Virus record (IMG/VR): IMGVR_UViG_3300027917_000005
Span: 1-50,048 of that record
Strand: one strand, 5' to 3'
Length of the DNA: 50,048 bases
Source: a virus
Shown here: positions 1 to 50,048 of the stretch, in pieces
Numbering within the stretch: position 1 is the stretch's first letter
How the letters are laid out: the number at the start of each line of letters is the position of its first letter
The notes under the pieces: generated by a model
Database searches by the model: none
What the model saw: the letters and a program-made list of their open reading frames with translations, nothing else
What the model was told of the DNA's origin: nothing
Program-made: the position numbers and the translations under genes

Positions 1-99
1 TCATTCAGCTCTGACCAGTCCGCCGAGAATAGCGAAGCCAGATCGTAGGATCCTGTCAGGCCGGACGGCAATGTAACCGTGGCCATGCCTGAGTCGGTG
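1..99. repeat. Terminal direct repeat (left copy) marking a circular contig
   Basis: Bases 1-99 are identical to bases 49950-50048. A gene runs in frame across the join, so this reads as the overlap of a circular assembly rather than a genuine long terminal repeat. A 99-base overlap is also what a k=99 assembly graph would leave. The unit length is then 49,949 bp. A real 99-bp terminal redundancy cannot be excluded from sequence alone. Confidence 0.93.
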
Positions 100-140
100 T
101 CCAACTTCCAACTTGCCTTCTGGGGGGTAGCCTCTGACAT
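1..140 (-). CDS. 5' part of a 142-residue phage protein that continues at 49661-50048
   Basis: On the minus strand an ATG at 140 follows a strong ribosome site (AAAGGAGG) with suitable spacing. It reads MSEATPQKASWKLDTDSG and then enters, in frame, the protein that ends at 49661. The whole product is 142 residues across the circular join. Starting at the internal ATG (86, or 50035 in the other copy) would leave it without a good ribosome site. It is the first gene behind the leftward promoter at 262-291. Function is unknown; see the entry at 49661-50048. Confidence 0.85.
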   Translation of the reverse strand, partial: MSEATPQKASWKLDTDSGMATVTLPSGLTGSYDLASLFSADWSELN

Positions 141-187
141 ATTATATCACCTCCTTTCTGCGATAGTCTTGGACTAGATGCCAGATG

Positions 188-203
188 CCTGAGCAGGGGC
201 TTT
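188..203 (+). repeat. CCTGAGCRGGGGC element, copy 1
   Basis: CCTGAGCAGGGGCTTTTG here resembles CCTGAGCGGGGGCTTTGG at 1053-1068, and the reverse complement of 49636-49652 reads CCTGAGCAGGGGCGTTTGG. All three copies are noncoding and lie close to the transcription origin of the phage. The role is unknown. Confidence 0.5.
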
Positions 204-261
204 TGAAAGGATCAAGATATTTATTGATGGAAGATTAATCAATCATCCAATTGTTGAAAAC

Positions 262-291
262 ATCTTACCATATCGTGGGTCGATTTGTCAA
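262..291 (-). promoter_or_regulatory. Leftward sigma-70-type promoter with extended -10
   Basis: On the minus strand TTGACA (291-286) is followed after 18 bases by TAAGAT (267-262), preceded by TGG, an extended -10. It points at the gene starting at 140, leaving a leader of roughly 115 bases. It probably drives the short leftward unit 140, 49601 and 49323 across the circular join. Confidence 0.65.
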
Positions 292-397
292 GTTTTCACT
301 ATTCATGCACCTTGACAAAGCACCAGACCCCCCTATGACCCCACTTGGGTCGTGATTGTTTATTGACTTAGACTCGTTCTACTCGAATGAAAATTTT

Positions 398-426
398 AAG
401 AAACGTCAATTTTTGACACTTTGACT
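398..426 (+). promoter_or_regulatory. Dispersed 29-bp operator, site 1 (plus orientation)
   Basis: AAGAAACGTCAAT..TTTGACACTTTGACT matches the nine-copy family: an inverted pair GTCAA/TTGAC plus a third direct TTGAC. It is the least symmetric copy. It lies about 33 bases upstream of the -35 box of the rightward promoter, where a bound protein could control that promoter. Confidence 0.75.
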
Positions 427-458
427 GAAAAAAAATGAGGGAGGATGTGAAATAACTC

Positions 459-487
459 TTGACATCTGGGGAAAGGTGTGGTATGAT
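459..487 (+). promoter_or_regulatory. Strong rightward sigma-70 promoter with extended -10
   Basis: TTGACA (459-464), a 17-base spacer, then TATGAT (482-487) preceded by TGG, an extended -10. The start should fall near 494, ahead of the gene at 523. The first twelve bases, TTGACATCTGGG, are identical in the two leftward promoters at 41726-41754 and 48505-48533, so the three are probably co-regulated. Confidence 0.88.
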
Positions 488-522
488 AGGATAATGATGG
501 GTGTCCTGGTTAAGGAGGTGTT

Positions 523-984
523 ATGGGCAGACCGATGATTGATGTAGATGCTGAGACCCTGTATGATCTGGCTACGAAGGGACTGAACTTTAAAGAGCAG
601 GCGGAAGAGCTGGGGATTTCGGTTCCCACGCTCTCTAAGCGAATTGCAGACATTCAGTCGAAGCAGGGACTGCTGATGCAGTATAGGGTCTTGCAGAGTT
701 TACAGTTGACTGAGTTACAAGCTAGAGTATTAGAGGCTATTACCCCAGAGAAGATTGAGGAGGCTCCTCTGGGAGAGCTGGTAAAGGCGTACAAGATTTT
801 GAAGGACAAGGAACTTGTAGTCGAAGGCAAACCTAGTGATATTAAAGGGCTTGTTGGATTTCTGATTGAACTGGAAAAGGAAGAGGCAGCTTTGAATGCT
901 GAGGTCGTGACAGATGTGGAACATGAGGAGGTGACTAGAGTTTCTCGTGACTTACACAATTCTGAGTACGTGCCTAAATTATAG
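523..984 (+). CDS. Small helix-turn-helix protein, candidate terminase small subunit
   Basis: This 153-residue protein starts at an ATG behind AAGGAGG. Residues about 12-45 form a helix-turn-helix (LATKGLNFKEQAEELGISVP followed by TLSKRI), and the rest is charged helix. Phage small terminases of this size combine an N-terminal HTH with an oligomerising helical region, which fits. The large terminase, however, lies 10 kb downstream. This gene has its own strong promoter, and a terminator-like hairpin follows at 1013-1049, so an early transcription regulator is a real alternative. Confidence 0.6.
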   Translation: MGRPMIDVDAETLYDLATKGLNFKEQAEELGISVPTLSKRIADIQSKQGLLMQYRVLQSLQLTELQARVLEAITPEKIEEAPLGELVKAYKILKDKELVVEGKPSDIKGLVGFLIELEKEEAALNAEVVTDVEHEEVTRVSRDLHNSEYVPKL

Positions 985-1012
985 GTTAGCTACAGAACTG
1001 ACTAGAGGTCTA

Positions 1013-1049
1013 GGGCTAGTAGAGTTATCTGCTGGCCCTTTTCTTTCTT
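1013..1049 (+). terminator. Intrinsic terminator after the first gene
   Basis: GGGCTAG (1013-1019) pairs with CTGGCCC (1032-1038), giving seven pairs including one wobble and a 12-base loop. A T-rich run, TTTTCTTTCTT, follows. It would stop much of the transcription from the 459 promoter. Downstream virion genes would then need read-through or another start. Confidence 0.65.
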
Positions 1050-1052
1050 CTT

Positions 1053-1068
1053 CCTGAGCGGGGGCTTT
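1053..1068 (+). repeat. CCTGAGCRGGGGC element, copy 2
   Basis: This is the second copy of the element at 188-203. It lies between the terminator at 1013-1049 and the hairpin at 1084-1118. Function is unknown. Confidence 0.45.
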
Positions 1069-1083
1069 GGGGATCTGGAGCAT

Positions 1084-1118
1084 GGTGGGGTCTGGGTAGC
1101 CGCAGCCCAGGCCTCACC
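1084..1118 (+). promoter_or_regulatory. 13-bp leader hairpin before a small gene
   Basis: GGTGGGGTCTGGG (1084-1096) pairs over all 13 positions (two wobbles) with CCCAGGCCTCACC (1106-1118) around a nine-base loop. No T-run follows, so it is not a simple terminator. It ends just before the AGGGGG ribosome site of the ORF at 1135 and may be an RNA processing site or translational control element. Confidence 0.55.
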
Positions 1119-1134
1119 TCCTAGGGGGCATCTT

Positions 1135-1287
1135 ATGAAGACACAGCTACAGCATCTGCTCCATCCTATGCATCTCTACTGTAGAGCAAATAGGTGTAAT
1201 TACTGGGTGTTCTATCTCTATGAAAGGACTCTCTGGGTGTTGATAAGGAGAATACTCCGTGGCAGACGAAATTCATGGCGTTACTAG
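1135..1287 (+). CDS. Small basic phage protein (50 residues)
   Basis: The ATG at 1135 follows AGGGGG and gives MKTQLQHLLHPMHLYCRANR, continuing as an arginine- and aromatic-rich helix ending NSWRY. The MHLYCR-type start resembles short uncharacterised phage proteins found near capsid genes. It overlaps the next start (1259) by 29 bases, a typical compact phage arrangement. Function is unknown. Confidence 0.55.
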   Translation: MKTQLQHLLHPMHLYCRANRCNYWVFYLYERTLWVLIRRILRGRRNSWRY

Positions 1288-1723
1288 TGGGACTCTGTCA
1301 GCTTACTATGCAGCGCTGGCAGAAGTGGATAAGAAGAGGAAGGAGCAAGGGCTTGAACCCCTTGCCTCTAAGTATGCTATGGTCCAAGTGCCCTATGCTG
1401 TTGCTGGTAGGAGATACGGAGATCGCTTTGCAGTTCCTGGCGGGGGTCCCAGAGTGGTCCGTAGTGGAAGACTTACTACTGCTGGAGAAGAACCCTATGA
1501 TGTTGCAAGTCCTCGTAACAACCCATTGGTCTGGAGGAATCCTACCCTCTTATCTTCCCAAATACCTGATTACTCTCCACACTGGTATTTTGATATAAAG
1601 GCAGCAATGAGGGCTCACAGAAAGGCATTTAGGCCTTCATTCTCTGTAAGGCCTTCGTTTGCCATGCCTAGAGGAAGATGGAGTGGTGCTTCTGTGCGAA
1701 GGACAGGAGGTGTTAGCTTCTAA
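1259..1723 (+). CDS. Hypothetical phage protein (154 residues)
   Basis: A GTG start at 1259 lies about ten bases after AAGGAG. The product has a charged N-terminal half, a low-complexity middle rich in Gly and Arg, and a very basic C-terminal end (about residues 115-154) that could bind nucleic acid. Its stop overlaps the next start in TAATG at 1721-1725, which supports this frame over a shorter overlapping ORF beginning at 1275. Not recognised. Confidence 0.6.
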   Translation: MADEIHGVTSGTLSAYYAALAEVDKKRKEQGLEPLASKYAMVQVPYAVAGRRYGDRFAVPGGGPRVVRSGRLTTAGEEPYDVASPRNNPLVWRNPTLLSSQIPDYSPHWYFDIKAAMRAHRKAFRPSFSVRPSFAMPRGRWSGASVRRTGGVSF

Positions 1724-1881
1724 TGCCTAAGTGGCTTCACGACAAACTAGCGAGAGCTGGCAGAAAGAGAGGCCTTAAGGGAGATGCTCTTAAGGGATAC
1801 ATCTATTCTGTCTTGAAAGACTATAAGCATAAGAAACCTAAGAAGAGTACTTCAAAGGGAAGGAGAGTAGCGAAGCCATGA
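1723..1881 (+). CDS. Small lysine/arginine-rich protein (52 residues)
   Basis: It begins in the TAATG overlap with the previous gene and ends in an ATGA overlap with the next (1878), so translation is probably coupled on both sides. The sequence MPKWLHDKLARAGRKRGLKG continues into a Lys-rich tail. A strongly basic small protein could bind DNA or RNA. Not recognised. Confidence 0.6.
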   Translation: MPKWLHDKLARAGRKRGLKGDALKGYIYSVLKDYKHKKPKKSTSKGRRVAKP

Positions 1882-2345
1882 AAAAGCTGATAGTTCTAAT
1901 TGTTATCCTTGGACTTTTACTGGTTCCAACTCTGTCTCCTGCTCAGATTGGCTGGGTAACTGCTAATCAGGCAACTGTACAGTGGGATGCAGTCACTGCT
2001 GATGTTGATGGAGACCCAATTCCTGCAGGAACTCATGTAGAGTATGAAGTGTGGCTGGTGAACAAAGTCACTGATCCTGGGAAGACTAATCCTGCTAAAG
2101 TAGCAACAACTACTGCTACTGAATTTACAATTACTCTTGGTGTAAAAGGGCAGTATTTGGTCGGGGTTTTAGCTGCGCACGTTGAAGATGGCACTAATGA
2201 AAAGCTTGCTGAGAGTACAATTGCCTGGTCAGACATCCCTGACGACTGTCAGGATATGAATGGAGATGGCACAGGAGACCCTTTCGGTATAAGGTTTTTC
2301 GCTGCCCTCCAAAAGACAAAGGTAGGCCCAAAACCTGCTCCGTGA
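1878..2345 (+). CDS. Exported Fn3-like beta protein
   Basis: Residues 1-22 form a clear signal peptide (MKKLIVLIVILGLLLVP, then SPA). The rest looks like a fibronectin-III-type beta sandwich (ATVQWDAVTADVDGDPI, then a YEVWLV strand). A DMNGDGTGD loop near residue 130 resembles a calcium-binding loop. Such a protein would be exported from the host cell or displayed on the envelope, unlike its virion neighbours. Role unknown. Confidence 0.7.
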   Translation: MKKLIVLIVILGLLLVPTLSPAQIGWVTANQATVQWDAVTADVDGDPIPAGTHVEYEVWLVNKVTDPGKTNPAKVATTTATEFTITLGVKGQYLVGVLAAHVEDGTNEKLAESTIAWSDIPDDCQDMNGDGTGDPFGIRFFAALQKTKVGPKPAP

Positions 2346-2352
2346 GAATAGA

Positions 2353-2547
2353 ATGGCTGAAGTAATTAATATAAATTATTCAAGGAGAAAAAGAAAGGAG
2401 GTAGATGATCACTCAGTGAATGCAGATAGAATTCTGCTCAGACTGTACCGAAGAGGAATTGATCAGATCTACTGCATGGATTGTATTAATCGCTGTGACA
2501 AAAGAGGAACAGCACATTGTTGGTGGAACTTTGTTAGTGTTAAGTGA
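2353..2547 (+). CDS. Small cysteine-rich protein, possible zinc binder
   Basis: This 64-residue protein has a basic N-terminus and a C-terminal cysteine group CMDCINRCDKRGTAHC that could hold a metal. Its ribosome site is weak (GAGAATA). Its stop codon lies inside operator site 2. Not recognised. Confidence 0.55.
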   Translation: MAEVININYSRRKRKEVDDHSVNADRILLRLYRRGIDQIYCMDCINRCDKRGTAHCWWNFVSVK

Positions 2548-2571
2548 AAACGTCAAAAATTGACGTTTCTG
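2543..2571 (-). promoter_or_regulatory. Dispersed 29-bp operator, site 2 (minus orientation)
   Basis: The core at 2548-2568, AAACGTCAA-AAA-TTGACGTTT, is an almost perfect palindrome. It overlaps the stop of the upstream gene and ends 16 bases before the next ATG (2587). Confidence 0.8.
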
Positions 2572-2586
2572 ACAAGGAGGTTAAGA

Positions 2587-3060
2587 ATGATCAGAGAGCC
2601 TGTTAAAATTGAGGGATTCAGCCGGGTTCAGATCGAGGAGAATGGCAAAATAGTTGGGGACTCCGGCTGGGTTGGACCAAACCAGATTACGAACCTTGGG
2701 TATCTGAACTATCTGGTGAATCTGCTTGGTGCAGGTGCTGGTTCTAAGTATGTGAGCTATGTAGCTCTGGGTACTGGAACTGCACCCAATGCTACCCATA
2801 CCACTCTTGACGGAGAGATCATGGATAGCACTCAGCGGAAGTCAGTAACATTTGCCAGTAATGGCAGTACGACTGCTGAGTTCACTGCAACCTTTGCCAG
2901 TTCAGATAACTTCCTAACTGCTGCAGCTAACCTGAGCAACATTGGGCTGTTTGCAGCTACAACAACCAACGACACCTTGTTTGCTGGGAATACTTACACC
3001 TCGAGTTCCTGTGATACGAACCAGAATGTCAATGTGACATATCAGATTAGGTTCTCCTAA
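2587..3060 (+). CDS. Beta-rich phage structural protein
   Basis: The ATG at 2587 follows AAGGAGG. An in-frame TTG at 2560 lies inside the operator and is unlikely. The 157-residue product has the phage-typical pattern of a GW..NQITNLG motif, a LGAGAG loop and YVALGTGTAPN (about residues 28-70), common in small tail or capsid-associated proteins. The rest is Thr/Ser/Ala-rich beta sequence. Probably a virion component; exact role unknown. Confidence 0.6.
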   Translation: MIREPVKIEGFSRVQIEENGKIVGDSGWVGPNQITNLGYLNYLVNLLGAGAGSKYVSYVALGTGTAPNATHTTLDGEIMDSTQRKSVTFASNGSTTAEFTATFASSDNFLTAAANLSNIGLFAATTTNDTLFAGNTYTSSSCDTNQNVNVTYQIRFS

Positions 3061-3071
3061 GGAGGTTATTT

Positions 3072-3719
3072 ATGCAAGTAGATGATTTGAGTCAGTCCCA
3101 AGGAATCCTTATTGATTTAGGCTGCGGAGAGAATAAGCAGAAGGGATTCGTGGGAATTGATGCCAGAGATGTTGAGGGAGTAGATATTGTCCATGACTTG
3201 GAAGTATTTCCCTGGCCTTTGCACGATGAGTGTGCATTGACTGTGATTGCAAGTCATCTTATTGAACACATAAAGCCCTGGCTCTCTATTCAGTTTATGG
3301 ATGAAATATGGAGAGTTTTGAAGATGGGAGGAGATGTAGCATTGTCCACTCCGTATGCAGGGAGTGCTGGGTATTGGCAAGACCCTACTCATTGCAATGG
3401 CTGGACACAGGCCAGTTTCCAGTATTTTGATCCTAGGTATCCGTTATACCAGATATATAAACCAAAACCTTTCTTGATTAGGAAGGGATATCCGGTCTGG
3501 CAAGCAGCAGGAAATATGGAGATTGTTCTCACAAAGATTGCTGAGGACACAGTTGATCATTGGAGAGAGAAAGGGTTTACTATTATCCCTGAATCTGCTG
3601 ATGAGGCCACTGAGGAAGTCATTGCTAAGGAAATTACAAAGTCTGCTCCAGACCTTGGGATTTGTGTATCTGATGAAATTAAGATAACGGATAAGATGGG
3701 AGGTGGTAAAAATGGCTGA
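3072..3719 (+). CDS. SAM-dependent methyltransferase
   Basis: This 215-residue class I methyltransferase starts behind AAGGAGG. Motif I is DLGCGENKQKGFVGID (about 15-30), and a SHLIEHI motif follows near residue 63, then an EIWRVLKMGG strand-turn. No DPPY-type motif is present, so a small-molecule, sugar or protein substrate is likelier than DNA. It overlaps the glycosyltransferase start by a few bases, so the two probably act together, perhaps in surface glycan or virion modification. That role is inferred. Confidence 0.8.
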   Translation: MQVDDLSQSQGILIDLGCGENKQKGFVGIDARDVEGVDIVHDLEVFPWPLHDECALTVIASHLIEHIKPWLSIQFMDEIWRVLKMGGDVALSTPYAGSAGYWQDPTHCNGWTQASFQYFDPRYPLYQIYKPKPFLIRKGYPVWQAAGNMEIVLTKIAEDTVDHWREKGFTIIPESADEATEEVIAKEITKSAPDLGICVSDEIKITDKMGGGKNG

Positions 3720-4665
3720 TACTCCGATCCCTAAGGCTGAGGAAACCAAACGGCTCCAAGATGGGTACAGAGCTGGGGTTGAAGTAATTTCTAAGAACAC
3801 TCCACCTACCAGTAGAATTATGGTGGGGATTCCAATGACTGGATTGTTGCGGTCTGAGTGGGTATTGGCTCGATATGGGCAGGTGATTCCTTGCAACTGG
3901 AGCCAACTTGATGCCATTCAGTGGTTAGACCAAACCAGCCCGATTGACTTCATGGTGGCGGACGCCAGGAATATTGTTGTACAGCAATTTATTGAGCACG
4001 GCTACGACTGGTTGTTCTTCTTAGATCATGATGTAGTCATTCCTCCGGATACTGTCCTGAGGCTCAATCAGCGGATGCTGGAAGCAACTGTTCCTGTTTG
4101 GAGTGGGCTGTATTTTACAAAGTCTAGGCCCTCAGAGCCTTTGATCTATCGAGGTAGAGGTACAGGATACTATGCTAACTGGAAGTTTGGAGATGAGGTG
4201 TGGGTAGATGGTATCCCAATGGGCTGTACTATGATTCACAGGTCTATCCTGAAAGTCATGTGGGATGAATCTGAGCAGTATAGCGTTGTCCCTGGAAGGG
4301 TCGTAAGAAGGGTGTTCGAGACTCCAGCTAAGGTCTGGTGGGACCCTGAGAAGAGATACTGGTGGACTATGACTGGTACTGAGGATCTGGCATGGTGTAC
4401 AAGGATCATGAATGAAGGGATATTTGGGAAAGCTGGATGGCCACAGTATGAAGGAAAGGAATACCCTTTCATGGTAGATACTGAGATATTCTGTCGTCAT
4501 ATTGACTTTGATGGAATACAGTACCCCGCTGCTTTGGAGCAAGTTCAGTTCATTCCTGACAAGGAGGAAGACAATGAACGTAAGAAAGGGACTATATTTG
4601 ATCCCCGCTTTGGTGTTCGTCCTGCTACAGTGCGCTCATCTCCAGACTCACCAGGGAAAGTGTGA
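3712..4665 (+). CDS. Glycosyltransferase family 2/GT-A-like protein
   Basis: The ATG at 3712 follows GGGAGG; a GTG nine bases upstream is less likely. The 317-residue product has the GT-A pattern of MVGIPMTG near residue 40, VADARN near 84, then WLFFLDHDVVIPP with the metal-binding D-x-D about residue 105. The later GTEDLAWC is an ED-type acidic motif. The cytosolic enzyme would transfer an activated sugar. With the methyltransferase next to it, it could modify host glycans or virion proteins. Confidence 0.78.
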   Translation: MADTPIPKAEETKRLQDGYRAGVEVISKNTPPTSRIMVGIPMTGLLRSEWVLARYGQVIPCNWSQLDAIQWLDQTSPIDFMVADARNIVVQQFIEHGYDWLFFLDHDVVIPPDTVLRLNQRMLEATVPVWSGLYFTKSRPSEPLIYRGRGTGYYANWKFGDEVWVDGIPMGCTMIHRSILKVMWDESEQYSVVPGRVVRRVFETPAKVWWDPEKRYWWTMTGTEDLAWCTRIMNEGIFGKAGWPQYEGKEYPFMVDTEIFCRHIDFDGIQYPAALEQVQFIPDKEEDNERKKGTIFDPRFGVRPATVRSSPDSPGKV

Positions 4666-4900
4666 CGAGGCACTGAAGAAGTACAACAATGCTATGGCAA
4701 CGTACAGGACTTATTACCCTGTCCAAACTCCGGAGACTCAAGCTAAATGGAAGCAGGATATTGCTCCTAAACTTGATACAATGAGTAAAGCTGTTGATCT
4801 CTGTCCACAGGATGTCACTGGCTATGACTCAACTATGCTGCTGTATGGAGAGGTAGAGAAGCTGCTTCTTCAGTATAGTATAAAGATGCAAGGAGGGTAA
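4574..4900 (+). CDS. Putative small secreted or lipoprotein, possible lysis accessory
   Basis: The ATG at 4574 follows AAGGAGG and overlaps the end of the glycosyltransferase gene. The 108-residue product begins MNVRKGLYLIPALVFVLLQC, a signal peptide ending in a cysteine. LLQC is an imperfect lipobox, since Q is unusual before the Cys. The mature part is helical. Small lipoproteins next to membrane proteins can act as outer spanins, and two small membrane-type genes follow. This assignment is tentative. Confidence 0.55.
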   Translation: MNVRKGLYLIPALVFVLLQCAHLQTHQGKCDEALKKYNNAMATYRTYYPVQTPETQAKWKQDIAPKLDTMSKAVDLCPQDVTGYDSTMLLYGEVEKLLLQYSIKMQGG

Positions 4901-4901
4901 T

Positions 4902-5090
4902 ATGGACTTGGTACTAACTCCAGAACTTATTCTGGCACTCTCATTTGCAGTGAGAGATATGATTGGAAGTCTCCTCCAGGATCTTTCAGCTATGACACCC
5001 GAGGAGAGAGAGGCTTGGAGAACACGCCAGTTGATCAAGAAGGCTGAGCACGATGCCTGGCTAGAGCAGCATCTGAGAGGAGGAGATTAA
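4902..5090 (+). CDS. Small amphipathic protein (62 residues)
   Basis: It follows AAGGAGGG. An N-terminal hydrophobic stretch (LVLTPELILALSFAVRDMIG) precedes a charged helix. Its stop overlaps the next ATG by one base, so it is probably coupled to the membrane protein at 5090. It might join a holin or spanin set. Not recognised. Confidence 0.55.
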   Translation: MDLVLTPELILALSFAVRDMIGSLLQDLSAMTPEEREAWRTRQLIKKAEHDAWLEQHLRGGD

Positions 5091-5365
5091 TGGAAATATC
5101 CTTTGGTGGATATGCTATGCCCTTGGTTCTGTCACTGATTCTAGCATTTGCTTATAAACTGACTGGAGAAGCAATAAGTGACAGATGGAAGGCCCTTATC
5201 TCTGTAGCTGCGGGACTACTTCTTGGCAATCTTGGAATAGCCTATAATGGAATGGAGTGGACTATTCAGAATGTAGTAGACTTCAACATCTATGGCTTTG
5301 CGGTTGGGTTATCAGCTATTGGCCTGTATGAGCTGCAGAGAACAGTAACAAACCCGAGGGGCTAG
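5090..5365 (+). CDS. Small membrane protein, holin-like
   Basis: This 91-residue protein starts after GAGGAGG. Three hydrophobic stretches can be seen: MPLVLSLILAFAYKL, ALISVAAGLLLGNLGIA and IYGFAVGLSAIGLYEL. Size and topology fit class I/II phage holins, but no family is recognised. A second lysis-like group lies at 31413-32172, so either could supply the holin. Confidence 0.55.
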   Translation: MEISFGGYAMPLVLSLILAFAYKLTGEAISDRWKALISVAAGLLLGNLGIAYNGMEWTIQNVVDFNIYGFAVGLSAIGLYELQRTVTNPRG

Positions 5366-5366
5366 G

Positions 5367-5666
5367 ATGAAAGTTGTCCTTGATGGAATAAAGATGCTGG
5401 CACTTCAGGATATTGACGGCATCTGGTGGAAGGTTGTTCAAGACTGTGTTCACTGTATGGAGTGCTGTTTGGATAAAGGGGTTATGTGGCCATTTGCTGA
5501 TAGCGAAGGCAGATGCAAGTACATAGATGAGGATACTAAGCTCTGCTCATTAAAGTCAGAGAGGCCACTTAGTTGCTGCCTTAATCATCCAACTGCTAAA
5601 GATGAGTACTGCAAAGTAGTTCTAAGAAGGATGAGTATAGTCGAGAAATGGGAACTTATTACTTAA
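5367..5666 (+). CDS. YkgJ-type cysteine-cluster protein (copy A)
   Basis: This 99-residue protein has the CxxCxxCC signature CVHCMECC (about 27-34). It is followed by CKYIDEDTKLC and ERPLSCC, as in the YkgJ/UPF0153 family thought to bind a metal or Fe-S cluster. A second family member lies at 36340-36657 beside the DNA polymerase. The 3' end overlaps the fibre gene by 19 bases. Function of the family is not established. Confidence 0.7.
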   Translation: MKVVLDGIKMLALQDIDGIWWKVVQDCVHCMECCLDKGVMWPFADSEGRCKYIDEDTKLCSLKSERPLSCCLNHPTAKDEYCKVVLRRMSIVEKWELIT

Positions 5667-8600
5667 ATACTCTTGGAACTGATGGGACTTATAATGCCCA
5701 TGTAAGTGCTGATCTGAGCACTCCGGCTAAGCATGCCAGCTCCCCGGACCTCACTGATTGGGCTAAGGGTAATAAGATTTGGATTGGTATCAAGCTTAGT
5801 TGTAATAACTGTACCAAGAATCCAATTGCTGAAACTCTATATCTCGAAGTCAGGAAGGACGGTGGAAGCTGGCTTAGCTTAGCTCTATCTGATTTAGCTC
5901 CTCCAGGCAGTGGACAGATGCAGTACACTGATATGACTCCGCCTAATTCTGCTTGGTGGACAGCAAATGATACTGGTCTGTGTGGCACTAACAAAGCTGA
6001 TGGAGGAGCAACAGATACTGGAGATTCTGTTGTAATTGATGTTACGACTGATGAGAAGGCAGAGGCTTGGTGGGCAATAGACTTTGCAGGTGCTGCTGAT
6101 TCCAGTCTGTATGAATTTGGCTTCTATGATGCAAGTGGAAACCATGGTTCTGCTGGAAGCCCCACTGTCCTTGATGTCTCTGTTACAATGGCAGAGGGCG
6201 CGGTTGACAGAAACATTAACATTGATGATGAAGAAGCTACCATTGTAGTGACTGATGTCCCATCTGTTGCTCTCCCCGATGCCTTAGAAATTTCTGTCCA
6301 AGAGCCTCTAATTACAGTTGCTGATGAAGAGACTGTTAGAGTTCATAGTGATATAAGTGTCTTTGAGACTGCTATAACTGTTCAGGAAGATGTGACAGTA
6401 TCCCTTCCAGATCCTCTGGAAATTACTGTTCAGGAAGCATTAATTTCTGTCTTAGAGGATGCAACTGTAGAACTCCCTGATTCCTTAGAAGCATCTGTCT
6501 TTGATTCCGCAGGTGTCACTTCAGTATTAGATGATATCTTGGTCTATCAAGAAAATCTAGAAATCAACATCTCAGAACCCCTCATTACAACTACCGATGT
6601 TCCAACAGCAGAGCTTCCAGATGATCTGGTCATTGCTATTGCAGAGGGACTCATTACAGTCACTGACGTTCCTACTGCTCGATTACCAGATGATCTTGAG
6701 GTCTCTATTGCTGAGGCAGCTATTACGGTTGCTGATATTGTAGATGATATTGTTGTAGAAGCTGCAGAAGAAGAAGCTCTTAGCATTGATGTCTACGATG
6801 AAGTGACAGTAACTGACACAGTAGATCATATTGGTCTGTCTGGTAAGTGGTGGACTACCTTCTCTGAATATTCGCTTGGAGTTCCTGGGGATTGGACTGA
6901 ACGCTGGAACTTGGATGGTGCTAACAGTGAGATTGTTGCCAGTACTGATAAGATGAGTGATAAGGAATTGCTTGTTGATTTGGTTGGTGGTGATGATACA
7001 GGCATATCCTGGGATGCTGTTGGAAATCCTAGAAATGTGGAACTCCTTATACTATTCAGAATGATAAATAACAATAGTCACTGCACAACTATAAGAGGCA
7101 GTGGAGATGAGGGTTCTGAGAATTGTTACTATGTTTATGGTTCTGCTTCAATGAACCAGCTGTATCTAAGGAAGAAGGTTGCTGGTGTTGATGGTGGTTT
7201 AGATTCTACTGCAAAGAGCCAGTCTGTAGGAGGTGTGTATTGGCTGCGATTCCAAGCTCTGGGTAACCAGATTAAGGCTAGAATGTGGGGTTGGAGTGCT
7301 GCTGAACCTGATACATGGGATTTGGAATCTACAAACTCTGAAGTAACAGAGGGCTGGGTTGGTGTACATGAGCGGGGAACAGGTGATGCTGGAGCACTAT
7401 TCTTCAGTGTTGGTACTTATGGTGAATCTCCAATTGAGCATCCTCTGATCTTTGAATCAGATACTACCACAGTTACTGATGTTGTTGATAATATAGAAGT
7501 TGTGGAAGTTGCAGAAGATTATAGTATCAACGTCTATGATGAAGTAACTGTTACTGATGTAGTCTACTGTCTAGATGTAGAGTATCATTATTGGACAGAC
7601 TTTAGTGAGTACTCTCTTGGTGTGAAGCCTTCCGGCTGGACTATAGATGTAGGAGGCACATATGATGTAACTGCAGGAGTAAAAACTTTAGGTGGTAAGT
7701 ATGTTGATAATGATGGAACACTTACTCCTGGTATCTTATATCCAAATAATGCTCCTGAAGTGGTAGATGCTGAGATATTAGTCTTAGTAAATGTTGATAA
7801 TGCTGGCTCAGTTTTTCAAGGCCTGGTAGCCATACGGTGGCAGGTAGTAGGTAACAAAGGCTATGGGTTGATCAGGGTTATAACTGATTCAGTAGCCATG
7901 TACTATCTTGATGGTAGTGCTGCACCTGACCTTATAAATCAGGGCAACCAGAACATGAACACTACAGCTCAGTATTGGGTCAGATTTCGTCTGGAAGGAT
8001 CAACACTGAAGAGCAAGGTTTGGCTGAAAGGCAGTACTGAACCTGGAAGCTGGGGTACTACTGATACTGACAGTACAATTACTACTAAGGGCCGCTGTGG
8101 ACTATGTGGCTATTCGGAACGATCAGAGATTGATTATTTTTCAATAGCTACTGCTGGAGGAACTGCAAAATTTCCTCCATTTATGAGTGTCTATGATGAA
8201 ACAACTGTAACAGAAGATGTTACGACAGAGGTTCTTGATGCAGGTCTTAGCATAGATGTCTTTGACAGTGTAACAGTAACTGATGTTGTAGATGACATTG
8301 GTGCATCTGAATTCTTTTATACCTCTTTTGAAGAGTATAGCCTTGGGACTCCACCAGATTGGACTGAGAGGTGGCACGTTGATATGGCAACTCCATCTAT
8401 ACAGTCTGGTGGACTTCTGATGGGTCAAATGCTTAGACTTACTCATGATGCTTCACAGAGGTATGAACTCAGCTGGGATGCTCCAGGTACTCCAGTAGAT
8501 GCTGAAGTGCTTTATCTTTGCGAGCCACAAGGTGATGACAGTATGCGTCTCCTTTTGCGTGGTTCTGGTGATGATACTAGCGAAACTGGGTATTACGTTT

Positions 8601-10774
8601 ATGGACTCACTTCTACTGATAGAGTATATCTTGGATATTATAACAATGCTGCTGGGACTGAGATTACCAATTTTGTTCATACTCTTAGTGCTGGACAGGC
8701 TTACTGGATAAGATTTAGGGTAGAAGGAGATCAGTTAAAAGTAAAGATCTGGGATAAGGGTGATCCTGAACCTGGGTCTTGGAACCTTGAAGAGACTGAT
8801 GGAACACTTACTTCTGGAGGCTGGGTTGCTGCTGGAAAGTGGGGAGCATCATCTGAAATCTCTTTCTTTAGTGTTGCTACTCGTGGTGCAACAGCTAGAA
8901 TGTTCCCTCTTCCAGATGTATATGAGTCAGTTACTGTAACAGATGTAGTTGATAATATAGTTATAGCTGACGCTCCCTTTGATAATATCAGCGTCTTTGA
9001 TTTAACAACTGTAACTGAGGATGTTACAGTCAGTTTACCAGACCCGCTTACTGTCAGTGTATTCGATCTAACAACTGTAGAGGATGCGCCAGTAATTGAG
9101 GTAGGTGCTTATGTTGTTAACGTCTATGACGAGGTCACTGTTGCGGATGAGGAAACGGTTTCTATATCTGCCCCTGCAGATTTTGAGATAAGTGTCTTTG
9201 ACACAGTTACAGTTGAGGAGAATGTCTCCTGTTGTAAGTATGATATATACTGGACAGACTTCACTGAGTACACAATTGGTCAGCAGCCTAGTGATTGGAC
9301 TGAACAATGGGATGTTGATAAGGCGACTTCATTAGTCACAGCAGGAGGGGAATTTGGAGGGAAGTTTGTCAGGATAGATCACACAGAGACATTTCCATCA
9401 GGTAGTAGGTATGCTCTTAGCTGGGATGACCCAGGTACTCCTACAGATGGAGAGATACTAGCCTTAGTAAGATCATCTACCCCTCATAATCATTGCTCTC
9501 TTGTGCTAAGAGGTAGTGGAGGGCTCAATACTGAGAATGGATATCAGGCAGACCTTAATTTCTGGGATGAAGAGATTAGAATCCTGAGGTGGCTGAATGG
9601 TGGTTATAGTGGGCTTATAGCTGCAACATCTAAGACCTTAGACCTAGACACTTGGTATTGGGTCAGGTTCCAAGTGAGAGGAACAGCTCTGAAGATGAAG
9701 GTATGGGAGTATCAAACAAGTGAACCAGAGTCCTGGGACCTTTCTACTTCAGACTTACAACTTGCAAGTGGTTGGGTTGGTATATTCTCTAGTTATGATG
9801 ATGCTCGAGATTTTGATTACTTTGCCTATGTCCCAGGAACTTGTGCTTCTGTTCCAGTTCCAATAGATATAGAGCTTTCTCCGTTAATCTATGAGACTGT
9901 TACTGTACTAGAAACAGTGACTGTTCGTCTTCCTGACTCTCTAGAGATTAGTGTAGAAGAGACTGCAGTTGCTGTTACTGATGTACCATCAGTTGGGTTT
10001 GGCAACTTCATAAGTGTCTTTGACACTGTGACAGTTGAGGATGCACCGACTGTTATTGTGCATCCAGCAGTAAGCGTGTTTGACACTGTTACTGTTACCG
10101 AGACAGTAACTGCATCATTACCAGACGATCTAGAAATATCTGTAATTGATGAGTCGACAATTCTTGAGTGGGTTCATGTTACAGTTGGTGTTCCTTCTTA
10201 CCTCCTAATTCAGAAGGATGAAAATGTAGTTGTACAGGAATATGTAGCTGTAGCGCTGTCTGACCTTGAATCATCTGTATACGATGAAGCTACAGTAACT
10301 GAACAAGTAGCTGCAGAGCTTCCAGATGCTCTAGTTGTATCAGTATTTGATCTAATAGTATTGACTGAAGATGTTGAGGTTGCCCCTGAGCTCAAGCTAA
10401 GTGTGTATGACTCAACCTCAGTTCTTGAGTCAGTCTCTATAGAGATCCCTTTTGTGACAGTCAATGTGTTTGACTCTGTTACTGTTACAGAAGATGCCAC
10501 TGTAGCTGTTCTAGTTCCAGAGTTTCTTGAGGTAGTTGTCTTTGATGTTGTGACAATTACTGAGAGCACAGCTGGGATTGTCAGTGCTGTAATTCTAAGC
10601 ACATTTGATACTATAACAGTAACTGAGAGTGTTTCCCTGTACTGGCTAATTGCTGCTGGTATTGCAAGGCTTGACTTCTCAGAAAGAAGTCCATCTATTG
10701 ACTGGATGGCAAGGGAGCCACATATTCACTACAATGAGCGAGCACCAAGAGTAGACTATGAGGCAAGAATATAG
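5648..10774 (+). CDS. Giant modular fibre/adhesin-like virion protein (1708 residues)
   Basis: An N-terminal beta domain (about 1-185) is followed by runs of a short repeat of type SVYDEVTVTD or SVFDTVTVTE, present dozens of times. Four copies of a roughly 190-residue concanavalin/LamG-like domain begin about residues 401, 648, 890 and 1200. Each opens with an FSEYSLG-DWTE-type motif and contains RGSGD and YWVRF strands. The C-terminus has RLDFSERSP and PRVDYEARI repeats. The design suggests a long extracellular fibre or stalk with carbohydrate-binding modules, probably receptor recognition. The ribosome site is weak. The short repeat also occurs at 20402-21241. Confidence 0.75.
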   Translation: MGTYYLNTLGTDGTYNAHVSADLSTPAKHASSPDLTDWAKGNKIWIGIKLSCNNCTKNPIAETLYLEVRKDGGSWLSLALSDLAPPGSGQMQYTDMTPPNSAWWTANDTGLCGTNKADGGATDTGDSVVIDVTTDEKAEAWWAIDFAGAADSSLYEFGFYDASGNHGSAGSPTVLDVSVTMAEGAVDRNINIDDEEATIVVTDVPSVALPDALEISVQEPLITVADEETVRVHSDISVFETAITVQEDVTVSLPDPLEITVQEALISVLEDATVELPDSLEASVFDSAGVTSVLDDILVYQENLEINISEPLITTTDVPTAELPDDLVIAIAEGLITVTDVPTARLPDDLEVSIAEAAITVADIVDDIVVEAAEEEALSIDVYDEVTVTDTVDHIGLSGKWWTTFSEYSLGVPGDWTERWNLDGANSEIVASTDKMSDKELLVDLVGGDDTGISWDAVGNPRNVELLILFRMINNNSHCTTIRGSGDEGSENCYYVYGSASMNQLYLRKKVAGVDGGLDSTAKSQSVGGVYWLRFQALGNQIKARMWGWSAAEPDTWDLESTNSEVTEGWVGVHERGTGDAGALFFSVGTYGESPIEHPLIFESDTTTVTDVVDNIEVVEVAEDYSINVYDEVTVTDVVYCLDVEYHYWTDFSEYSLGVKPSGWTIDVGGTYDVTAGVKTLGGKYVDNDGTLTPGILYPNNAPEVVDAEILVLVNVDNAGSVFQGLVAIRWQVVGNKGYGLIRVITDSVAMYYLDGSAAPDLINQGNQNMNTTAQYWVRFRLEGSTLKSKVWLKGSTEPGSWGTTDTDSTITTKGRCGLCGYSERSEIDYFSIATAGGTAKFPPFMSVYDETTVTEDVTTEVLDAGLSIDVFDSVTVTDVVDDIGASEFFYTSFEEYSLGTPPDWTERWHVDMATPSIQSGGLLMGQMLRLTHDASQRYELSWDAPGTPVDAEVLYLCEPQGDDSMRLLLRGSGDDTSETGYYVYGLTSTDRVYLGYYNNAAGTEITNFVHTLSAGQAYWIRFRVEGDQLKVKIWDKGDPEPGSWNLEETDGTLTSGGWVAAGKWGASSEISFFSVATRGATARMFPLPDVYESVTVTDVVDNIVIADAPFDNISVFDLTTVTEDVTVSLPDPLTVSVFDLTTVEDAPVIEVGAYVVNVYDEVTVADEETVSISAPADFEISVFDTVTVEENVSCCKYDIYWTDFTEYTIGQQPSDWTEQWDVDKATSLVTAGGEFGGKFVRIDHTETFPSGSRYALSWDDPGTPTDGEILALVRSSTPHNHCSLVLRGSGGLNTENGYQADLNFWDEEIRILRWLNGGYSGLIAATSKTLDLDTWYWVRFQVRGTALKMKVWEYQTSEPESWDLSTSDLQLASGWVGIFSSYDDARDFDYFAYVPGTCASVPVPIDIELSPLIYETVTVLETVTVRLPDSLEISVEETAVAVTDVPSVGFGNFISVFDTVTVEDAPTVIVHPAVSVFDTVTVTETVTASLPDDLEISVIDESTILEWVHVTVGVPSYLLIQKDENVVVQEYVAVALSDLESSVYDEATVTEQVAAELPDALVVSVFDLIVLTEDVEVAPELKLSVYDSTSVLESVSIEIPFVTVNVFDSVTVTEDATVAVLVPEFLEVVVFDVVTITESTAGIVSAVILSTFDTITVTESVSLYWLIAAGIARLDFSERSPSIDWMAREPHIHYNERAPRVDYEARI

Positions 10775-10783
10775 GAGGCATCT

Positions 10784-11203
10784 ATGCCTAGACCAGAGAT
10801 TCTGGAGACTATTGCTGAGGAACAGGGGACTTATATCATAAATCTTTCTTTTCTGGATGAAGATGATCTCCCAGTGACTCCTACCAGTATTAAGTGGACA
10901 TTGACTACTGTTGGAGGAGAAGTGGTTAATAGCAGAAGTGATGTCAGTATTGCTATTCCTGCCTCCTCTGTTGATGTAGTCTTATCTGGATCAGACCTGC
11001 AGTTATTGAGTCATAAGGAGAGCTTCTCCTGGAGAATATTTACAGTTAAAGCTGTCTATAACTCTAGCCTTGGGAATGGTCTTCCTCTTAATGGGGCTGT
11101 TAAGTTTAGGATTAGGAATCTGAGACTGATTGCTCATACTCTTGAAGTAGATGTTTACGAAGGATTGTTTACTGGCGACTTTGTACAGGTATCTTTATCA
11201 TGA
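10784..11203 (+). CDS. Beta-sandwich phage protein (139 residues)
   Basis: It starts after TAGGAGG. The pattern EQGTYIINLSFLDEDDLPV, then SIKWTLTTVGG, is an Ig/Fn3-like fold seen in small phage virion accessory proteins. It overlaps the terminase start by four bases. Probably a capsid or tail accessory protein; not assigned further. Confidence 0.55.
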   Translation: MPRPEILETIAEEQGTYIINLSFLDEDDLPVTPTSIKWTLTTVGGEVVNSRSDVSIAIPASSVDVVLSGSDLQLLSHKESFSWRIFTVKAVYNSSLGNGLPLNGAVKFRIRNLRLIAHTLEVDVYEGLFTGDFVQVSLS

Positions 11204-12672
11204 GTCTTCCTCCTATAATAAGAGATAAGTTAAGAGCTTGGAGAGATCATCCTCTTCTATTTGTCAATGACTGTATTGAGGTTACTCCAACTACGCAACA
11301 AGCGGAGCTACTTAGAGCAGTTCCTAAGCAGAGGAGAATCTCTGTCAGAAGTGGTCATGGTACAGGAAAGGATGCTTGTGCTTCATGGATCATTCTCTGG
11401 TTCATGACAACTAGACCATACCCAAGGGTCATATGTACTGCACCAACTAACAGGCAGCTGGCAGATATCCTGTGGAGTGAGCTGTCAAAGTGGTTAAGGA
11501 GATCCATTTTAAAGGATGAATTTGTACTTCAGAAAGACAAGATGTTCCATAAAGATGCTCCAAAGGAATGGTGGTGCAGAGCAGTCTCTCCATCAGTCAA
11601 AGCATCTAAAGAGGAGCAGGCTGAGACCTTAGCTGGCTTCCATGCTGATCATATGCTGATAGTAGCAGACGAAGCCTCTGGTATTCCAGATCCTGTCTAT
11701 ATCCCACTTGAAGGAGCAATGACTCAGGAGGATAATAAAGTCTTACTAATAGGCAACATGACTAGGAACTCTGGGTACTTCTATGATACTCACTTCCACG
11801 CTGATCTGAAACAGCCGTGGACTAGGTTGCACTGGGATTCCAGACAAAGCACTAATGTAGAACCAGGGTATCCTGAGTACATGTCTACTAAGTATGGTGA
11901 GGACTCCAGTGTCTTCAGAATACGTGTTGCTGGTGAACCACCACTTGAGGATGAAAGGACACTGATACCCCTCGCCTGGGCAATACAATGTATAGGGGGT
12001 GAACAGCAGGCAGCAGAAGACGAGCCACTATATCTTGGCGTTGATGTTGCTAGATATGGGGAAGACAAATCAATAATCTTGCCTAGGCGAGGGCTTCAGA
12101 TTTTCCCCTGGCAGAGCTTTCAGGGCATGAACACAATAACTCTTGGTGGTCACGTTATGCAGACATTTGCTGAGTTAGAGGCAGATGGTGTTGCTACTGA
12201 CGTAATTGGTGTTGGAGCTGGTGTTACTGACTGGTTACAGAAGCGTCCTGGAGGACACAGAATAGTTCATGGAGTAAATGTCTCCTCATCCTCCAGTGAC
12301 ATTACCAGATACCATCGTCTGCGTGATGAGCTTTGGGTAGGGATGAGAGATAAATGTATGCAGGCTCAATACTGTTTCCCTGATGCGACAAGGGAGGAAA
12401 GGGAGATGTCTAATGAGCTCTGTAATGAGCTAGCTTCTCTCACCTATGACTTTAATAATCATGGAGGTATTCAGGTGGAGAGTAAGAGGCAAGCTAAGCT
12501 TCGTGGAATTGCCTCCCCTAACATTGCAGATGCCCTTGCTCTAACTGAATACTTTCATACATTTGCATATAAGGTCTGGATGAAACCAAGTGCTGCTCAG
12601 GACAAAAGCAGATGGAAGACAACAGCATCACAGGAGGCTGCTGGTGGTCGTCACACCTGGCAGGTTCATTAA
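11200..12672 (+). CDS. terL: Terminase large subunit (ATPase-nuclease)
   Basis: This 490-residue packaging motor cuts and translocates DNA into the prohead. Walker A is SVRSGHGTGKDA (about 48-59); Asp stands where Thr/Ser usually follows the Lys. Walker B is MLIVADEA (152-159). The RNase H-like nuclease follows: LGVDVARYGED (Asp282), DVIGVGAGVTD (334-344) and a C-terminal ADALALT. Length fits the family. It sits directly before the portal but 10 kb after the candidate small subunit. Its stop touches operator site 3. Confidence 0.95.
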   Translation: MSLPPIIRDKLRAWRDHPLLFVNDCIEVTPTTQQAELLRAVPKQRRISVRSGHGTGKDACASWIILWFMTTRPYPRVICTAPTNRQLADILWSELSKWLRRSILKDEFVLQKDKMFHKDAPKEWWCRAVSPSVKASKEEQAETLAGFHADHMLIVADEASGIPDPVYIPLEGAMTQEDNKVLLIGNMTRNSGYFYDTHFHADLKQPWTRLHWDSRQSTNVEPGYPEYMSTKYGEDSSVFRIRVAGEPPLEDERTLIPLAWAIQCIGGEQQAAEDEPLYLGVDVARYGEDKSIILPRRGLQIFPWQSFQGMNTITLGGHVMQTFAELEADGVATDVIGVGAGVTDWLQKRPGGHRIVHGVNVSSSSSDITRYHRLRDELWVGMRDKCMQAQYCFPDATREEREMSNELCNELASLTYDFNNHGGIQVESKRQAKLRGIASPNIADALALTEYFHTFAYKVWMKPSAAQDKSRWKTTASQEAAGGRHTWQVH

Positions 12673-12700
12673 GACAAAACGTCAATAATTGACGTTTCTT
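12672..12700 (-). promoter_or_regulatory. Dispersed 29-bp operator, site 3 (minus orientation)
   Basis: The core at 12677-12697 (AAACGTCAAT-A-ATTGACGTTT) is a perfect 10-1-10 palindrome. It fills the gap between the terL stop and the portal ribosome site. Confidence 0.85.
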
Positions 12701-12713
12701 AGGAGAAGTAAGT

Positions 12714-14576
12714 ATGCCTAGTGCACAGAGAATGCCATTTAAAGAGGCAGAGGCCAGAGCTGAGAGTGAAGAACTTACTAAGCTTCTCGATTGGCTACGA
12801 GATGCTGAGTCCTGTACTCCTGAAACCCTCTGGAGAAGGGAGGCAATGGAGGACTACAGGTTCTATGCTGGTGATCAGGATACACCGGAGATAAAAGCTC
12901 TACTCGAAGGACAGAAAAGGCCTGCTACAGTATATAATGAGGTTAAGCCTAAGATAGATATGCTGATAGGTTTAGCTGCTCAGAGCAGGTATGAGCCAAC
13001 TGTCTTCCCTGTTGGGGTGGAGGATGAGCCTCTGACAGAGGTAATTAATGGAGCACTGAAGCACTATGCTAAGAAGATAAAGTTCACACGGGCAGAGACT
13101 GAGTGTTTTGAACATACTGTTAAGAGTGGAAGGAGTTTGTTATACTTCTGGATTGACAGGTCTAATCCTTTTAAGCCTCAGATCAAGTGCAAGAGGATTC
13201 CTGGATTTAACTTCTGGGTGGACCCTGATTCTACTGAATATGATATGAGTGATGCTAGGTTTCTTTTCATTGATAAGTGGCTTACTGAAGAAGAGATTAA
13301 GGTATTCTGGCCTAATATAGATGTGTCAGCTATTAAGGGATACCATGACTCAACTGCTGCAGGTCCAGCATTCTTCAATGAGGCTAAGGATAAGTACAGG
13401 ATTGTAGAAGCTTGGTACAGGAAGTGGGTTAAGGTAAGATGGTTTGTGAATCCACTTACTGGTGAGTCTGAAGGTCTTAGTGTCAAGGAGTTTAAGGAGT
13501 TGGAGAAGGCTTTAGCAGCTGGGATTCCCAATCCTCAGAATCCTCAAGAAACGATTACTCCTTCCATTGATAGGTATCTTGATACCTTTCAGGAGAGGAT
13601 TCACTACAGATTATTTACAGGACATATAGATCTGGAAGGAGATGTTACTCCATATGGAGGATATCTGGAAAAGAGCTTTCCAGCTGTTCTCTTTGGCGCA
13701 TATAAGGATGATGATAACAACAGATGGATGAGTGTCATCCAAGCGATGAAAGACCCTCAGCGGGCAGTAAATACTATGAGAAGGCAGCTGAGCCACTTGT
13801 TGCAGACCTTGCCTAAAGGCTTACTGGTTCATGAGGTAAATGCCATTCTTAATGTAGAGGAGTATGAAGAGAAATCTGCTGATCCAACATTTCACTTAGA
13901 GGTAGCAGCAGGAGCTATTGATAAGGTTAAGTTTGAGAAGCAGCCAAGTATTAGTCCCATTTATCAGACATTTGATGCTACTGCAAGTCAGGGAATGAAG
14001 ACAGCATCAGGCATTGAAGACGAGATGATGGGGATTCAGAAGACTTCTAGAGAGCCTGGAGTAACAGTCAGGATGCGTCAGGAGCAGGGTATGGCGGTAC
14101 TCTATCTGCTGTTTAATAACTTCAGGGACAGCAGGATTGAGGCCTCTAAGAAGTTACTTTCTCTTATTCAGCAATACATGACTGAGGCTGAGCTCATCAG
14201 GATTGAAGGTCCTGGAGGTGCTCAAATGATTGCTGTTAACACCCAGATGAATCCGCAGTCTAAGGGATTCAATGACTTAACTGCAGGAGAGTTTGATCTG
14301 GAAATGGATGAGAACCTGGAGAATGCGACAATGAGAATGGCAATAGCTCAGATTCTGACTGAGTTCAGCCATAACAATCCAGGATCAATTCCACCAGACA
14401 TTGTGCTTGAATACTCAAGCGTCCCGTATTCAGCTAAGACTAGAATCAAGCAGTTCTGGGAAGAGCAAAGAGCTCAGGAACAGGCTAACCTTGAGGCTGA
14501 TAGGGAAATCGAGATGATGAAAGCACAAGCGGCATTAATCAAGGCTAAACAGCCAACAGGTAAGCAAGGAGATTGA
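12714..14576 (+). CDS. Portal protein (P22-type)
   Basis: This 620-residue protein starts after AGGAG. It forms the dodecameric DNA channel at the capsid vertex. Recognisable P22-type portal features are AMEDYRFYAGDQ (44-55), the long conserved block at 67-101 including RPATVYNEVKPKIDMLIGL, and a WVDPDS strand near residue 170. The C-terminal end is charged and helical (EEQRAQEQANLEADREIEMM), like the barrel region. It sits between terL and scaffold, the usual order. Confidence 0.92.
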   Translation: MPSAQRMPFKEAEARAESEELTKLLDWLRDAESCTPETLWRREAMEDYRFYAGDQDTPEIKALLEGQKRPATVYNEVKPKIDMLIGLAAQSRYEPTVFPVGVEDEPLTEVINGALKHYAKKIKFTRAETECFEHTVKSGRSLLYFWIDRSNPFKPQIKCKRIPGFNFWVDPDSTEYDMSDARFLFIDKWLTEEEIKVFWPNIDVSAIKGYHDSTAAGPAFFNEAKDKYRIVEAWYRKWVKVRWFVNPLTGESEGLSVKEFKELEKALAAGIPNPQNPQETITPSIDRYLDTFQERIHYRLFTGHIDLEGDVTPYGGYLEKSFPAVLFGAYKDDDNNRWMSVIQAMKDPQRAVNTMRRQLSHLLQTLPKGLLVHEVNAILNVEEYEEKSADPTFHLEVAAGAIDKVKFEKQPSISPIYQTFDATASQGMKTASGIEDEMMGIQKTSREPGVTVRMRQEQGMAVLYLLFNNFRDSRIEASKKLLSLIQQYMTEAELIRIEGPGGAQMIAVNTQMNPQSKGFNDLTAGEFDLEMDENLENATMRMAIAQILTEFSHNNPGSIPPDIVLEYSSVPYSAKTRIKQFWEEQRAQEQANLEADREIEMMKAQAALIKAKQPTGKQGD

Positions 14577-14578
14577 TT

Positions 14579-15499
14579 ATGGCTACAGCACCCGAGATAG
14601 AAGCGCTAGAGGCTGAAGAGACTGAAGAAGAAAAGACAATGGATGAACTTAAGTCAGCGCTAGAGGCTTCAAGGACAGGAGACAGGGCCAATGAGCCAGA
14701 GGTTGACGGGGCAGGAAAAGAAACATCTACAGAGGTGGTTGAAGGAGAACCAGGAGAAGATACTGACAAAGAAGTCACTGAGGGAATTGAAGAGGTTCCG
14801 GAGAAGGATGAAGTTAAGGAGCCTGCTCCAGATGATTCGAGGGAGAACAGAGAGTTAAGACAGATTCTGCGAGAGCAGAAAAGAGAGTTAGCTTTAATGA
14901 AGGCAAAGCTCGCCCGGATGGAGAAGGGTGTAGCTGATATTCAGGACGAGGATGATAAGGCTGCAGTAGAGTTATCTAAAATCGAAGCTCTTGAAACTCA
15001 GATAGCTGCTATTGGGCAACAGAAAGGTCCTATCTTTGACACACTGATCGAAGCAATGGAGGCGAATCCTAAGTATGAAGACATTCGTGAGGTTTGCTCC
15101 CGCGAGCACTTTGACGATATCTTTGAGGAATTAGCTAGAGTTATTTCTCAGAAGGAGGGTCGTGACCCTACAGAAGTGGCGTTGGAGATAGAAGCAGAAG
15201 TCTGGCTAATGGGCAATCCTTATAAATTTATGTATGGAATTATCAAGGATAATCATCCAAGATACGCCAGTACGAATAAGGAGAAGGAAGTAGCCACTCC
15301 AGATAAGGTGAAAGAGCCTGAGAAGAAGCCAGTAAAGGAACCTCCAAAAGCTCCGACCAGTATTGCTAGTGTGGGAGGCAGTGATGCAGATTCTAAAAGT
15401 GGGTGGACTGCAAAGAGAATTGATGAACTCCCAGAACAAGAACTTAGCAAAGTTCCTGAGGAGGTATATCAGAAATATCTCCGAGGAGAACTTGACTGA
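14579..15499 (+). CDS. Capsid scaffolding protein
   Basis: The ATG at 14579 has AAGGAG upstream; an in-frame TTG at 14573 is less likely. The 306-residue product is very acidic at the N-terminus, has a coiled coil (about 90-125, RELRQILREQKRELALMKAK) and a Pro/Lys-rich segment before a charged helical tail. Position between portal and major capsid and this composition are typical for a scaffold that is removed on maturation. Confidence 0.82.
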   Translation: MATAPEIEALEAEETEEEKTMDELKSALEASRTGDRANEPEVDGAGKETSTEVVEGEPGEDTDKEVTEGIEEVPEKDEVKEPAPDDSRENRELRQILREQKRELALMKAKLARMEKGVADIQDEDDKAAVELSKIEALETQIAAIGQQKGPIFDTLIEAMEANPKYEDIREVCSREHFDDIFEELARVISQKEGRDPTEVALEIEAEVWLMGNPYKFMYGIIKDNHPRYASTNKEKEVATPDKVKEPEKKPVKEPPKAPTSIASVGGSDADSKSGWTAKRIDELPEQELSKVPEEVYQKYLRGELD

Positions 15500-15511
15500 A
15501 AGGAGTAGTAA

Positions 15512-16555
15512 ATGACTGCACCAAAGACTCTTTTTGTTACATCTAACAATTTGACCAGGAAACGCTGGGCGAGAGATCTGTTTAAGATAATTCTCCCAGC
15601 AGTCGAGTTCAATGATCTGACTGGCACTGGATCTGATTCCATTGTCCAGCTGAGGACAGAACTTGGCAAGGGTCAGGGTGATCAGATTACCTTCGGTATT
15701 CGTCTGCCCCTCACAGGAGAAGGTGTAGTGGGCAATGATACCTTAGAAGGCAACGAGGAAGGCCTAGTCTTCAAGGACTTCAATGTGACCATTGAAGAGC
15801 TGAACCATGCTGTTGATACTGGTGGCAGGATGGAGCAGCAGAGGATTCCTTACAACCTTGTCATGGAAGGTAAGGATGGCCTTGCGGACTGGTGGGCTGA
15901 CCTACTGTCTGAGTATCTGATCAATACTCTGTGTGGCAACAGTGCTTATCGCATTGCAGGCAAAATATTTGCCCAAGCAATTGATGAGCCAGACACTCAG
16001 CACTTAGTGCCGGTGAATGATGTAGCTGAGGCATCTCAGACTTCTGCTGATGTCCTTGATCTTACTCATCTGGATAGGATGAAGCAGAAGGCAGAGCTGA
16101 TGAACAAGCAGGGGAGTAACTACTTCAAGATTCGTCCTCTCCGGCTGAAGGGCAAGAGCTATTACCGAGTGATCCTCCACAACTACGTCTTTGACAATCT
16201 GAGGCAGAATACCAACGTAGGCCAGTGGGGCGACCTGCTCAGGAGTGCTAACAAGCTGCAAGTTCCCAATGTGGAGATTGAGTACAATGGAATGCTGATC
16301 TCTAAGTCAGAGCGGATTCCATCTCCTACGACTAATGTCTACAGGAACATTCTACTGGGTGCTCAGTCAGCATGTTGGGCTTGGGGTGGTGCTGGTGAAT
16401 CTAAGTCGACCACAATGGCCTTTCATCCCTACACTCGTGATGCTGATAGGTTCCTTATGATCAGGGGTGGAGGAATCTTCGGGGTGACCAAGACTCGGTT
16501 CACCAGCATTGATTACGGAATCATTGTGGGTCCCAGCTACGCAACAGCTTTATAA
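15512..16555 (+). CDS. Major capsid protein, N4-gp56 family
   Basis: This 347-residue HK97-fold capsid protein starts after AAAGGAG. The family signature is visible at residues 38-90: TGTGSDSIVQLRTELGKGQG, then DQITFGIRLPLTGEGV and DTLEGNEE. The HAVDTGGRMEQQR segment follows. Length agrees with the family. Codons are noticeably more C-ending than in neighbouring genes, as expected for a highly expressed protein. Confidence 0.93.
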   Translation: MTAPKTLFVTSNNLTRKRWARDLFKIILPAVEFNDLTGTGSDSIVQLRTELGKGQGDQITFGIRLPLTGEGVVGNDTLEGNEEGLVFKDFNVTIEELNHAVDTGGRMEQQRIPYNLVMEGKDGLADWWADLLSEYLINTLCGNSAYRIAGKIFAQAIDEPDTQHLVPVNDVAEASQTSADVLDLTHLDRMKQKAELMNKQGSNYFKIRPLRLKGKSYYRVILHNYVFDNLRQNTNVGQWGDLLRSANKLQVPNVEIEYNGMLISKSERIPSPTTNVYRNILLGAQSACWAWGGAGESKSTTMAFHPYTRDADRFLMIRGGGIFGVTKTRFTSIDYGIIVGPSYATAL

Positions 16556-16570
16556 AGGAAGGAGGTACGC

Positions 16571-16981
16571 ATGACTGATTATTTCAGCAATATGGCAGCG
16601 GATAACCTCCGCTTCATGAGGAGCAGGCCTCTCCTGTCGCTGGCTAATGGGACCTATGACTTGTTCAGGATTCCAAAGTTTGCTTTCATTGATGAAATCT
16701 GGCTTTGGATTACAACAGCTTATGCTGGTGGTGCTACAGGTGTAGCTACCGTTGGCTTCAAAGGCAATGGAGAGACTGCAGACGCAGACGGATTTATGGA
16801 TTCTACTTATACTGACGCAGAGTCTACTGGTATGAAGAGAATGACTGGCGATGCTCAACCTGGTTCTCAAGGCAAGTGGTTCAATGATGCCAGTGGCATT
16901 GTCACCATAACTCTGTCTGCAGGAACTAACACGACCTTACTGATAGGTCATGTGTTTGTCAAGTACTACGTGCTTCACTAA
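16571..16981 (+). CDS. Capsid-associated beta protein
   Basis: This 136-residue protein follows the capsid gene at 15 bases with GGAGG upstream. It is beta-rich (FIDEIWLWITTAYAGGATGV and TITLSAGTNTTLLIG). Its position suggests a decoration or minor capsid protein. It shares general style with the next gene but no clear sequence identity. Role inferred from place. Confidence 0.65.
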   Translation: MTDYFSNMAADNLRFMRSRPLLSLANGTYDLFRIPKFAFIDEIWLWITTAYAGGATGVATVGFKGNGETADADGFMDSTYTDAESTGMKRMTGDAQPGSQGKWFNDASGIVTITLSAGTNTTLLIGHVFVKYYVLH

Positions 16982-17022
16982 CTATGATGCAGGGTGGAAT
17001 TCCCTGAGAAAGGAATTGAAGA

Positions 17023-17547
17023 ATGTCAACAACTGAAATGATTGATTACAGAAGAATGGATCAAAGACGCTACATCTACCAGCCTTATTGGATCAGCTCC
17101 AGTGAAGTCTGTGCTGTTGCATCTGATGATCTGGCTGCAGTACTGTTCTCCTTCCCAGCAGCAAAGTACGGAGACAGTCATATTATCGTTGAGAAGATTG
17201 GTTGTCAGGTAGTAACTGCTTTGGCTGGTGGTACCTGCACAGTGAATATTGGTACTTGTACAATTGCCACAGATGATGTTACTACTGGTGGGGATACTAC
17301 TGATGTAGACGCAGATGATTATGTTCCCACAGCAGATGTTACCGTTGGCACACCTGCAATGTACTTTGCTGCAACTGGTGACTGGATCACTGCGAAGCTG
17401 TTGATGACTGAACTGACTCCAGTTATCATTGTACCAGCAGATACTACAGTTCCCTGTATTGCTGCGTACATCGGAAGTGATGGTACAATTACTGCTGGTA
17501 TTGTCAGAGTTCATGCTCTGATTACTGAGGTACCACTGGCAGCATAG
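17023..17547 (+). CDS. Capsid-associated beta protein
   Basis: This 174-residue protein lies behind GAAAGGAA. It is beta-rich with many Val, Thr and Ala residues (GGTCTVNIGTCTIATDDVTT), much like the previous one in design. It is probably a second decoration or head protein. Operator site 4 follows the stop directly. Confidence 0.65.
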   Translation: MSTTEMIDYRRMDQRRYIYQPYWISSSEVCAVASDDLAAVLFSFPAAKYGDSHIIVEKIGCQVVTALAGGTCTVNIGTCTIATDDVTTGGDTTDVDADDYVPTADVTVGTPAMYFAATGDWITAKLLMTELTPVIIVPADTTVPCIAAYIGSDGTITAGIVRVHALITEVPLAA

Positions 17548-17548
17548 T

Positions 17549-17577
17549 AAGAAACGTCAATAATTGACATTTTGACT
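17549..17577 (+). promoter_or_regulatory. Dispersed 29-bp operator, site 4 (plus orientation)
   Basis: AAGAAACGTCAAT-A-ATTGACATTTTGACT begins two bases after the upstream stop and ends 14 bases before the next ATG. It contains all three TGAC half-sites. Confidence 0.83.
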
Positions 17578-17591
17578 GGTGAGGGGTTCTT

Positions 17592-18248
17592 ATGAAATTA
17601 GAAGCTATCAGGAACGAAGTAGAGAATATAGTGGATGATGCTTCCTTCGATGCTGATACTATAGACGGCTATATCAATGATACTCTTGCATTAGTTGCAG
17701 GTCAAATAAATCTGCCGTCACTCAAGAGGATTGGTACAGTTGATACTGTAGTGAGTCAAGCATATACATCTTTGAATGGTGTCAGCCGAAGCTTTTCTGG
17801 TGTCCTAAGACGGGTTAAAAAAGCGGATGGGTCCGAACCGACAGTCTATCCGGACTTGGAGAGGTTGATGGATGACTACTATGATATGGATGCAGAAGGA
17901 GCTGTTGAAGCAGTAACTCTCGAAGGGTCAGTTCTGTGGTACCAAAAGGTGCCTTCCATTCCTGAGACACTTACTATACTATACTATGAGAACCCCTCAC
18001 CTCTTTTTAAGGATGAAGATGAACCTTCTGACTTTCCAGCCTATCTGCATAGGAAGTTGTTCGTTCATGGAACTGCGTTTATTATCTTTGATAAGATAGA
18101 GGATGGGGTGGAGGGAGAGAAGATTAATGCCAAGAGCCATTACTTTCATTCCCTTGACTCAAGGAATAGAGACTCTGGAATAAATAAGTTAAGGGAGTGG
18201 CTGGCAAGGACAACCCCTCATCACATTAGCAGCGTCTGGAGGTACTAA
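17592..18248 (+). CDS. Putative head-tail adaptor (gp4-like)
   Basis: This 218-residue protein is helical at the N-terminus (MKLEAIRNEVENIVDDASFD, then TIDGYINDTLALVAGQINLP). It continues with a beta middle and a C-terminal helical part. The IDGYIND..LALVAGQINLPSLKR pattern is typical of P22 gp4-like adaptors that extend the portal. Its stop overlaps the next ATG. Confidence 0.65.
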   Translation: MKLEAIRNEVENIVDDASFDADTIDGYINDTLALVAGQINLPSLKRIGTVDTVVSQAYTSLNGVSRSFSGVLRRVKKADGSEPTVYPDLERLMDDYYDMDAEGAVEAVTLEGSVLWYQKVPSIPETLTILYYENPSPLFKDEDEPSDFPAYLHRKLFVHGTAFIIFDKIEDGVEGEKINAKSHYFHSLDSRNRDSGINKLREWLARTTPHHISSVWRY

Positions 18249-19159
18249 TGTCGAAACCTGTGGTATGGCTTAGAGGCGCGAAGGGGCTGAACAATAGAGT
18301 TGATCCTCTTAGGCTGGAGTTTGATCCTGATACAGGTCTTCAGGACCTTGCTGTCGCTGTTAATGTAGATATTGATCATACAGGGAGAATTAGTAGAAGG
18401 AGAGGATGGGAGGCGACTGATATTACTGATCCCTGTCACAGCCTGTTTGCTCATGGGACTACAGCACTATTTGTGACAGGTACTAACTTGTGTGTGCTTG
18501 GAACAGACTTCAGCTATGCAGCCATTAGGACTGTTACTGCTGGTGCAAGGATGAGTTATGCTGTCTTGAATGATAGAATCTTCTATGGCAATGGATTCGA
18601 GACTGGTTATGTACGAGCAGGTGTATCGTATGCCTGGTCTATGCCAAGTAGTGTCCCTGGGGTTAGGAGCCTGAAGGAGTATTCTGATCCGCCTGTTGGG
18701 CATCTGCTGGCATATTACAAAGGAAGAATGTATGTTGTTCAAGGAGATATAGTCTGGTATAGTGAGTCCTTTGGTATCAATCTGTTTAATAGAGCTAGGA
18801 ATTATCTAGCTTTTGATTCGCATCTTCGTATGTTCCACCCAGTCAGAAGAGGAATCTGGATGGGCACACATTTTGAGACTTATTTCTTAGAGGGAGATAC
18901 CCCAAAGAACTTCACACTTCACAGAGTAGCTACATATCCTCCTATATTTGGAACTGATGTTGATATAGATTCTTCTAGAGTTGGTCGTGGAGAGTATAAA
19001 GGGATTGGAGTGATATGGACAAGCAGTGAAGGGATATGCTTAGGTACATCTGAAGGAGAGTTTATTAACCTTACTGAACGGAGACTTACTTACCCTAATG
19101 CTCTTGAAGGCACAGGAATCTACAACGGGTTTAAGTATATCTCTGTACTGGAGCCGTAA
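18248..19159 (+). CDS. Tail-hub/DNA-stabilisation protein (gp10-like, N-terminal part)
   Basis: GGAGGT precedes the ATG, which overlaps the prior stop. The 303-residue product has the start GAKGLNNRVDPLRL and VNVDIDHTGRISRRRGW, common in P22 gp10-like or other tail-hub beta-propeller proteins. The following gene begins two bases after its stop and looks like a continuation, so the family protein may be split in two here. Confidence 0.65.
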   Translation: MSKPVVWLRGAKGLNNRVDPLRLEFDPDTGLQDLAVAVNVDIDHTGRISRRRGWEATDITDPCHSLFAHGTTALFVTGTNLCVLGTDFSYAAIRTVTAGARMSYAVLNDRIFYGNGFETGYVRAGVSYAWSMPSSVPGVRSLKEYSDPPVGHLLAYYKGRMYVVQGDIVWYSESFGINLFNRARNYLAFDSHLRMFHPVRRGIWMGTHFETYFLEGDTPKNFTLHRVATYPPIFGTDVDIDSSRVGRGEYKGIGVIWTSSEGICLGTSEGEFINLTERRLTYPNALEGTGIYNGFKYISVLEP

Positions 19160-19160
19160 T

Positions 19161-19646
19161 ATGGCAACAGATAGACTTACATTATGTATAGCCTTGGAGA
19201 CATTAGCTCCTAGTCAGTACTCCAACTATAACTTCAACAGTATGTGCAGATTTGGTTCAAGAGTCCTTGGTGCTAATGAGGATGGTATTTTTATAGTTGG
19301 AGCAGCAGAGAAGGATGGGGAAGAGGATATTAATGCCAGATTCCGTACTCCATTAACTGACTTCAATGCTATCAATCAGAAGAGGCTGCGTAGACTTTAT
19401 GTTGGCTATCAGACTGATGGAAAGCTTGAGGTTAGTGTCAGAGCGGATGAGGGTACTGCTCTGGTTAGAGAACTGCATCCAAGGCATGAGGATGAGCGTC
19501 AGCATAGTCAGAAGGTCTCTATTGGAAGAGATAGGAAGGGAAGGTACTGGGATGTAGAGATCAGTAATGTCAATGGTGCTGACTTTGCTGTGGATGAAAT
19601 AACTGTAATTCCTATTGTTCTTGGCCCAAAACCTGAGGACGCATAA
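19161..19646 (+). CDS. Tail-hub-associated protein (possible C-terminal half of gp10-like protein)
   Basis: The ATG at 19161 lies one base after the previous stop with GGAG upstream. The 161-residue product is beta-rich, including FNAINQKRLRRLYVGYQTDG and VSIGRDRKGRYWDVEISN, a type of domain often found at the C-terminus of beta-propeller tail proteins. Either a natural split or a separate small subunit. The longer frame from 19098 overlaps the upstream gene and is less likely. Confidence 0.6.
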   Translation: MATDRLTLCIALETLAPSQYSNYNFNSMCRFGSRVLGANEDGIFIVGAAEKDGEEDINARFRTPLTDFNAINQKRLRRLYVGYQTDGKLEVSVRADEGTALVRELHPRHEDERQHSQKVSIGRDRKGRYWDVEISNVNGADFAVDEITVIPIVLGPKPEDA

Positions 19647-19657
19647 AGGAGAAACTA

Positions 19658-20398
19658 ATGGCTCTAAAATTTTCAACAGGTTTACGAGATATGCTCAATG
19701 GGCTCCAGGCTGAAGTGGTTGGGGCTATCATTGGAGTTGGCCTGACCTTTGTAGATGGTGGTGGGAGTGATGACAGCATCACTGACAGTGGTAATGGATT
19801 TGTGAGTGCAGGATTTGCCCCTGGCCAGAAGATCTTTGTTCAAGGATCCACCAGCAACGATGGTATATCAGGGACTAGGATTACTACAGTTGCAGCTGGA
19901 GCTATTGGACTACCAACTGGAACAGTTGCAGCCGAGGCTGGTCTTGCAGGAACAGTTGTAGCTGTTGCAGAGGGCGGTTCTCTCAAGGATATTATGAGGG
20001 ATGGGGCTATTCATATTTATTCTGGGTCTCAACCATCTTCACCAGATGATGCTGTGACTGGGAGCCTATTAGTTACTGTCACTGTATCTAGTGGATCCTG
20101 GGCTCATGGAGCATTTGCTAATGGCCTGGAGTTCGAGAACGATCCTCTGGATGGTGAGCTGGAGAAAAACTCTGATGTCTGGTCAGGGGTTGGAGTACAG
20201 GCAGGTACAGCAGGCTGGTTCAGGTTTGTTGCTAATCCTTCTGATGCTGGTGCTATTAGCACTATCCTAGCCAGGATGGATGGAAGTGTAGGAATCTCTG
20301 GAGCAGACCTGAATATGGCTCAGACCCAGATCACTGTGGGGAACACCTATACCATTGATGCTTTCAAGCTGACGTTACCTGAATATTACGGAGCCTAG
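19658..20398 (+). CDS. Virion beta protein (246 residues)
   Basis: It starts after AAAGGAG. Low-complexity Gly/Ala/Val-rich beta sequence dominates (ITTVAAGAIGLPTGTVAAEA), with RDGAIHIYSGSQPSSPDDA near residue 115. That segment resembles phage proteins from tail regions. Probably a tail protein; not assigned further. Confidence 0.6.
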   Translation: MALKFSTGLRDMLNGLQAEVVGAIIGVGLTFVDGGGSDDSITDSGNGFVSAGFAPGQKIFVQGSTSNDGISGTRITTVAAGAIGLPTGTVAAEAGLAGTVVAVAEGGSLKDIMRDGAIHIYSGSQPSSPDDAVTGSLLVTVTVSSGSWAHGAFANGLEFENDPLDGELEKNSDVWSGVGVQAGTAGWFRFVANPSDAGAISTILARMDGSVGISGADLNMAQTQITVGNTYTIDAFKLTLPEYYGA

Positions 20399-20401
20399 TA
20401 G

Positions 20402-21241
20402 ATGGCCTTTGATCCGAATGTCTATGATGAGGTAACTGTTCAGGAGTCAGTAACTGCAGAGTTACCTGATGCCCTGGGAATCTCAGTATATGATACCGTA
20501 TCTGTTACTGATTCAGTAGTAATGGGTGGGATCACTCGAAGGATCTCTGTCTATGAATCAGTAGCAGTCACTGAGTATCTTAAAACATTCAGTCTACGTA
20601 TCTATACTGACCCAAGACCTGATCGTAATCCTAGGTGGCCAGTCTGGGAGCTTGAAGCATCTACTCAGACTGTGCTAAGATTCCATCAGCATATGCCTGG
20701 GAGGACGATAGAAGCCCATTCTGGTGCCAATCTTAAATCTACTAGGATTCCAGTGCGGTCTTTGGAAGGGAGCGGTGAATCCCATCCGCTCCTAACCCTA
20801 GACAGTACTATGCCTACATATAGTCTTACAGGTTATCTTGGAGCTAGATTAAATAAGATCATACCATGCTGCAGATTTGAGGGGACATTTGTAGATTTTG
20901 TAATTGTCCGTCTAGAGAAGACTGCGCCTGGATGGGAAATTGATGCAGCAATGATCATTGAGGTTGATCTTAGAGTCAGCTCTAGGATTCCAAGATGGAA
21001 AGTTGCAGCAACTCTTAGCTCAGAGGATACTGCCTCAGTTAACAAGAGAATACCTTACTGGACAGTAACTTCAACACTCTTAGCTGGACTAGATATGGAA
21101 ACTGATGGGAAGGTTCCAGTGAGAGCAATAGATGCTTCAGTGTATTCTGATGGGATGATACTGGATACTAATATACCAATCAGAGATTTATCTGATGCCT
21201 CTGCAGCTGATCGCAGTCGGTTTACAGGTATTGTTCTATGA
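20402..21241 (+). CDS. Repeat-rich tail protein sharing VYDEVTVxE modules with the giant fibre
   Basis: The N-terminal 60 residues carry three copies of the short repeat seen in the 1708-residue protein (NVYDEVTVQESV, SVYDTVSVTDSV, SVYESVAVTEYL). The rest consists of degenerate 30-40-residue beta repeats with RIPRWKVAATL, RIPYWTVTSTL and KVPVRAIDASV at equivalent places. Probably a tail or fibre component. It overlaps the next gene by four bases. Confidence 0.65.
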   Translation: MAFDPNVYDEVTVQESVTAELPDALGISVYDTVSVTDSVVMGGITRRISVYESVAVTEYLKTFSLRIYTDPRPDRNPRWPVWELEASTQTVLRFHQHMPGRTIEAHSGANLKSTRIPVRSLEGSGESHPLLTLDSTMPTYSLTGYLGARLNKIIPCCRFEGTFVDFVIVRLEKTAPGWEIDAAMIIEVDLRVSSRIPRWKVAATLSSEDTASVNKRIPYWTVTSTLLAGLDMETDGKVPVRAIDASVYSDGMILDTNIPIRDLSDASAADRSRFTGIVL

Positions 21242-22884
21242 CTAAGCTTCTTTACCATGAAGTAGCCCCACATACTGGACACAATCTTGATGGATTCGAT
21301 CCTGTTACCTCTCCTATAGAATCTGAGGTAAGATTCAGGGGTTGTATAGTACGCTCAGCAGGTGGGGGAATAGTAAATGCTATGCAGTATGCAGGGCAGG
21401 CCTATGCTTTACTACAAAAGCAAAAGCTCCTAGTTGGTGAAGATCAAGATGTTGTTGTAACAAGTAGATCATTTCCATGGGCTGCCTATACAGTCCAAAG
21501 CATAGCTGGAGTTGACATAATAACAATCTGGACTCCTCCCCCAGAGTATGTACCTCCAGAGCCTGAGCCTGAACCAAAGATAGTTAGTGAGATAGAGGAG
21601 TTTCTTGCTTGGGATTTAATAGGGTCTATAGAAATATTCAGTCTTGAATACGCAGAAATGATACCTTACGAGTATATGCTGATTGAGGATGTAAGAACCT
21701 TAAAGATTGCAGATCGTCTTCCTAATCCTTATGTTATGACTACTGCTATGGCTCTTGTAGGTGCTGCTAGTTTTCCTACTCCGCTCAGGTTTAAAGAGTT
21801 AGTTCCAGTTGTACCACTTCAGCGTGAGGGCTTAAGGACCTTCTATCCACACCATCTGGGATATAGCCTATACGAGTGGAATAAGTTCAACATCTTCTCC
21901 CAGCTTCATGCTCCTGATATAGATCCCTGGGGAATATTTCGTCCTTGTATACAAAACTGGGGATCTGAGGAGAATCCAGTGAAGGGCCCAGGTATAGCCC
22001 GTGTTGCGGAGAATATAGATACGACTACTTTAGAGTGGCCAGCAGGTTATATGGCAGAAAGTATGTACTGGATAGAATGCTGCACTTCAGGTAGGAATGT
22101 AATAATTTGGGATGCTACTGCCTGGGCGTGTCCTGCAGGAGTTACCTGTACTTGGTGTGCAATAAATGTTATAATGCCAGCTCTAGGTCCTAACTCTGGT
22201 ACGTGGATAGGCTCATGGGACACAATAACTATTGGCATCTGGCATCCACAGGCGATAGAACGTGGAGATGGAGAATTTGTATTTGAGCTTGATGATCCTG
22301 AAGTACCTTATGTCAAGCTTGCCTATACATCAGAAGATAGATTTGCCTATGGAGCCACCTCTGAGGATGGAAGACTTTCATGTACCTGTTACCAACTTAC
22401 CCATGATTGGACTGAAGATTGGGAGGTGAGAGAATATTTTATACTATGCAAGGCTGAAGGATCAGAGTATTTGTATAAGGCCTTTGAGGATCACACTTAC
22501 AGTGAATCTGAGAGAATGGATAAGCAGGGTGCTATAAGAGAGTGTACTATATATGAATCAGGGAGCAGAGCTTACTTCCTATTCACCACTGTAAGGAAGG
22601 AGTTTCCCTGGGATGGGGATCACAACGAGCAATACTTCCTTCAGTATCATGTTATAACCTTTTATGATAAAGAATTCGTGCATTATCAGAGTCGTGAACT
22701 TCAAGGTTCCTTGGAGTCTTATCCTGATCCTCCTCCTGGATCAGTTCCAAGTGAGGACGGGGTAACTGGTGAGGGATTAGTACCCTACACTTTCAGAGAT
22801 CCAATTACTGGTGCGGATATAACTAAATATAATCCAGGAACATTCAGGTTAGTTAGAAGAATACCTACTGGTATGTCTTTCTAA
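21238..22884 (+). CDS. Large tail/fibre protein of unknown type (548 residues)
   Basis: The ATG overlaps the previous stop. An N-terminal domain (1-95) is followed by a proline/glutamate linker (PPPEYVPPEPEPEPK, about 101-115) and a long domain rich in Trp and Tyr. That aromatic content would suit glycan binding. No family is recognised. The position in the tail region suggests a virion protein. Confidence 0.55.
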   Translation: MTKLLYHEVAPHTGHNLDGFDPVTSPIESEVRFRGCIVRSAGGGIVNAMQYAGQAYALLQKQKLLVGEDQDVVVTSRSFPWAAYTVQSIAGVDIITIWTPPPEYVPPEPEPEPKIVSEIEEFLAWDLIGSIEIFSLEYAEMIPYEYMLIEDVRTLKIADRLPNPYVMTTAMALVGAASFPTPLRFKELVPVVPLQREGLRTFYPHHLGYSLYEWNKFNIFSQLHAPDIDPWGIFRPCIQNWGSEENPVKGPGIARVAENIDTTTLEWPAGYMAESMYWIECCTSGRNVIIWDATAWACPAGVTCTWCAINVIMPALGPNSGTWIGSWDTITIGIWHPQAIERGDGEFVFELDDPEVPYVKLAYTSEDRFAYGATSEDGRLSCTCYQLTHDWTEDWEVREYFILCKAEGSEYLYKAFEDHTYSESERMDKQGAIRECTIYESGSRAYFLFTTVRKEFPWDGDHNEQYFLQYHVITFYDKEFVHYQSRELQGSLESYPDPPPGSVPSEDGVTGEGLVPYTFRDPITGADITKYNPGTFRLVRRIPTGMSF

Positions 22885-22894
22885 AGGAGGAAAC

Positions 22895-24829
22895 ATGGCC
22901 ACAACTGATACTACTGATATTCTAGCAATATTACAAGCTGTGTTAGATGCTGCTGCATTGTCTAGAGAGGAGGCATATGCTGCAATGGCTGAAATGATGG
23001 ACTATATACAGAATTTGCCTCCTTCAGAGGGAATAAGCCCAGAAACTGATCCTCCTTCAGAGGCAGCAGCAAGTCTTAACGCTCTTTCTCTTACATTTCC
23101 TGGGTCTCCTCTTGTCAGAGATACTCAGATGGCTAGTGTTCCATTCACTCAACCTATTCCAGATTTCACTGAGCCTATCATAGATGATTCTGATCCTCCT
23201 CCATTCAATGTTCCAGATCCTGGGTTCCAGATTCCTCCTCCTCCTAATGTCGACTGGCCTATATATACTGAGACCCCTCCGAGTCTAGATACCGTGGAGA
23301 TTCCAGGTGCTCCTTCAATTGAGCTTCCTGTAATACCAGATATATCTGATATATCAGTTCCATCTCCTCCAAACTATAACATTCCAGATTTTGAGGGAGA
23401 GCTTCCTGTAGATGATCTGACTCCTCCTACTCCTACGTTTTCGTGGAGTGAAGAATTATACAACAGTGCACTTAAGCAGCGACTCTCATCTCATCTCTAT
23501 GATCAGCTAGTTGCAGGAGGTACTGGATTAAATGAGGAAACTGAGCAGGCTATCTATGATAGGGCAGTATCTCGATTGAGAGAGAAAGAAGAGGAGTTGG
23601 TTATTGAGGCTACTGACTACTTCGCAGCCAGAGGATTTACATTGCCTCCAGGAGTATTAAGTGGCAGGTTGCTAGAGATAAACAATGTCATACTACAATC
23701 AAGGGAGGATCTTAACAACGATATCTTAGTACAGCAAAGTAACCTTGCCCAGAAGAATACCCACTTTACTATTGATCAGTCGAGACAATGGGAGAATACT
23801 CTAATAGCGTTTCATAATCAGGTACAGCAGAGAACATTTGATGCTGCAAAGTTCACTCTTGAAGCTGCTCTCCTAGTATATGCAAACAGAGTAGAAGCAT
23901 ATAAGGCAAGATTACAAGCCTATAGAGCTCAGGCTGACATCTACGTAGCTCGTATTCAGGGAGAGGCTGCCAAGGCAGAGTTCTACAAGGCTCAGATAGC
24001 TGGAGTGCAAGCATCTGTTGAAGTTAAGAAGGCTCTAGTAGATGCCTATACTGCTCAAGTAAACGGCCTACAGGCTCTGATGCAGCTCTATAGGACTGAG
24101 ATGGAAGGTGCTCGTATCCACTCTGAGATTGAGAGAAACAAGATAGAAAACTTCAGAGCTCTTGTCCAAGCCTACGTTGCTCGTGTAGAAGCAGCCACCT
24201 CCAGATATGAAGGGTATAAGGCACAGATTGAAGGTGAGAAGGCCAAGGCTGATTACTACCAGTCACGTGTCCAAGGCTACACGAGTATGGTACAAGCATA
24301 TAAGGCTAGAGCTGATATTGATATTGCAAGAGCTACAGCTCTGGTAGAGTTTAACAAGGCACAAGTAGCAATCTATGAAGCAGCAGTTAGAAAGTATGCA
24401 ACTGACGTAGAGTATGCTTATAGATCTGCTGACACTATAATTAAGGTAGATGGATTGAGAGTAAACGTATTCAGTACAGAGGGGCAGATATATGGGTCTG
24501 AACTTGATGCTGCTGCTCGTGAGTTTGCAGCTAGAATACAGCAACTAATTGCTGAGATAGAAGCAGCAGTAAGAAGATATGATATTGCTACAAGAGCACA
24601 GGAAACTAATCTGGAGCAAGTACAGGAAACTGCCAGAACTATGGCTAGGACGGCAGCGCAAGTAAATGCTGCTGCTATAAGTACAGTGACTAGCTCGACT
24701 CATCATGGCTATAATTGGACAACAGCCTCATCTAAGGTTGAGTCTGAGGTAAAAAGTAGCGTGACACAGGATATAACACAAAATCACTGGCTATGGCAGT
24801 ACATCCATACTTTTGAAGAAGGTACTTAA
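22895..24829 (+). CDS. Long alpha-helical virion protein with proline-rich neck
   Basis: This 644-residue protein starts after AAAGGAGG. Residues about 70-190 are Pro/Ile/Asp-rich with PDI-type motifs. About 190-600 form a continuous helix with repeating units such as YKARLQAYRAQADIYVARIQ and YKAQIEGEKAKADYYQSRVQ. The Tyr-x-x-x-Ala spacing suggests a long coiled coil. A tail-needle, stalk or ejected internal protein would fit; the exact role is not shown. Confidence 0.6.
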   Translation: MATTDTTDILAILQAVLDAAALSREEAYAAMAEMMDYIQNLPPSEGISPETDPPSEAAASLNALSLTFPGSPLVRDTQMASVPFTQPIPDFTEPIIDDSDPPPFNVPDPGFQIPPPPNVDWPIYTETPPSLDTVEIPGAPSIELPVIPDISDISVPSPPNYNIPDFEGELPVDDLTPPTPTFSWSEELYNSALKQRLSSHLYDQLVAGGTGLNEETEQAIYDRAVSRLREKEEELVIEATDYFAARGFTLPPGVLSGRLLEINNVILQSREDLNNDILVQQSNLAQKNTHFTIDQSRQWENTLIAFHNQVQQRTFDAAKFTLEAALLVYANRVEAYKARLQAYRAQADIYVARIQGEAAKAEFYKAQIAGVQASVEVKKALVDAYTAQVNGLQALMQLYRTEMEGARIHSEIERNKIENFRALVQAYVARVEAATSRYEGYKAQIEGEKAKADYYQSRVQGYTSMVQAYKARADIDIARATALVEFNKAQVAIYEAAVRKYATDVEYAYRSADTIIKVDGLRVNVFSTEGQIYGSELDAAAREFAARIQQLIAEIEAAVRRYDIATRAQETNLEQVQETARTMARTAAQVNAAAISTVTSSTHHGYNWTTASSKVESEVKSSVTQDITQNHWLWQYIHTFEEGT

Positions 24830-24849
24830 CAGATGTATAGGAGGAGATA

Positions 24850-25695
24850 ATGAAGTCCTACTTTGAAGACAATCCCTGGTTGGCAGGGGAGCTAGGTTTC
24901 CGTGACTTAAGCGAAATTCTTGGAAAAGGAGGAGGAGTAGGGGCACTGACTGAGAATGAGACAATTCGAGGTCTTGGAACTTCTAGTATAAGAGCACTCA
25001 TGAAGGACTGGACTTCTAAAGGAGACTACTGGTCTGGAACTCATCCAGGACTGAAAATAGAACCAGGGAAGAGAGTAGTCGCTCCTTCTGGCGGGGCCGT
25101 TCCTGAGAAGGCAGCCCAGCCTCGTTATGCTGCAGAGACGCACCCCGCAGCTATCAGAGATGTGACAACTGGACTGCTCCGTATCCCTACTAAGCGTGAA
25201 GATTTAATAGAGTCTCTACGAGTGATGAGCGGAAATCAAACAGTTTCCCCAAGACAATACTTCAATCCTCATACAGGCATTAACTACCCAAATATTCTTG
25301 AAGGTATGTGGGGAGGGATTCCCAAGACTGATCCTGAGAGGATCAAGGCTCAGGCAGATATTGCAACAGCTGGTATAGGTGCTGGCTTTCAGAAGGACTT
25401 AGTAGGTCAATTACAACAGGCAATCAAAGATCTTAGTCCCACTGATACCACAACTAGTACTACAGCTCCTCCTGCTGAAGTGGCTAGACCTGGTGGTTAT
25501 GCAATGTCAGCAGCTGAACGAGCAAAACTTGGTACCTTCGAAACTCCAGAACCACCAGAGAATGAGCCTACAGATTACAGCGAGGAGATACTAGAAGAAA
25601 TAGCAGCCCAGACCAACCTCAGGCGTTACAATGAAGAGGAGCGAAGGCGCAAGAAAAGATTAGCAGAATGGCCAGCTTATCTTGAAGGATTCTAA
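24850..25695 (+). CDS. Internal virion/ejection-type protein (281 residues)
   Basis: It starts after TAGGAGG. The product is polar, with a Thr/Pro-rich linker (about 195-210) and a charged helical end (EEILEEIAAQTNLRRYNEEE). It sits between the coiled-coil protein and the giant ejection-type protein, where podoviruses keep internal proteins. No family recognised. Its stop touches operator site 5. Confidence 0.5.
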   Translation: MKSYFEDNPWLAGELGFRDLSEILGKGGGVGALTENETIRGLGTSSIRALMKDWTSKGDYWSGTHPGLKIEPGKRVVAPSGGAVPEKAAQPRYAAETHPAAIRDVTTGLLRIPTKREDLIESLRVMSGNQTVSPRQYFNPHTGINYPNILEGMWGGIPKTDPERIKAQADIATAGIGAGFQKDLVGQLQQAIKDLSPTDTTTSTTAPPAEVARPGGYAMSAAERAKLGTFETPEPPENEPTDYSEEILEEIAAQTNLRRYNEEERRRKKRLAEWPAYLEGF

Positions 25696-25723
25696 GTGAA
25701 AATGTCAATTATTGACGTTTCTT
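25695..25723 (-). promoter_or_regulatory. Dispersed 29-bp operator, site 5 (minus orientation)
   Basis: The core at 25700-25720 (AAATGTCAAT-T-ATTGACGTTT) fills the gap between the upstream stop and the ribosome site of the giant protein at 25742. Confidence 0.83.
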
Positions 25724-25741
25724 AGTAGTAGTGGAGGTGAA

Positions 25742-28700
25742 ATGGCAAGTAGTGCATTCGGAGTATATCTAGGAATGTTGATGGGCGAGTTACAGGAACG
25801 CCAAAAAGCAGAAGCGGAGAAAGTCAAGCTTCTGGGCGATCCTGAGAAGTCGGACAAACTCGTAGCCTCTTTTGCAAAGGTACTGTCTCCAGTAAAGAGG
25901 GCTCCAGCTAAGGGGAAGTTTGCTCTTGAGACTGAGGGTCTGGATTATGTTATCCCATCTGATCATCCTATGAAGGGATACGGCCTCCAGCTTCGGGAGA
26001 AATTTACTCAAGCCCTTGCTGATCCTAGGTATCGTGGTGAGCGGGCACATAAGATTCTTAAGGGCCTAGCAGAGGGTATGTACACTGCTAAGGATCCAAC
26101 AACCGGAGAGTCCAGATACACTGAATCACTACGATATAAGCATATGGCAGACACCTCTCTATTTCAAATTGGAGATGATGAGAGGTTTACTAAGCCACCT
26201 TTATATGATCAGTACAGGACAGCTGTAAAAGAAGAGTTCAAGAAGGCTGCAGCAAAGGAGGACTGGTTTGCAAGCCCGAGAGATATAGCTACATCAGCAG
26301 GGGCCTTTGGTGCTATAACTGCTCTCCCTCTCAGCATAACTGGTCCAGCATCTGGGGCTGCGGGGTTTGTCACTGGTGCAGTTACAGGTGCATTAGTTGA
26401 GACTTTGGCTCATCCATTAAGGAAGTTTGTGCATAGTACTGAATGGGGACAGACCAGGATGCACTCTGACAAACTTCTAGATAAGGCTAAGGTACTAGGA
26501 GTTGATTTAGCCCTGGAGCTGCCAGCAGTTGTTAGGGGTGAGGCAGTTGCTAGAAGGCTGTTCACTATTCCTAGACTTGCTGCAAGACAAATGGTTGCCT
26601 CTCCGACTGCTGCAAATGTGCTTAATATGTCTAGGCTCACAGCAGCGGCTAAGGCTGGAGCTACGTCTGAGGAACTGGCTACTATGCTGTCTGGTGCAGT
26701 TAAAGCGAAGTATGACTTGGGCCTTGGAGTTGATAGCTTTAAAGAAGCTCTTGCAGTTCTTAAGAGTGGTTTCTCTCCGAGGATAGGTGGTGCTGCTGAT
26801 CCAAGGAGAATACTGTTTAAGGCACTTGATCGTCCCCCACTGTCAAGACCTAGAGGTACTACAACTGGACTAGGCCCAACTCCTGAAATATCAGCAGAGG
26901 TAGGAATGGCAGAAGAAGCTGCATACAGAGGACAGAGGGAGATACTGGATATCACTGGAAGTGATATGACTCATGAGCAGGTTTACAAGGCATTTAGTGG
27001 ACTTGACGATGTAGGATTAGAGGAGGCATTGAATAATCCTAGTGGTATCCGAGTAGGTACTCTCCACGCAGCAGATAGACAATCTGCTAGAGAGCTAGTC
27101 ACTGGTGTTACTCCTACCACTGTAGCTGAAAAGGTTTCCGCACTTCGTGCTGCCAGAGTTGAAAAGACTCAGGCCAAGTCTGGAGTAAAGGTACTTGACA
27201 GAATGGAGGAGGAGATTGGGAAGATAGAGGCTTGGTCTGAGAGGCAGGCTGAGAAGTTTCCAGAGAAAGCAGAGGAGATTAGGGGCAGGACAGCAGAACT
27301 TGTCACTAAGACAAGGGAGCTTCATGCTCAGACTGCTGCTGCACTTGGGGAAGTGGCTACTCCAGATAATGCCTTTAAGGTTAAGAATCTTGCTCTGCTT
27401 ATCAGGAAGCGAGAAGCCTTAAAGGACCAGATTCGTCAGAGTGTTTCTTTGCAAGCTAGACACAGAGAAGGACAGATGGTAACCCTTGCAGATAGGGCAA
27501 AGCTTGGTTCTATCCAAGCAGAAGTGGATAAGTTGAATAGATATATAAGATCTATTGAGCTTGAGCTTGATCCTGCATCTAGTGAAGTAGTTAAGAGAGG
27601 GACTGGTGTATCTGCTGGAGAGCTGGATCATGGAAATGCCAGAGCTGCTTTGTCAGAGGTTCAGAAAGAAGCCTACGATGCTGCTGTTTACTCACTTAGT
27701 CAGGGGGAGGGTGGCCTTCTAAAGAACGATCCTGAGGCGGTGAAGAAGCTGCTTGGACGTAGGGTTACTTACGCAGGACCAAGAGAAGCTGAGAAGCTCC
27801 TAACCAGTGAATCTAAGAAGGTTCAGGAGAAGCTTGCTGCAATGTATAAGGTTGACCCAGAGAAGACCCCTGCTGCCATTACTAAGGAGATGGAGGGACT
27901 TAGTCATCAGGAGGCCTATGATGCTGTAGATGAGCTGCATGAGAGGCTCTGGACAAAGTATTTTCCTGATCGTCCGTATACTGAAGTTCCTACAGAGGCA
28001 GTTGTTGAGATACCTGAGGGTCCTCTGACAGTCAAGATGACTGGAGAAGAGGTGCTGACAAAATATGCAGACACCTCTGAACTGTATGCTAAGATGTCTG
28101 CAAAGGAGAATGCTGCTTTAGATGCAGCAATAGCTGTTGAAGAGAAGAAGGCTATAGCAGAGGGAATAGTTTCTCCTGGTGAGAGAGTTCCAGGGATAAC
28201 TAGTCTGGAGCATTATAAGAGGATTAGGACAGGAAAGGATTTGTTTACTGAACATACTGGCTGGAGACCTGTACCAGCAGGAGCAAAGGAAGCAGAGGCT
28301 GCAGCTGCTCTTGAGGGCAAGTATCTTCCTATTACAAGAGATGATGCTTATGCACTTGTTAAAGAGATAGGAACGAAGCATACTGCTGGAGACATCGGTA
28401 ATGAGGAAGCTCTACATATGATGATCCAGTTGGATGAGGCAATTGCTGGATCAAGGAATATATCTGATATAGACAAGATGCTTCTAAGAGAAGGTATAGT
28501 GACTGGTAGAGATTTCACTGGACCAACAGCTGCTCTACCTACTTCCACAGGTGTTATAATATCACAGCTAAAGAAGAGAATATCTCTAATATCTTTCTTT
28601 GCTGCCCTTGGTCTGAGTCCTGCCTTATTCAATCTCTTCTCTCCAAGGGAAGCAGAGGCAGGTGTTATTAGCTCAGCAGCCAAGGCCGTTCCTACAGCAA

Positions 28701-31036
28701 TTAAGTTTGCCAAGCAGGTAGTAACTTCTGAGGCTTTGATGAAGGAGCTGGCTGATACATCACTCATTGTCCCAAAGGTTATGGACCCGAACAAGGTGCT
28801 CATGACTTTTGGAGAGTTCATGAGAGGGCTCCCCGGAGATAAGGCTGTCGGACGAATTCTCAAGAATATAGGATCATGGTCTAAGGATGTAAAACCTGGT
28901 ATCCGTCATATCTTCATGAGTCCTTATCAGAAAGCAGAGGAAGCTCTTAATATAGGAAAGTTTCTCATGAACAATCCTGCAGTGTTTAGAGCTTCTTATC
29001 AAGCAGCTGAGTATGTAAACAGGACAAACATGGAGACTATCCTGACTAATATGTTCAGGGAATCTGGTATAGTTGCAGCTCCAAAGGAGGTTGCAAACAG
29101 ATTCAAACACCTGATTCCTTATATGAAGGATCAAGTTATCTTTGAGCATCATACTGCTGAAGTAGCTAGGCTGACACAAGCCTTAGAAGATGTAGGTAAG
29201 GGACATGGAAAGAAGTTGTCTGAGGACATCTTAGCTATAGATAAGGGCAATATTGAGAAGGCCTTAGCCAGTAGTCAAGAAATAGTACAGAAACTTGAGG
29301 GATCAGTTAACGAGTTCCATACGAGATGGGCACAGACTGCTGAGCAAGCAGCCAGAGAGCTTCCCACAGTAAGAGTTTACCTGTCTGTCTGGGATGGTCC
29401 AGAGTTTAAGAAAGCCCCATTTATGAAGAATATTACTCTCAGTACCAATGAGCAGGTACTGGCTGGAAGGCTAAGGAAGCAGCTCCTTGAGTATAAGACA
29501 AGGCTTGATAAGGCAGGTGTTGATACTATTAAAGGCCCCTATATGCCAGTAATCATGCATCCAGAATTCCGAGCAGTCTTTAAGGATATGATCAAGGGAA
29601 TGGATGAGAATACTGTAGCTTATATGAGATTCTTTAGGAGGTCTCCACATTCAAGACCTTTAATGCCTGCATCTGAAACCTCTATGCTATATTATGTTGG
29701 AGATACAGAGAGGCGACTTCAGAATAGTCTCTTCTGGAATGATGGCTGGAACGAAGTAGAGAAGAGAACCTCTCATCTACCTTTGATGGCCCAAGTATTC
29801 AAGGACCTAAGAGATGGCATTAAACCAGTTGATATGTATGGAACTAATAGATTTGCCAACTGGTATGTACAGTTTGAAGCAATGAAGAGGCTATGGGGTA
29901 ACCCTTCAGCAGGAGGGAAGCACTTGATGAAGATGACTGGCACCATGATCAGTGCTGGATTCAAGCAGAGTCTTACACAAGTTCCTAAAGCCTCTAGGCA
30001 TCTTATGAAAAGAGCACTGGACTTGACTGAAACAACTAGGGGCGCTTTAAGTAGAGCAGGAGTCAGTGGGATGAGAAGGCAGGATAAGCTCATTGACTCC
30101 TTTCTACATTCCATGATTCCTGCTCGAAATGCTAGACACAGACTTATAGATATGGGTATCCACGCTGATGAAGAAGTATTCTCTCTATGGAAGAATATGT
30201 GGCATTCTGGTCAAAATATCGGGGCAAGTTGGATCAATATGGCAGAGGTAATAGACAGGGGAGTCTCTTCACTCTCAGGCTTAGAGATGGCTGCAAAGAG
30301 AGGAATGACAGCGGAGCAAGCATACTATGGATCTTGGGATTTGCTAATTAAGAACAACTTCCTATCAAGAGAACTTAATCCTGGGTGGTTAAGAGACCCA
30401 AAGATTAGAGCTCTACTTATGTTCCAGAGCACCCCATACAAGATATTCGAGAGGAGACTTGTCACAGCTATCAGAGGTACCAGGGCCATAAAGAACATGG
30501 GTAAGGCAGTATGGGAAGCTACTAGAACTCCACAGGGCAGGACTGAACTATTAGAAAGTCTTAGGACTCTAAGAGGGACCATGAAGAGTACTGAGCAGCA
30601 GTTTAAGGTAAACCTTATTGCAGATGCTCTAAAGTCTGAGGTTGACTTCTTTGGGACTCCTGTAGTAAATCAGTTTGCAAAGGATATCCTTACAATTGGT
30701 GCTGTAACTATGGGAGGGGCTAGTGCAGGCATGAATCTTAAGCATCATATATTCCACCTTCCATTCCTATCTGGTATGACTTATGATCCAACTGTGGCTT
30801 TCAGCCCCGGCATCCTAGCTGCATGGCGTGCTCATACAGCACATCAGCACAGGGAAGCTGGAGATGATGAGTGGCTGATGACTAGGGTTCTTAAGAAGTG
30901 GCTAGGACCAACTTGGATAGCTCCAGATGTTATATGGAAGGGAAAGAGAATAACTGAGGGAGACATTCCAGAGATGTATAGAGATTCTAAGTTCAAGTAT
31001 CTATTCGCTATACCTCATGTAGAGCGAAAGTTGTAA
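25742..31036 (+). CDS. Giant internal/ejection protein (1764 residues)
   Basis: The ATG at 25742 follows GTGGAGG; an in-frame TTG at 25712 lies inside the operator and is rejected. The protein has a Gly/Ala-rich hydrophobic patch (about 186-223), a long charged helical part with coiled coils (about 470-620) and a second hydrophobic segment (about 950-968). A large helical C-terminal region holds LLMFQSTPYKIFERRL. Size, place and alternating helical and hydrophobic make-up match podovirus proteins ejected to form a DNA channel through the envelope. The assignment rests on this, not on a recognised domain. Confidence 0.65.
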   Translation: MASSAFGVYLGMLMGELQERQKAEAEKVKLLGDPEKSDKLVASFAKVLSPVKRAPAKGKFALETEGLDYVIPSDHPMKGYGLQLREKFTQALADPRYRGERAHKILKGLAEGMYTAKDPTTGESRYTESLRYKHMADTSLFQIGDDERFTKPPLYDQYRTAVKEEFKKAAAKEDWFASPRDIATSAGAFGAITALPLSITGPASGAAGFVTGAVTGALVETLAHPLRKFVHSTEWGQTRMHSDKLLDKAKVLGVDLALELPAVVRGEAVARRLFTIPRLAARQMVASPTAANVLNMSRLTAAAKAGATSEELATMLSGAVKAKYDLGLGVDSFKEALAVLKSGFSPRIGGAADPRRILFKALDRPPLSRPRGTTTGLGPTPEISAEVGMAEEAAYRGQREILDITGSDMTHEQVYKAFSGLDDVGLEEALNNPSGIRVGTLHAADRQSARELVTGVTPTTVAEKVSALRAARVEKTQAKSGVKVLDRMEEEIGKIEAWSERQAEKFPEKAEEIRGRTAELVTKTRELHAQTAAALGEVATPDNAFKVKNLALLIRKREALKDQIRQSVSLQARHREGQMVTLADRAKLGSIQAEVDKLNRYIRSIELELDPASSEVVKRGTGVSAGELDHGNARAALSEVQKEAYDAAVYSLSQGEGGLLKNDPEAVKKLLGRRVTYAGPREAEKLLTSESKKVQEKLAAMYKVDPEKTPAAITKEMEGLSHQEAYDAVDELHERLWTKYFPDRPYTEVPTEAVVEIPEGPLTVKMTGEEVLTKYADTSELYAKMSAKENAALDAAIAVEEKKAIAEGIVSPGERVPGITSLEHYKRIRTGKDLFTEHTGWRPVPAGAKEAEAAAALEGKYLPITRDDAYALVKEIGTKHTAGDIGNEEALHMMIQLDEAIAGSRNISDIDKMLLREGIVTGRDFTGPTAALPTSTGVIISQLKKRISLISFFAALGLSPALFNLFSPREAEAGVISSAAKAVPTAIKFAKQVVTSEALMKELADTSLIVPKVMDPNKVLMTFGEFMRGLPGDKAVGRILKNIGSWSKDVKPGIRHIFMSPYQKAEEALNIGKFLMNNPAVFRASYQAAEYVNRTNMETILTNMFRESGIVAAPKEVANRFKHLIPYMKDQVIFEHHTAEVARLTQALEDVGKGHGKKLSEDILAIDKGNIEKALASSQEIVQKLEGSVNEFHTRWAQTAEQAARELPTVRVYLSVWDGPEFKKAPFMKNITLSTNEQVLAGRLRKQLLEYKTRLDKAGVDTIKGPYMPVIMHPEFRAVFKDMIKGMDENTVAYMRFFRRSPHSRPLMPASETSMLYYVGDTERRLQNSLFWNDGWNEVEKRTSHLPLMAQVFKDLRDGIKPVDMYGTNRFANWYVQFEAMKRLWGNPSAGGKHLMKMTGTMISAGFKQSLTQVPKASRHLMKRALDLTETTRGALSRAGVSGMRRQDKLIDSFLHSMIPARNARHRLIDMGIHADEEVFSLWKNMWHSGQNIGASWINMAEVIDRGVSSLSGLEMAAKRGMTAEQAYYGSWDLLIKNNFLSRELNPGWLRDPKIRALLMFQSTPYKIFERRLVTAIRGTRAIKNMGKAVWEATRTPQGRTELLESLRTLRGTMKSTEQQFKVNLIADALKSEVDFFGTPVVNQFAKDILTIGAVTMGGASAGMNLKHHIFHLPFLSGMTYDPTVAFSPGILAAWRAHTAHQHREAGDDEWLMTRVLKKWLGPTWIAPDVIWKGKRITEGDIPEMYRDSKFKYLFAIPHVERKL

Positions 31037-31037
31037 T

Positions 31038-31066
31038 CAGAAACGTCAATTATTGACATTTTAACT
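31038..31066 (+). promoter_or_regulatory. Dispersed 29-bp operator, site 6 (plus orientation)
   Basis: AGAAACGTCAAT-T-ATTGACATTTTAACT starts one base after the giant-gene stop and ends 13 bases before the next ATG. The third half-site reads TAACT rather than TGACT. Confidence 0.82.
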
Positions 31067-31079
31067 GAGGAGGATTCAG

Positions 31080-31403
31080 ATGGCTAACACGATTACTAGA
31101 AGCAAGAACGTGATCAGTCTGAGTGCTATGGACTCTAACTACTTGTGGTCTGAGTCCTTGCCAGGTCACGTGAATGGAGTACCTGTCTTCGCTGTCATGT
31201 TCCGAGCAGGAGGCACCAGTGCTAATACTCTTATCCTGAGGGATGGTGGTACTACTGGTGCAATCTTCCTGAGTGTGACATTGGCTGCTACTGTGACAGA
31301 GACATTCCCGTTGGTGGGAGCAATTCTACGACCGGCTATGTTATACTCGGAGCAGACCTTCACAACAGGCGCCATGTGGAGTTTCCTGTTCGGAAGAAAC
31401 TAG
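31080..31403 (+). CDS. Small beta-rich virion protein (107 residues)
   Basis: It starts after GAGGAGG. The sequence is hydrophobic-polar alternating beta (GTTGAIFLSVTLAATVTETF). It resembles the capsid-associated proteins at 16571 and 17023 in style. Possibly a decoration or tail protein; not recognised. Confidence 0.5.
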   Translation: MANTITRSKNVISLSAMDSNYLWSESLPGHVNGVPVFAVMFRAGGTSANTLILRDGGTTGAIFLSVTLAATVTETFPLVGAILRPAMLYSEQTFTTGAMWSFLFGRN

Positions 31404-31412
31404 GAGGAATGA

Positions 31413-31805
31413 ATGGAGGAAAGTGAAATGGAGAGAGGGGCATCTCGTCTTGTAGTATCAAAGTGCCCTGCAGAATGTAGAACTGAGTTAAACCACCTAG
31501 CAAAAAGGATAGATAGACTGAGAGACATGGAGAAAACACAGTGGGAAGAGATTGACAAGAGGGTTAAGCTTCCACTGTTTCTCTGGGTTATAGGCGGAGC
31601 CCTGACTATATTACTGAGTCTACTAGCTCTAATATATAACCAGACAAGTGATACTCACAGTGAGGTTGTGGACCTGATGATTCAAACAGAGAGGATGGAA
31701 ACGAAGATCGAGCACAATACTGATATGCTGAGAGATGAGTCTAACAACAGGCATAGGAGCAGAGCTAGTGGTTCCCGTTCTCGAGTTAACCCGGATGGAG
31801 GATAG
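31413..31805 (+). CDS. Single-pass membrane protein with coiled coils, lysis-type
   Basis: This 130-residue protein starts after TAGGAGG; a second ATG at 31428 with GGAGG is also possible. A helix (RIDRLRDMEKTQWEEIDKRV) precedes one membrane segment (LPLFLWVIGGALTILLSLLA, about 54-73), then a second coiled coil (VDLMIQTERMETKIEHN). This layout resembles XhlA-like or inner-spanin proteins. The lysis role is supported by the DUF5675 gene that overlaps its end. Confidence 0.6.
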   Translation: MEESEMERGASRLVVSKCPAECRTELNHLAKRIDRLRDMEKTQWEEIDKRVKLPLFLWVIGGALTILLSLLALIYNQTSDTHSEVVDLMIQTERMETKIEHNTDMLRDESNNRHRSRASGSRSRVNPDGG

Positions 31806-32172
31806 CCCAGAAGGATGCTTTGGAGTTCTTAGAATCCAGAAGCAGTTGTTCTGTTTAACCCTTGAGCCTCCAGATCAGGCCAATAAACCCTGGACTAGCT
31901 GTATCCCTCCGCAGCAGTATATCTGCTCCACACACAGCAGTGATAGGTTTGGGCAGACGTACGTGGTAGAGGGTGTGCCTGATAGGGAGGCCATTATATT
32001 TCACTGGGGGAATTGGATAACTGATACTAATGGATGTATTCTACTTGGTGATTCCCTCCTCCATGATGCTGGGAGGAGAGGAATCGCCAACAGTAGGAAT
32101 ACTATGAAGAGATTTATGGATACTCTGTCAGGTAGTAAATATGTCCATCTTACTATCTCAACTGGGTATTAG
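31768..32172 (+). CDS. DUF5675 family protein
   Basis: A GTG at 31768 with AGGAG eight bases upstream gives VPVLELTRMEDSPEGCFGVL, which begins where the family normally begins. The ATG at 31735 would add an odd 11-residue extension over the upstream gene. Family features: QLFCLTLEPPD, SCIPPQQYIC, FHWGNWITDTNGCILLGDS, GIANSR and FMDTL. DUF5675 proteins are common near phage lysis genes, but the biochemical activity is not established. It is the last rightward gene, six bases from the convergent 32179 stop. Confidence 0.8.
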   Translation: MVPVLELTRMEDSPEGCFGVLRIQKQLFCLTLEPPDQANKPWTSCIPPQQYICSTHSSDRFGQTYVVEGVPDREAIIFHWGNWITDTNGCILLGDSLLHDAGRRGIANSRNTMKRFMDTLSGSKYVHLTISTGY

Positions 32173-32178
32173 TACAGC

Positions 32179-33378
32179 TCAGTTCCAGTGATACCAAATT
32201 TCTTGTTTTTTGTTAGTTGGATCAACGTACTTCCTTGTAACATCACCACTTCTGATAAGGGTAGAGATAACGTTATCGAACTTCTTGGCATCTACATCTC
32301 TCCATACCATATGAAGTAGTCTCTTTTCAGAGATAGCCGAATGTCTCTGTATTACATTCCTGACTAAATCAACATCTGCAGTTATATCACTTCTACCAAC
32401 AGCTGTGAATGTCTTCCCCATAAGGGATTCTGCCTCCTCCAGGTAATCTAGGGCACGCTCCAAATCACGAATCTCCACCTTCCTTTCATTGTGTCTACTA
32501 GCAGCTAGGATGGTCCCTAGCTTTATCATGAAAAGAGGCTTCCTAGAGTACCAGCCATTAAAGGCAGGGTCCTTACATATCCTAGTAGGATCACGTTCAT
32601 CATAGCTGTTATAGAATTCAGACCACCATTTTCTGCTTTCCTTGTTAAAGTTATAAGACCCTGCTATTCTAGCAATAACACTGAGATCTTGAATAAGAAG
32701 ATGCTTAAGCTCCCTCATTCTCTGAGTGAGTTCAGGAACATCTACTTTCTTCTCTTTATCATCAGCCCAGATAAATATCATTCTTGTAGTAAGGCCTCCT
32801 CCAATAGCACTACTGGGAAGACAGCTGGCTAAGCTCTCTGGAGTAGTCGCTGCTAATAGGTTAAGAAACACATGAGGTACTACATTAGTTCCAGCGTGTT
32901 TAGTCCTATACTTGAAGGGCCTACTCTTGCAGTCGAACAAATCAGTTAGTGTGACTAGCATCTTAGTATTCTCCTTCTTCTGTCCAAGAAAGCTTTCAAA
33001 CTCCCCAGATAGAATACTAAGTGAGCTATGTCTGAAGACTGTATTGTCAGGCATGAGAGCATCGTCTCCTGCTTCTTCTAAGTCTTCAAGAAGAGCCTGA
33101 GGCGTGATGGCATCTGCAGATATGTTTATACCTGTGACTTCATTGAGAATGTCCTCCCCAAAACTGATTGCCTGAGTCTTGCGAGCAATTCCAGGCTCTG
33201 CAACTAAGACAACGAAAAGATTAGGATACACCCGTATCCTGCCAAAGTGAAAGTGTACCTTTCGCCTCAGAGCTGAGGCTATCATACTTATCCCTACCCA
33301 CTTGTGGAATATAGCAGCACTTTCAGTTTCCTTGGTAAAATTTATATAGCCTCCTAACCAATCAGATAATTGGCGCAT
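32179..33378 (-). CDS. DUF3987-like P-loop protein, putative replicative helicase/primase partner
   Basis: This 399-residue protein has an N-terminal helical part followed by YPNLFVVLVAEPGIARKTQA, a degenerate Walker A (about 60-68). The later LSILSGEFESFLGQ and GGGLTTRMIFIWAD are typical of the DUF3987/YfjI-like family seen with primases. A winged-helix-like C-terminus (about 335-399) follows. It probably acts in DNA replication. The ribosome site (AGGAG immediately before ATG) is unusually close. It is the last leftward gene and converges on 32172. Confidence 0.72.
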   Translation of the reverse strand: MRQLSDWLGGYINFTKETESAAIFHKWVGISMIASALRRKVHFHFGRIRVYPNLFVVLVAEPGIARKTQAISFGEDILNEVTGINISADAITPQALLEDLEEAGDDALMPDNTVFRHSSLSILSGEFESFLGQKKENTKMLVTLTDLFDCKSRPFKYRTKHAGTNVVPHVFLNLLAATTPESLASCLPSSAIGGGLTTRMIFIWADDKEKKVDVPELTQRMRELKHLLIQDLSVIARIAGSYNFNKESRKWWSEFYNSYDERDPTRICKDPAFNGWYSRKPLFMIKLGTILAASRHNERKVEIRDLERALDYLEEAESLMGKTFTAVGRSDITADVDLVRNVIQRHSAISEKRLLHMVWRDVDAKKFDNVISTLIRSGDVTRKYVDPTNKKQEIWYHWN

Positions 33379-33790
33379 CTCCTATTTGTCCTATCTTATG
33401 TGCTAATTCAACTCCACCATCCCTGACTTCATTGAAGATTACCCGCTTCCCCAGCTCTTTAGCATAGGCTATCTCTGCAGTGACTCCCTCAGATTGTTCC
33501 CATCCTGGAATACACAGTACATAAAGCTCATCACACCATTCTATGAAGCTATTGTTTATGTATCTCCAGAATTTGTAGGTTAGAGGCATTGGAGTATAGG
33601 AAGCAATAGCATGACCATGAGTGATAGGACTAAATACTAGCTTGCCCAAGGAGATCAGTTCTCCAGCAAATCTTGTGGCAAGAGCAAATCTAGATTTGCG
33701 CTCCTGTTCTGTACCTGAATAAGGACAAGCAAGAAATATCTTGCCTCCTGGAGTTTCAGCTATAATATCTTTTAACTTTCCTTCCTTCAT
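33362..33790 (-). CDS. DUF1937 (nucleoside-deoxyribosyltransferase-like) protein
   Basis: This 142-residue protein starts after TAGGAGG. GKIFLACPYSG (about 16-26), LVFSPITHGHAIA, WCDELYVLCIPGWEQSEGV and EIAYAKELGKRV are the family's conserved blocks, a Rossmann-like fold related to nucleoside 2-deoxyribosyltransferases. It may act on nucleotides. It overlaps the helicase-like gene by 17 bases and the 60-residue gene by four. Confidence 0.72.
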   Translation of the reverse strand: MKEGKLKDIIAETPGGKIFLACPYSGTEQERKSRFALATRFAGELISLGKLVFSPITHGHAIASYTPMPLTYKFWRYINNSFIEWCDELYVLCIPGWEQSEGVTAEIAYAKELGKRVIFNEVRDGGVELAHKIGQIGDAPII

Positions 33791-33969
33791 GACTCTCCTC
33801 CTAATTTGAATATATGCGTAATGCCAGTGTACATAGCATCAAGAACTGCCTCCTCAGCCTTAGTTAGAGAAGGAAGCACCTTCTCTTTATAGCCCCCTAA
33901 CAAGCGCCCTAAAAGGACCAGATCTTGCATTGAGTATTCGACTGTATATACTACCTTAATTACTCTCAT
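33787..33969 (-). CDS. Small hypothetical protein after polymerase (60 residues)
   Basis: The ATG at 33969 overlaps the polymerase stop (14 bases), so coupled translation is likely. The product MRVIKVVYTVEYSMQDLVLL has a beta start and a helical end. A longer frame from 34017 lies over polymerase coding sequence and is less likely. Not recognised. Confidence 0.55.
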   Translation of the reverse strand: MRVIKVVYTVEYSMQDLVLLGRLLGGYKEKVLPSLTKAEEAVLDAMYTGITHIFKLGGES

Positions 33970-36343
33970 AGTTCTGTAGCTCCCCCCAACTAGGTCCAAT
34001 AGCAAAGTCAATATCAATGAAGAACTCCTCTCCGTCTACCTGCAGAGGCACAGTCATAGATTCCTTAAGGAGAGATATAGTTCTGTCAAGTTCCTCTTCC
34101 TTAACAATAGTATAGATAGCATCATGCAACTGCAAGGCTAGATGGATTTCTTCTCCATACTCATTGTAGATAACTACAAGAGATTTATTGAGTAAGTCTC
34201 CAACAGTAGATTGTGGCTTATACGAGTAAGCACTTCTAAATAGATTATCTCCCCACCTTTCCAGGAATCTATGAGGCCTGCCAAGGAGGTTAGTCAACAT
34301 ACGAGTCCTTCGCAGTTCCTCTTGAATTCGCAGATGCCACAGTCGTAGCTGAGGACAAGTATCATGGAACTGTTCCAGCAGCTTCTTAGCCTCTGACATA
34401 GAACAGCCTAGCTTTGCAGACAGTACCCCTGGACCTGCAGAGTAGTTAGTAGCATGACGGATTGCTTTACCTACATCACGCTGAGCCTCAGTTACTCTCT
34501 CCAAAGGAATACCGAAGTTAGTATGGGCGGTGAGCTTATGAATGTCGTAGTTATTCTCTGCTCGCTGAGACTTGGTTAGCCCATAGGATTTCCTGAACAT
34601 CTCCTTCATAGGCTCATCACCTATAAGGAAAGCAACTACAACTGCCTCCGCCTGGACATAGTCAGCCTGAAGAAATAAGTGTCCCTTTGGAGCAGTATAG
34701 ATAGTTCTTGCTGTATACGGAACGTTCTGAAGATTACCACTTCCATAAGGAAGGATGATAGACTGACTAGAACTCCATCTACCAAAGGACTTGTACTGAT
34801 CTTCATCGTCAACAACTAAGCCCTTCTTCTGCCGCTGCATTGTAGCCCCTGTGACATTGTAGCTGGTATGTACTCTTCCCTCTGGAGATACCTCTATATC
34901 AATGAAGCTATTTAACAGTTTAGTAAGCTTCTTAGCCTCCAGTATCTTCTTTAGGAGTGGATTGCTAGTAGTCCTTAATAGCTTAGTCAGCGCCTCTGCG
35001 TCTGCAGTAATCTTTCTATTGTCATACTTAGACTTCCTCCGCTTATACTGAACAGGTAAACTCATATCTATGTACAACAGATTCTGCAGTTGTTTAGGAG
35101 AGTTAATGTTTACTTCCCTCCCGAAGTCCTGAGTAAGCTCCTCATTCAGTTGAGCTATTCTAGTCTTAATATTAGCCTTAATAGTATTCCTCCGACCTAG
35201 ATCCACTTCAACACCCTGGAGTTGTAGCATAGTAGCTGGCCATACCTGAGACATCTCGAACTCATAGGTGTCCCTGACGCTTAGCTTATCAATCTCATTC
35301 TGCATTACTTCCCAGACACCATAGGTATTGGCTGCATCAGCACAGTTGTACAGGGAGGGCATAGTAGCTGCGGTATGTTTCCAGGGAGGGACGTTTAAGC
35401 AGATAGAAGTCATATAGGCAAGGCTGCGAGGAACTTCAGGCCAGCATACATGACCAGCTATCATGGTATCATGTCTGAACTTACGACAGAGGATGCCAAG
35501 GTGATGCCACAGAACTGCAATATCATACAGACCATTGTGAGCTATCACTTCTAGCTTATCCAAGACTTTTGCAAGCCACAACCAGACTTCTCTTTCCTTT
35601 GCTGGATCTAGGCGGGGCTTTTTATTAGACAGGAAGGTAAATGATAAGGCATGATTAGGGTTATCAGCAATCCCAAGAATGTCTATATGACACCCAGGCA
35701 TTACAGTTTCGATGTCTAGAGCTATTGGAGCTTCATGTTCAAAGTAGAGATACTTTAGGTATTCTAAGAACTCTAGCCTGCTGGGATAGGCATTAAGCCT
35801 CCTGCTATCAACAGGCATGGATGGACCTTCAGAATTAATCCTGGCCTTTCTAAGATCCATTATAGCAGTAAAACCTAGCCTCCACTCATAATTTACTTTC
35901 TGAGGGTGATAAGTTGCTATTATTTTTTGGCCAGGAACTAGGGTGCTTTCAGTAATGTACCCCCGCTTGTCTTTGATTCCCTTCTCTCCAGTCAATGCCC
36001 ACAGTGCTGTCCCACCAAGAGCAACAACTATGTTGGGCTTGTAGGTCTCGATCTCTTTCTTGAGGGTTGCAATCCAGTCCTTTAGAATAGGCTTTGGCCT
36101 AGTCATTTTCTTATCTTCGAAGTAAAAGCTTATCTTATTACCAGGAGGTCTCTCCCGAGCCACATTAGCAACAAGACATTCTGCACGGGTTATCTCAGCC
36201 TGCGCCAGCAACTGGTTAAGAGTCTTTCCAGCAGGGGCATTGGGCCGAAAAGGTTTCCCTGTTCTATCTTCTTCTTCTCCAGGAGCCTCTCCGACCAGCA
36301 TTATCTTTGCAGTCAGCGGGCCCTCAGTTCTTACGTAGGTCAT
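33956..36343 (-). CDS. Uracil-DNA-glycosylase / DNA polymerase A fusion
   Basis: This 795-residue fusion has three parts. Residues 1-165 form a UDG family-4-like domain: GEAPGEEEDRTGKPF (18-32), NVARERPPGN (60-69) and YHP (145-147). The Fe-S cysteines usual in family 4 are absent. A 3'-5' exonuclease follows, with ALDIET (Asp210, Glu212), HNGLYD (Asp274) and YNCAD (Tyr332, Asp336), all intact. A family A polymerase follows, with motif A QADYVQAE (Asp561), motif B KAIRHATNYSAG (626-637) and motif C LQLHDAIY (740-744). HDA replaces the usual HDE. It is the phage replicase. Its ATG overlaps the YkgJ-type gene by four bases. Confidence 0.93.
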   Translation of the reverse strand: MTYVRTEGPLTAKIMLVGEAPGEEEDRTGKPFRPNAPAGKTLNQLLAQAEITRAECLVANVARERPPGNKISFYFEDKKMTRPKPILKDWIATLKKEIETYKPNIVVALGGTALWALTGEKGIKDKRGYITESTLVPGQKIIATYHPQKVNYEWRLGFTAIMDLRKARINSEGPSMPVDSRRLNAYPSRLEFLEYLKYLYFEHEAPIALDIETVMPGCHIDILGIADNPNHALSFTFLSNKKPRLDPAKEREVWLWLAKVLDKLEVIAHNGLYDIAVLWHHLGILCRKFRHDTMIAGHVCWPEVPRSLAYMTSICLNVPPWKHTAATMPSLYNCADAANTYGVWEVMQNEIDKLSVRDTYEFEMSQVWPATMLQLQGVEVDLGRRNTIKANIKTRIAQLNEELTQDFGREVNINSPKQLQNLLYIDMSLPVQYKRRKSKYDNRKITADAEALTKLLRTTSNPLLKKILEAKKLTKLLNSFIDIEVSPEGRVHTSYNVTGATMQRQKKGLVVDDEDQYKSFGRWSSSQSIILPYGSGNLQNVPYTARTIYTAPKGHLFLQADYVQAEAVVVAFLIGDEPMKEMFRKSYGLTKSQRAENNYDIHKLTAHTNFGIPLERVTEAQRDVGKAIRHATNYSAGPGVLSAKLGCSMSEAKKLLEQFHDTCPQLRLWHLRIQEELRRTRMLTNLLGRPHRFLERWGDNLFRSAYSYKPQSTVGDLLNKSLVVIYNEYGEEIHLALQLHDAIYTIVKEEELDRTISLLKESMTVPLQVDGEEFFIDIDFAIGPSWGELQNYESN

Positions 36344-36657
36344 ACTCCCTCCTTATTCCAGAGGCATTTATCTCTTACAACTGGGTCTATCTTTCCGTCA
36401 TATAACCTGCACCATAAGGGCCGATCTTCGTATGACTTGCACCCAAGAGGAGATAGCTCCGGACAGGGATATGGGACCACAACTATAGCTACGCTGTTGT
36501 CCAGTCCTCCTTTCTTAATAGAACAGCCTCTTATTGTATAGAAGTGGATCATTTGATCGTATTCTGGGTTATAGATAGATGGAATCCCAATAACTTTACA
36601 GCACTCCATACATCTAAGGCATAACTCCTGTTTCCGAGAAATGTCAATTTTTGACAT
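36340..36657 (-). CDS. YkgJ-type cysteine-cluster protein (copy B)
   Basis: This 105-residue protein has CLRCMECC (about 13-20), then CPELSPLGCKSYEDRPLWC, the YkgJ/UPF0153 pattern, like the gene at 5367-5666. The start codon (36657) lies inside operator site 7, so MSKIDIS is encoded by the palindrome; GGAG lies five bases upstream. Its stop overlaps the polymerase ATG, suggesting coupled translation and possibly a linked function. Metal or cluster binding is inferred. Confidence 0.72.
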   Translation of the reverse strand: MSKIDISRKQELCLRCMECCKVIGIPSIYNPEYDQMIHFYTIRGCSIKKGGLDNSVAIVVVPYPCPELSPLGCKSYEDRPLWCRLYDGKIDPVVRDKCLWNKEGV

Positions 36658-36664
36658 TTTGACT
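36636..36664 (+). promoter_or_regulatory. Dispersed 29-bp operator, site 7 (plus orientation)
   Basis: GAGAAATGTCAAT-T-TTTGACATTTTGACT has its core at 36639-36659. Unlike the other sites it includes the start codon of the downstream (leftward) gene, so a bound protein or RNA hairpin here would also cover the translation start. Confidence 0.8.
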
Positions 36665-36669
36665 CCGTT

Positions 36670-36984
36670 CTAATGTTTCTGCTCTCCCTCAGGGGCTGCA
36701 CCACTTTGGAAGGCTGGAAGTCCTGAGACATCAAATTCATTTATCTTCTCACAGGTAGAACAGTAGAATCCTAGTGGAACCTGAACTAATGTAGGCCCAC
36801 CAGACACTGCTTGGAGAGGGCTAGCATAATAGACATTAGAGGCCTGGAGGAATAAGGCATTTCCACATTTACAGAGTAAGGGCTTTAGCTGATCTACAGT
36901 TACCCCTGGATTAACACCAGGTGCAATCTGAGGCTTGCCACCAAACAGACTGTGTACCGATCTACCCTTCTTGGGTTTTTGCAT
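36670..36984 (-). CDS. Small zinc-ribbon-like protein
   Basis: This 104-residue protein starts after AAGGAGG and overlaps the methylase gene by 23 bases. Two cysteine pairs, CKCG (about 38-41) and CSTC (about 75-78), are spaced as in a zinc ribbon, with FYCSTCEKINEFD typical. Position in the replication arm suggests a nucleic-acid role, which is inferred. Confidence 0.6.
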   Translation of the reverse strand: MQKPKKGRSVHSLFGGKPQIAPGVNPGVTVDQLKPLLCKCGNALFLQASNVYYASPLQAVSGGPTLVQVPLGFYCSTCEKINEFDVSGLPAFQSGAAPEGEQKH

Positions 36985-38278
36985 AGTAATCCTCCTTCAG
37001 TCCAGCCATGCGTTTGCAGGCATTAGAATATGCTTCCATTGAGTTGTCAACTCCAATGCAGAAAAGTCTTTGTCTTACTCCAGCCTCAATAGAAGAGGCA
37101 CTTCCCATAAAGGGATCGTAGAGGGACTGCCCAGGTAGTGCTGATCTTTCTAGGAGATTTGTTAGGAGTGGAACTGGCTTTTCAAAGGGATGAAGCTTTT
37201 CACTTGGTAGGACAGGAGAGCATTCTATCCAGTCAGGCATACCTTCCCTAACCAAGCGGCTTTCGTCTTTTCTGATATACATAATCATCTCATAGCAGGA
37301 TGCAGGCCAGGCAGTTGGAACATTACACTGACCTACCTCTCGCTTAATCCAAATGATGGGCTTAATGTGAACTCGCCAGCCTTCCTGCATGAACATCTGA
37401 CGCAGAGTCCAAAAGTGCTCGGGACCAACAAAGACGTACCCGTGACAGGTAGGGGTGGTAATTCTGAATCCTTCCCGAGCGAGAACAGAGTAATAGAAAA
37501 GGGCAGGCTCCCGACTATCTTCAATTTTATACCCACTGGTTGTAAGTTGTCCACCAGTCTTACCTCCTATTCCCTGCGTTAGAAGGTCTGCCTCTATACC
37601 ATAGATGGGATCAGTAAGAAGAATATCAATAGAGCCTTTATTCACAGATACCATGTGTTCCACAGCATCTCCATGAATAAGCTCAAAGGTACTCTTCCTA
37701 TCCTTAATAGCCTCCTCGTGCTTCTTCACTCCATCCATAGCAGCAGTTAATTTCTGCAGTGCCTGTCCAGCCTTCTTTATCTCAGACTTCTTTTTTGCTT
37801 GCTTCAATTGAGGGAAGGCACGAACCAAGGATGCCATCTCCATAGCATTATAGACAGAGCCTCGGGTCTTTCCAAGGAGTTCAGCAGTCTGCTCTATTGA
37901 CCATCCTTTTGTGCTACCTGATATAGAGGCTCCGTGGCGGGATTGCTTAAGGCGATGGAGTTCATCTATGGCAAGGGCTTCTTCGGCAGGAGTATAATCT
38001 TTTCTGTGGAGGTTGGCTTCAAGTTCTAGCTCCCGCATTTCATAGTCATCAACAACATCTTCATAGACTGCCTTGACTTTGATTCCAGCCAATAAGCAGG
38101 CAGCAAGCCTACGTCCTCCATCTACAAGTTCATTATCTCTTGTTATAACAATAGGCAGAATCTGCCTAGTTCTTACGAATGAGTCCGCAAGAGCTTGGAC
38201 ATCCCCGACCTCTTGTCTGAAGCGTTCCAGGCCTTCACGGACTTTTATTTCAGTTGGAGCAAGTTCTACAACCTGCAT
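36962..38278 (-). CDS. ParB-like domain fused to a DNA methyltransferase
   Basis: This 438-residue protein starts after AAGGAG. Residues 1-90 form a ParB/Srx-like N-terminal domain (VDGGRRLAACLLAG, 52-65). An HTH follows (WSIEQTAELLGKTRGSVYNA, 126-145). The C-terminal methylase has motif IV TDPIYGI (222-228), a P-to-I variant of DPPY, then HPFEKP (363-368) and DPFMGSAS (388-395), i.e. the beta-class order. It probably methylates adenine or cytosine amino groups in DNA, guided by the ParB/HTH part. Such fusions occur in phages and may protect phage DNA. Confidence 0.88.
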   Translation of the reverse strand: MQVVELAPTEIKVREGLERFRQEVGDVQALADSFVRTRQILPIVITRDNELVDGGRRLAACLLAGIKVKAVYEDVVDDYEMRELELEANLHRKDYTPAEEALAIDELHRLKQSRHGASISGSTKGWSIEQTAELLGKTRGSVYNAMEMASLVRAFPQLKQAKKKSEIKKAGQALQKLTAAMDGVKKHEEAIKDRKSTFELIHGDAVEHMVSVNKGSIDILLTDPIYGIEADLLTQGIGGKTGGQLTTSGYKIEDSREPALFYYSVLAREGFRITTPTCHGYVFVGPEHFWTLRQMFMQEGWRVHIKPIIWIKREVGQCNVPTAWPASCYEMIMYIRKDESRLVREGMPDWIECSPVLPSEKLHPFEKPVPLLTNLLERSALPGQSLYDPFMGSASSIEAGVRQRLFCIGVDNSMEAYSNACKRMAGLKEDYYAKTQEG

Positions 38279-38289
38279 TGCATTTCTCC

Positions 38290-38505
38290 TTATACTAGCC
38301 CTATCTTCCGTAGGAGTTCTAGCTGGTCAGGGGTTACAGGTATCTTTCTCTCAGAAATCCTCTTTCCAACAGCTCTCTTTAAAGGAACTTTCACAACCAC
38401 CTGGTCTAAATCCCTCTGCCTAATAAGACAGTAGCGGTGGAATATCTCCTCCTGCTCCGCCTCAGAGCTGGTTAGGAAGTTCTTTCTTAACTGTTCAAGT
38501 TTCAT
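38290..38505 (-). CDS. Small hypothetical protein (71 residues)
   Basis: The ATG at 38505 has AAGGG seven bases upstream and gives MKLEQLRKNFLTSSEAEQEE, a helical, charged start. An upstream TTG (38577) would run through the structured element at 38518-38592 and has no ribosome site. Sequence LDQVVVKVPLKRAVGKRISE follows. Not recognised. Confidence 0.55.
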   Translation of the reverse strand: MKLEQLRKNFLTSSEAEQEEIFHRYCLIRQRDLDQVVVKVPLKRAVGKRISERKIPVTPDQLELLRKIGLV

Positions 38506-38517
38506 GGTTAAACCCTT

Positions 38518-38592
38518 AAAAAGGCTGGCGATTACTGCCTGCAGCCTTATCCTATGGCCCTTCGAGTAAAGCTCCAAGGTTCATCGCCAGCC
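38518..38592 (-). ncRNA. Structured RNA or terminator-like element with two inner arms
   Basis: On the minus strand GGCTGGCGAT and ATCGCCAGCC close a 70-base element with ten pairs, and TTTTT follows. Inside, CCTTgGAG-CTTTA-CTCgAAGG and GGCC-ATAGGATAA-GGCT can form two further arms, giving a three-way junction. It lies between the SSB-like gene and the 71-residue gene, just before the latter's ribosome site. It could be a terminator/attenuator or a small RNA. Folding is by eye. Confidence 0.55.
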
Positions 38593-38598
38593 CCCTAG

Positions 38599-39117
38599 TT
38601 AGAAGGGAATGTCATCTTCTGACCCATCAGACTCAGAAGCCCTACGAGCCATACTGGAGACACTATTCCTTGTGCGACCCTGATACTCCTCCATGGATAA
38701 GCTAACAACTACATCAATGCCTACCCAATCACCTGACTCAATAAAGGCCATAATCTGAGTAGGACTATCCATGTTGATCTGCATACTATCTGCAAACTGC
38801 TTCATCATGTTGATCTTGGCTTGCCGCTTAGTGCTTCTGCCTGAGGCAGTCATCTTGTTCTCATCACCAATCCTTGGAAGCCAGTTGCGATAGGTAAATG
38901 CTTGGCCGTCAATAGGAGTCTCTCCATCAGACATTACCCCACCATTGTCTGCTAGGACAACCCTCCAGGCTATTGCCTGGTTGGCCATCTCAAATGTGAC
39001 ACCAGCCACACTACCAAGATAGTTACCTTGCGGGGCTAACGGGTCTGGCTTGTACTCATCTTCCAGACTAAAGTCTGTCTCGATGTGCGCTCCTTCTTGG
39101 GGTTCTAGTTCTGTCAT
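38599..39117 (-). CDS. Putative single-stranded-DNA-binding protein (DUF669-like)
   Basis: This 172-residue protein starts after AAGGAG. The C-terminus is acidic and ends DGSEDDIPF, the tip typical of SSB proteins that recruits partners. The core (YLGSVAGVTF, WRVVLADNGG, MKQFADSMQI) is consistent with an OB-fold phage SSB. It lies directly after the Sak4-like ATPase and overlaps it by four bases, forming a recombination set. Identification rests on the tail and context. Confidence 0.68.
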   Translation of the reverse strand: MTELEPQEGAHIETDFSLEDEYKPDPLAPQGNYLGSVAGVTFEMANQAIAWRVVLADNGGVMSDGETPIDGQAFTYRNWLPRIGDENKMTASGRSTKRQAKINMMKQFADSMQINMDSPTQIMAFIESGDWVGIDVVVSLSMEEYQGRTRNSVSSMARRASESDGSEDDIPF

Positions 39118-39944
39118 TTCTGTTCTCCTTCTGTTTCAATAGTTGGTGGGTCTTCCTCCTTACTAAATTTCTCTGCAAGGAGTTGTTCTCGCTTGTCCTT
39201 TATTTCTTCCTCCTTTCTTGCTCCTGATTCTAAGTGTCTAATCAGGGCAGGATAGTTGTTGGGGATTTCATCTGGTAGAATTCTGTGCACTCCAGACAGT
39301 CTGCTGCGAGCCTTGTAAAATCCCTTGGTCACAGTCCTGATATAGAATCTCTCCTTCCCTTCCTGCATCTTAGTGAAGGCCGTGTAGACTTCGTCAAAGT
39401 AACCTGGGACCTTTTCAGATAACTGACCAGTAAGAAGGGGATCAACACTCAGGATTGCTCCTGTCTTCTGATCAGTTGTTACTTGCCAGTGTCCACAGAC
39501 TACAATGTTGGTAGGGAAGGTGAGGATGTTGTTCAGGCGTGGAGCCATGAGATTCCTGACTATCATGTAGTGGACGTTCCAGATGGGTCCTCCCTCTGCT
39601 GATCTTTTTGGGTCAATCTGTAAAGCACGCTCCATTGCACAGTCAGTCATAGCTGTTGAGCTGTCTATAACTATAGTCTTGTACTTCCCATCATCAGCTG
39701 CCTGTTTAACAAAGCGATAGACCTTTTCAAACTGAACCCAACCTTTGCCTGACTTCTCAAATGTCTCGTAGTCCCAGTCTCTACCACGATAGGTAAGCAT
39801 TCCATCATCAAAGTCAAAGACAAATCCTGGAGTTGGAAACGAGCTGGCAAATACTGACTTACCTGTCCCATACCCTCCGAGGACAAATACCTTCAGCAGA
39901 GGAGCTGAACTTATGGTCATCTCTTTCACACTCTTAAATTCCAT
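39114..39944 (-). CDS. Sak4-like RecA-fold ATPase (single-strand annealing)
   Basis: The ATG at 39944 follows GGAGG and overlaps the nuclease gene's end. The 276-residue product has Walker A GGYGTGKS (23-30), a FVFDFDDG strand and Walker B KTIVIDSS (89-96), with a GHWQVT motif later. Phage Sak4 proteins have this shape and work with an SSB in recombination-dependent replication; the SSB-like gene follows directly. The C-terminus is charged and disordered. Confidence 0.8.
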   Translation of the reverse strand: MEFKSVKEMTISSAPLLKVFVLGGYGTGKSVFASSFPTPGFVFDFDDGMLTYRGRDWDYETFEKSGKGWVQFEKVYRFVKQAADDGKYKTIVIDSSTAMTDCAMERALQIDPKRSAEGGPIWNVHYMIVRNLMAPRLNNILTFPTNIVVCGHWQVTTDQKTGAILSVDPLLTGQLSEKVPGYFDEVYTAFTKMQEGKERFYIRTVTKGFYKARSRLSGVHRILPDEIPNNYPALIRHLESGARKEEEIKDKREQLLAEKFSKEEDPPTIETEGEQK

Positions 39945-40899
39945 AAGTGTCCTCCACAACTACTATATCCTTCTCATCGACTTCCTTAGTCACGTCCCAG
40001 GGATCAGGATCAATGAAGTAATTGTCCAGTATCTCTTCTCCCGCAGGTCTGTTCTGCTCACAGATATTTAGGTAGGCACAAGCTCCATATGTATAGCAGG
40101 AAGACAAGTTTACAGGAAAGTAATCGTTATCTATGCAGTATTGGAGAGCATTAGCAGCCCTGAACATATGATGCCTCCAACTTATCAGATCAGCCTCAAA
40201 GAAGACTTGTGGTACACGCTTGAAGTCTATCTTGGGGCTGCCATACTGTCCAGTGGTTCTGGATTTGTATGCTGATAGGTGATGAAGCACAATTAGAGAA
40301 CCCTCCGGAATCGTCTTTAGAATATGGGAGGCGGCATAGTTATAGCCAATTACTTGTGGACTTCTGTGTAGCCTGGCAGCTTGTAGTGCTAAGGCTTGTC
40401 CTGTAGACTTGAACTCTTTCAGCCATGGACGCCCTGATAGATGTACCTCCAGATCGCAGCGACCAGTAAAGAAAAAGGGTCTTAGAGTGGGGAAGTATTT
40501 CTTTTCTATCTCGGTGGGAGTCATCTTAATCTTGAACACCTTCTCTGACTCTAGGATCTTCATCAATCCTTCATCATGAGCAAAGTGATCTACATAAGAG
40601 ACTAAGGCTAAGAGTAGGTTTTCTATGGTTCTGTAATCATCTACCCAGGTCTGTCTAGCAGTAACCTCATTCCATTTCTTCTGGGCAAATTGTACTGCCC
40701 TCTCAATAGCTCTTCCATCCCTAGTCCAGCCATTTTCTGCTATGTGAGAGTAGAATCCCTCCATAGCTGAGTGCCATGCAATACCATAGCGGAGAGCTGT
40801 TGAGCCTTTAATTGGAATGATATGTCTGCGGTAGTTTAATTCATACTTTCTAGGACAGGAGTCGAACGTATCTCTCTTGGTGTGATCTAGTTCGATCAT
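39934..40899 (-). CDS. PD-(D/E)XK nuclease, Cas4/RecB-like with four cysteines
   Basis: This 321-residue protein begins MIELDHTKRDTFDSCPRKYE. The catalytic set is GRCDLEV (Asp149), LKEFKSTG (Glu162, Lys164) and PQVIGYNYA (Gln182, Tyr186). Cysteines 15, 268, 274 and 280 match the 4Fe-4S arrangement of Cas4/AddB-type exonucleases. It would resect DNA ends for the Sak4/SSB pair downstream. Operator site 8 lies upstream of its start. Confidence 0.85.
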   Translation of the reverse strand: MIELDHTKRDTFDSCPRKYELNYRRHIIPIKGSTALRYGIAWHSAMEGFYSHIAENGWTRDGRAIERAVQFAQKKWNEVTARQTWVDDYRTIENLLLALVSYVDHFAHDEGLMKILESEKVFKIKMTPTEIEKKYFPTLRPFFFTGRCDLEVHLSGRPWLKEFKSTGQALALQAARLHRSPQVIGYNYAASHILKTIPEGSLIVLHHLSAYKSRTTGQYGSPKIDFKRVPQVFFEADLISWRHHMFRAANALQYCIDNDYFPVNLSSCYTYGACAYLNICEQNRPAGEEILDNYFIDPDPWDVTKEVDEKDIVVVEDTYGI

Positions 40900-40954
40900 G
40901 TATCCTCCTTTGCCTCTATCAGGCTGGCGTGGTTGTAACCACTTACGGGGATTC

Positions 40955-40983
40955 AGTCAAAATGTCATTTTTTGACGTTTCTT
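40955..40983 (-). promoter_or_regulatory. Dispersed 29-bp operator, site 8 (minus orientation)
   Basis: The core at 40960-40980 (AAATGTCAT-TTT-TTGACGTTT) differs at one inner base. It directly follows the T-run of the structured RNA at 40984-41064 and precedes the nuclease gene. Confidence 0.78.
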
Positions 40984-41064
40984 AAAAAAGGGCCCTGAGA
41001 GGAAAGATCAGTTGGACCTTTGCCTAGTATTCGGGGCTACTAAGCTTAACCGCTCCCAGGGCCC
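40984..41064 (-). ncRNA. 75-base three-way-junction RNA ending in a T6 run
   Basis: On the minus strand GGGCCCTGGGAG (41064-41053) pairs over 12 positions (one wobble) with CTCTCAGGGCCC (41001-40990), and TTTTTT follows. Inside, CTTAGTA-GCCCCGAA-TACTAGG and AAAGGTC-CAACT-GATCTTT form two seven-pair arms. The fold is compact and tRNA-sized, but no T-loop consensus or canonical anticodon arm is seen. It lies in a leftward gene gap. It could be a stable small RNA with its own terminator or an elaborate terminator. Folding is by eye. Confidence 0.65.
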
Positions 41065-41075
41065 CCGAGAGGAGG

Positions 41076-41507
41076 CTACCCCTCGTCATCAGTAATGCCA
41101 GGAATCTTCATTCCAAGGTCGCCCAGCAGCTTCTTAGCTGTAGCCTTCTCATCGTCAGACAGGAGCTCGTAATTCTCAATGATGGCTTTGATGGGAACCT
41201 TAGGAACAGCAGGGGCTCTGACTGTCCAGTCACCAGCCTTGAGGCCATCCCACACCTTGTTGATAGCTTCCTCTGCCTCAACGCCCTTGCGTCCAGCAGC
41301 AGCATCACCAAGCTTGTGACCAAGCCCAAAGGGTCCAAGGCGATCCTGAATATCCATCGGGAGATCAAGGATGCTAAAGACCATTTGACCTTCATTGCCT
41401 CCAAGGACAGTGATCTTGACCAGGGGATGATCAGTCAGATCCTTCTCCAGTTTCTTGCGGGACTTTTTCTCTGTGTCCGGGGTCTGAGTCGTTGTCTCTT
41501 CTGCCAT
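41076..41507 (-). CDS. Acidic phage protein, paralogue of the join-spanning gene
   Basis: The ATG at 41507 follows AAGGAG. The 143-residue product contains LPMDIQDRLGPFGLGHKLGD and VWDGLKAGDWTVR. The join-spanning protein (140 to 49661) carries the matching YLVYYGFKQKAADA and VYQRLLAGDWNAK, so the two are related. The family is found in phages but has no known function to me. It ends LLSDDEKATAKKLLGDLG, a phrase also echoed in the protein at 47991. Confidence 0.7.
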   Translation of the reverse strand: MAEETTTQTPDTEKKSRKKLEKDLTDHPLVKITVLGGNEGQMVFSILDLPMDIQDRLGPFGLGHKLGDAAAGRKGVEAEEAINKVWDGLKAGDWTVRAPAVPKVPIKAIIENYELLSDDEKATAKKLLGDLGMKIPGITDDEG

Positions 41508-41667
41508 GGTGTTCTCCTTCTTTGTCAAGTTGGTTTACCCATTCCTCTACGATCTCTCGCAGAAGATCTCCTAAAGGCTTATCTTGGTAGATGGCTTCAA
41601 CTTTCAGCCGCTTGAAAGTTCCGCTGTCTAGAACAGTTTGGACATATCTTGAAGCCATCTCAGACAT
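41431..41667 (-). CDS. Ribbon-helix-helix-type protein, candidate regulator
   Basis: The ATG at 41667 follows AAAGGAGG. The 78-residue product has a strand-helix-helix pattern RYVQTVLDSGTFKRLKVEAI, then LGDLLREIVEEWV (about 6-45), as in CopG/Arc-type dimeric repressors. It is the first gene after the leftward promoter at 41726-41754. RHH dimers bind short palindromes, so it is one candidate for binding the dispersed operators or this promoter. The charged C-terminus overlaps the next gene. Confidence 0.65.
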   Translation of the reverse strand: MSEMASRYVQTVLDSGTFKRLKVEAIYQDKPLGDLLREIVEEWVNQLDKEGEHHGRRDNDSDPGHREKVPQETGEGSD

Positions 41668-41725
41668 AGTGTTCACCTCCTTTCATCTGGAGTTTATGTT
41701 ATCATCAGTTTATGATACAATAACT

Positions 41726-41754
41726 ATGGTAACATAATAATTCCCAGATGTCAA
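41726..41754 (-). promoter_or_regulatory. Leftward promoter sharing the TTGACATCTGGG core
   Basis: Minus strand: TTGACA (41754-41749), 17 bases, TACCAT (41731-41726) with TG one base upstream, an extended -10. TTGACATCTGGG is identical to the start of the promoters at 459 and 48533. It points to the RHH gene at 41667. Confidence 0.72.
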
Positions 41755-41774
41755 TTAAAAAATGCACATCTGGG
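41743..41774. repeat. Inverted repeat CCCAGATGT / ACATCTGGG at the leftward promoter
   Basis: CCCAGATGT (41743-41751) and ACATCTGGG (41766-41774) are exact reverse complements 14 bases apart. The left arm is part of the promoter's shared TTGACATCTGGG sequence. This suggests a dimeric regulator site overlapping the -35 box. Confidence 0.55.
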
Positions 41775-41792
41775 TGGATGCCTTGAAAAAAG

Positions 41793-42005
41793 TTATCGGG
41801 GCCTGAATCCATCTGGAGTTGGTAGATGACCCCTTGAATGTTGAGAGAACCATCGAGGGAAGACAACCTCATGCATCAGCTTTAGAATATACTTAGCACA
41901 TTCCTCATTACTCCTGCTTAGGGAGATGATGAGTACGATAGCTGTCTCAGTTGTCAGACCCTCATTGTAAAGGCGACACACCCTCTTGAAGTTAGTCTTG
42001 TTCAT
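41793..42005 (-). CDS. Small hypothetical protein (70 residues)
   Basis: Its ATG overlaps the ligase stop in ATGA, so translation is coupled. MNKTNFKRVCRLYNEGLTTE has an HTH-like helical start and the rest is helical. It ends just upstream of the 41.7 kb promoter region. Not recognised. Confidence 0.55.
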   Translation of the reverse strand: MNKTNFKRVCRLYNEGLTTETAIVLIISLSRSNEECAKYILKLMHEVVFPRWFSQHSRGHLPTPDGFRPR

Positions 42006-42865
42006 AATTTCTTCACCTCCACAGCTACAGCACAGATAGGAACACCGCCAGAAGTGGTTATCTTCTCATGCTTGACAATCAGGATTCTTCCTGGAAGATT
42101 GTCCCTATCCTTCCAGATTGCATCCCTCTCAGGATGAGTGAGCTTACCTGCGCCGACATAGAATACGTCATCATCACTTGTCTTGACCAAGAAAGAACCA
42201 AGGGTATCTTTAGGATATCCGTTCTTATCTATGGCCTCTTTGAGTGCTACAATCTCATACTCATCTATCTCTGTGGGCTTGTACTTCAGCATTGAGACAG
42301 ATCGCTTTGGGGCATATGGAGTGAACATAGCCCGCAGTATTATTCCCTCATAGCCCTGATCAACATACTCCTGCGCAGCTATTCTCCATGTGTCAAAGTC
42401 TGCAGTTCCAGGTCTTACAAAATGAAGTGGGGGAGCAAAGATTGATCTGGATGAGAGGTTATCAAGTATCCAGAATCTAGCTGCCTGGTCTGGTCCAGGG
42501 TCTTCAGTGGCTATGTCAAAGATGTGATATTCAAGACTAGTCACCTCTGAACTGATATTGACTGTCCTCCTGAGAGCTGAGTCAATTCTCTCCCTTGGCC
42601 AGCCATGCTTATAAATCTCTCCATCAAAGGGGACAGCACCAAACGCTCTCCAGACATCCTTGATAGCATCCTTAATATGATCAAGGAACTGGAACTCGTT
42701 TCCATAGCTTGATAGGAGTACAGGCTCACCCTTGAATTCTTCAGTTCTGCATCGCTCCCCATTGATCTTGGGTTGAACGAAGAAGGTAGGCCCGAGGCGG
42801 GCTATCCGCCCCGAGTCTACAGGGTAAGCTAACATCACTCCTTCTCGTTTGGGTCTTTCTGCCAT
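42002..42865 (-). CDS. ATP-dependent DNA ligase
   Basis: This 287-residue protein starts after GGGAGG. Motif I is QPKINGERCR with the adenylated Lys33, motif III FDGEIY (81-86), motif IV YEGIILR (173-179) and motif V LKYKP (194-198). A short OB-type C-terminal domain completes a minimal ligase; no BRCT or zinc domain is present. It seals nicks during phage DNA replication and recombination. Confidence 0.92.
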   Translation of the reverse strand: MAERPKREGVMLAYPVDSGRIARLGPTFFVQPKINGERCRTEEFKGEPVLLSSYGNEFQFLDHIKDAIKDVWRAFGAVPFDGEIYKHGWPRERIDSALRRTVNISSEVTSLEYHIFDIATEDPGPDQAARFWILDNLSSRSIFAPPLHFVRPGTADFDTWRIAAQEYVDQGYEGIILRAMFTPYAPKRSVSMLKYKPTEIDEYEIVALKEAIDKNGYPKDTLGSFLVKTSDDDVFYVGAGKLTHPERDAIWKDRDNLPGRILIVKHEKITTSGGVPICAVAVEVKKL

Positions 42866-43084
42866 TTAATACCTCCCTATCTTCTCAAGATGTTCCCTCA
42901 TTTTCTTAAAGAACCTGTCTCCTGCGGTAGAGTACGGCTCTATAGTGTCAAGGACTATTCCAGTCACATGAGTAAGAGCTGCATGGGACATCTTGGGATA
43001 GTGTGCTGACATAGTGTCTAAGAGCTTACGGGCAAGCCACCTTGGGCTGTGCTTAGTAGGTCTTCCCATTCTTGGTCTAGACAT
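42866..43084 (-). CDS. Small basic hypothetical protein (72 residues)
   Basis: It follows GAGGAGG and overlaps the upstream stop by one base. Basic and helical (MSRPRMGRPTKHSPRWLARK), with the GRPTKHS start often seen in DNA-binding phage proteins. Directly before the ligase. Not recognised. Confidence 0.55.
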   Translation of the reverse strand: MSRPRMGRPTKHSPRWLARKLLDTMSAHYPKMSHAALTHVTGIVLDTIEPYSTAGDRFFKKMREHLEKIGRY

Positions 43085-43662
43085 TATGTCCTCCTCTCAT
43101 GAGGCTTCGTCACAAATTCAGCAACGTCCCCAAACTTGAAGGTGTGGTTCCCAGTTTTACGAACCCTCTCCCTCATGTTATCATTGATGGTTTGAAGCTC
43201 CCGTATCTTATCCCTGAGTTGTTTTATCTCATGCTGGTGAGTCTTCTTCTGGTTAGAGATGGTGCTTTCAAGGGTTAGAATCTGGCTTGATTGGGAGCTG
43301 ATCTTCTTCTTCATGTTCTCAATGACGCTGATGAGAGCAAGGCCAACTTCTTCTGGATGCCATACAGTATCTGGAGACTTAGTCTTCTTCTCAAGAGTTG
43401 TTCCTTCTGGAACGGTCCAGCGGAATCCCCTCTCTCCCTTAACAGCAGGATGGCTTAAGACTTGATCCTTCTTCTTTAATATGCTAAGAGCATTGCTTAT
43501 CGTACTGGCATCAGCACGGGGGAATTCCTCTGTCACTTCTGGAAGGATCTGGGACACAGTAAGTGGCCCTGTTGGGGAGGTCTTTAGTACCTCCAAGATT
43601 AACTCACTCACTCCGATGTTAGCCATACGCTTTTCTGTCCTACTTAATTTCTTCAGACTCAT
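43084..43662 (-). CDS. Winged-helix protein with coiled coil
   Basis: This 192-residue protein starts after GGAGG. Residues about 15-80 look like a winged helix (ILEVLKTSPTGPLTVSQILP, then STISNALSILKKKDQV). Residues about 110-165 form a coiled coil. It probably binds DNA, as a regulator or replication-initiation factor. It overlaps the upstream gene's end by 23 bases. Confidence 0.65.
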   Translation of the reverse strand: MSLKKLSRTEKRMANIGVSELILEVLKTSPTGPLTVSQILPEVTEEFPRADASTISNALSILKKKDQVLSHPAVKGERGFRWTVPEGTTLEKKTKSPDTVWHPEEVGLALISVIENMKKKISSQSSQILTLESTISNQKKTHQHEIKQLRDKIRELQTINDNMRERVRKTGNHTFKFGDVAEFVTKPHERRT

Positions 43663-44080
43663 CGCTCTTACCTCCTTCTATGAAGAGGAGTTCCTCGGCA
43701 GTTAATTCTCCCTCGATAGCTTCTATCTCCTCAAGGGTTAGCCCATCCTTCTTCATTAGGGTTAGCCTCCTCCATCTATCTCTTTCCTGTTTAATCTCTA
43801 CCCTCTCAGTAGTGCCATCAGACCTCTTTATAAAGCCCACTAAAGGAGTTGTCATAACCTTTCTGATTCCTACCCATAGCAGGCCATCAGCTACCCTCTT
43901 GAATGGGACCAGGGTAGAGGCAGTTACAGGGTCAATCCCCTTGAGAATTTCAACTTCCTTCTTGATAGACTTAAGAAGCTGTTTTTGTTGCTCCTTGCTC
44001 TCAACAGGAAGGTGGAGTTCCTCTCCTGTTTTAGAAGTAAGGACTTTCTCTATCCAGCTTATCAGTATATCTCTATTCAC
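43640..44080 (-). CDS. Hypothetical helical protein, related to the 44395 product
   Basis: A GTG at 44080 follows AAAGGAGG and gives VNRDILISWIEKVLTSKTGE. An upstream ATG (44272) would run over the neighbouring gene in another frame and is rejected. The C-terminal RRLTLMKKDGLTLEEIEAIEG matches in style KQLMREDGISEEEIAAYFGE in the gene at 44395, so the two may be paralogues. Function unknown. Confidence 0.62.
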   Translation of the reverse strand: MNRDILISWIEKVLTSKTGEELHLPVESKEQQKQLLKSIKKEVEILKGIDPVTASTLVPFKRVADGLLWVGIRKVMTTPLVGFIKRSDGTTERVEIKQERDRWRRLTLMKKDGLTLEEIEAIEGELTAEELLFIEGGKSDESEEIK

Positions 44081-44090
44081 CTTCCCTCCT

Positions 44091-44423
44091 TTAGAATTGG
44101 GAGTAATAGTCTCCCTCATCTGGAAAATATCCATCCTCGTAAGGATCATGAGATGCCTTATCAAAAGCTGCATCATAAGCCTCTTCATCTTCCATAAGCT
44201 TTTCGACAAAGTCCTCACTACACTTAACCCACTCCCCTTTATCATCTTCTGCGTAGGCTTCCAAGATCTCAAGGAATGGAGGCTCCTCGGGAGAGTGCTT
44301 TGTCTGTCTGATCCTTGGATAAAGGATAAACTTAGTTAACGCCACCTGCTTCCCAAGGAATGATATCTGGGGAGCATCATCAGGACTATAGGTCTCAGGT
44401 CTGTTCTTGGGAAAGGTTATCAT
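44091..44423 (-). CDS. Acidic hypothetical protein (110 residues)
   Basis: This product is strongly acidic at the C-terminus (DEEAYDAAFDKASHDPYEDG). Its start overlaps the 44395 gene by 29 bases. It sits between the two related genes at 43640 and 44395. Not recognised. Confidence 0.6.
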   Translation of the reverse strand: MITFPKNRPETYSPDDAPQISFLGKQVALTKFILYPRIRQTKHSPEEPPFLEILEAYAEDDKGEWVKCSEDFVEKLMEDEEAYDAAFDKASHDPYEDGYFPDEGDYYSQF

Positions 44424-44850
44424 TTTTAGCCTCCTCCCCGAAGTATGCAGCTATCTCCTCCTCAGATATTCCATCCTCTCGCATCAATTGTTTCTGTCTT
44501 TCCTTGTCACTGAGGAACTCAACAGTGATACGAGTGTCATCTGTGGATTCTGTTACTTCCTCCCTTACAGTGAGATCAACCAGCTTCTTAACCTTACCAT
44601 CCTTATCAAAGATGACAGGAGGAGGAACAGGGGCTAGCTTCTCAAGGACTAAGATATGCTTACCTCCCTGAGAACTTCGGGTGACTCCAATATCAGAGCC
44701 GTCTAATGATTGTTTCTGCCATTGAACCCTCTCTCGATAGAGGGATGCCCTGAGAGATTCCATTTGCTTGAAGCTAGTGCAAGTGATTAACATCTTCTCC
44801 CCTGCCTCTAACTCCAAGGCATTATCAAAGATGATCTTCGCTCTTGACAT
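44395..44850 (-). CDS. Hypothetical protein, related to the 43640 product
   Basis: This 151-residue protein starts after AGAAAGGAGG. FDNALELEAGEKMLITCTSF and ESLRASLYRERVQWQ parallel the order of segments in the 43640 product, and both end in a DG-[IL]-EEI-type helix. Function unknown. Confidence 0.62.
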   Translation of the reverse strand: MSRAKIIFDNALELEAGEKMLITCTSFKQMESLRASLYRERVQWQKQSLDGSDIGVTRSSQGGKHILVLEKLAPVPPPVIFDKDGKVKKLVDLTVREEVTESTDDTRITVEFLSDKERQKQLMREDGISEEEIAAYFGEEAKNDNLSQEQT

Positions 44851-44872
44851 CTGATTTACCTCCTTTCTTCCT

Positions 44873-44974
44873 TTAGAATAGACTGTGCAGAATATGGGCT
44901 CCGAAGTACAGCAGCGCCAATACTATAGTAATAGCCGATACCAAGTCCAGAATCCTATCTCTCTCATTATCCAT
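44873..44974 (-). CDS. 33-residue single-membrane-segment protein
   Basis: The ATG at 44972-44974 follows AAAAGGAG. The product MDNERDRILDLVSAITIVLA continues LLYFGAHILHSLF, one membrane segment after a charged start. It fills the gap between genes at 44850 and 45029 and ends 22 bases before the next start. Very small, but the ribosome site and topology support it. Confidence 0.6.
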   Translation of the reverse strand: MDNERDRILDLVSAITIVLALLYFGAHILHSLF

Positions 44975-45028
44975 ACTTTCTCCTTTTAGGGGAGGGTAGA
45001 TGTCAAGCACCCACCCACCCGCCTTGGA

Positions 45029-45214
45029 TTAGAGTCCCAGGTCGATCTCGGGGAGCTTAATAGTTATCTCCTTCGGGATATTACTGGTTGGAATCAGCTT
45101 ATCAACATAGATTCCTATAGAGTAGCCCAATGTCTCAGCTTGGAACTTCCTCTTCTTTGGGGTGCTGGGTTTCTGTACAGCTTTCACTTCTAGGTTCTCT
45201 GTTATTTTGTCCAT
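45029..45214 (-). CDS. Small hypothetical protein (61 residues)
   Basis: The ATG at 45214 follows AAGGAGGGG. MDKITENLEVKAVQKPSTPK continues with a basic patch and a beta end (EITIKLPEIDLGL). It overlaps the upstream gene by 80 bases. Not recognised. Confidence 0.55.
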   Translation of the reverse strand: MDKITENLEVKAVQKPSTPKKRKFQAETLGYSIGIYVDKLIPTSNIPKEITIKLPEIDLGL

Positions 45215-45512
45215 AATCCCCTCCTTGTCTTGGAAACTCGGAGTCATAAATATCCCATGACTCCTTATCCTTTGCCTTATAATGTCCTATTACTAGATGA
45301 AACTCAGGACCTCCTCCAAAACAGATGAAAAAAATATCTCCGAAGAACCCAGGCCCATCGGAGATATAGTTTCTAATAACTCTCACTCGAGGATTATCTC
45401 TTAGCTCAGCATGAAGCTCTACTTTTTCAGATAAATCTAAGCCCCAATTCTCAGCTAATAAAGATGCAATCTTCTCGAGCTCATCCTTCTTTGGGATATA
45501 TAACTTACTCAT
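45135..45512 (-). CDS. Hypothetical protein (125 residues)
   Basis: GGAAGGAG precedes the ATG. Residues 1-90 look globular (ISDGPGFFGDIFFICFGGGP), but the last 30 residues, over the next gene, are polar and uneven (NNREPRSESCTETQHPKEEE), so the natural end may be a by-product of overlap. The leader holds the hairpin element at 45533-45592. Not recognised. Confidence 0.52.
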   Translation of the reverse strand: MSKLYIPKKDELEKIASLLAENWGLDLSEKVELHAELRDNPRVRVIRNYISDGPGFFGDIFFICFGGGPEFHLVIGHYKAKDKESWDIYDSEFPRQGGDYGQNNREPRSESCTETQHPKEEEVPS

Positions 45513-45532
45513 TCCAGGCTCCTTCCCTTTCT

Positions 45533-45592
45533 ACCTCATCATGGTGCTTGCATCGGCTTCCGGCTTTCCTAAGCCGCCAGAGCCAATGAGGT
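45533..45592 (-). promoter_or_regulatory. 5'-leader RNA fold before the 45512 gene
   Basis: Minus strand: ACCTCAT (45592-45586) pairs with ATGAGGT (45539-45533). Inside, TGGCT/AGCCG and CGGCTT-AGGA-AAGCCG stack as a long hairpin. No T-run follows; the ribosome site comes a few bases later. A translational control element is possible. Folding is by eye. Confidence 0.45.
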
Positions 45593-45705
45593 CAAGTGCA
45601 GGTGTGCTTACCTTTCTTCAGCACAGTTTTATATGGCTCAGCTAGTCCCTCATACCAGAGAGAATAGGAGCCATCCGGCATCAGGGTAATCAAGTATTTG
45701 CTCAT
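45592..45705 (-). CDS. 37-residue hypothetical protein
   Basis: The ATG at 45705 has AGAGG eight bases upstream and gives MSKYLITLMPDGSYSLWYEG, ending KKGKHTCT. It overlaps the zinc-finger-like gene by 56 bases in another frame. The start resembles small globular proteins, but size keeps confidence low. Confidence 0.4.
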   Translation of the reverse strand: MSKYLITLMPDGSYSLWYEGLAEPYKTVLKKGKHTCT

Positions 45706-45847
45706 AGCGAATACCTCTTGTTAAGAGCAGCTGCCTGTAATATGTAGCTAGATGGAAATCACAGACGCAATACCCCTCTTGTACAGGATCAGCCATCCAA
45801 CTAAAGGAAACTACTCGAAGACAATTTGGGCAGGTTACTGAGATCAT
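45650..45847 (-). CDS. Small zinc-finger-like protein (65 residues)
   Basis: The ATG overlaps the upstream stop in ATGA. CPNC (about 6-9) and CVCDFH (about 27-32) could form a small zinc site. The rest is helical (YYRQLLLTRGIRYEQILDYP). Not assigned. Confidence 0.58.
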   Translation of the reverse strand: MISVTCPNCLRVVSFSWMADPVQEGYCVCDFHLATYYRQLLLTRGIRYEQILDYPDAGWLLFSLV

Positions 45848-46035
45848 TTATACTCCTTGTGGGTATCATAATCTCTGTGGTGGGTTTCATAATCCTTGAA
45901 TGCAGAGTCAATGTTTTCAAGCCCGTTCTCCTCCAGAAAATCATCTAGTATCTGAGCAGCCTGATCTTCTGACCCCGCCAGGACACTAACAGAGCCATGC
46001 TCTGTGTAAGTATATCCTATTCTCCAGAGTTTCAT
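45844..46035 (-). CDS. Small acidic hypothetical protein (63 residues)
   Basis: It starts after AAAGGAGG. MKLWRIGYTYTEHGSVSVLA followed by GSEDQAAQILDDFLEENGLE suggests a beta-hairpin plus helix. Operator site 9 lies 24 bases upstream of its start. Not recognised. Confidence 0.57.
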   Translation of the reverse strand: MKLWRIGYTYTEHGSVSVLAGSEDQAAQILDDFLEENGLENIDSAFKDYETHHRDYDTHKEYK

Positions 46036-46058
46036 AATTCCTCCTTTAGCATAGACCC

Positions 46059-46087
46059 AGTCAAAACGTCAATTTTTGACGTTTCTG
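46059..46087 (-). promoter_or_regulatory. Dispersed 29-bp operator, site 9 (minus orientation)
   Basis: The core at 46064-46084 (AAACGTCAA-TTT-TTGACGTTT) has fully matching arms. The third half-site AGTCAAAA is intact. It lies between the structured element at 46092-46182 and the gene at 46035. Confidence 0.84.
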
Positions 46088-46091
46088 AGTA

Positions 46092-46182
46092 GCGGGCAGG
46101 TGGTGGGCTAGCGCCAGAGGTTTACCATCCCTGCTTGGTTCATAGGCTGGGCGCCATCACCTAGGCATCCCTGCCTGCCCGC
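46092..46182 (-). ncRNA. 91-base structured element with internal tandem repeat
   Basis: Minus strand: GCGGGCAGG and CCTGCCCGC close the element. Inside are two imperfect copies of GCAGGGATG-(9-11)-TGGCGCYnAGCC, about 40 bases apart. No T-run follows. Like the elements at 38518 and 40984 it fills a gap in the leftward arm next to an operator. A structured RNA of unknown role. Folding is by eye. Confidence 0.5.
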
Positions 46183-46190
46183 GTTGAAGG

Positions 46191-46376
46191 TTAGCGGTTA
46201 TCTCTCCTTGCACGCCTCGCCAGTTTATTCCTCCGTCTAGCTTTCGCTAGGACTCTTGTCATGTACGGAGTTGGTGCGTGCGGGCCTGCCGCATACATCA
46301 GGAGAAGCTGTTCCTGATGCTTGTTTGGGGCAGGTGCTGCCATTGCCTTTCTTAATGCCTTCTTAAGAGTACCCAT
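46191..46376 (-). CDS. Small highly basic protein (61 residues)
   Basis: It starts after TAGGAGG and overlaps the upstream stop by one base. The C-terminus is very Arg-rich (VLAKARRRNKLARRARRDNR), suggesting nucleic-acid binding. Not recognised. Confidence 0.58.
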   Translation of the reverse strand: MGTLKKALRKAMAAPAPNKHQEQLLLMYAAGPHAPTPYMTRVLAKARRRNKLARRARRDNR

Positions 46377-46609
46377 TAGAGATTCCTCCTATTCGAAGTC
46401 TTGCACCATCCGGCTGCTGCCTTGATACAATCTTCACAGAACTTCAGTGATGCCATCGAGTCAGTTGTTGCGATGGCTATGTGGTAGGTTCCCTTGGGGA
46501 TAGAGATTCTGCATCCTCGACAGATTCTCTTGGCCTTTCCTAATTCAACAGTAAGGAAACCAAGGATGCAGACCTTGTCCGGTCTTGGTTTGTCGTGTAA
46601 GCCTATCAT
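46376..46609 (-). CDS. Small zinc-binding protein (77 residues)
   Basis: CRGCRISIPKGTYH (about 30-43) and FCEDCIKAA (about 57-65) form a CxxC..CxxC arrangement seen in phage and bacterial small zinc proteins. The ATG follows AAGGTG and touches the upstream stop. Function unknown. Confidence 0.62.
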   Translation of the reverse strand: MIGLHDKPRPDKVCILGFLTVELGKAKRICRGCRISIPKGTYHIAIATTDSMASLKFCEDCIKAAAGWCKTSNRRNL

Positions 46610-47050
46610 TTAGCACCTTACCTTTCTGGTGACCTCACAAATACTTCCCTCCACGGGGAATCCAGCCATCACCAGAATGTTCTTGACTATATCAACACTC
46701 TGGTAGTGCTTCTCCAGCTCGTGATTGTAGGTGCGAATTATTACCTTGCATCCGGAGGAAGTTGAACAGAGGTCGTACTTGTTGGAGCCTATCCTGATGG
46801 TTGATGAAGCAATGTAGGTTCCGTCAGATTTGATGTAGTTGAATCTGCCGGGGATGGATCGCCTGATGTTATCAAGCATTGTAATTGTCTCGCTCCATGG
46901 GTCAGTCTCATAATGAATGAGCTTCCCATCGAAGAAGACTTCAATTTGGGTCTGGTGATAGGTTACAGGAAACTTGCTAGAGATCTCCTCTCTAGGGCAG
47001 TTGATGTTGATTTCTGTCTCTAACTTCTCGAACTTGCCAAAGCCTGACAT
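46610..47050 (-). CDS. Hypothetical protein (146 residues)
   Basis: It starts after GAGGAGG. Mixed alpha/beta (IEVFFDGKLIHYETDPWSET; GCKVIIRTYNHELEKHYQSV). No motif recognised. Part of the early leftward cluster. Confidence 0.58.
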   Translation of the reverse strand: MSGFGKFEKLETEININCPREEISSKFPVTYHQTQIEVFFDGKLIHYETDPWSETITMLDNIRRSIPGRFNYIKSDGTYIASSTIRIGSNKYDLCSTSSGCKVIIRTYNHELEKHYQSVDIVKNILVMAGFPVEGSICEVTRKVRC

Positions 47051-47061
47051 GGTAGCCTCCT

Positions 47062-47448
47062 CTACAAAATGGTTACTAGCACGCCCTTCTTTCTGGCGTA
47101 TCTAACAGTTGCCCATGTTCCTGATCTTAGTACCTCCTTTCTTGTGTGTGGGCAGGCGATGAGGCGGTCAACTTCATCAACCATCTCTTTGTTTCTGATG
47201 AGATAGTCCTTCGGTTCTCTTGTCTCGTCCCCATCTAGGAATGCCCGGAAGTTGGGTTTAGTGGGCGGATGGATTATGAGCTTCAGCTTGAATAGTCGTG
47301 CCAGATTGTGAAAGCTCTCATCTGCCCCAACACAGTCACCATGGTGACAGCTGTCTATCTTGCTCCTTAGTTGAGCCAGGAGTTGACGCACTGCCCTGTA
47401 TTGGACAGGCGTCATTCCCAGCCGGGAGCCTGTGAATCCTATTTTCAC
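47062..47448 (-). CDS. SLOG-family (YpsA/DprA-like Rossmann) protein
   Basis: A GTG at 47448 follows AAGGAG and gives MKIGFTGSRLGMTPVQYRAV. SCHHGDCVGADESFHNLARL is the family's conserved block. SLOG proteins bind nucleotides or nucleic-acid-derived ligands and occur in phages and defence systems. The specific ligand is not predictable here. Confidence 0.75.
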   Translation of the reverse strand: MKIGFTGSRLGMTPVQYRAVRQLLAQLRSKIDSCHHGDCVGADESFHNLARLFKLKLIIHPPTKPNFRAFLDGDETREPKDYLIRNKEMVDEVDRLIACPHTRKEVLRSGTWATVRYARKKGVLVTIL

Positions 47449-47970
47449 TTAGTGCTCCTTTATCCATTGCTTGAATACATTCCTGACTTGCTTAGCCTTT
47501 GGGTGACGCCAGTGAACCATGTTGCCCAGGATGTACATTAACCTCTCCTTGAGCTCATGATCTGGGGCTATGAGAGCCATCATGACTCTCCTGATTGCCC
47601 AATTAAGGGATGTGGCGTGGGACTTGGTGTCAGAGACCATTATTCTCAAGTGCTCCCTCACGTCCTCTGCTGATGGGCTAATCTGTACATCAGCAGTTAC
47701 CTCTTCCCAGTCAAACCTAATGATCCTGTCCTTGAATGTATCTCCGGTGTTGCAGCGGAGGGTCGCTATTGCTCTTCTTTGCATCATCCTGGATGGTGGG
47801 TACTTACTTCCGGCACTTCCAATGTATCTCCACTTGCCTACACAAAATGCCTGGATCAGTTTGTCTCTGACTCTTGCTTTGAGAATGCACGGATTATCTG
47901 TCCTCGGATCACAGCCGCCGTACTCCTCCTTGACAATCTTGTCCAAGGTGGCTTCAATTAAGTTTTCCAT
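47449..47970 (-). CDS. Hypothetical protein (173 residues)
   Basis: It starts after AAGGAGG. Helical and basic in parts (WAIRRVMMALIAPDHELKER). GGCDPRTDNPCILKARVRDK near the start. Not recognised. Its stop abuts the SLOG start. Confidence 0.57.
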   Translation of the reverse strand: MENLIEATLDKIVKEEYGGCDPRTDNPCILKARVRDKLIQAFCVGKWRYIGSAGSKYPPSRMMQRRAIATLRCNTGDTFKDRIIRFDWEEVTADVQISPSAEDVREHLRIMVSDTKSHATSLNWAIRRVMMALIAPDHELKERLMYILGNMVHWRHPKAKQVRNVFKQWIKEH

Positions 47971-47990
47971 GAGCAGCCTCCTTATTGAAT

Positions 47991-48464
47991 CTAGAATTTA
48001 CCTAAGAGTTTCTCAGCAATCTTTCTTTCTTCATCACTTAATAAGTCCATATTCTTCTCTATTGTATCCCTTGTGCTCTCCTTTCTGCCTGATGTCCCAG
48101 GCCTTATTTTGTTTATCTTGGCCAATGACCTTTCTGCTAGGTCAAGGCGATGATAATGAAAGAGGTATGACATTTCCAGTCGTTTCAGGGTATCCCTGAC
48201 TTCGACCAGATGTCCATGCAATCTCTTCATTTCCTCCCTGCTGCCTGCTGCCAGGGCTCTCAAATCATCCTCTCCCTTTTGCTTAATCTCTTGATAGGCA
48301 GCTGCCCGAGAGAATCTTGCTGCCTCGAAAGAGATTGTTCTGTCCCGCTCCATAGCGTGGTGGACTGGTCTAGGAAGCTTTACCAATGGGGCAGCTTCCC
48401 TCAACTTCTCAGCCATGGTCTTCGCCCTGGGCTTTTTGTTGTTACCAAATACAGGCCATTTCAT
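47991..48464 (-). CDS. Coiled-coil protein, first gene of the leftward arm
   Basis: The ATG at 48464 follows GGGAGG, about 35 bases after the expected transcription start. The 157-residue product is basic at the N-terminus and has a long helix (about 60-115). It ends LLSDEERKIAEKLLGKF, like the end of the 41076 product. First gene behind a strong promoter, hence probably early. Function unknown. Confidence 0.62.
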   Translation of the reverse strand: MKWPVFGNNKKPRAKTMAEKLREAAPLVKLPRPVHHAMERDRTISFEAARFSRAAAYQEIKQKGEDDLRALAAGSREEMKRLHGHLVEVRDTLKRLEMSYLFHYHRLDLAERSLAKINKIRPGTSGRKESTRDTIEKNMDLLSDEERKIAEKLLGKF

Positions 48465-48504
48465 GATTTCTTCCTCCCTTTTAAGACTTTCTGATTATAC
48501 CACT

Positions 48505-48533
48505 ATTTTAACACGAAACGTCCCAGATGTCAA
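48505..48533 (-). promoter_or_regulatory. Leftward promoter with TTGACATCTGGG core and an operator half-site
   Basis: Minus strand: TTGACA (48533-48528), 17 bases, TAAAAT (48510-48505) with an upstream TG. A second extended -10, TGGTATAAT, ends at 48494. The spacer contains GACGTTTC, a half-site of the dispersed 29-bp element, so the operator-binding protein may control it. Confidence 0.8.
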
Positions 48534-48550
48534 CCGTAAAATTGAAGGCG

Positions 48551-48833
48551 TAACACTCGCCTGTAACATTTTTTGTGTAGCTGTATGTGTAACAGAAACC
48601 GTAACCGTAACGGTAACATTCCTAAACCCTCTCTTTTCCCGACCCTAAAAAATCATCCCCTTTTTTTAAGCTGGCTCTTTTCCTTTTTCTTATTATTTTT
48701 TTTTCTTTTTTTTTTTTAAGAAGAGAAGAAAGAGAAAGCTGAGAAAGAAATAGCTGAACAGGGGGTGATTTTTGGACGGATAAAAACAGGGGGACAGGGA
48801 AAGTTACCGTTACCGTTACCGCTGCTGTTACAC
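48551..48833. repeat. Inverted clusters of GTAAC/GTTAC pentamers
   Basis: The left cluster (48551-48617) has six GTAAC copies, ending in CCGTAACCGTAACGGTAAC. The right cluster (48802-48833) has GTTACCGTTACCGTTACC, then GTTACAC. The arms are reverse complements of each other. They could be protein-binding iterons. Confidence 0.62.
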
Positions 48834-48850
48834 TTACACCTTGGATTTTA

Positions 48851-49100
48851 CGCCCTTTAGAATAAGAAGATTTGGGGATTAGGCTGGGGTATTGTTGCCC
48901 CTCCCACAAAGAAGAAATGTCAACAAGGAAGCTGCCCGTTTGGGGACAGCTTGGCGTGAATTTTCGCCTTTAGAATATGGAGAGTTTATATCTAGCCTGG
49001 AAGGGGAAAGAAGATGGGATTAGGGGAAGCTGGATTATCGAGATTTCTGCCCGATTTGGGCGCCTTTAGCATATGAGAAGTTGTATATATAGCTTAAAAA
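48851..49100 (+). repeat. Three degenerate direct repeats (CGCCTTTAGAATA...TAGCCTGG)
   Basis: Copies centre at 48854-48888, 48967-49000 and 49063-49096, spaced 113 and 96 bases. Each has CGCC(C)TTTAG[AC]ATA, then A/G-rich sequence, then (in two copies a TATAT run and) TAG-C-type ends. Flanking CCCGTTTGGG/CCCGATTTGGG and AGAAGAT..GGGATTAGG also recur. They are noncoding. Confidence 0.5.
48912..48923 (+). promoter_or_regulatory. Isolated operator half-site
   Basis: AAGAAATGTCAA matches the left half of the dispersed operator, but the TTGAC half is missing. It lies in the origin-like region and may be a relic or a weak site. Confidence 0.4.
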
Positions 49101-49124
49101 TAAAATTTCTTCCTCGGAAACAAA

Positions 49125-49151
49125 GAAAAAAAAGAGGGGCTTTCGCCCCTC
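49125..49151 (-). terminator. Leftward intrinsic terminator
   Basis: Minus strand: GAGGGGCGAAAGCCCCTC (49151-49134), a seven-pair stem with a short GAAA-type loop, followed by TTTTTTTT. It overlaps the stop of the gene at 49150 and ends the short leftward unit. Confidence 0.85.
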
Positions 49152-49323
49152 AGTCATCCATCTCCTTTCTCTTGATCATTAACTCCACTATCAGGCGGTC
49201 CAGCTCCTGCTTAGTCAGGAGTAGGCCAGCGATCCTGATTCCCTTGCCTCTCTTGCGAAACTGGAGCCTGAGGCAGCCGCCACTGATCTGAAAACGCAGG
49301 GTCAATTCTGAAATCTTAATCAT
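49150..49323 (-). CDS. 57-residue hypothetical protein
   Basis: The ATG at 49323 follows AAAGGAGG and gives MIKISELTLRFQISGGCLRL, continuing as basic then helical. Last gene of the short leftward unit, with the terminator on its stop. The 17 bases around its ribosome site are identical to those of the 49601 gene. Not recognised. Confidence 0.62.
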   Translation of the reverse strand: MIKISELTLRFQISGGCLRLQFRKRGKGIRIAGLLLTKQELDRLIVELMIKRKEMDD

Positions 49324-49338
49324 GATAAACCTCCTTTA

Positions 49339-49360
49339 GGGGGGGGGGCTTTCGCCCCCT
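49339..49360 (-). terminator. GC hairpin between two leftward genes
   Basis: AGGGGGCGAAAGCCCCCC on the minus strand has the same GCGAAAGC tip as the terminator at 49125-49151 but lacks a T-run. Possibly a weak terminator or a duplicated relic. It lies just after the 49365 stop. Confidence 0.45.
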
Positions 49361-49364
49361 CCTC

Positions 49365-49601
49365 TTACGGGTGGATGTGTAGAGCCTGCTCATCAGGCTC
49401 AGGTTGTACCTTGTCAGGGTAGGTGGGAAAGTGGCTGACGTCCTCATGAGGACCGTAGTACCACTCTTCGTAGTGGTTCAGCTTGATTCCCATGACTTTA
49501 CATCCGGAGACGTCATGGTAGCCGCCTTCGTAACCGTCCAGGATTACCCTCATGTCAGCCGGGAACCTTTTAAGTTCCTTAATCAGTTCAGCGATAGTCA
49601 T
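49365..49601 (-). CDS. Conserved hypothetical protein (78 residues)
   Basis: The ATG at 49601 follows AAAGGAGG and gives MTIAELIKELKRFPADMRVI, then LDGYEGGYHDV. This matches a small family often seen in bacteria and phages (E-L-L-x-FP-x-D-x-x-V, GYEGGY-D). The function of the family is unknown to me. The longer frame from 49637 has no ribosome site. Confidence 0.68.
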   Translation of the reverse strand: MTIAELIKELKRFPADMRVILDGYEGGYHDVSGCKVMGIKLNHYEEWYYGPHEDVSHFPTYPDKVQPEPDEQALHIHP

Positions 49602-49635
49602 GATAAACCTCCTTTGTGGTTGTCTTGATCCCTCC

Positions 49636-49652
49636 AAACGCCCCTGCTCAGG
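49636..49652 (-). repeat. CCTGAGCRGGGGC element, copy 3
   Basis: The reverse complement reads CCTGAGCAGGGGCGTTTGG, like copies at 188 and 1053. It lies in the leader of the 49601 gene. Function unknown. Confidence 0.45.
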
Positions 49653-49660
49653 GAACGTGT

Positions 49661-50048
49661 CTACTCGCCTTCCCGGCGCAGGAGCTCCCGAGCGACGTCT
49701 TCAGCGGTGACGTAGGGGAGCACTTTCTCCAGCACTCTCATCTCCGCCTCGCTGTCGCATCGCTTCAGGGCTGCCGCAGCGCGGTCGACGGACGTGACCT
49801 TGGCGTTCCAATCACCTGCGAGCAGGCGCTGGTAGACCGCCTCGAACACGTCCAACCGCTCCTGGTCGGTGAGCTTAGCAGGGGCAGCAACTGCCGTAGC
49901 ATCCGCTGCTTTCTGCTTGAAGCCGTAGTACACTAGGTACTTGTCGACCTCATTCAGCTCTGACCAGTCCGCCGAGAATAGCGAAGCCAGATCGTAGGAT
50001 CCTGTCAGGCCGGACGGCAATGTAACCGTGGCCATGCCTGAGTCGGTG
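49661..50048 (-). CDS. 3' part of the join-spanning phage protein (142 residues in all)
   Basis: The gene starts at 140 and continues through the circular join to its stop at 49661. It contains YLVYYGFKQKAADATAV and VYQRLLAGDWNAK, related to FGLGHKLGDAAA and VWDGLKAGDWTVR in the 41076 product. Its DNA is much richer in G+C than the rest (42 of 60 bases at 49741-49800), suggesting recent acquisition. The family is phage-borne with no known function to me. Confidence 0.82.
   Translation of the reverse strand, partial: TDSGMATVTLPSGLTGSYDLASLFSADWSELNEVDKYLVYYGFKQKAADATAVAAPAKLTDQERLDVFEAVYQRLLAGDWNAKVTSVDRAAAALKRCDSEAEMRVLEKVLPYVTAEDVARELLRREGE
49950..50048. repeat. Terminal direct repeat (right copy)
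   Basis: Identical to bases 1-99. The minus-strand gene 49661-140 crosses it in frame, which supports circular closure. Confidence 0.93.

Follow-up and report, generated by a model that had tools for sequence, protein, structure and literature searches.

The junction and the element

What is the role of a GC-rich stretch of 91 bases, closed by a perfect stem and containing an internal repeat, that lies between two small genes of a phage? The stretch, seen directly in the sequence, occupies positions 46092..46182 on the minus strand of the window, by which I mean the whole DNA analysed, a virus record 50048 bases long whose ends carry a direct repeat of 99 bp. Because of that terminal repeat, the window is probably a complete phage genome. 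Its left side carries on the plus strand the genes for terminase, portal and major head protein, and its right side carries on the minus strand those for a DNA polymerase, a Sak4-like protein, a ligase and a fusion of a ParB-like N-terminal part with a DNA methyltransferase (36962-38278). The 91-base element is located in the right arm.

Read along the minus strand, the junction begins with the gene of a basic protein of 61 aa (46376-46191), followed by 8 bases, the element (46182 to 46092), 5 bases, AGAAAC with an operator-like palindrome (46082-46066), and a gene of 63 aa that starts at 46035 (45844..46035, with AGGAGG ahead of its ATG). Neither protein matched Pfam at E 0.01, and a search of phages with the 61-aa protein gave no match. 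The gap between the two genes, 155 bp, is mostly filled by the element. The first-pass annotation had called the element noncoding, and indeed no open reading frame of at least 20 aa (with ATG, GTG or TTG start) runs through it. According to a hand-made gene list, the genes upstream of the element abut (gaps of -1, 0, 11, 0 and 20), and since gaps of 79, 284 and 122 bp occur further downstream, the gap of 155 bp is not singular.

The arms of the closing stem, GCGGGCAGG (5' arm, 46174..46182) and CCTGCCCGC (3' arm, 46092..46100) on the minus strand, form a perfect inverted repeat of 9 bp, 8 of them G/C, that spans 91 bases and encloses a loop of 73 nt. Within the element are two imperfect copies of the sequence GCAGGGATG-N9-TGGCGCYnAGCC, again on the minus strand and 40 nt apart from start to start. 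Copy 1, GCAGGGATG-N9-TGGCGCCCAGCC (46145..46174), has one base in common with the 5' arm and one base more than copy 2, GCAGGGATG-N9-TGGCGCTAGCC (46106..46134). The N9 spacer differs between the copies (1 of 9 positions equal), and the longest exact part of the repeat is a 9-mer. The stem, the tandem repeat and the adjoining palindrome, which lies 9 bases past the end of the element, are all as first annotated. Following the stem, the minus strand continues with TACTCAGA, which has 2 T in its first 8 bases, and the plus strand with GTTGAAGG, so a T-run is found on neither strand. On the plus strand, along which no gene is read here, G-U pairs lengthen the stem; on the minus strand they do not. 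GC content is 62% over 46085-46174, as against 38-51% in 90-base windows from 45500 to 46129, and it stays raised (53-57%) through 46175-46354, inside the 61-aa gene.

Several other features of the genome were recorded. A promoter-like box, TTGACATCTG, with a spaced -10-like hexamer, is present at 459 (+), 48533 (-) and 41754 (-), as well as near position 2013 of the related locus L138 (fetched loci are denoted by such labels); each of these is a probable early promoter. At 44844 (+) the box recurs a fourth time, across the start of a gene and apparently by accident. All 10 occurrences of TATNCTAAAG are on the minus strand; the copies at 49073, 48977, 48864, 46053 and 44880 look intergenic, and the other five are apparently inside genes. 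Finally, a 59-nt inverted repeat (48579-48637/48783-48841, 78% complementary), in which GTTACCGTTACCG units surround A/T-rich DNA, makes the region 48579-48841 a candidate replication origin.

Likelihood of the features by chance

The stem and the repeat were chosen by eye. The window has 38 perfect stems of at least 9 bp with a span of up to 131 (operator palindromes counted too), as compared to 15-30 in each of 8 Markov resamplings. The closing stem is the sole case among the 38 with at least 8 G/C, and no such stem appeared in any of the 8 resamplings. When the element's own composition was shuffled, a perfect stem of at least 9 appeared in 8 of 500 shuffles and an exact direct repeat of at least 9 in 28 of 2000, so that each feature is matched by about 1.5% of same-composition shuffles. 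In 38 of 2000 shuffles the best ungapped self-match of 29 nt is at least as good as that of the element, 18/29 at offset 40. As raw counts, without shuffle control, an equal 9+6 match in register is found at 2 places in the whole window, and 30-base pairings with at least 20 identities within 120 bases number 181, the best with 24.

Folding energy gives z = -1.78 for the plus strand (a fold equalled by 49 of 1000 dinucleotide shuffles) and z = -1.38 for the minus strand (93 of 1000), and 9% and 14%, respectively, of 1666 window/strand samples of the genome are as low. The two strands fold about equally well, and the folding energy of the element is ordinary for its composition. (The lowest z of the 1666 samples, -5.75, belongs to 46861-46951 on the minus strand, within the gene at 46610-47050.) The features of the element are real, each only moderately unlikely by chance.

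Operator-like palindromes

The palindrome next to the element, ACGTCAAAAATTGACGT (46066..46082, minus strand), matches a genome-wide motif, AGAAAYGTCAAWWWTTGACRTTTTNACT, which may be the binding site of a protein. The putative operator is found at 403-419, 2550-2566, 12679-12695, 17554-17570, 25702-25718, 31043-31059, 36641-36657, 40962-40978 and 46066-46082, amounting to 15 strand matches at 9 places in the window (up to 3 mismatches), as against 0.08 expected. The nine sites lie mostly at gene junctions, in early and late regions alike, with five oriented with the genes and four against them. Four of them (12679, 17554, 25702, 31043) are 6 bp past a stop codon, leaving no room for a hairpin.

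With the operator pattern, 92 viral stretches were reached, 80 of the 92 among the matches listed, and an alignment of a nuclease gave 47 loci. The core GTCA-N5-TGAC is kept in several relatives, and the outer arms differ. Among 106 stricter operator sites, one in L113 is abutted by a tRNA-Pro gene (8715-8792), and one in L134 comes just after a tRNA-like sequence (about 6912-6988) whose D and anticodon arms are unusual and which ARAGORN does not call. RNA 3' ends thus occur at the pre-operator position in two relatives.

Search for relatives of the element

The sole other copy of the element was found in one contig (overlapping fetches L009/L011/L045) that is 99.96% identical over 8133 bases, hence from the same virus and uninformative for comparison. 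The repeat-unit pattern gave 8 stretches in viral_contigs, one of them the same virus; the other 7 have no second copy or stem (judged by eye). Since each of the 7 lies within a long open frame (199-858 codons between stops), I set them aside as coding coincidences. In genome_contigs the strict element pattern gave no match, and the nuclease alignment gave 47 pattern stretches, none from a relative. The element's DNA matched ten records of relatives at operators only and the record of L046 nowhere. BLAST found no homologues, whether with a 501-base stretch against phages (5 records, E 6), with the element against phages (9 records, E 0.8 or worse) or with a 293-base stretch against plasmids (5 records, E 0.9). 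The best blastn match in a set of 153 fetched loci (1.49 Mb, including overlapping fetches and excluding copies of the window's own virus) was a coincidence in L043/L044 (E 0.026), and nhmmer gave no match in that set. The first-pass annotation had proposed a covariance model search, but a model built from the two identical copies recovered from the window and 92 fetched loci (1.09 Mb) only the element itself. No covariation can be seen, because the searches gave no homologue.

Absence from close relatives had been named as evidence against the element, and the comparison could be made on one moderately close relative, L066, part of a contig whose ligase is 49% identical. Its operator at 6679-6697 is about as far upstream of the ligase as the one in the window; a 64-aa gene has its stop codon within this operator, and the element is missing. 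Homology between the flanking small genes is not evident, so the site corresponds by position only. Of the relatives found, L138 is the closest, with 75-82% identity in 8 of 10 matched right-arm proteins (57% and 27% in the other two), and its sequence ends short of the 46-kb junction.

Rfam at gathering scores gave no match in the whole window, and at 45990-46300, with E up to 10, the best match was a microRNA family, which scored 20 bits where its gathering score is 63.5. Candidates of other kinds, attC, REP/BIME and a hepatitis-delta-like ribozyme, were considered and dropped: there were no matching ends (by eye), no further copies and no Rfam match. The structured gap is a modest one and has so far turned up in a single uncultured phage.

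An analogous stem at another operator

A comparable arrangement exists elsewhere in the genome, at the junction between a 150-aa gene and that of a PDDEXK nuclease. There a stem of 12 pairs, one of them G-U, closes a structured loop of 51 nt (40990..41064, minus strand) and is followed by T6 (40984-40989) and then by the putative operator at 40962..40978. In the scan of 1666 samples, the stretch 40981-41071 (minus strand) has a folding z of -4.8. Corresponding long-loop stems, also before an operator and with a T-rich tail, are found in L138 (about 2740-2815) and L140 (about 9770-9845). The stems of the window, L138 and L140 have 12, 13 and 14 pairs, spans of 75, 73 and 73 nt, 6, 4 and 4 T among the 8 bases that come next, and 7, 9 and 21 nt between stem end and operator arm; in L139 and L147 the spans are 39 and 22 nt, with 5 T each. 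In several relatives pairing at this junction is kept while the sequence changes completely, and this supports function as an RNA hairpin, most simply a terminator.

Ten loci at this junction were picked and read by eye. Five (the window, L138, L140, L147 and L139, the last with a degenerate operator) have a stem before the operator, and GTCA-N5-TGAC is missing from the roughly 320 bases read in each of the others (L142, L155, L146, L154, L148). In an earlier listing of 20 loci at the junction, 7 have overlapping genes and no gap. The same listing includes L070, whose operator is inside a stem, in the loop closed by 11 bp between GTATGGGCCAG and CTGGCCCATAC (898-943) at the junction before the nuclease gene.

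Stems preceding operator-like sites were also scored. A score of at least 17, a threshold chosen once the list had been seen, was reached at 5 of 242 site-orientations, as against 0.0 expected (5 composition shuffles each). The 242 come from 51 hand-listed sources, with both strands of each palindrome included and fetches of one contig counted separately unless their last 50 upstream bases were identical. The five are L140, window 40976, L138, window 38611 and the 91-base element, three of them representing one homologous junction. I reject window 38611 as an operator, a chance match inside the gene at 38599-39117.

Interpretation of the element

The reading that I favor, tentatively and at somewhat less than an even chance, is that the element is a transcript-end RNA hairpin at an operator-marked junction, lacking the T-run of an intrinsic terminator. 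The argument comes from the analogous stem, which with its T6 stands before another operator and is kept in relatives. The scored stems before operator-like sites, the wide gap that follows a run of abutting genes, and the RNA 3' ends before operators in L113 and L134 also speak for it. The layout of stop codon, long-loop stem and operator is common to both junctions, with a T-rich tail added at the other junction of the genome and in some relatives. The first-pass annotation held that the element is not a terminator. This stands insofar as there is no canonical one, but a transcript-end role leads nonetheless, because the stem most like it in this genome, with its T6, resembles a terminator. 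I infer that the element is transcribed, folds in vivo, and ends or stabilizes transcripts. It would be a 3'-untranslated hairpin in the sense of the surrounding genes, closing the RNA made from the block of genes before it, 48464 down to 46191. The GC stem would form as RNA polymerase leaves the element, causing a pause or weak termination, or it may serve instead as a boundary to RNase III or an exonuclease. Termination would need a helper, since there is no T-run; this might be Rho, Nus factors or a protein that binds the operator immediately following. Against the transcript-end reading are the missing T-run, the ordinary folding energy, the lack of a homologue in the searches made, the four putative operators that leave no room for a hairpin, the other wide gaps downstream, the small number of independent junctions among the high-scoring stems, and the loci of the other junction with overlapping genes or no operator. 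It also leaves the internal repeat unexplained. If it is true, these phages mark junctions of gene blocks by a hairpin and then an operator, and transcript ending would be tied to a genome-wide binding protein; the element taken alone is a minor feature.

Nearly as likely, if doubtful in itself, is a neutral GC-rich insertion, a fragment acquired between stop codon and operator, in which duplication or chance produced the dyad and the repeat. An element that is a singleton in the searches made, absent at the position-matched operator of L066, a GC island of ordinary folding z, and no better endowed with repeats than some other places in the window is what such an insertion might look like. But so few shuffles of its own composition reach either the stem or the repeat, its position just before an operator parallels the stem elements of the other junction, and phage intergenic DNA is short as a rule. 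The remaining readings are weaker. That the two copies and the dyad are a site in the DNA, bound by a phage or host protein for replication initiation, segregation or as a composite operator, seems improbable to me. Two copies of a composite motif, 40 bp apart and beside an operator, would suit it, as would the nearly equal folding of the two strands, but TGGCGCYNAGCC is about as frequent in the genome as expected (14 matches, allowing up to 2 mismatches, vs 13.4) and there is a better candidate for an origin at 48.6-48.8 kb. The other half of the repeat is in mild excess, with 23 matches vs 13.6 expected, a number reached by 2 of 100 shuffles.

The repeat could also be read as RNA, with the element acting as an mRNA leader or small RNA to which the host regulator CsrA/RsmA binds, but I consider this quite unlikely. 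Both copies hold CAGGGATG, close to the CsrA consensus, the longest exact part of the repeat is the 9-mer, and copy 1 can show AGGGAU as a hexaloop closed by AGGC/GCCU. This is the sole C-G-closed ANGGAN hexaloop with at least 4 pairs on the minus strand, the plus strand having two more. CsrA-binding small RNAs, however, have several stable hairpins with GGA in the loop, and the element has two GGA and one candidate hairpin, which competes with the closing stem and attains pair probabilities of only 0.025-0.043; copy 2, by eye, forms none. Moreover, CA[AG]GGATG is found 9 times in the genome, a search of the phage for a CsrA gene found none, and the motif was matched after the fact. The fuller proposal, that a phage RNA with two copies of the GGA motif captures a translation regulator of the CsrA/RsmA type from the host and is freed from an early transcript at the closing stem, deserves slightly less credence again. 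Last, the tRNA-Pro of L113 and the tRNA-like sequence of L134, both directly before operators, bring to mind a degenerate or unusual tRNA-like gene. This reading is already largely refuted by the absence (by eye) of a T-arm motif and CCA, and I give it almost no weight: no cloverleaf is evident, Rfam gave no tRNA match, and ARAGORN called no tRNA or tmRNA at normal settings and, at thresholds of 85 and below, only an intron-type tRNA of 256 nt on the plus strand, starting at the element.

Comparison with known systems

Compared with CsrA-binding RNAs of the CsrB/RsmZ type, the element is alike in its GGA within a possible hexaloop and differs in having only two GGA, one weak hairpin and no Rfam match. 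With the stem at the 150-aa/PDDEXK junction (40990-41064 and its counterparts in L138 and L140) it shares a long-loop closing stem before an operator, with a span of 91 as against 73-75. The stems of that junction have T-rich tails and change in sequence with pairing kept, and the element has neither T-run nor homologue.

The putative operator beside the element resembles the stoperators of L5-like mycobacteriophages, at which the phage repressor halts elongation, in that many copies like a binding site lie in short intergenic spaces, so far as the available text of PMC9283540 describes them. Stoperators are there said to be oriented according to transcription, whereas the putative operators here are palindromic and stand in both orientations relative to the genes. 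The same portions of that source describe no hairpin as part of a stoperator. A protein bound at the putative operator is nonetheless one candidate for the helper in transcript ending.

Intrinsic (Rho-independent) terminators include units of several hairpins, according to the available text of PMC8355165. They are like the element in having a GC-rich stem shortly past a stop codon in the sense direction, here 9 bp beginning 8 bases after the TAA of the 61-aa gene. The element differs in its loop of 73 nt and its lack of a T-run directly after the stem, and its role in ending transcripts is putative. Because that T-run is missing I do not file it as an intrinsic terminator, and place it instead among intercistronic RNA hairpins, a known and wider kind.
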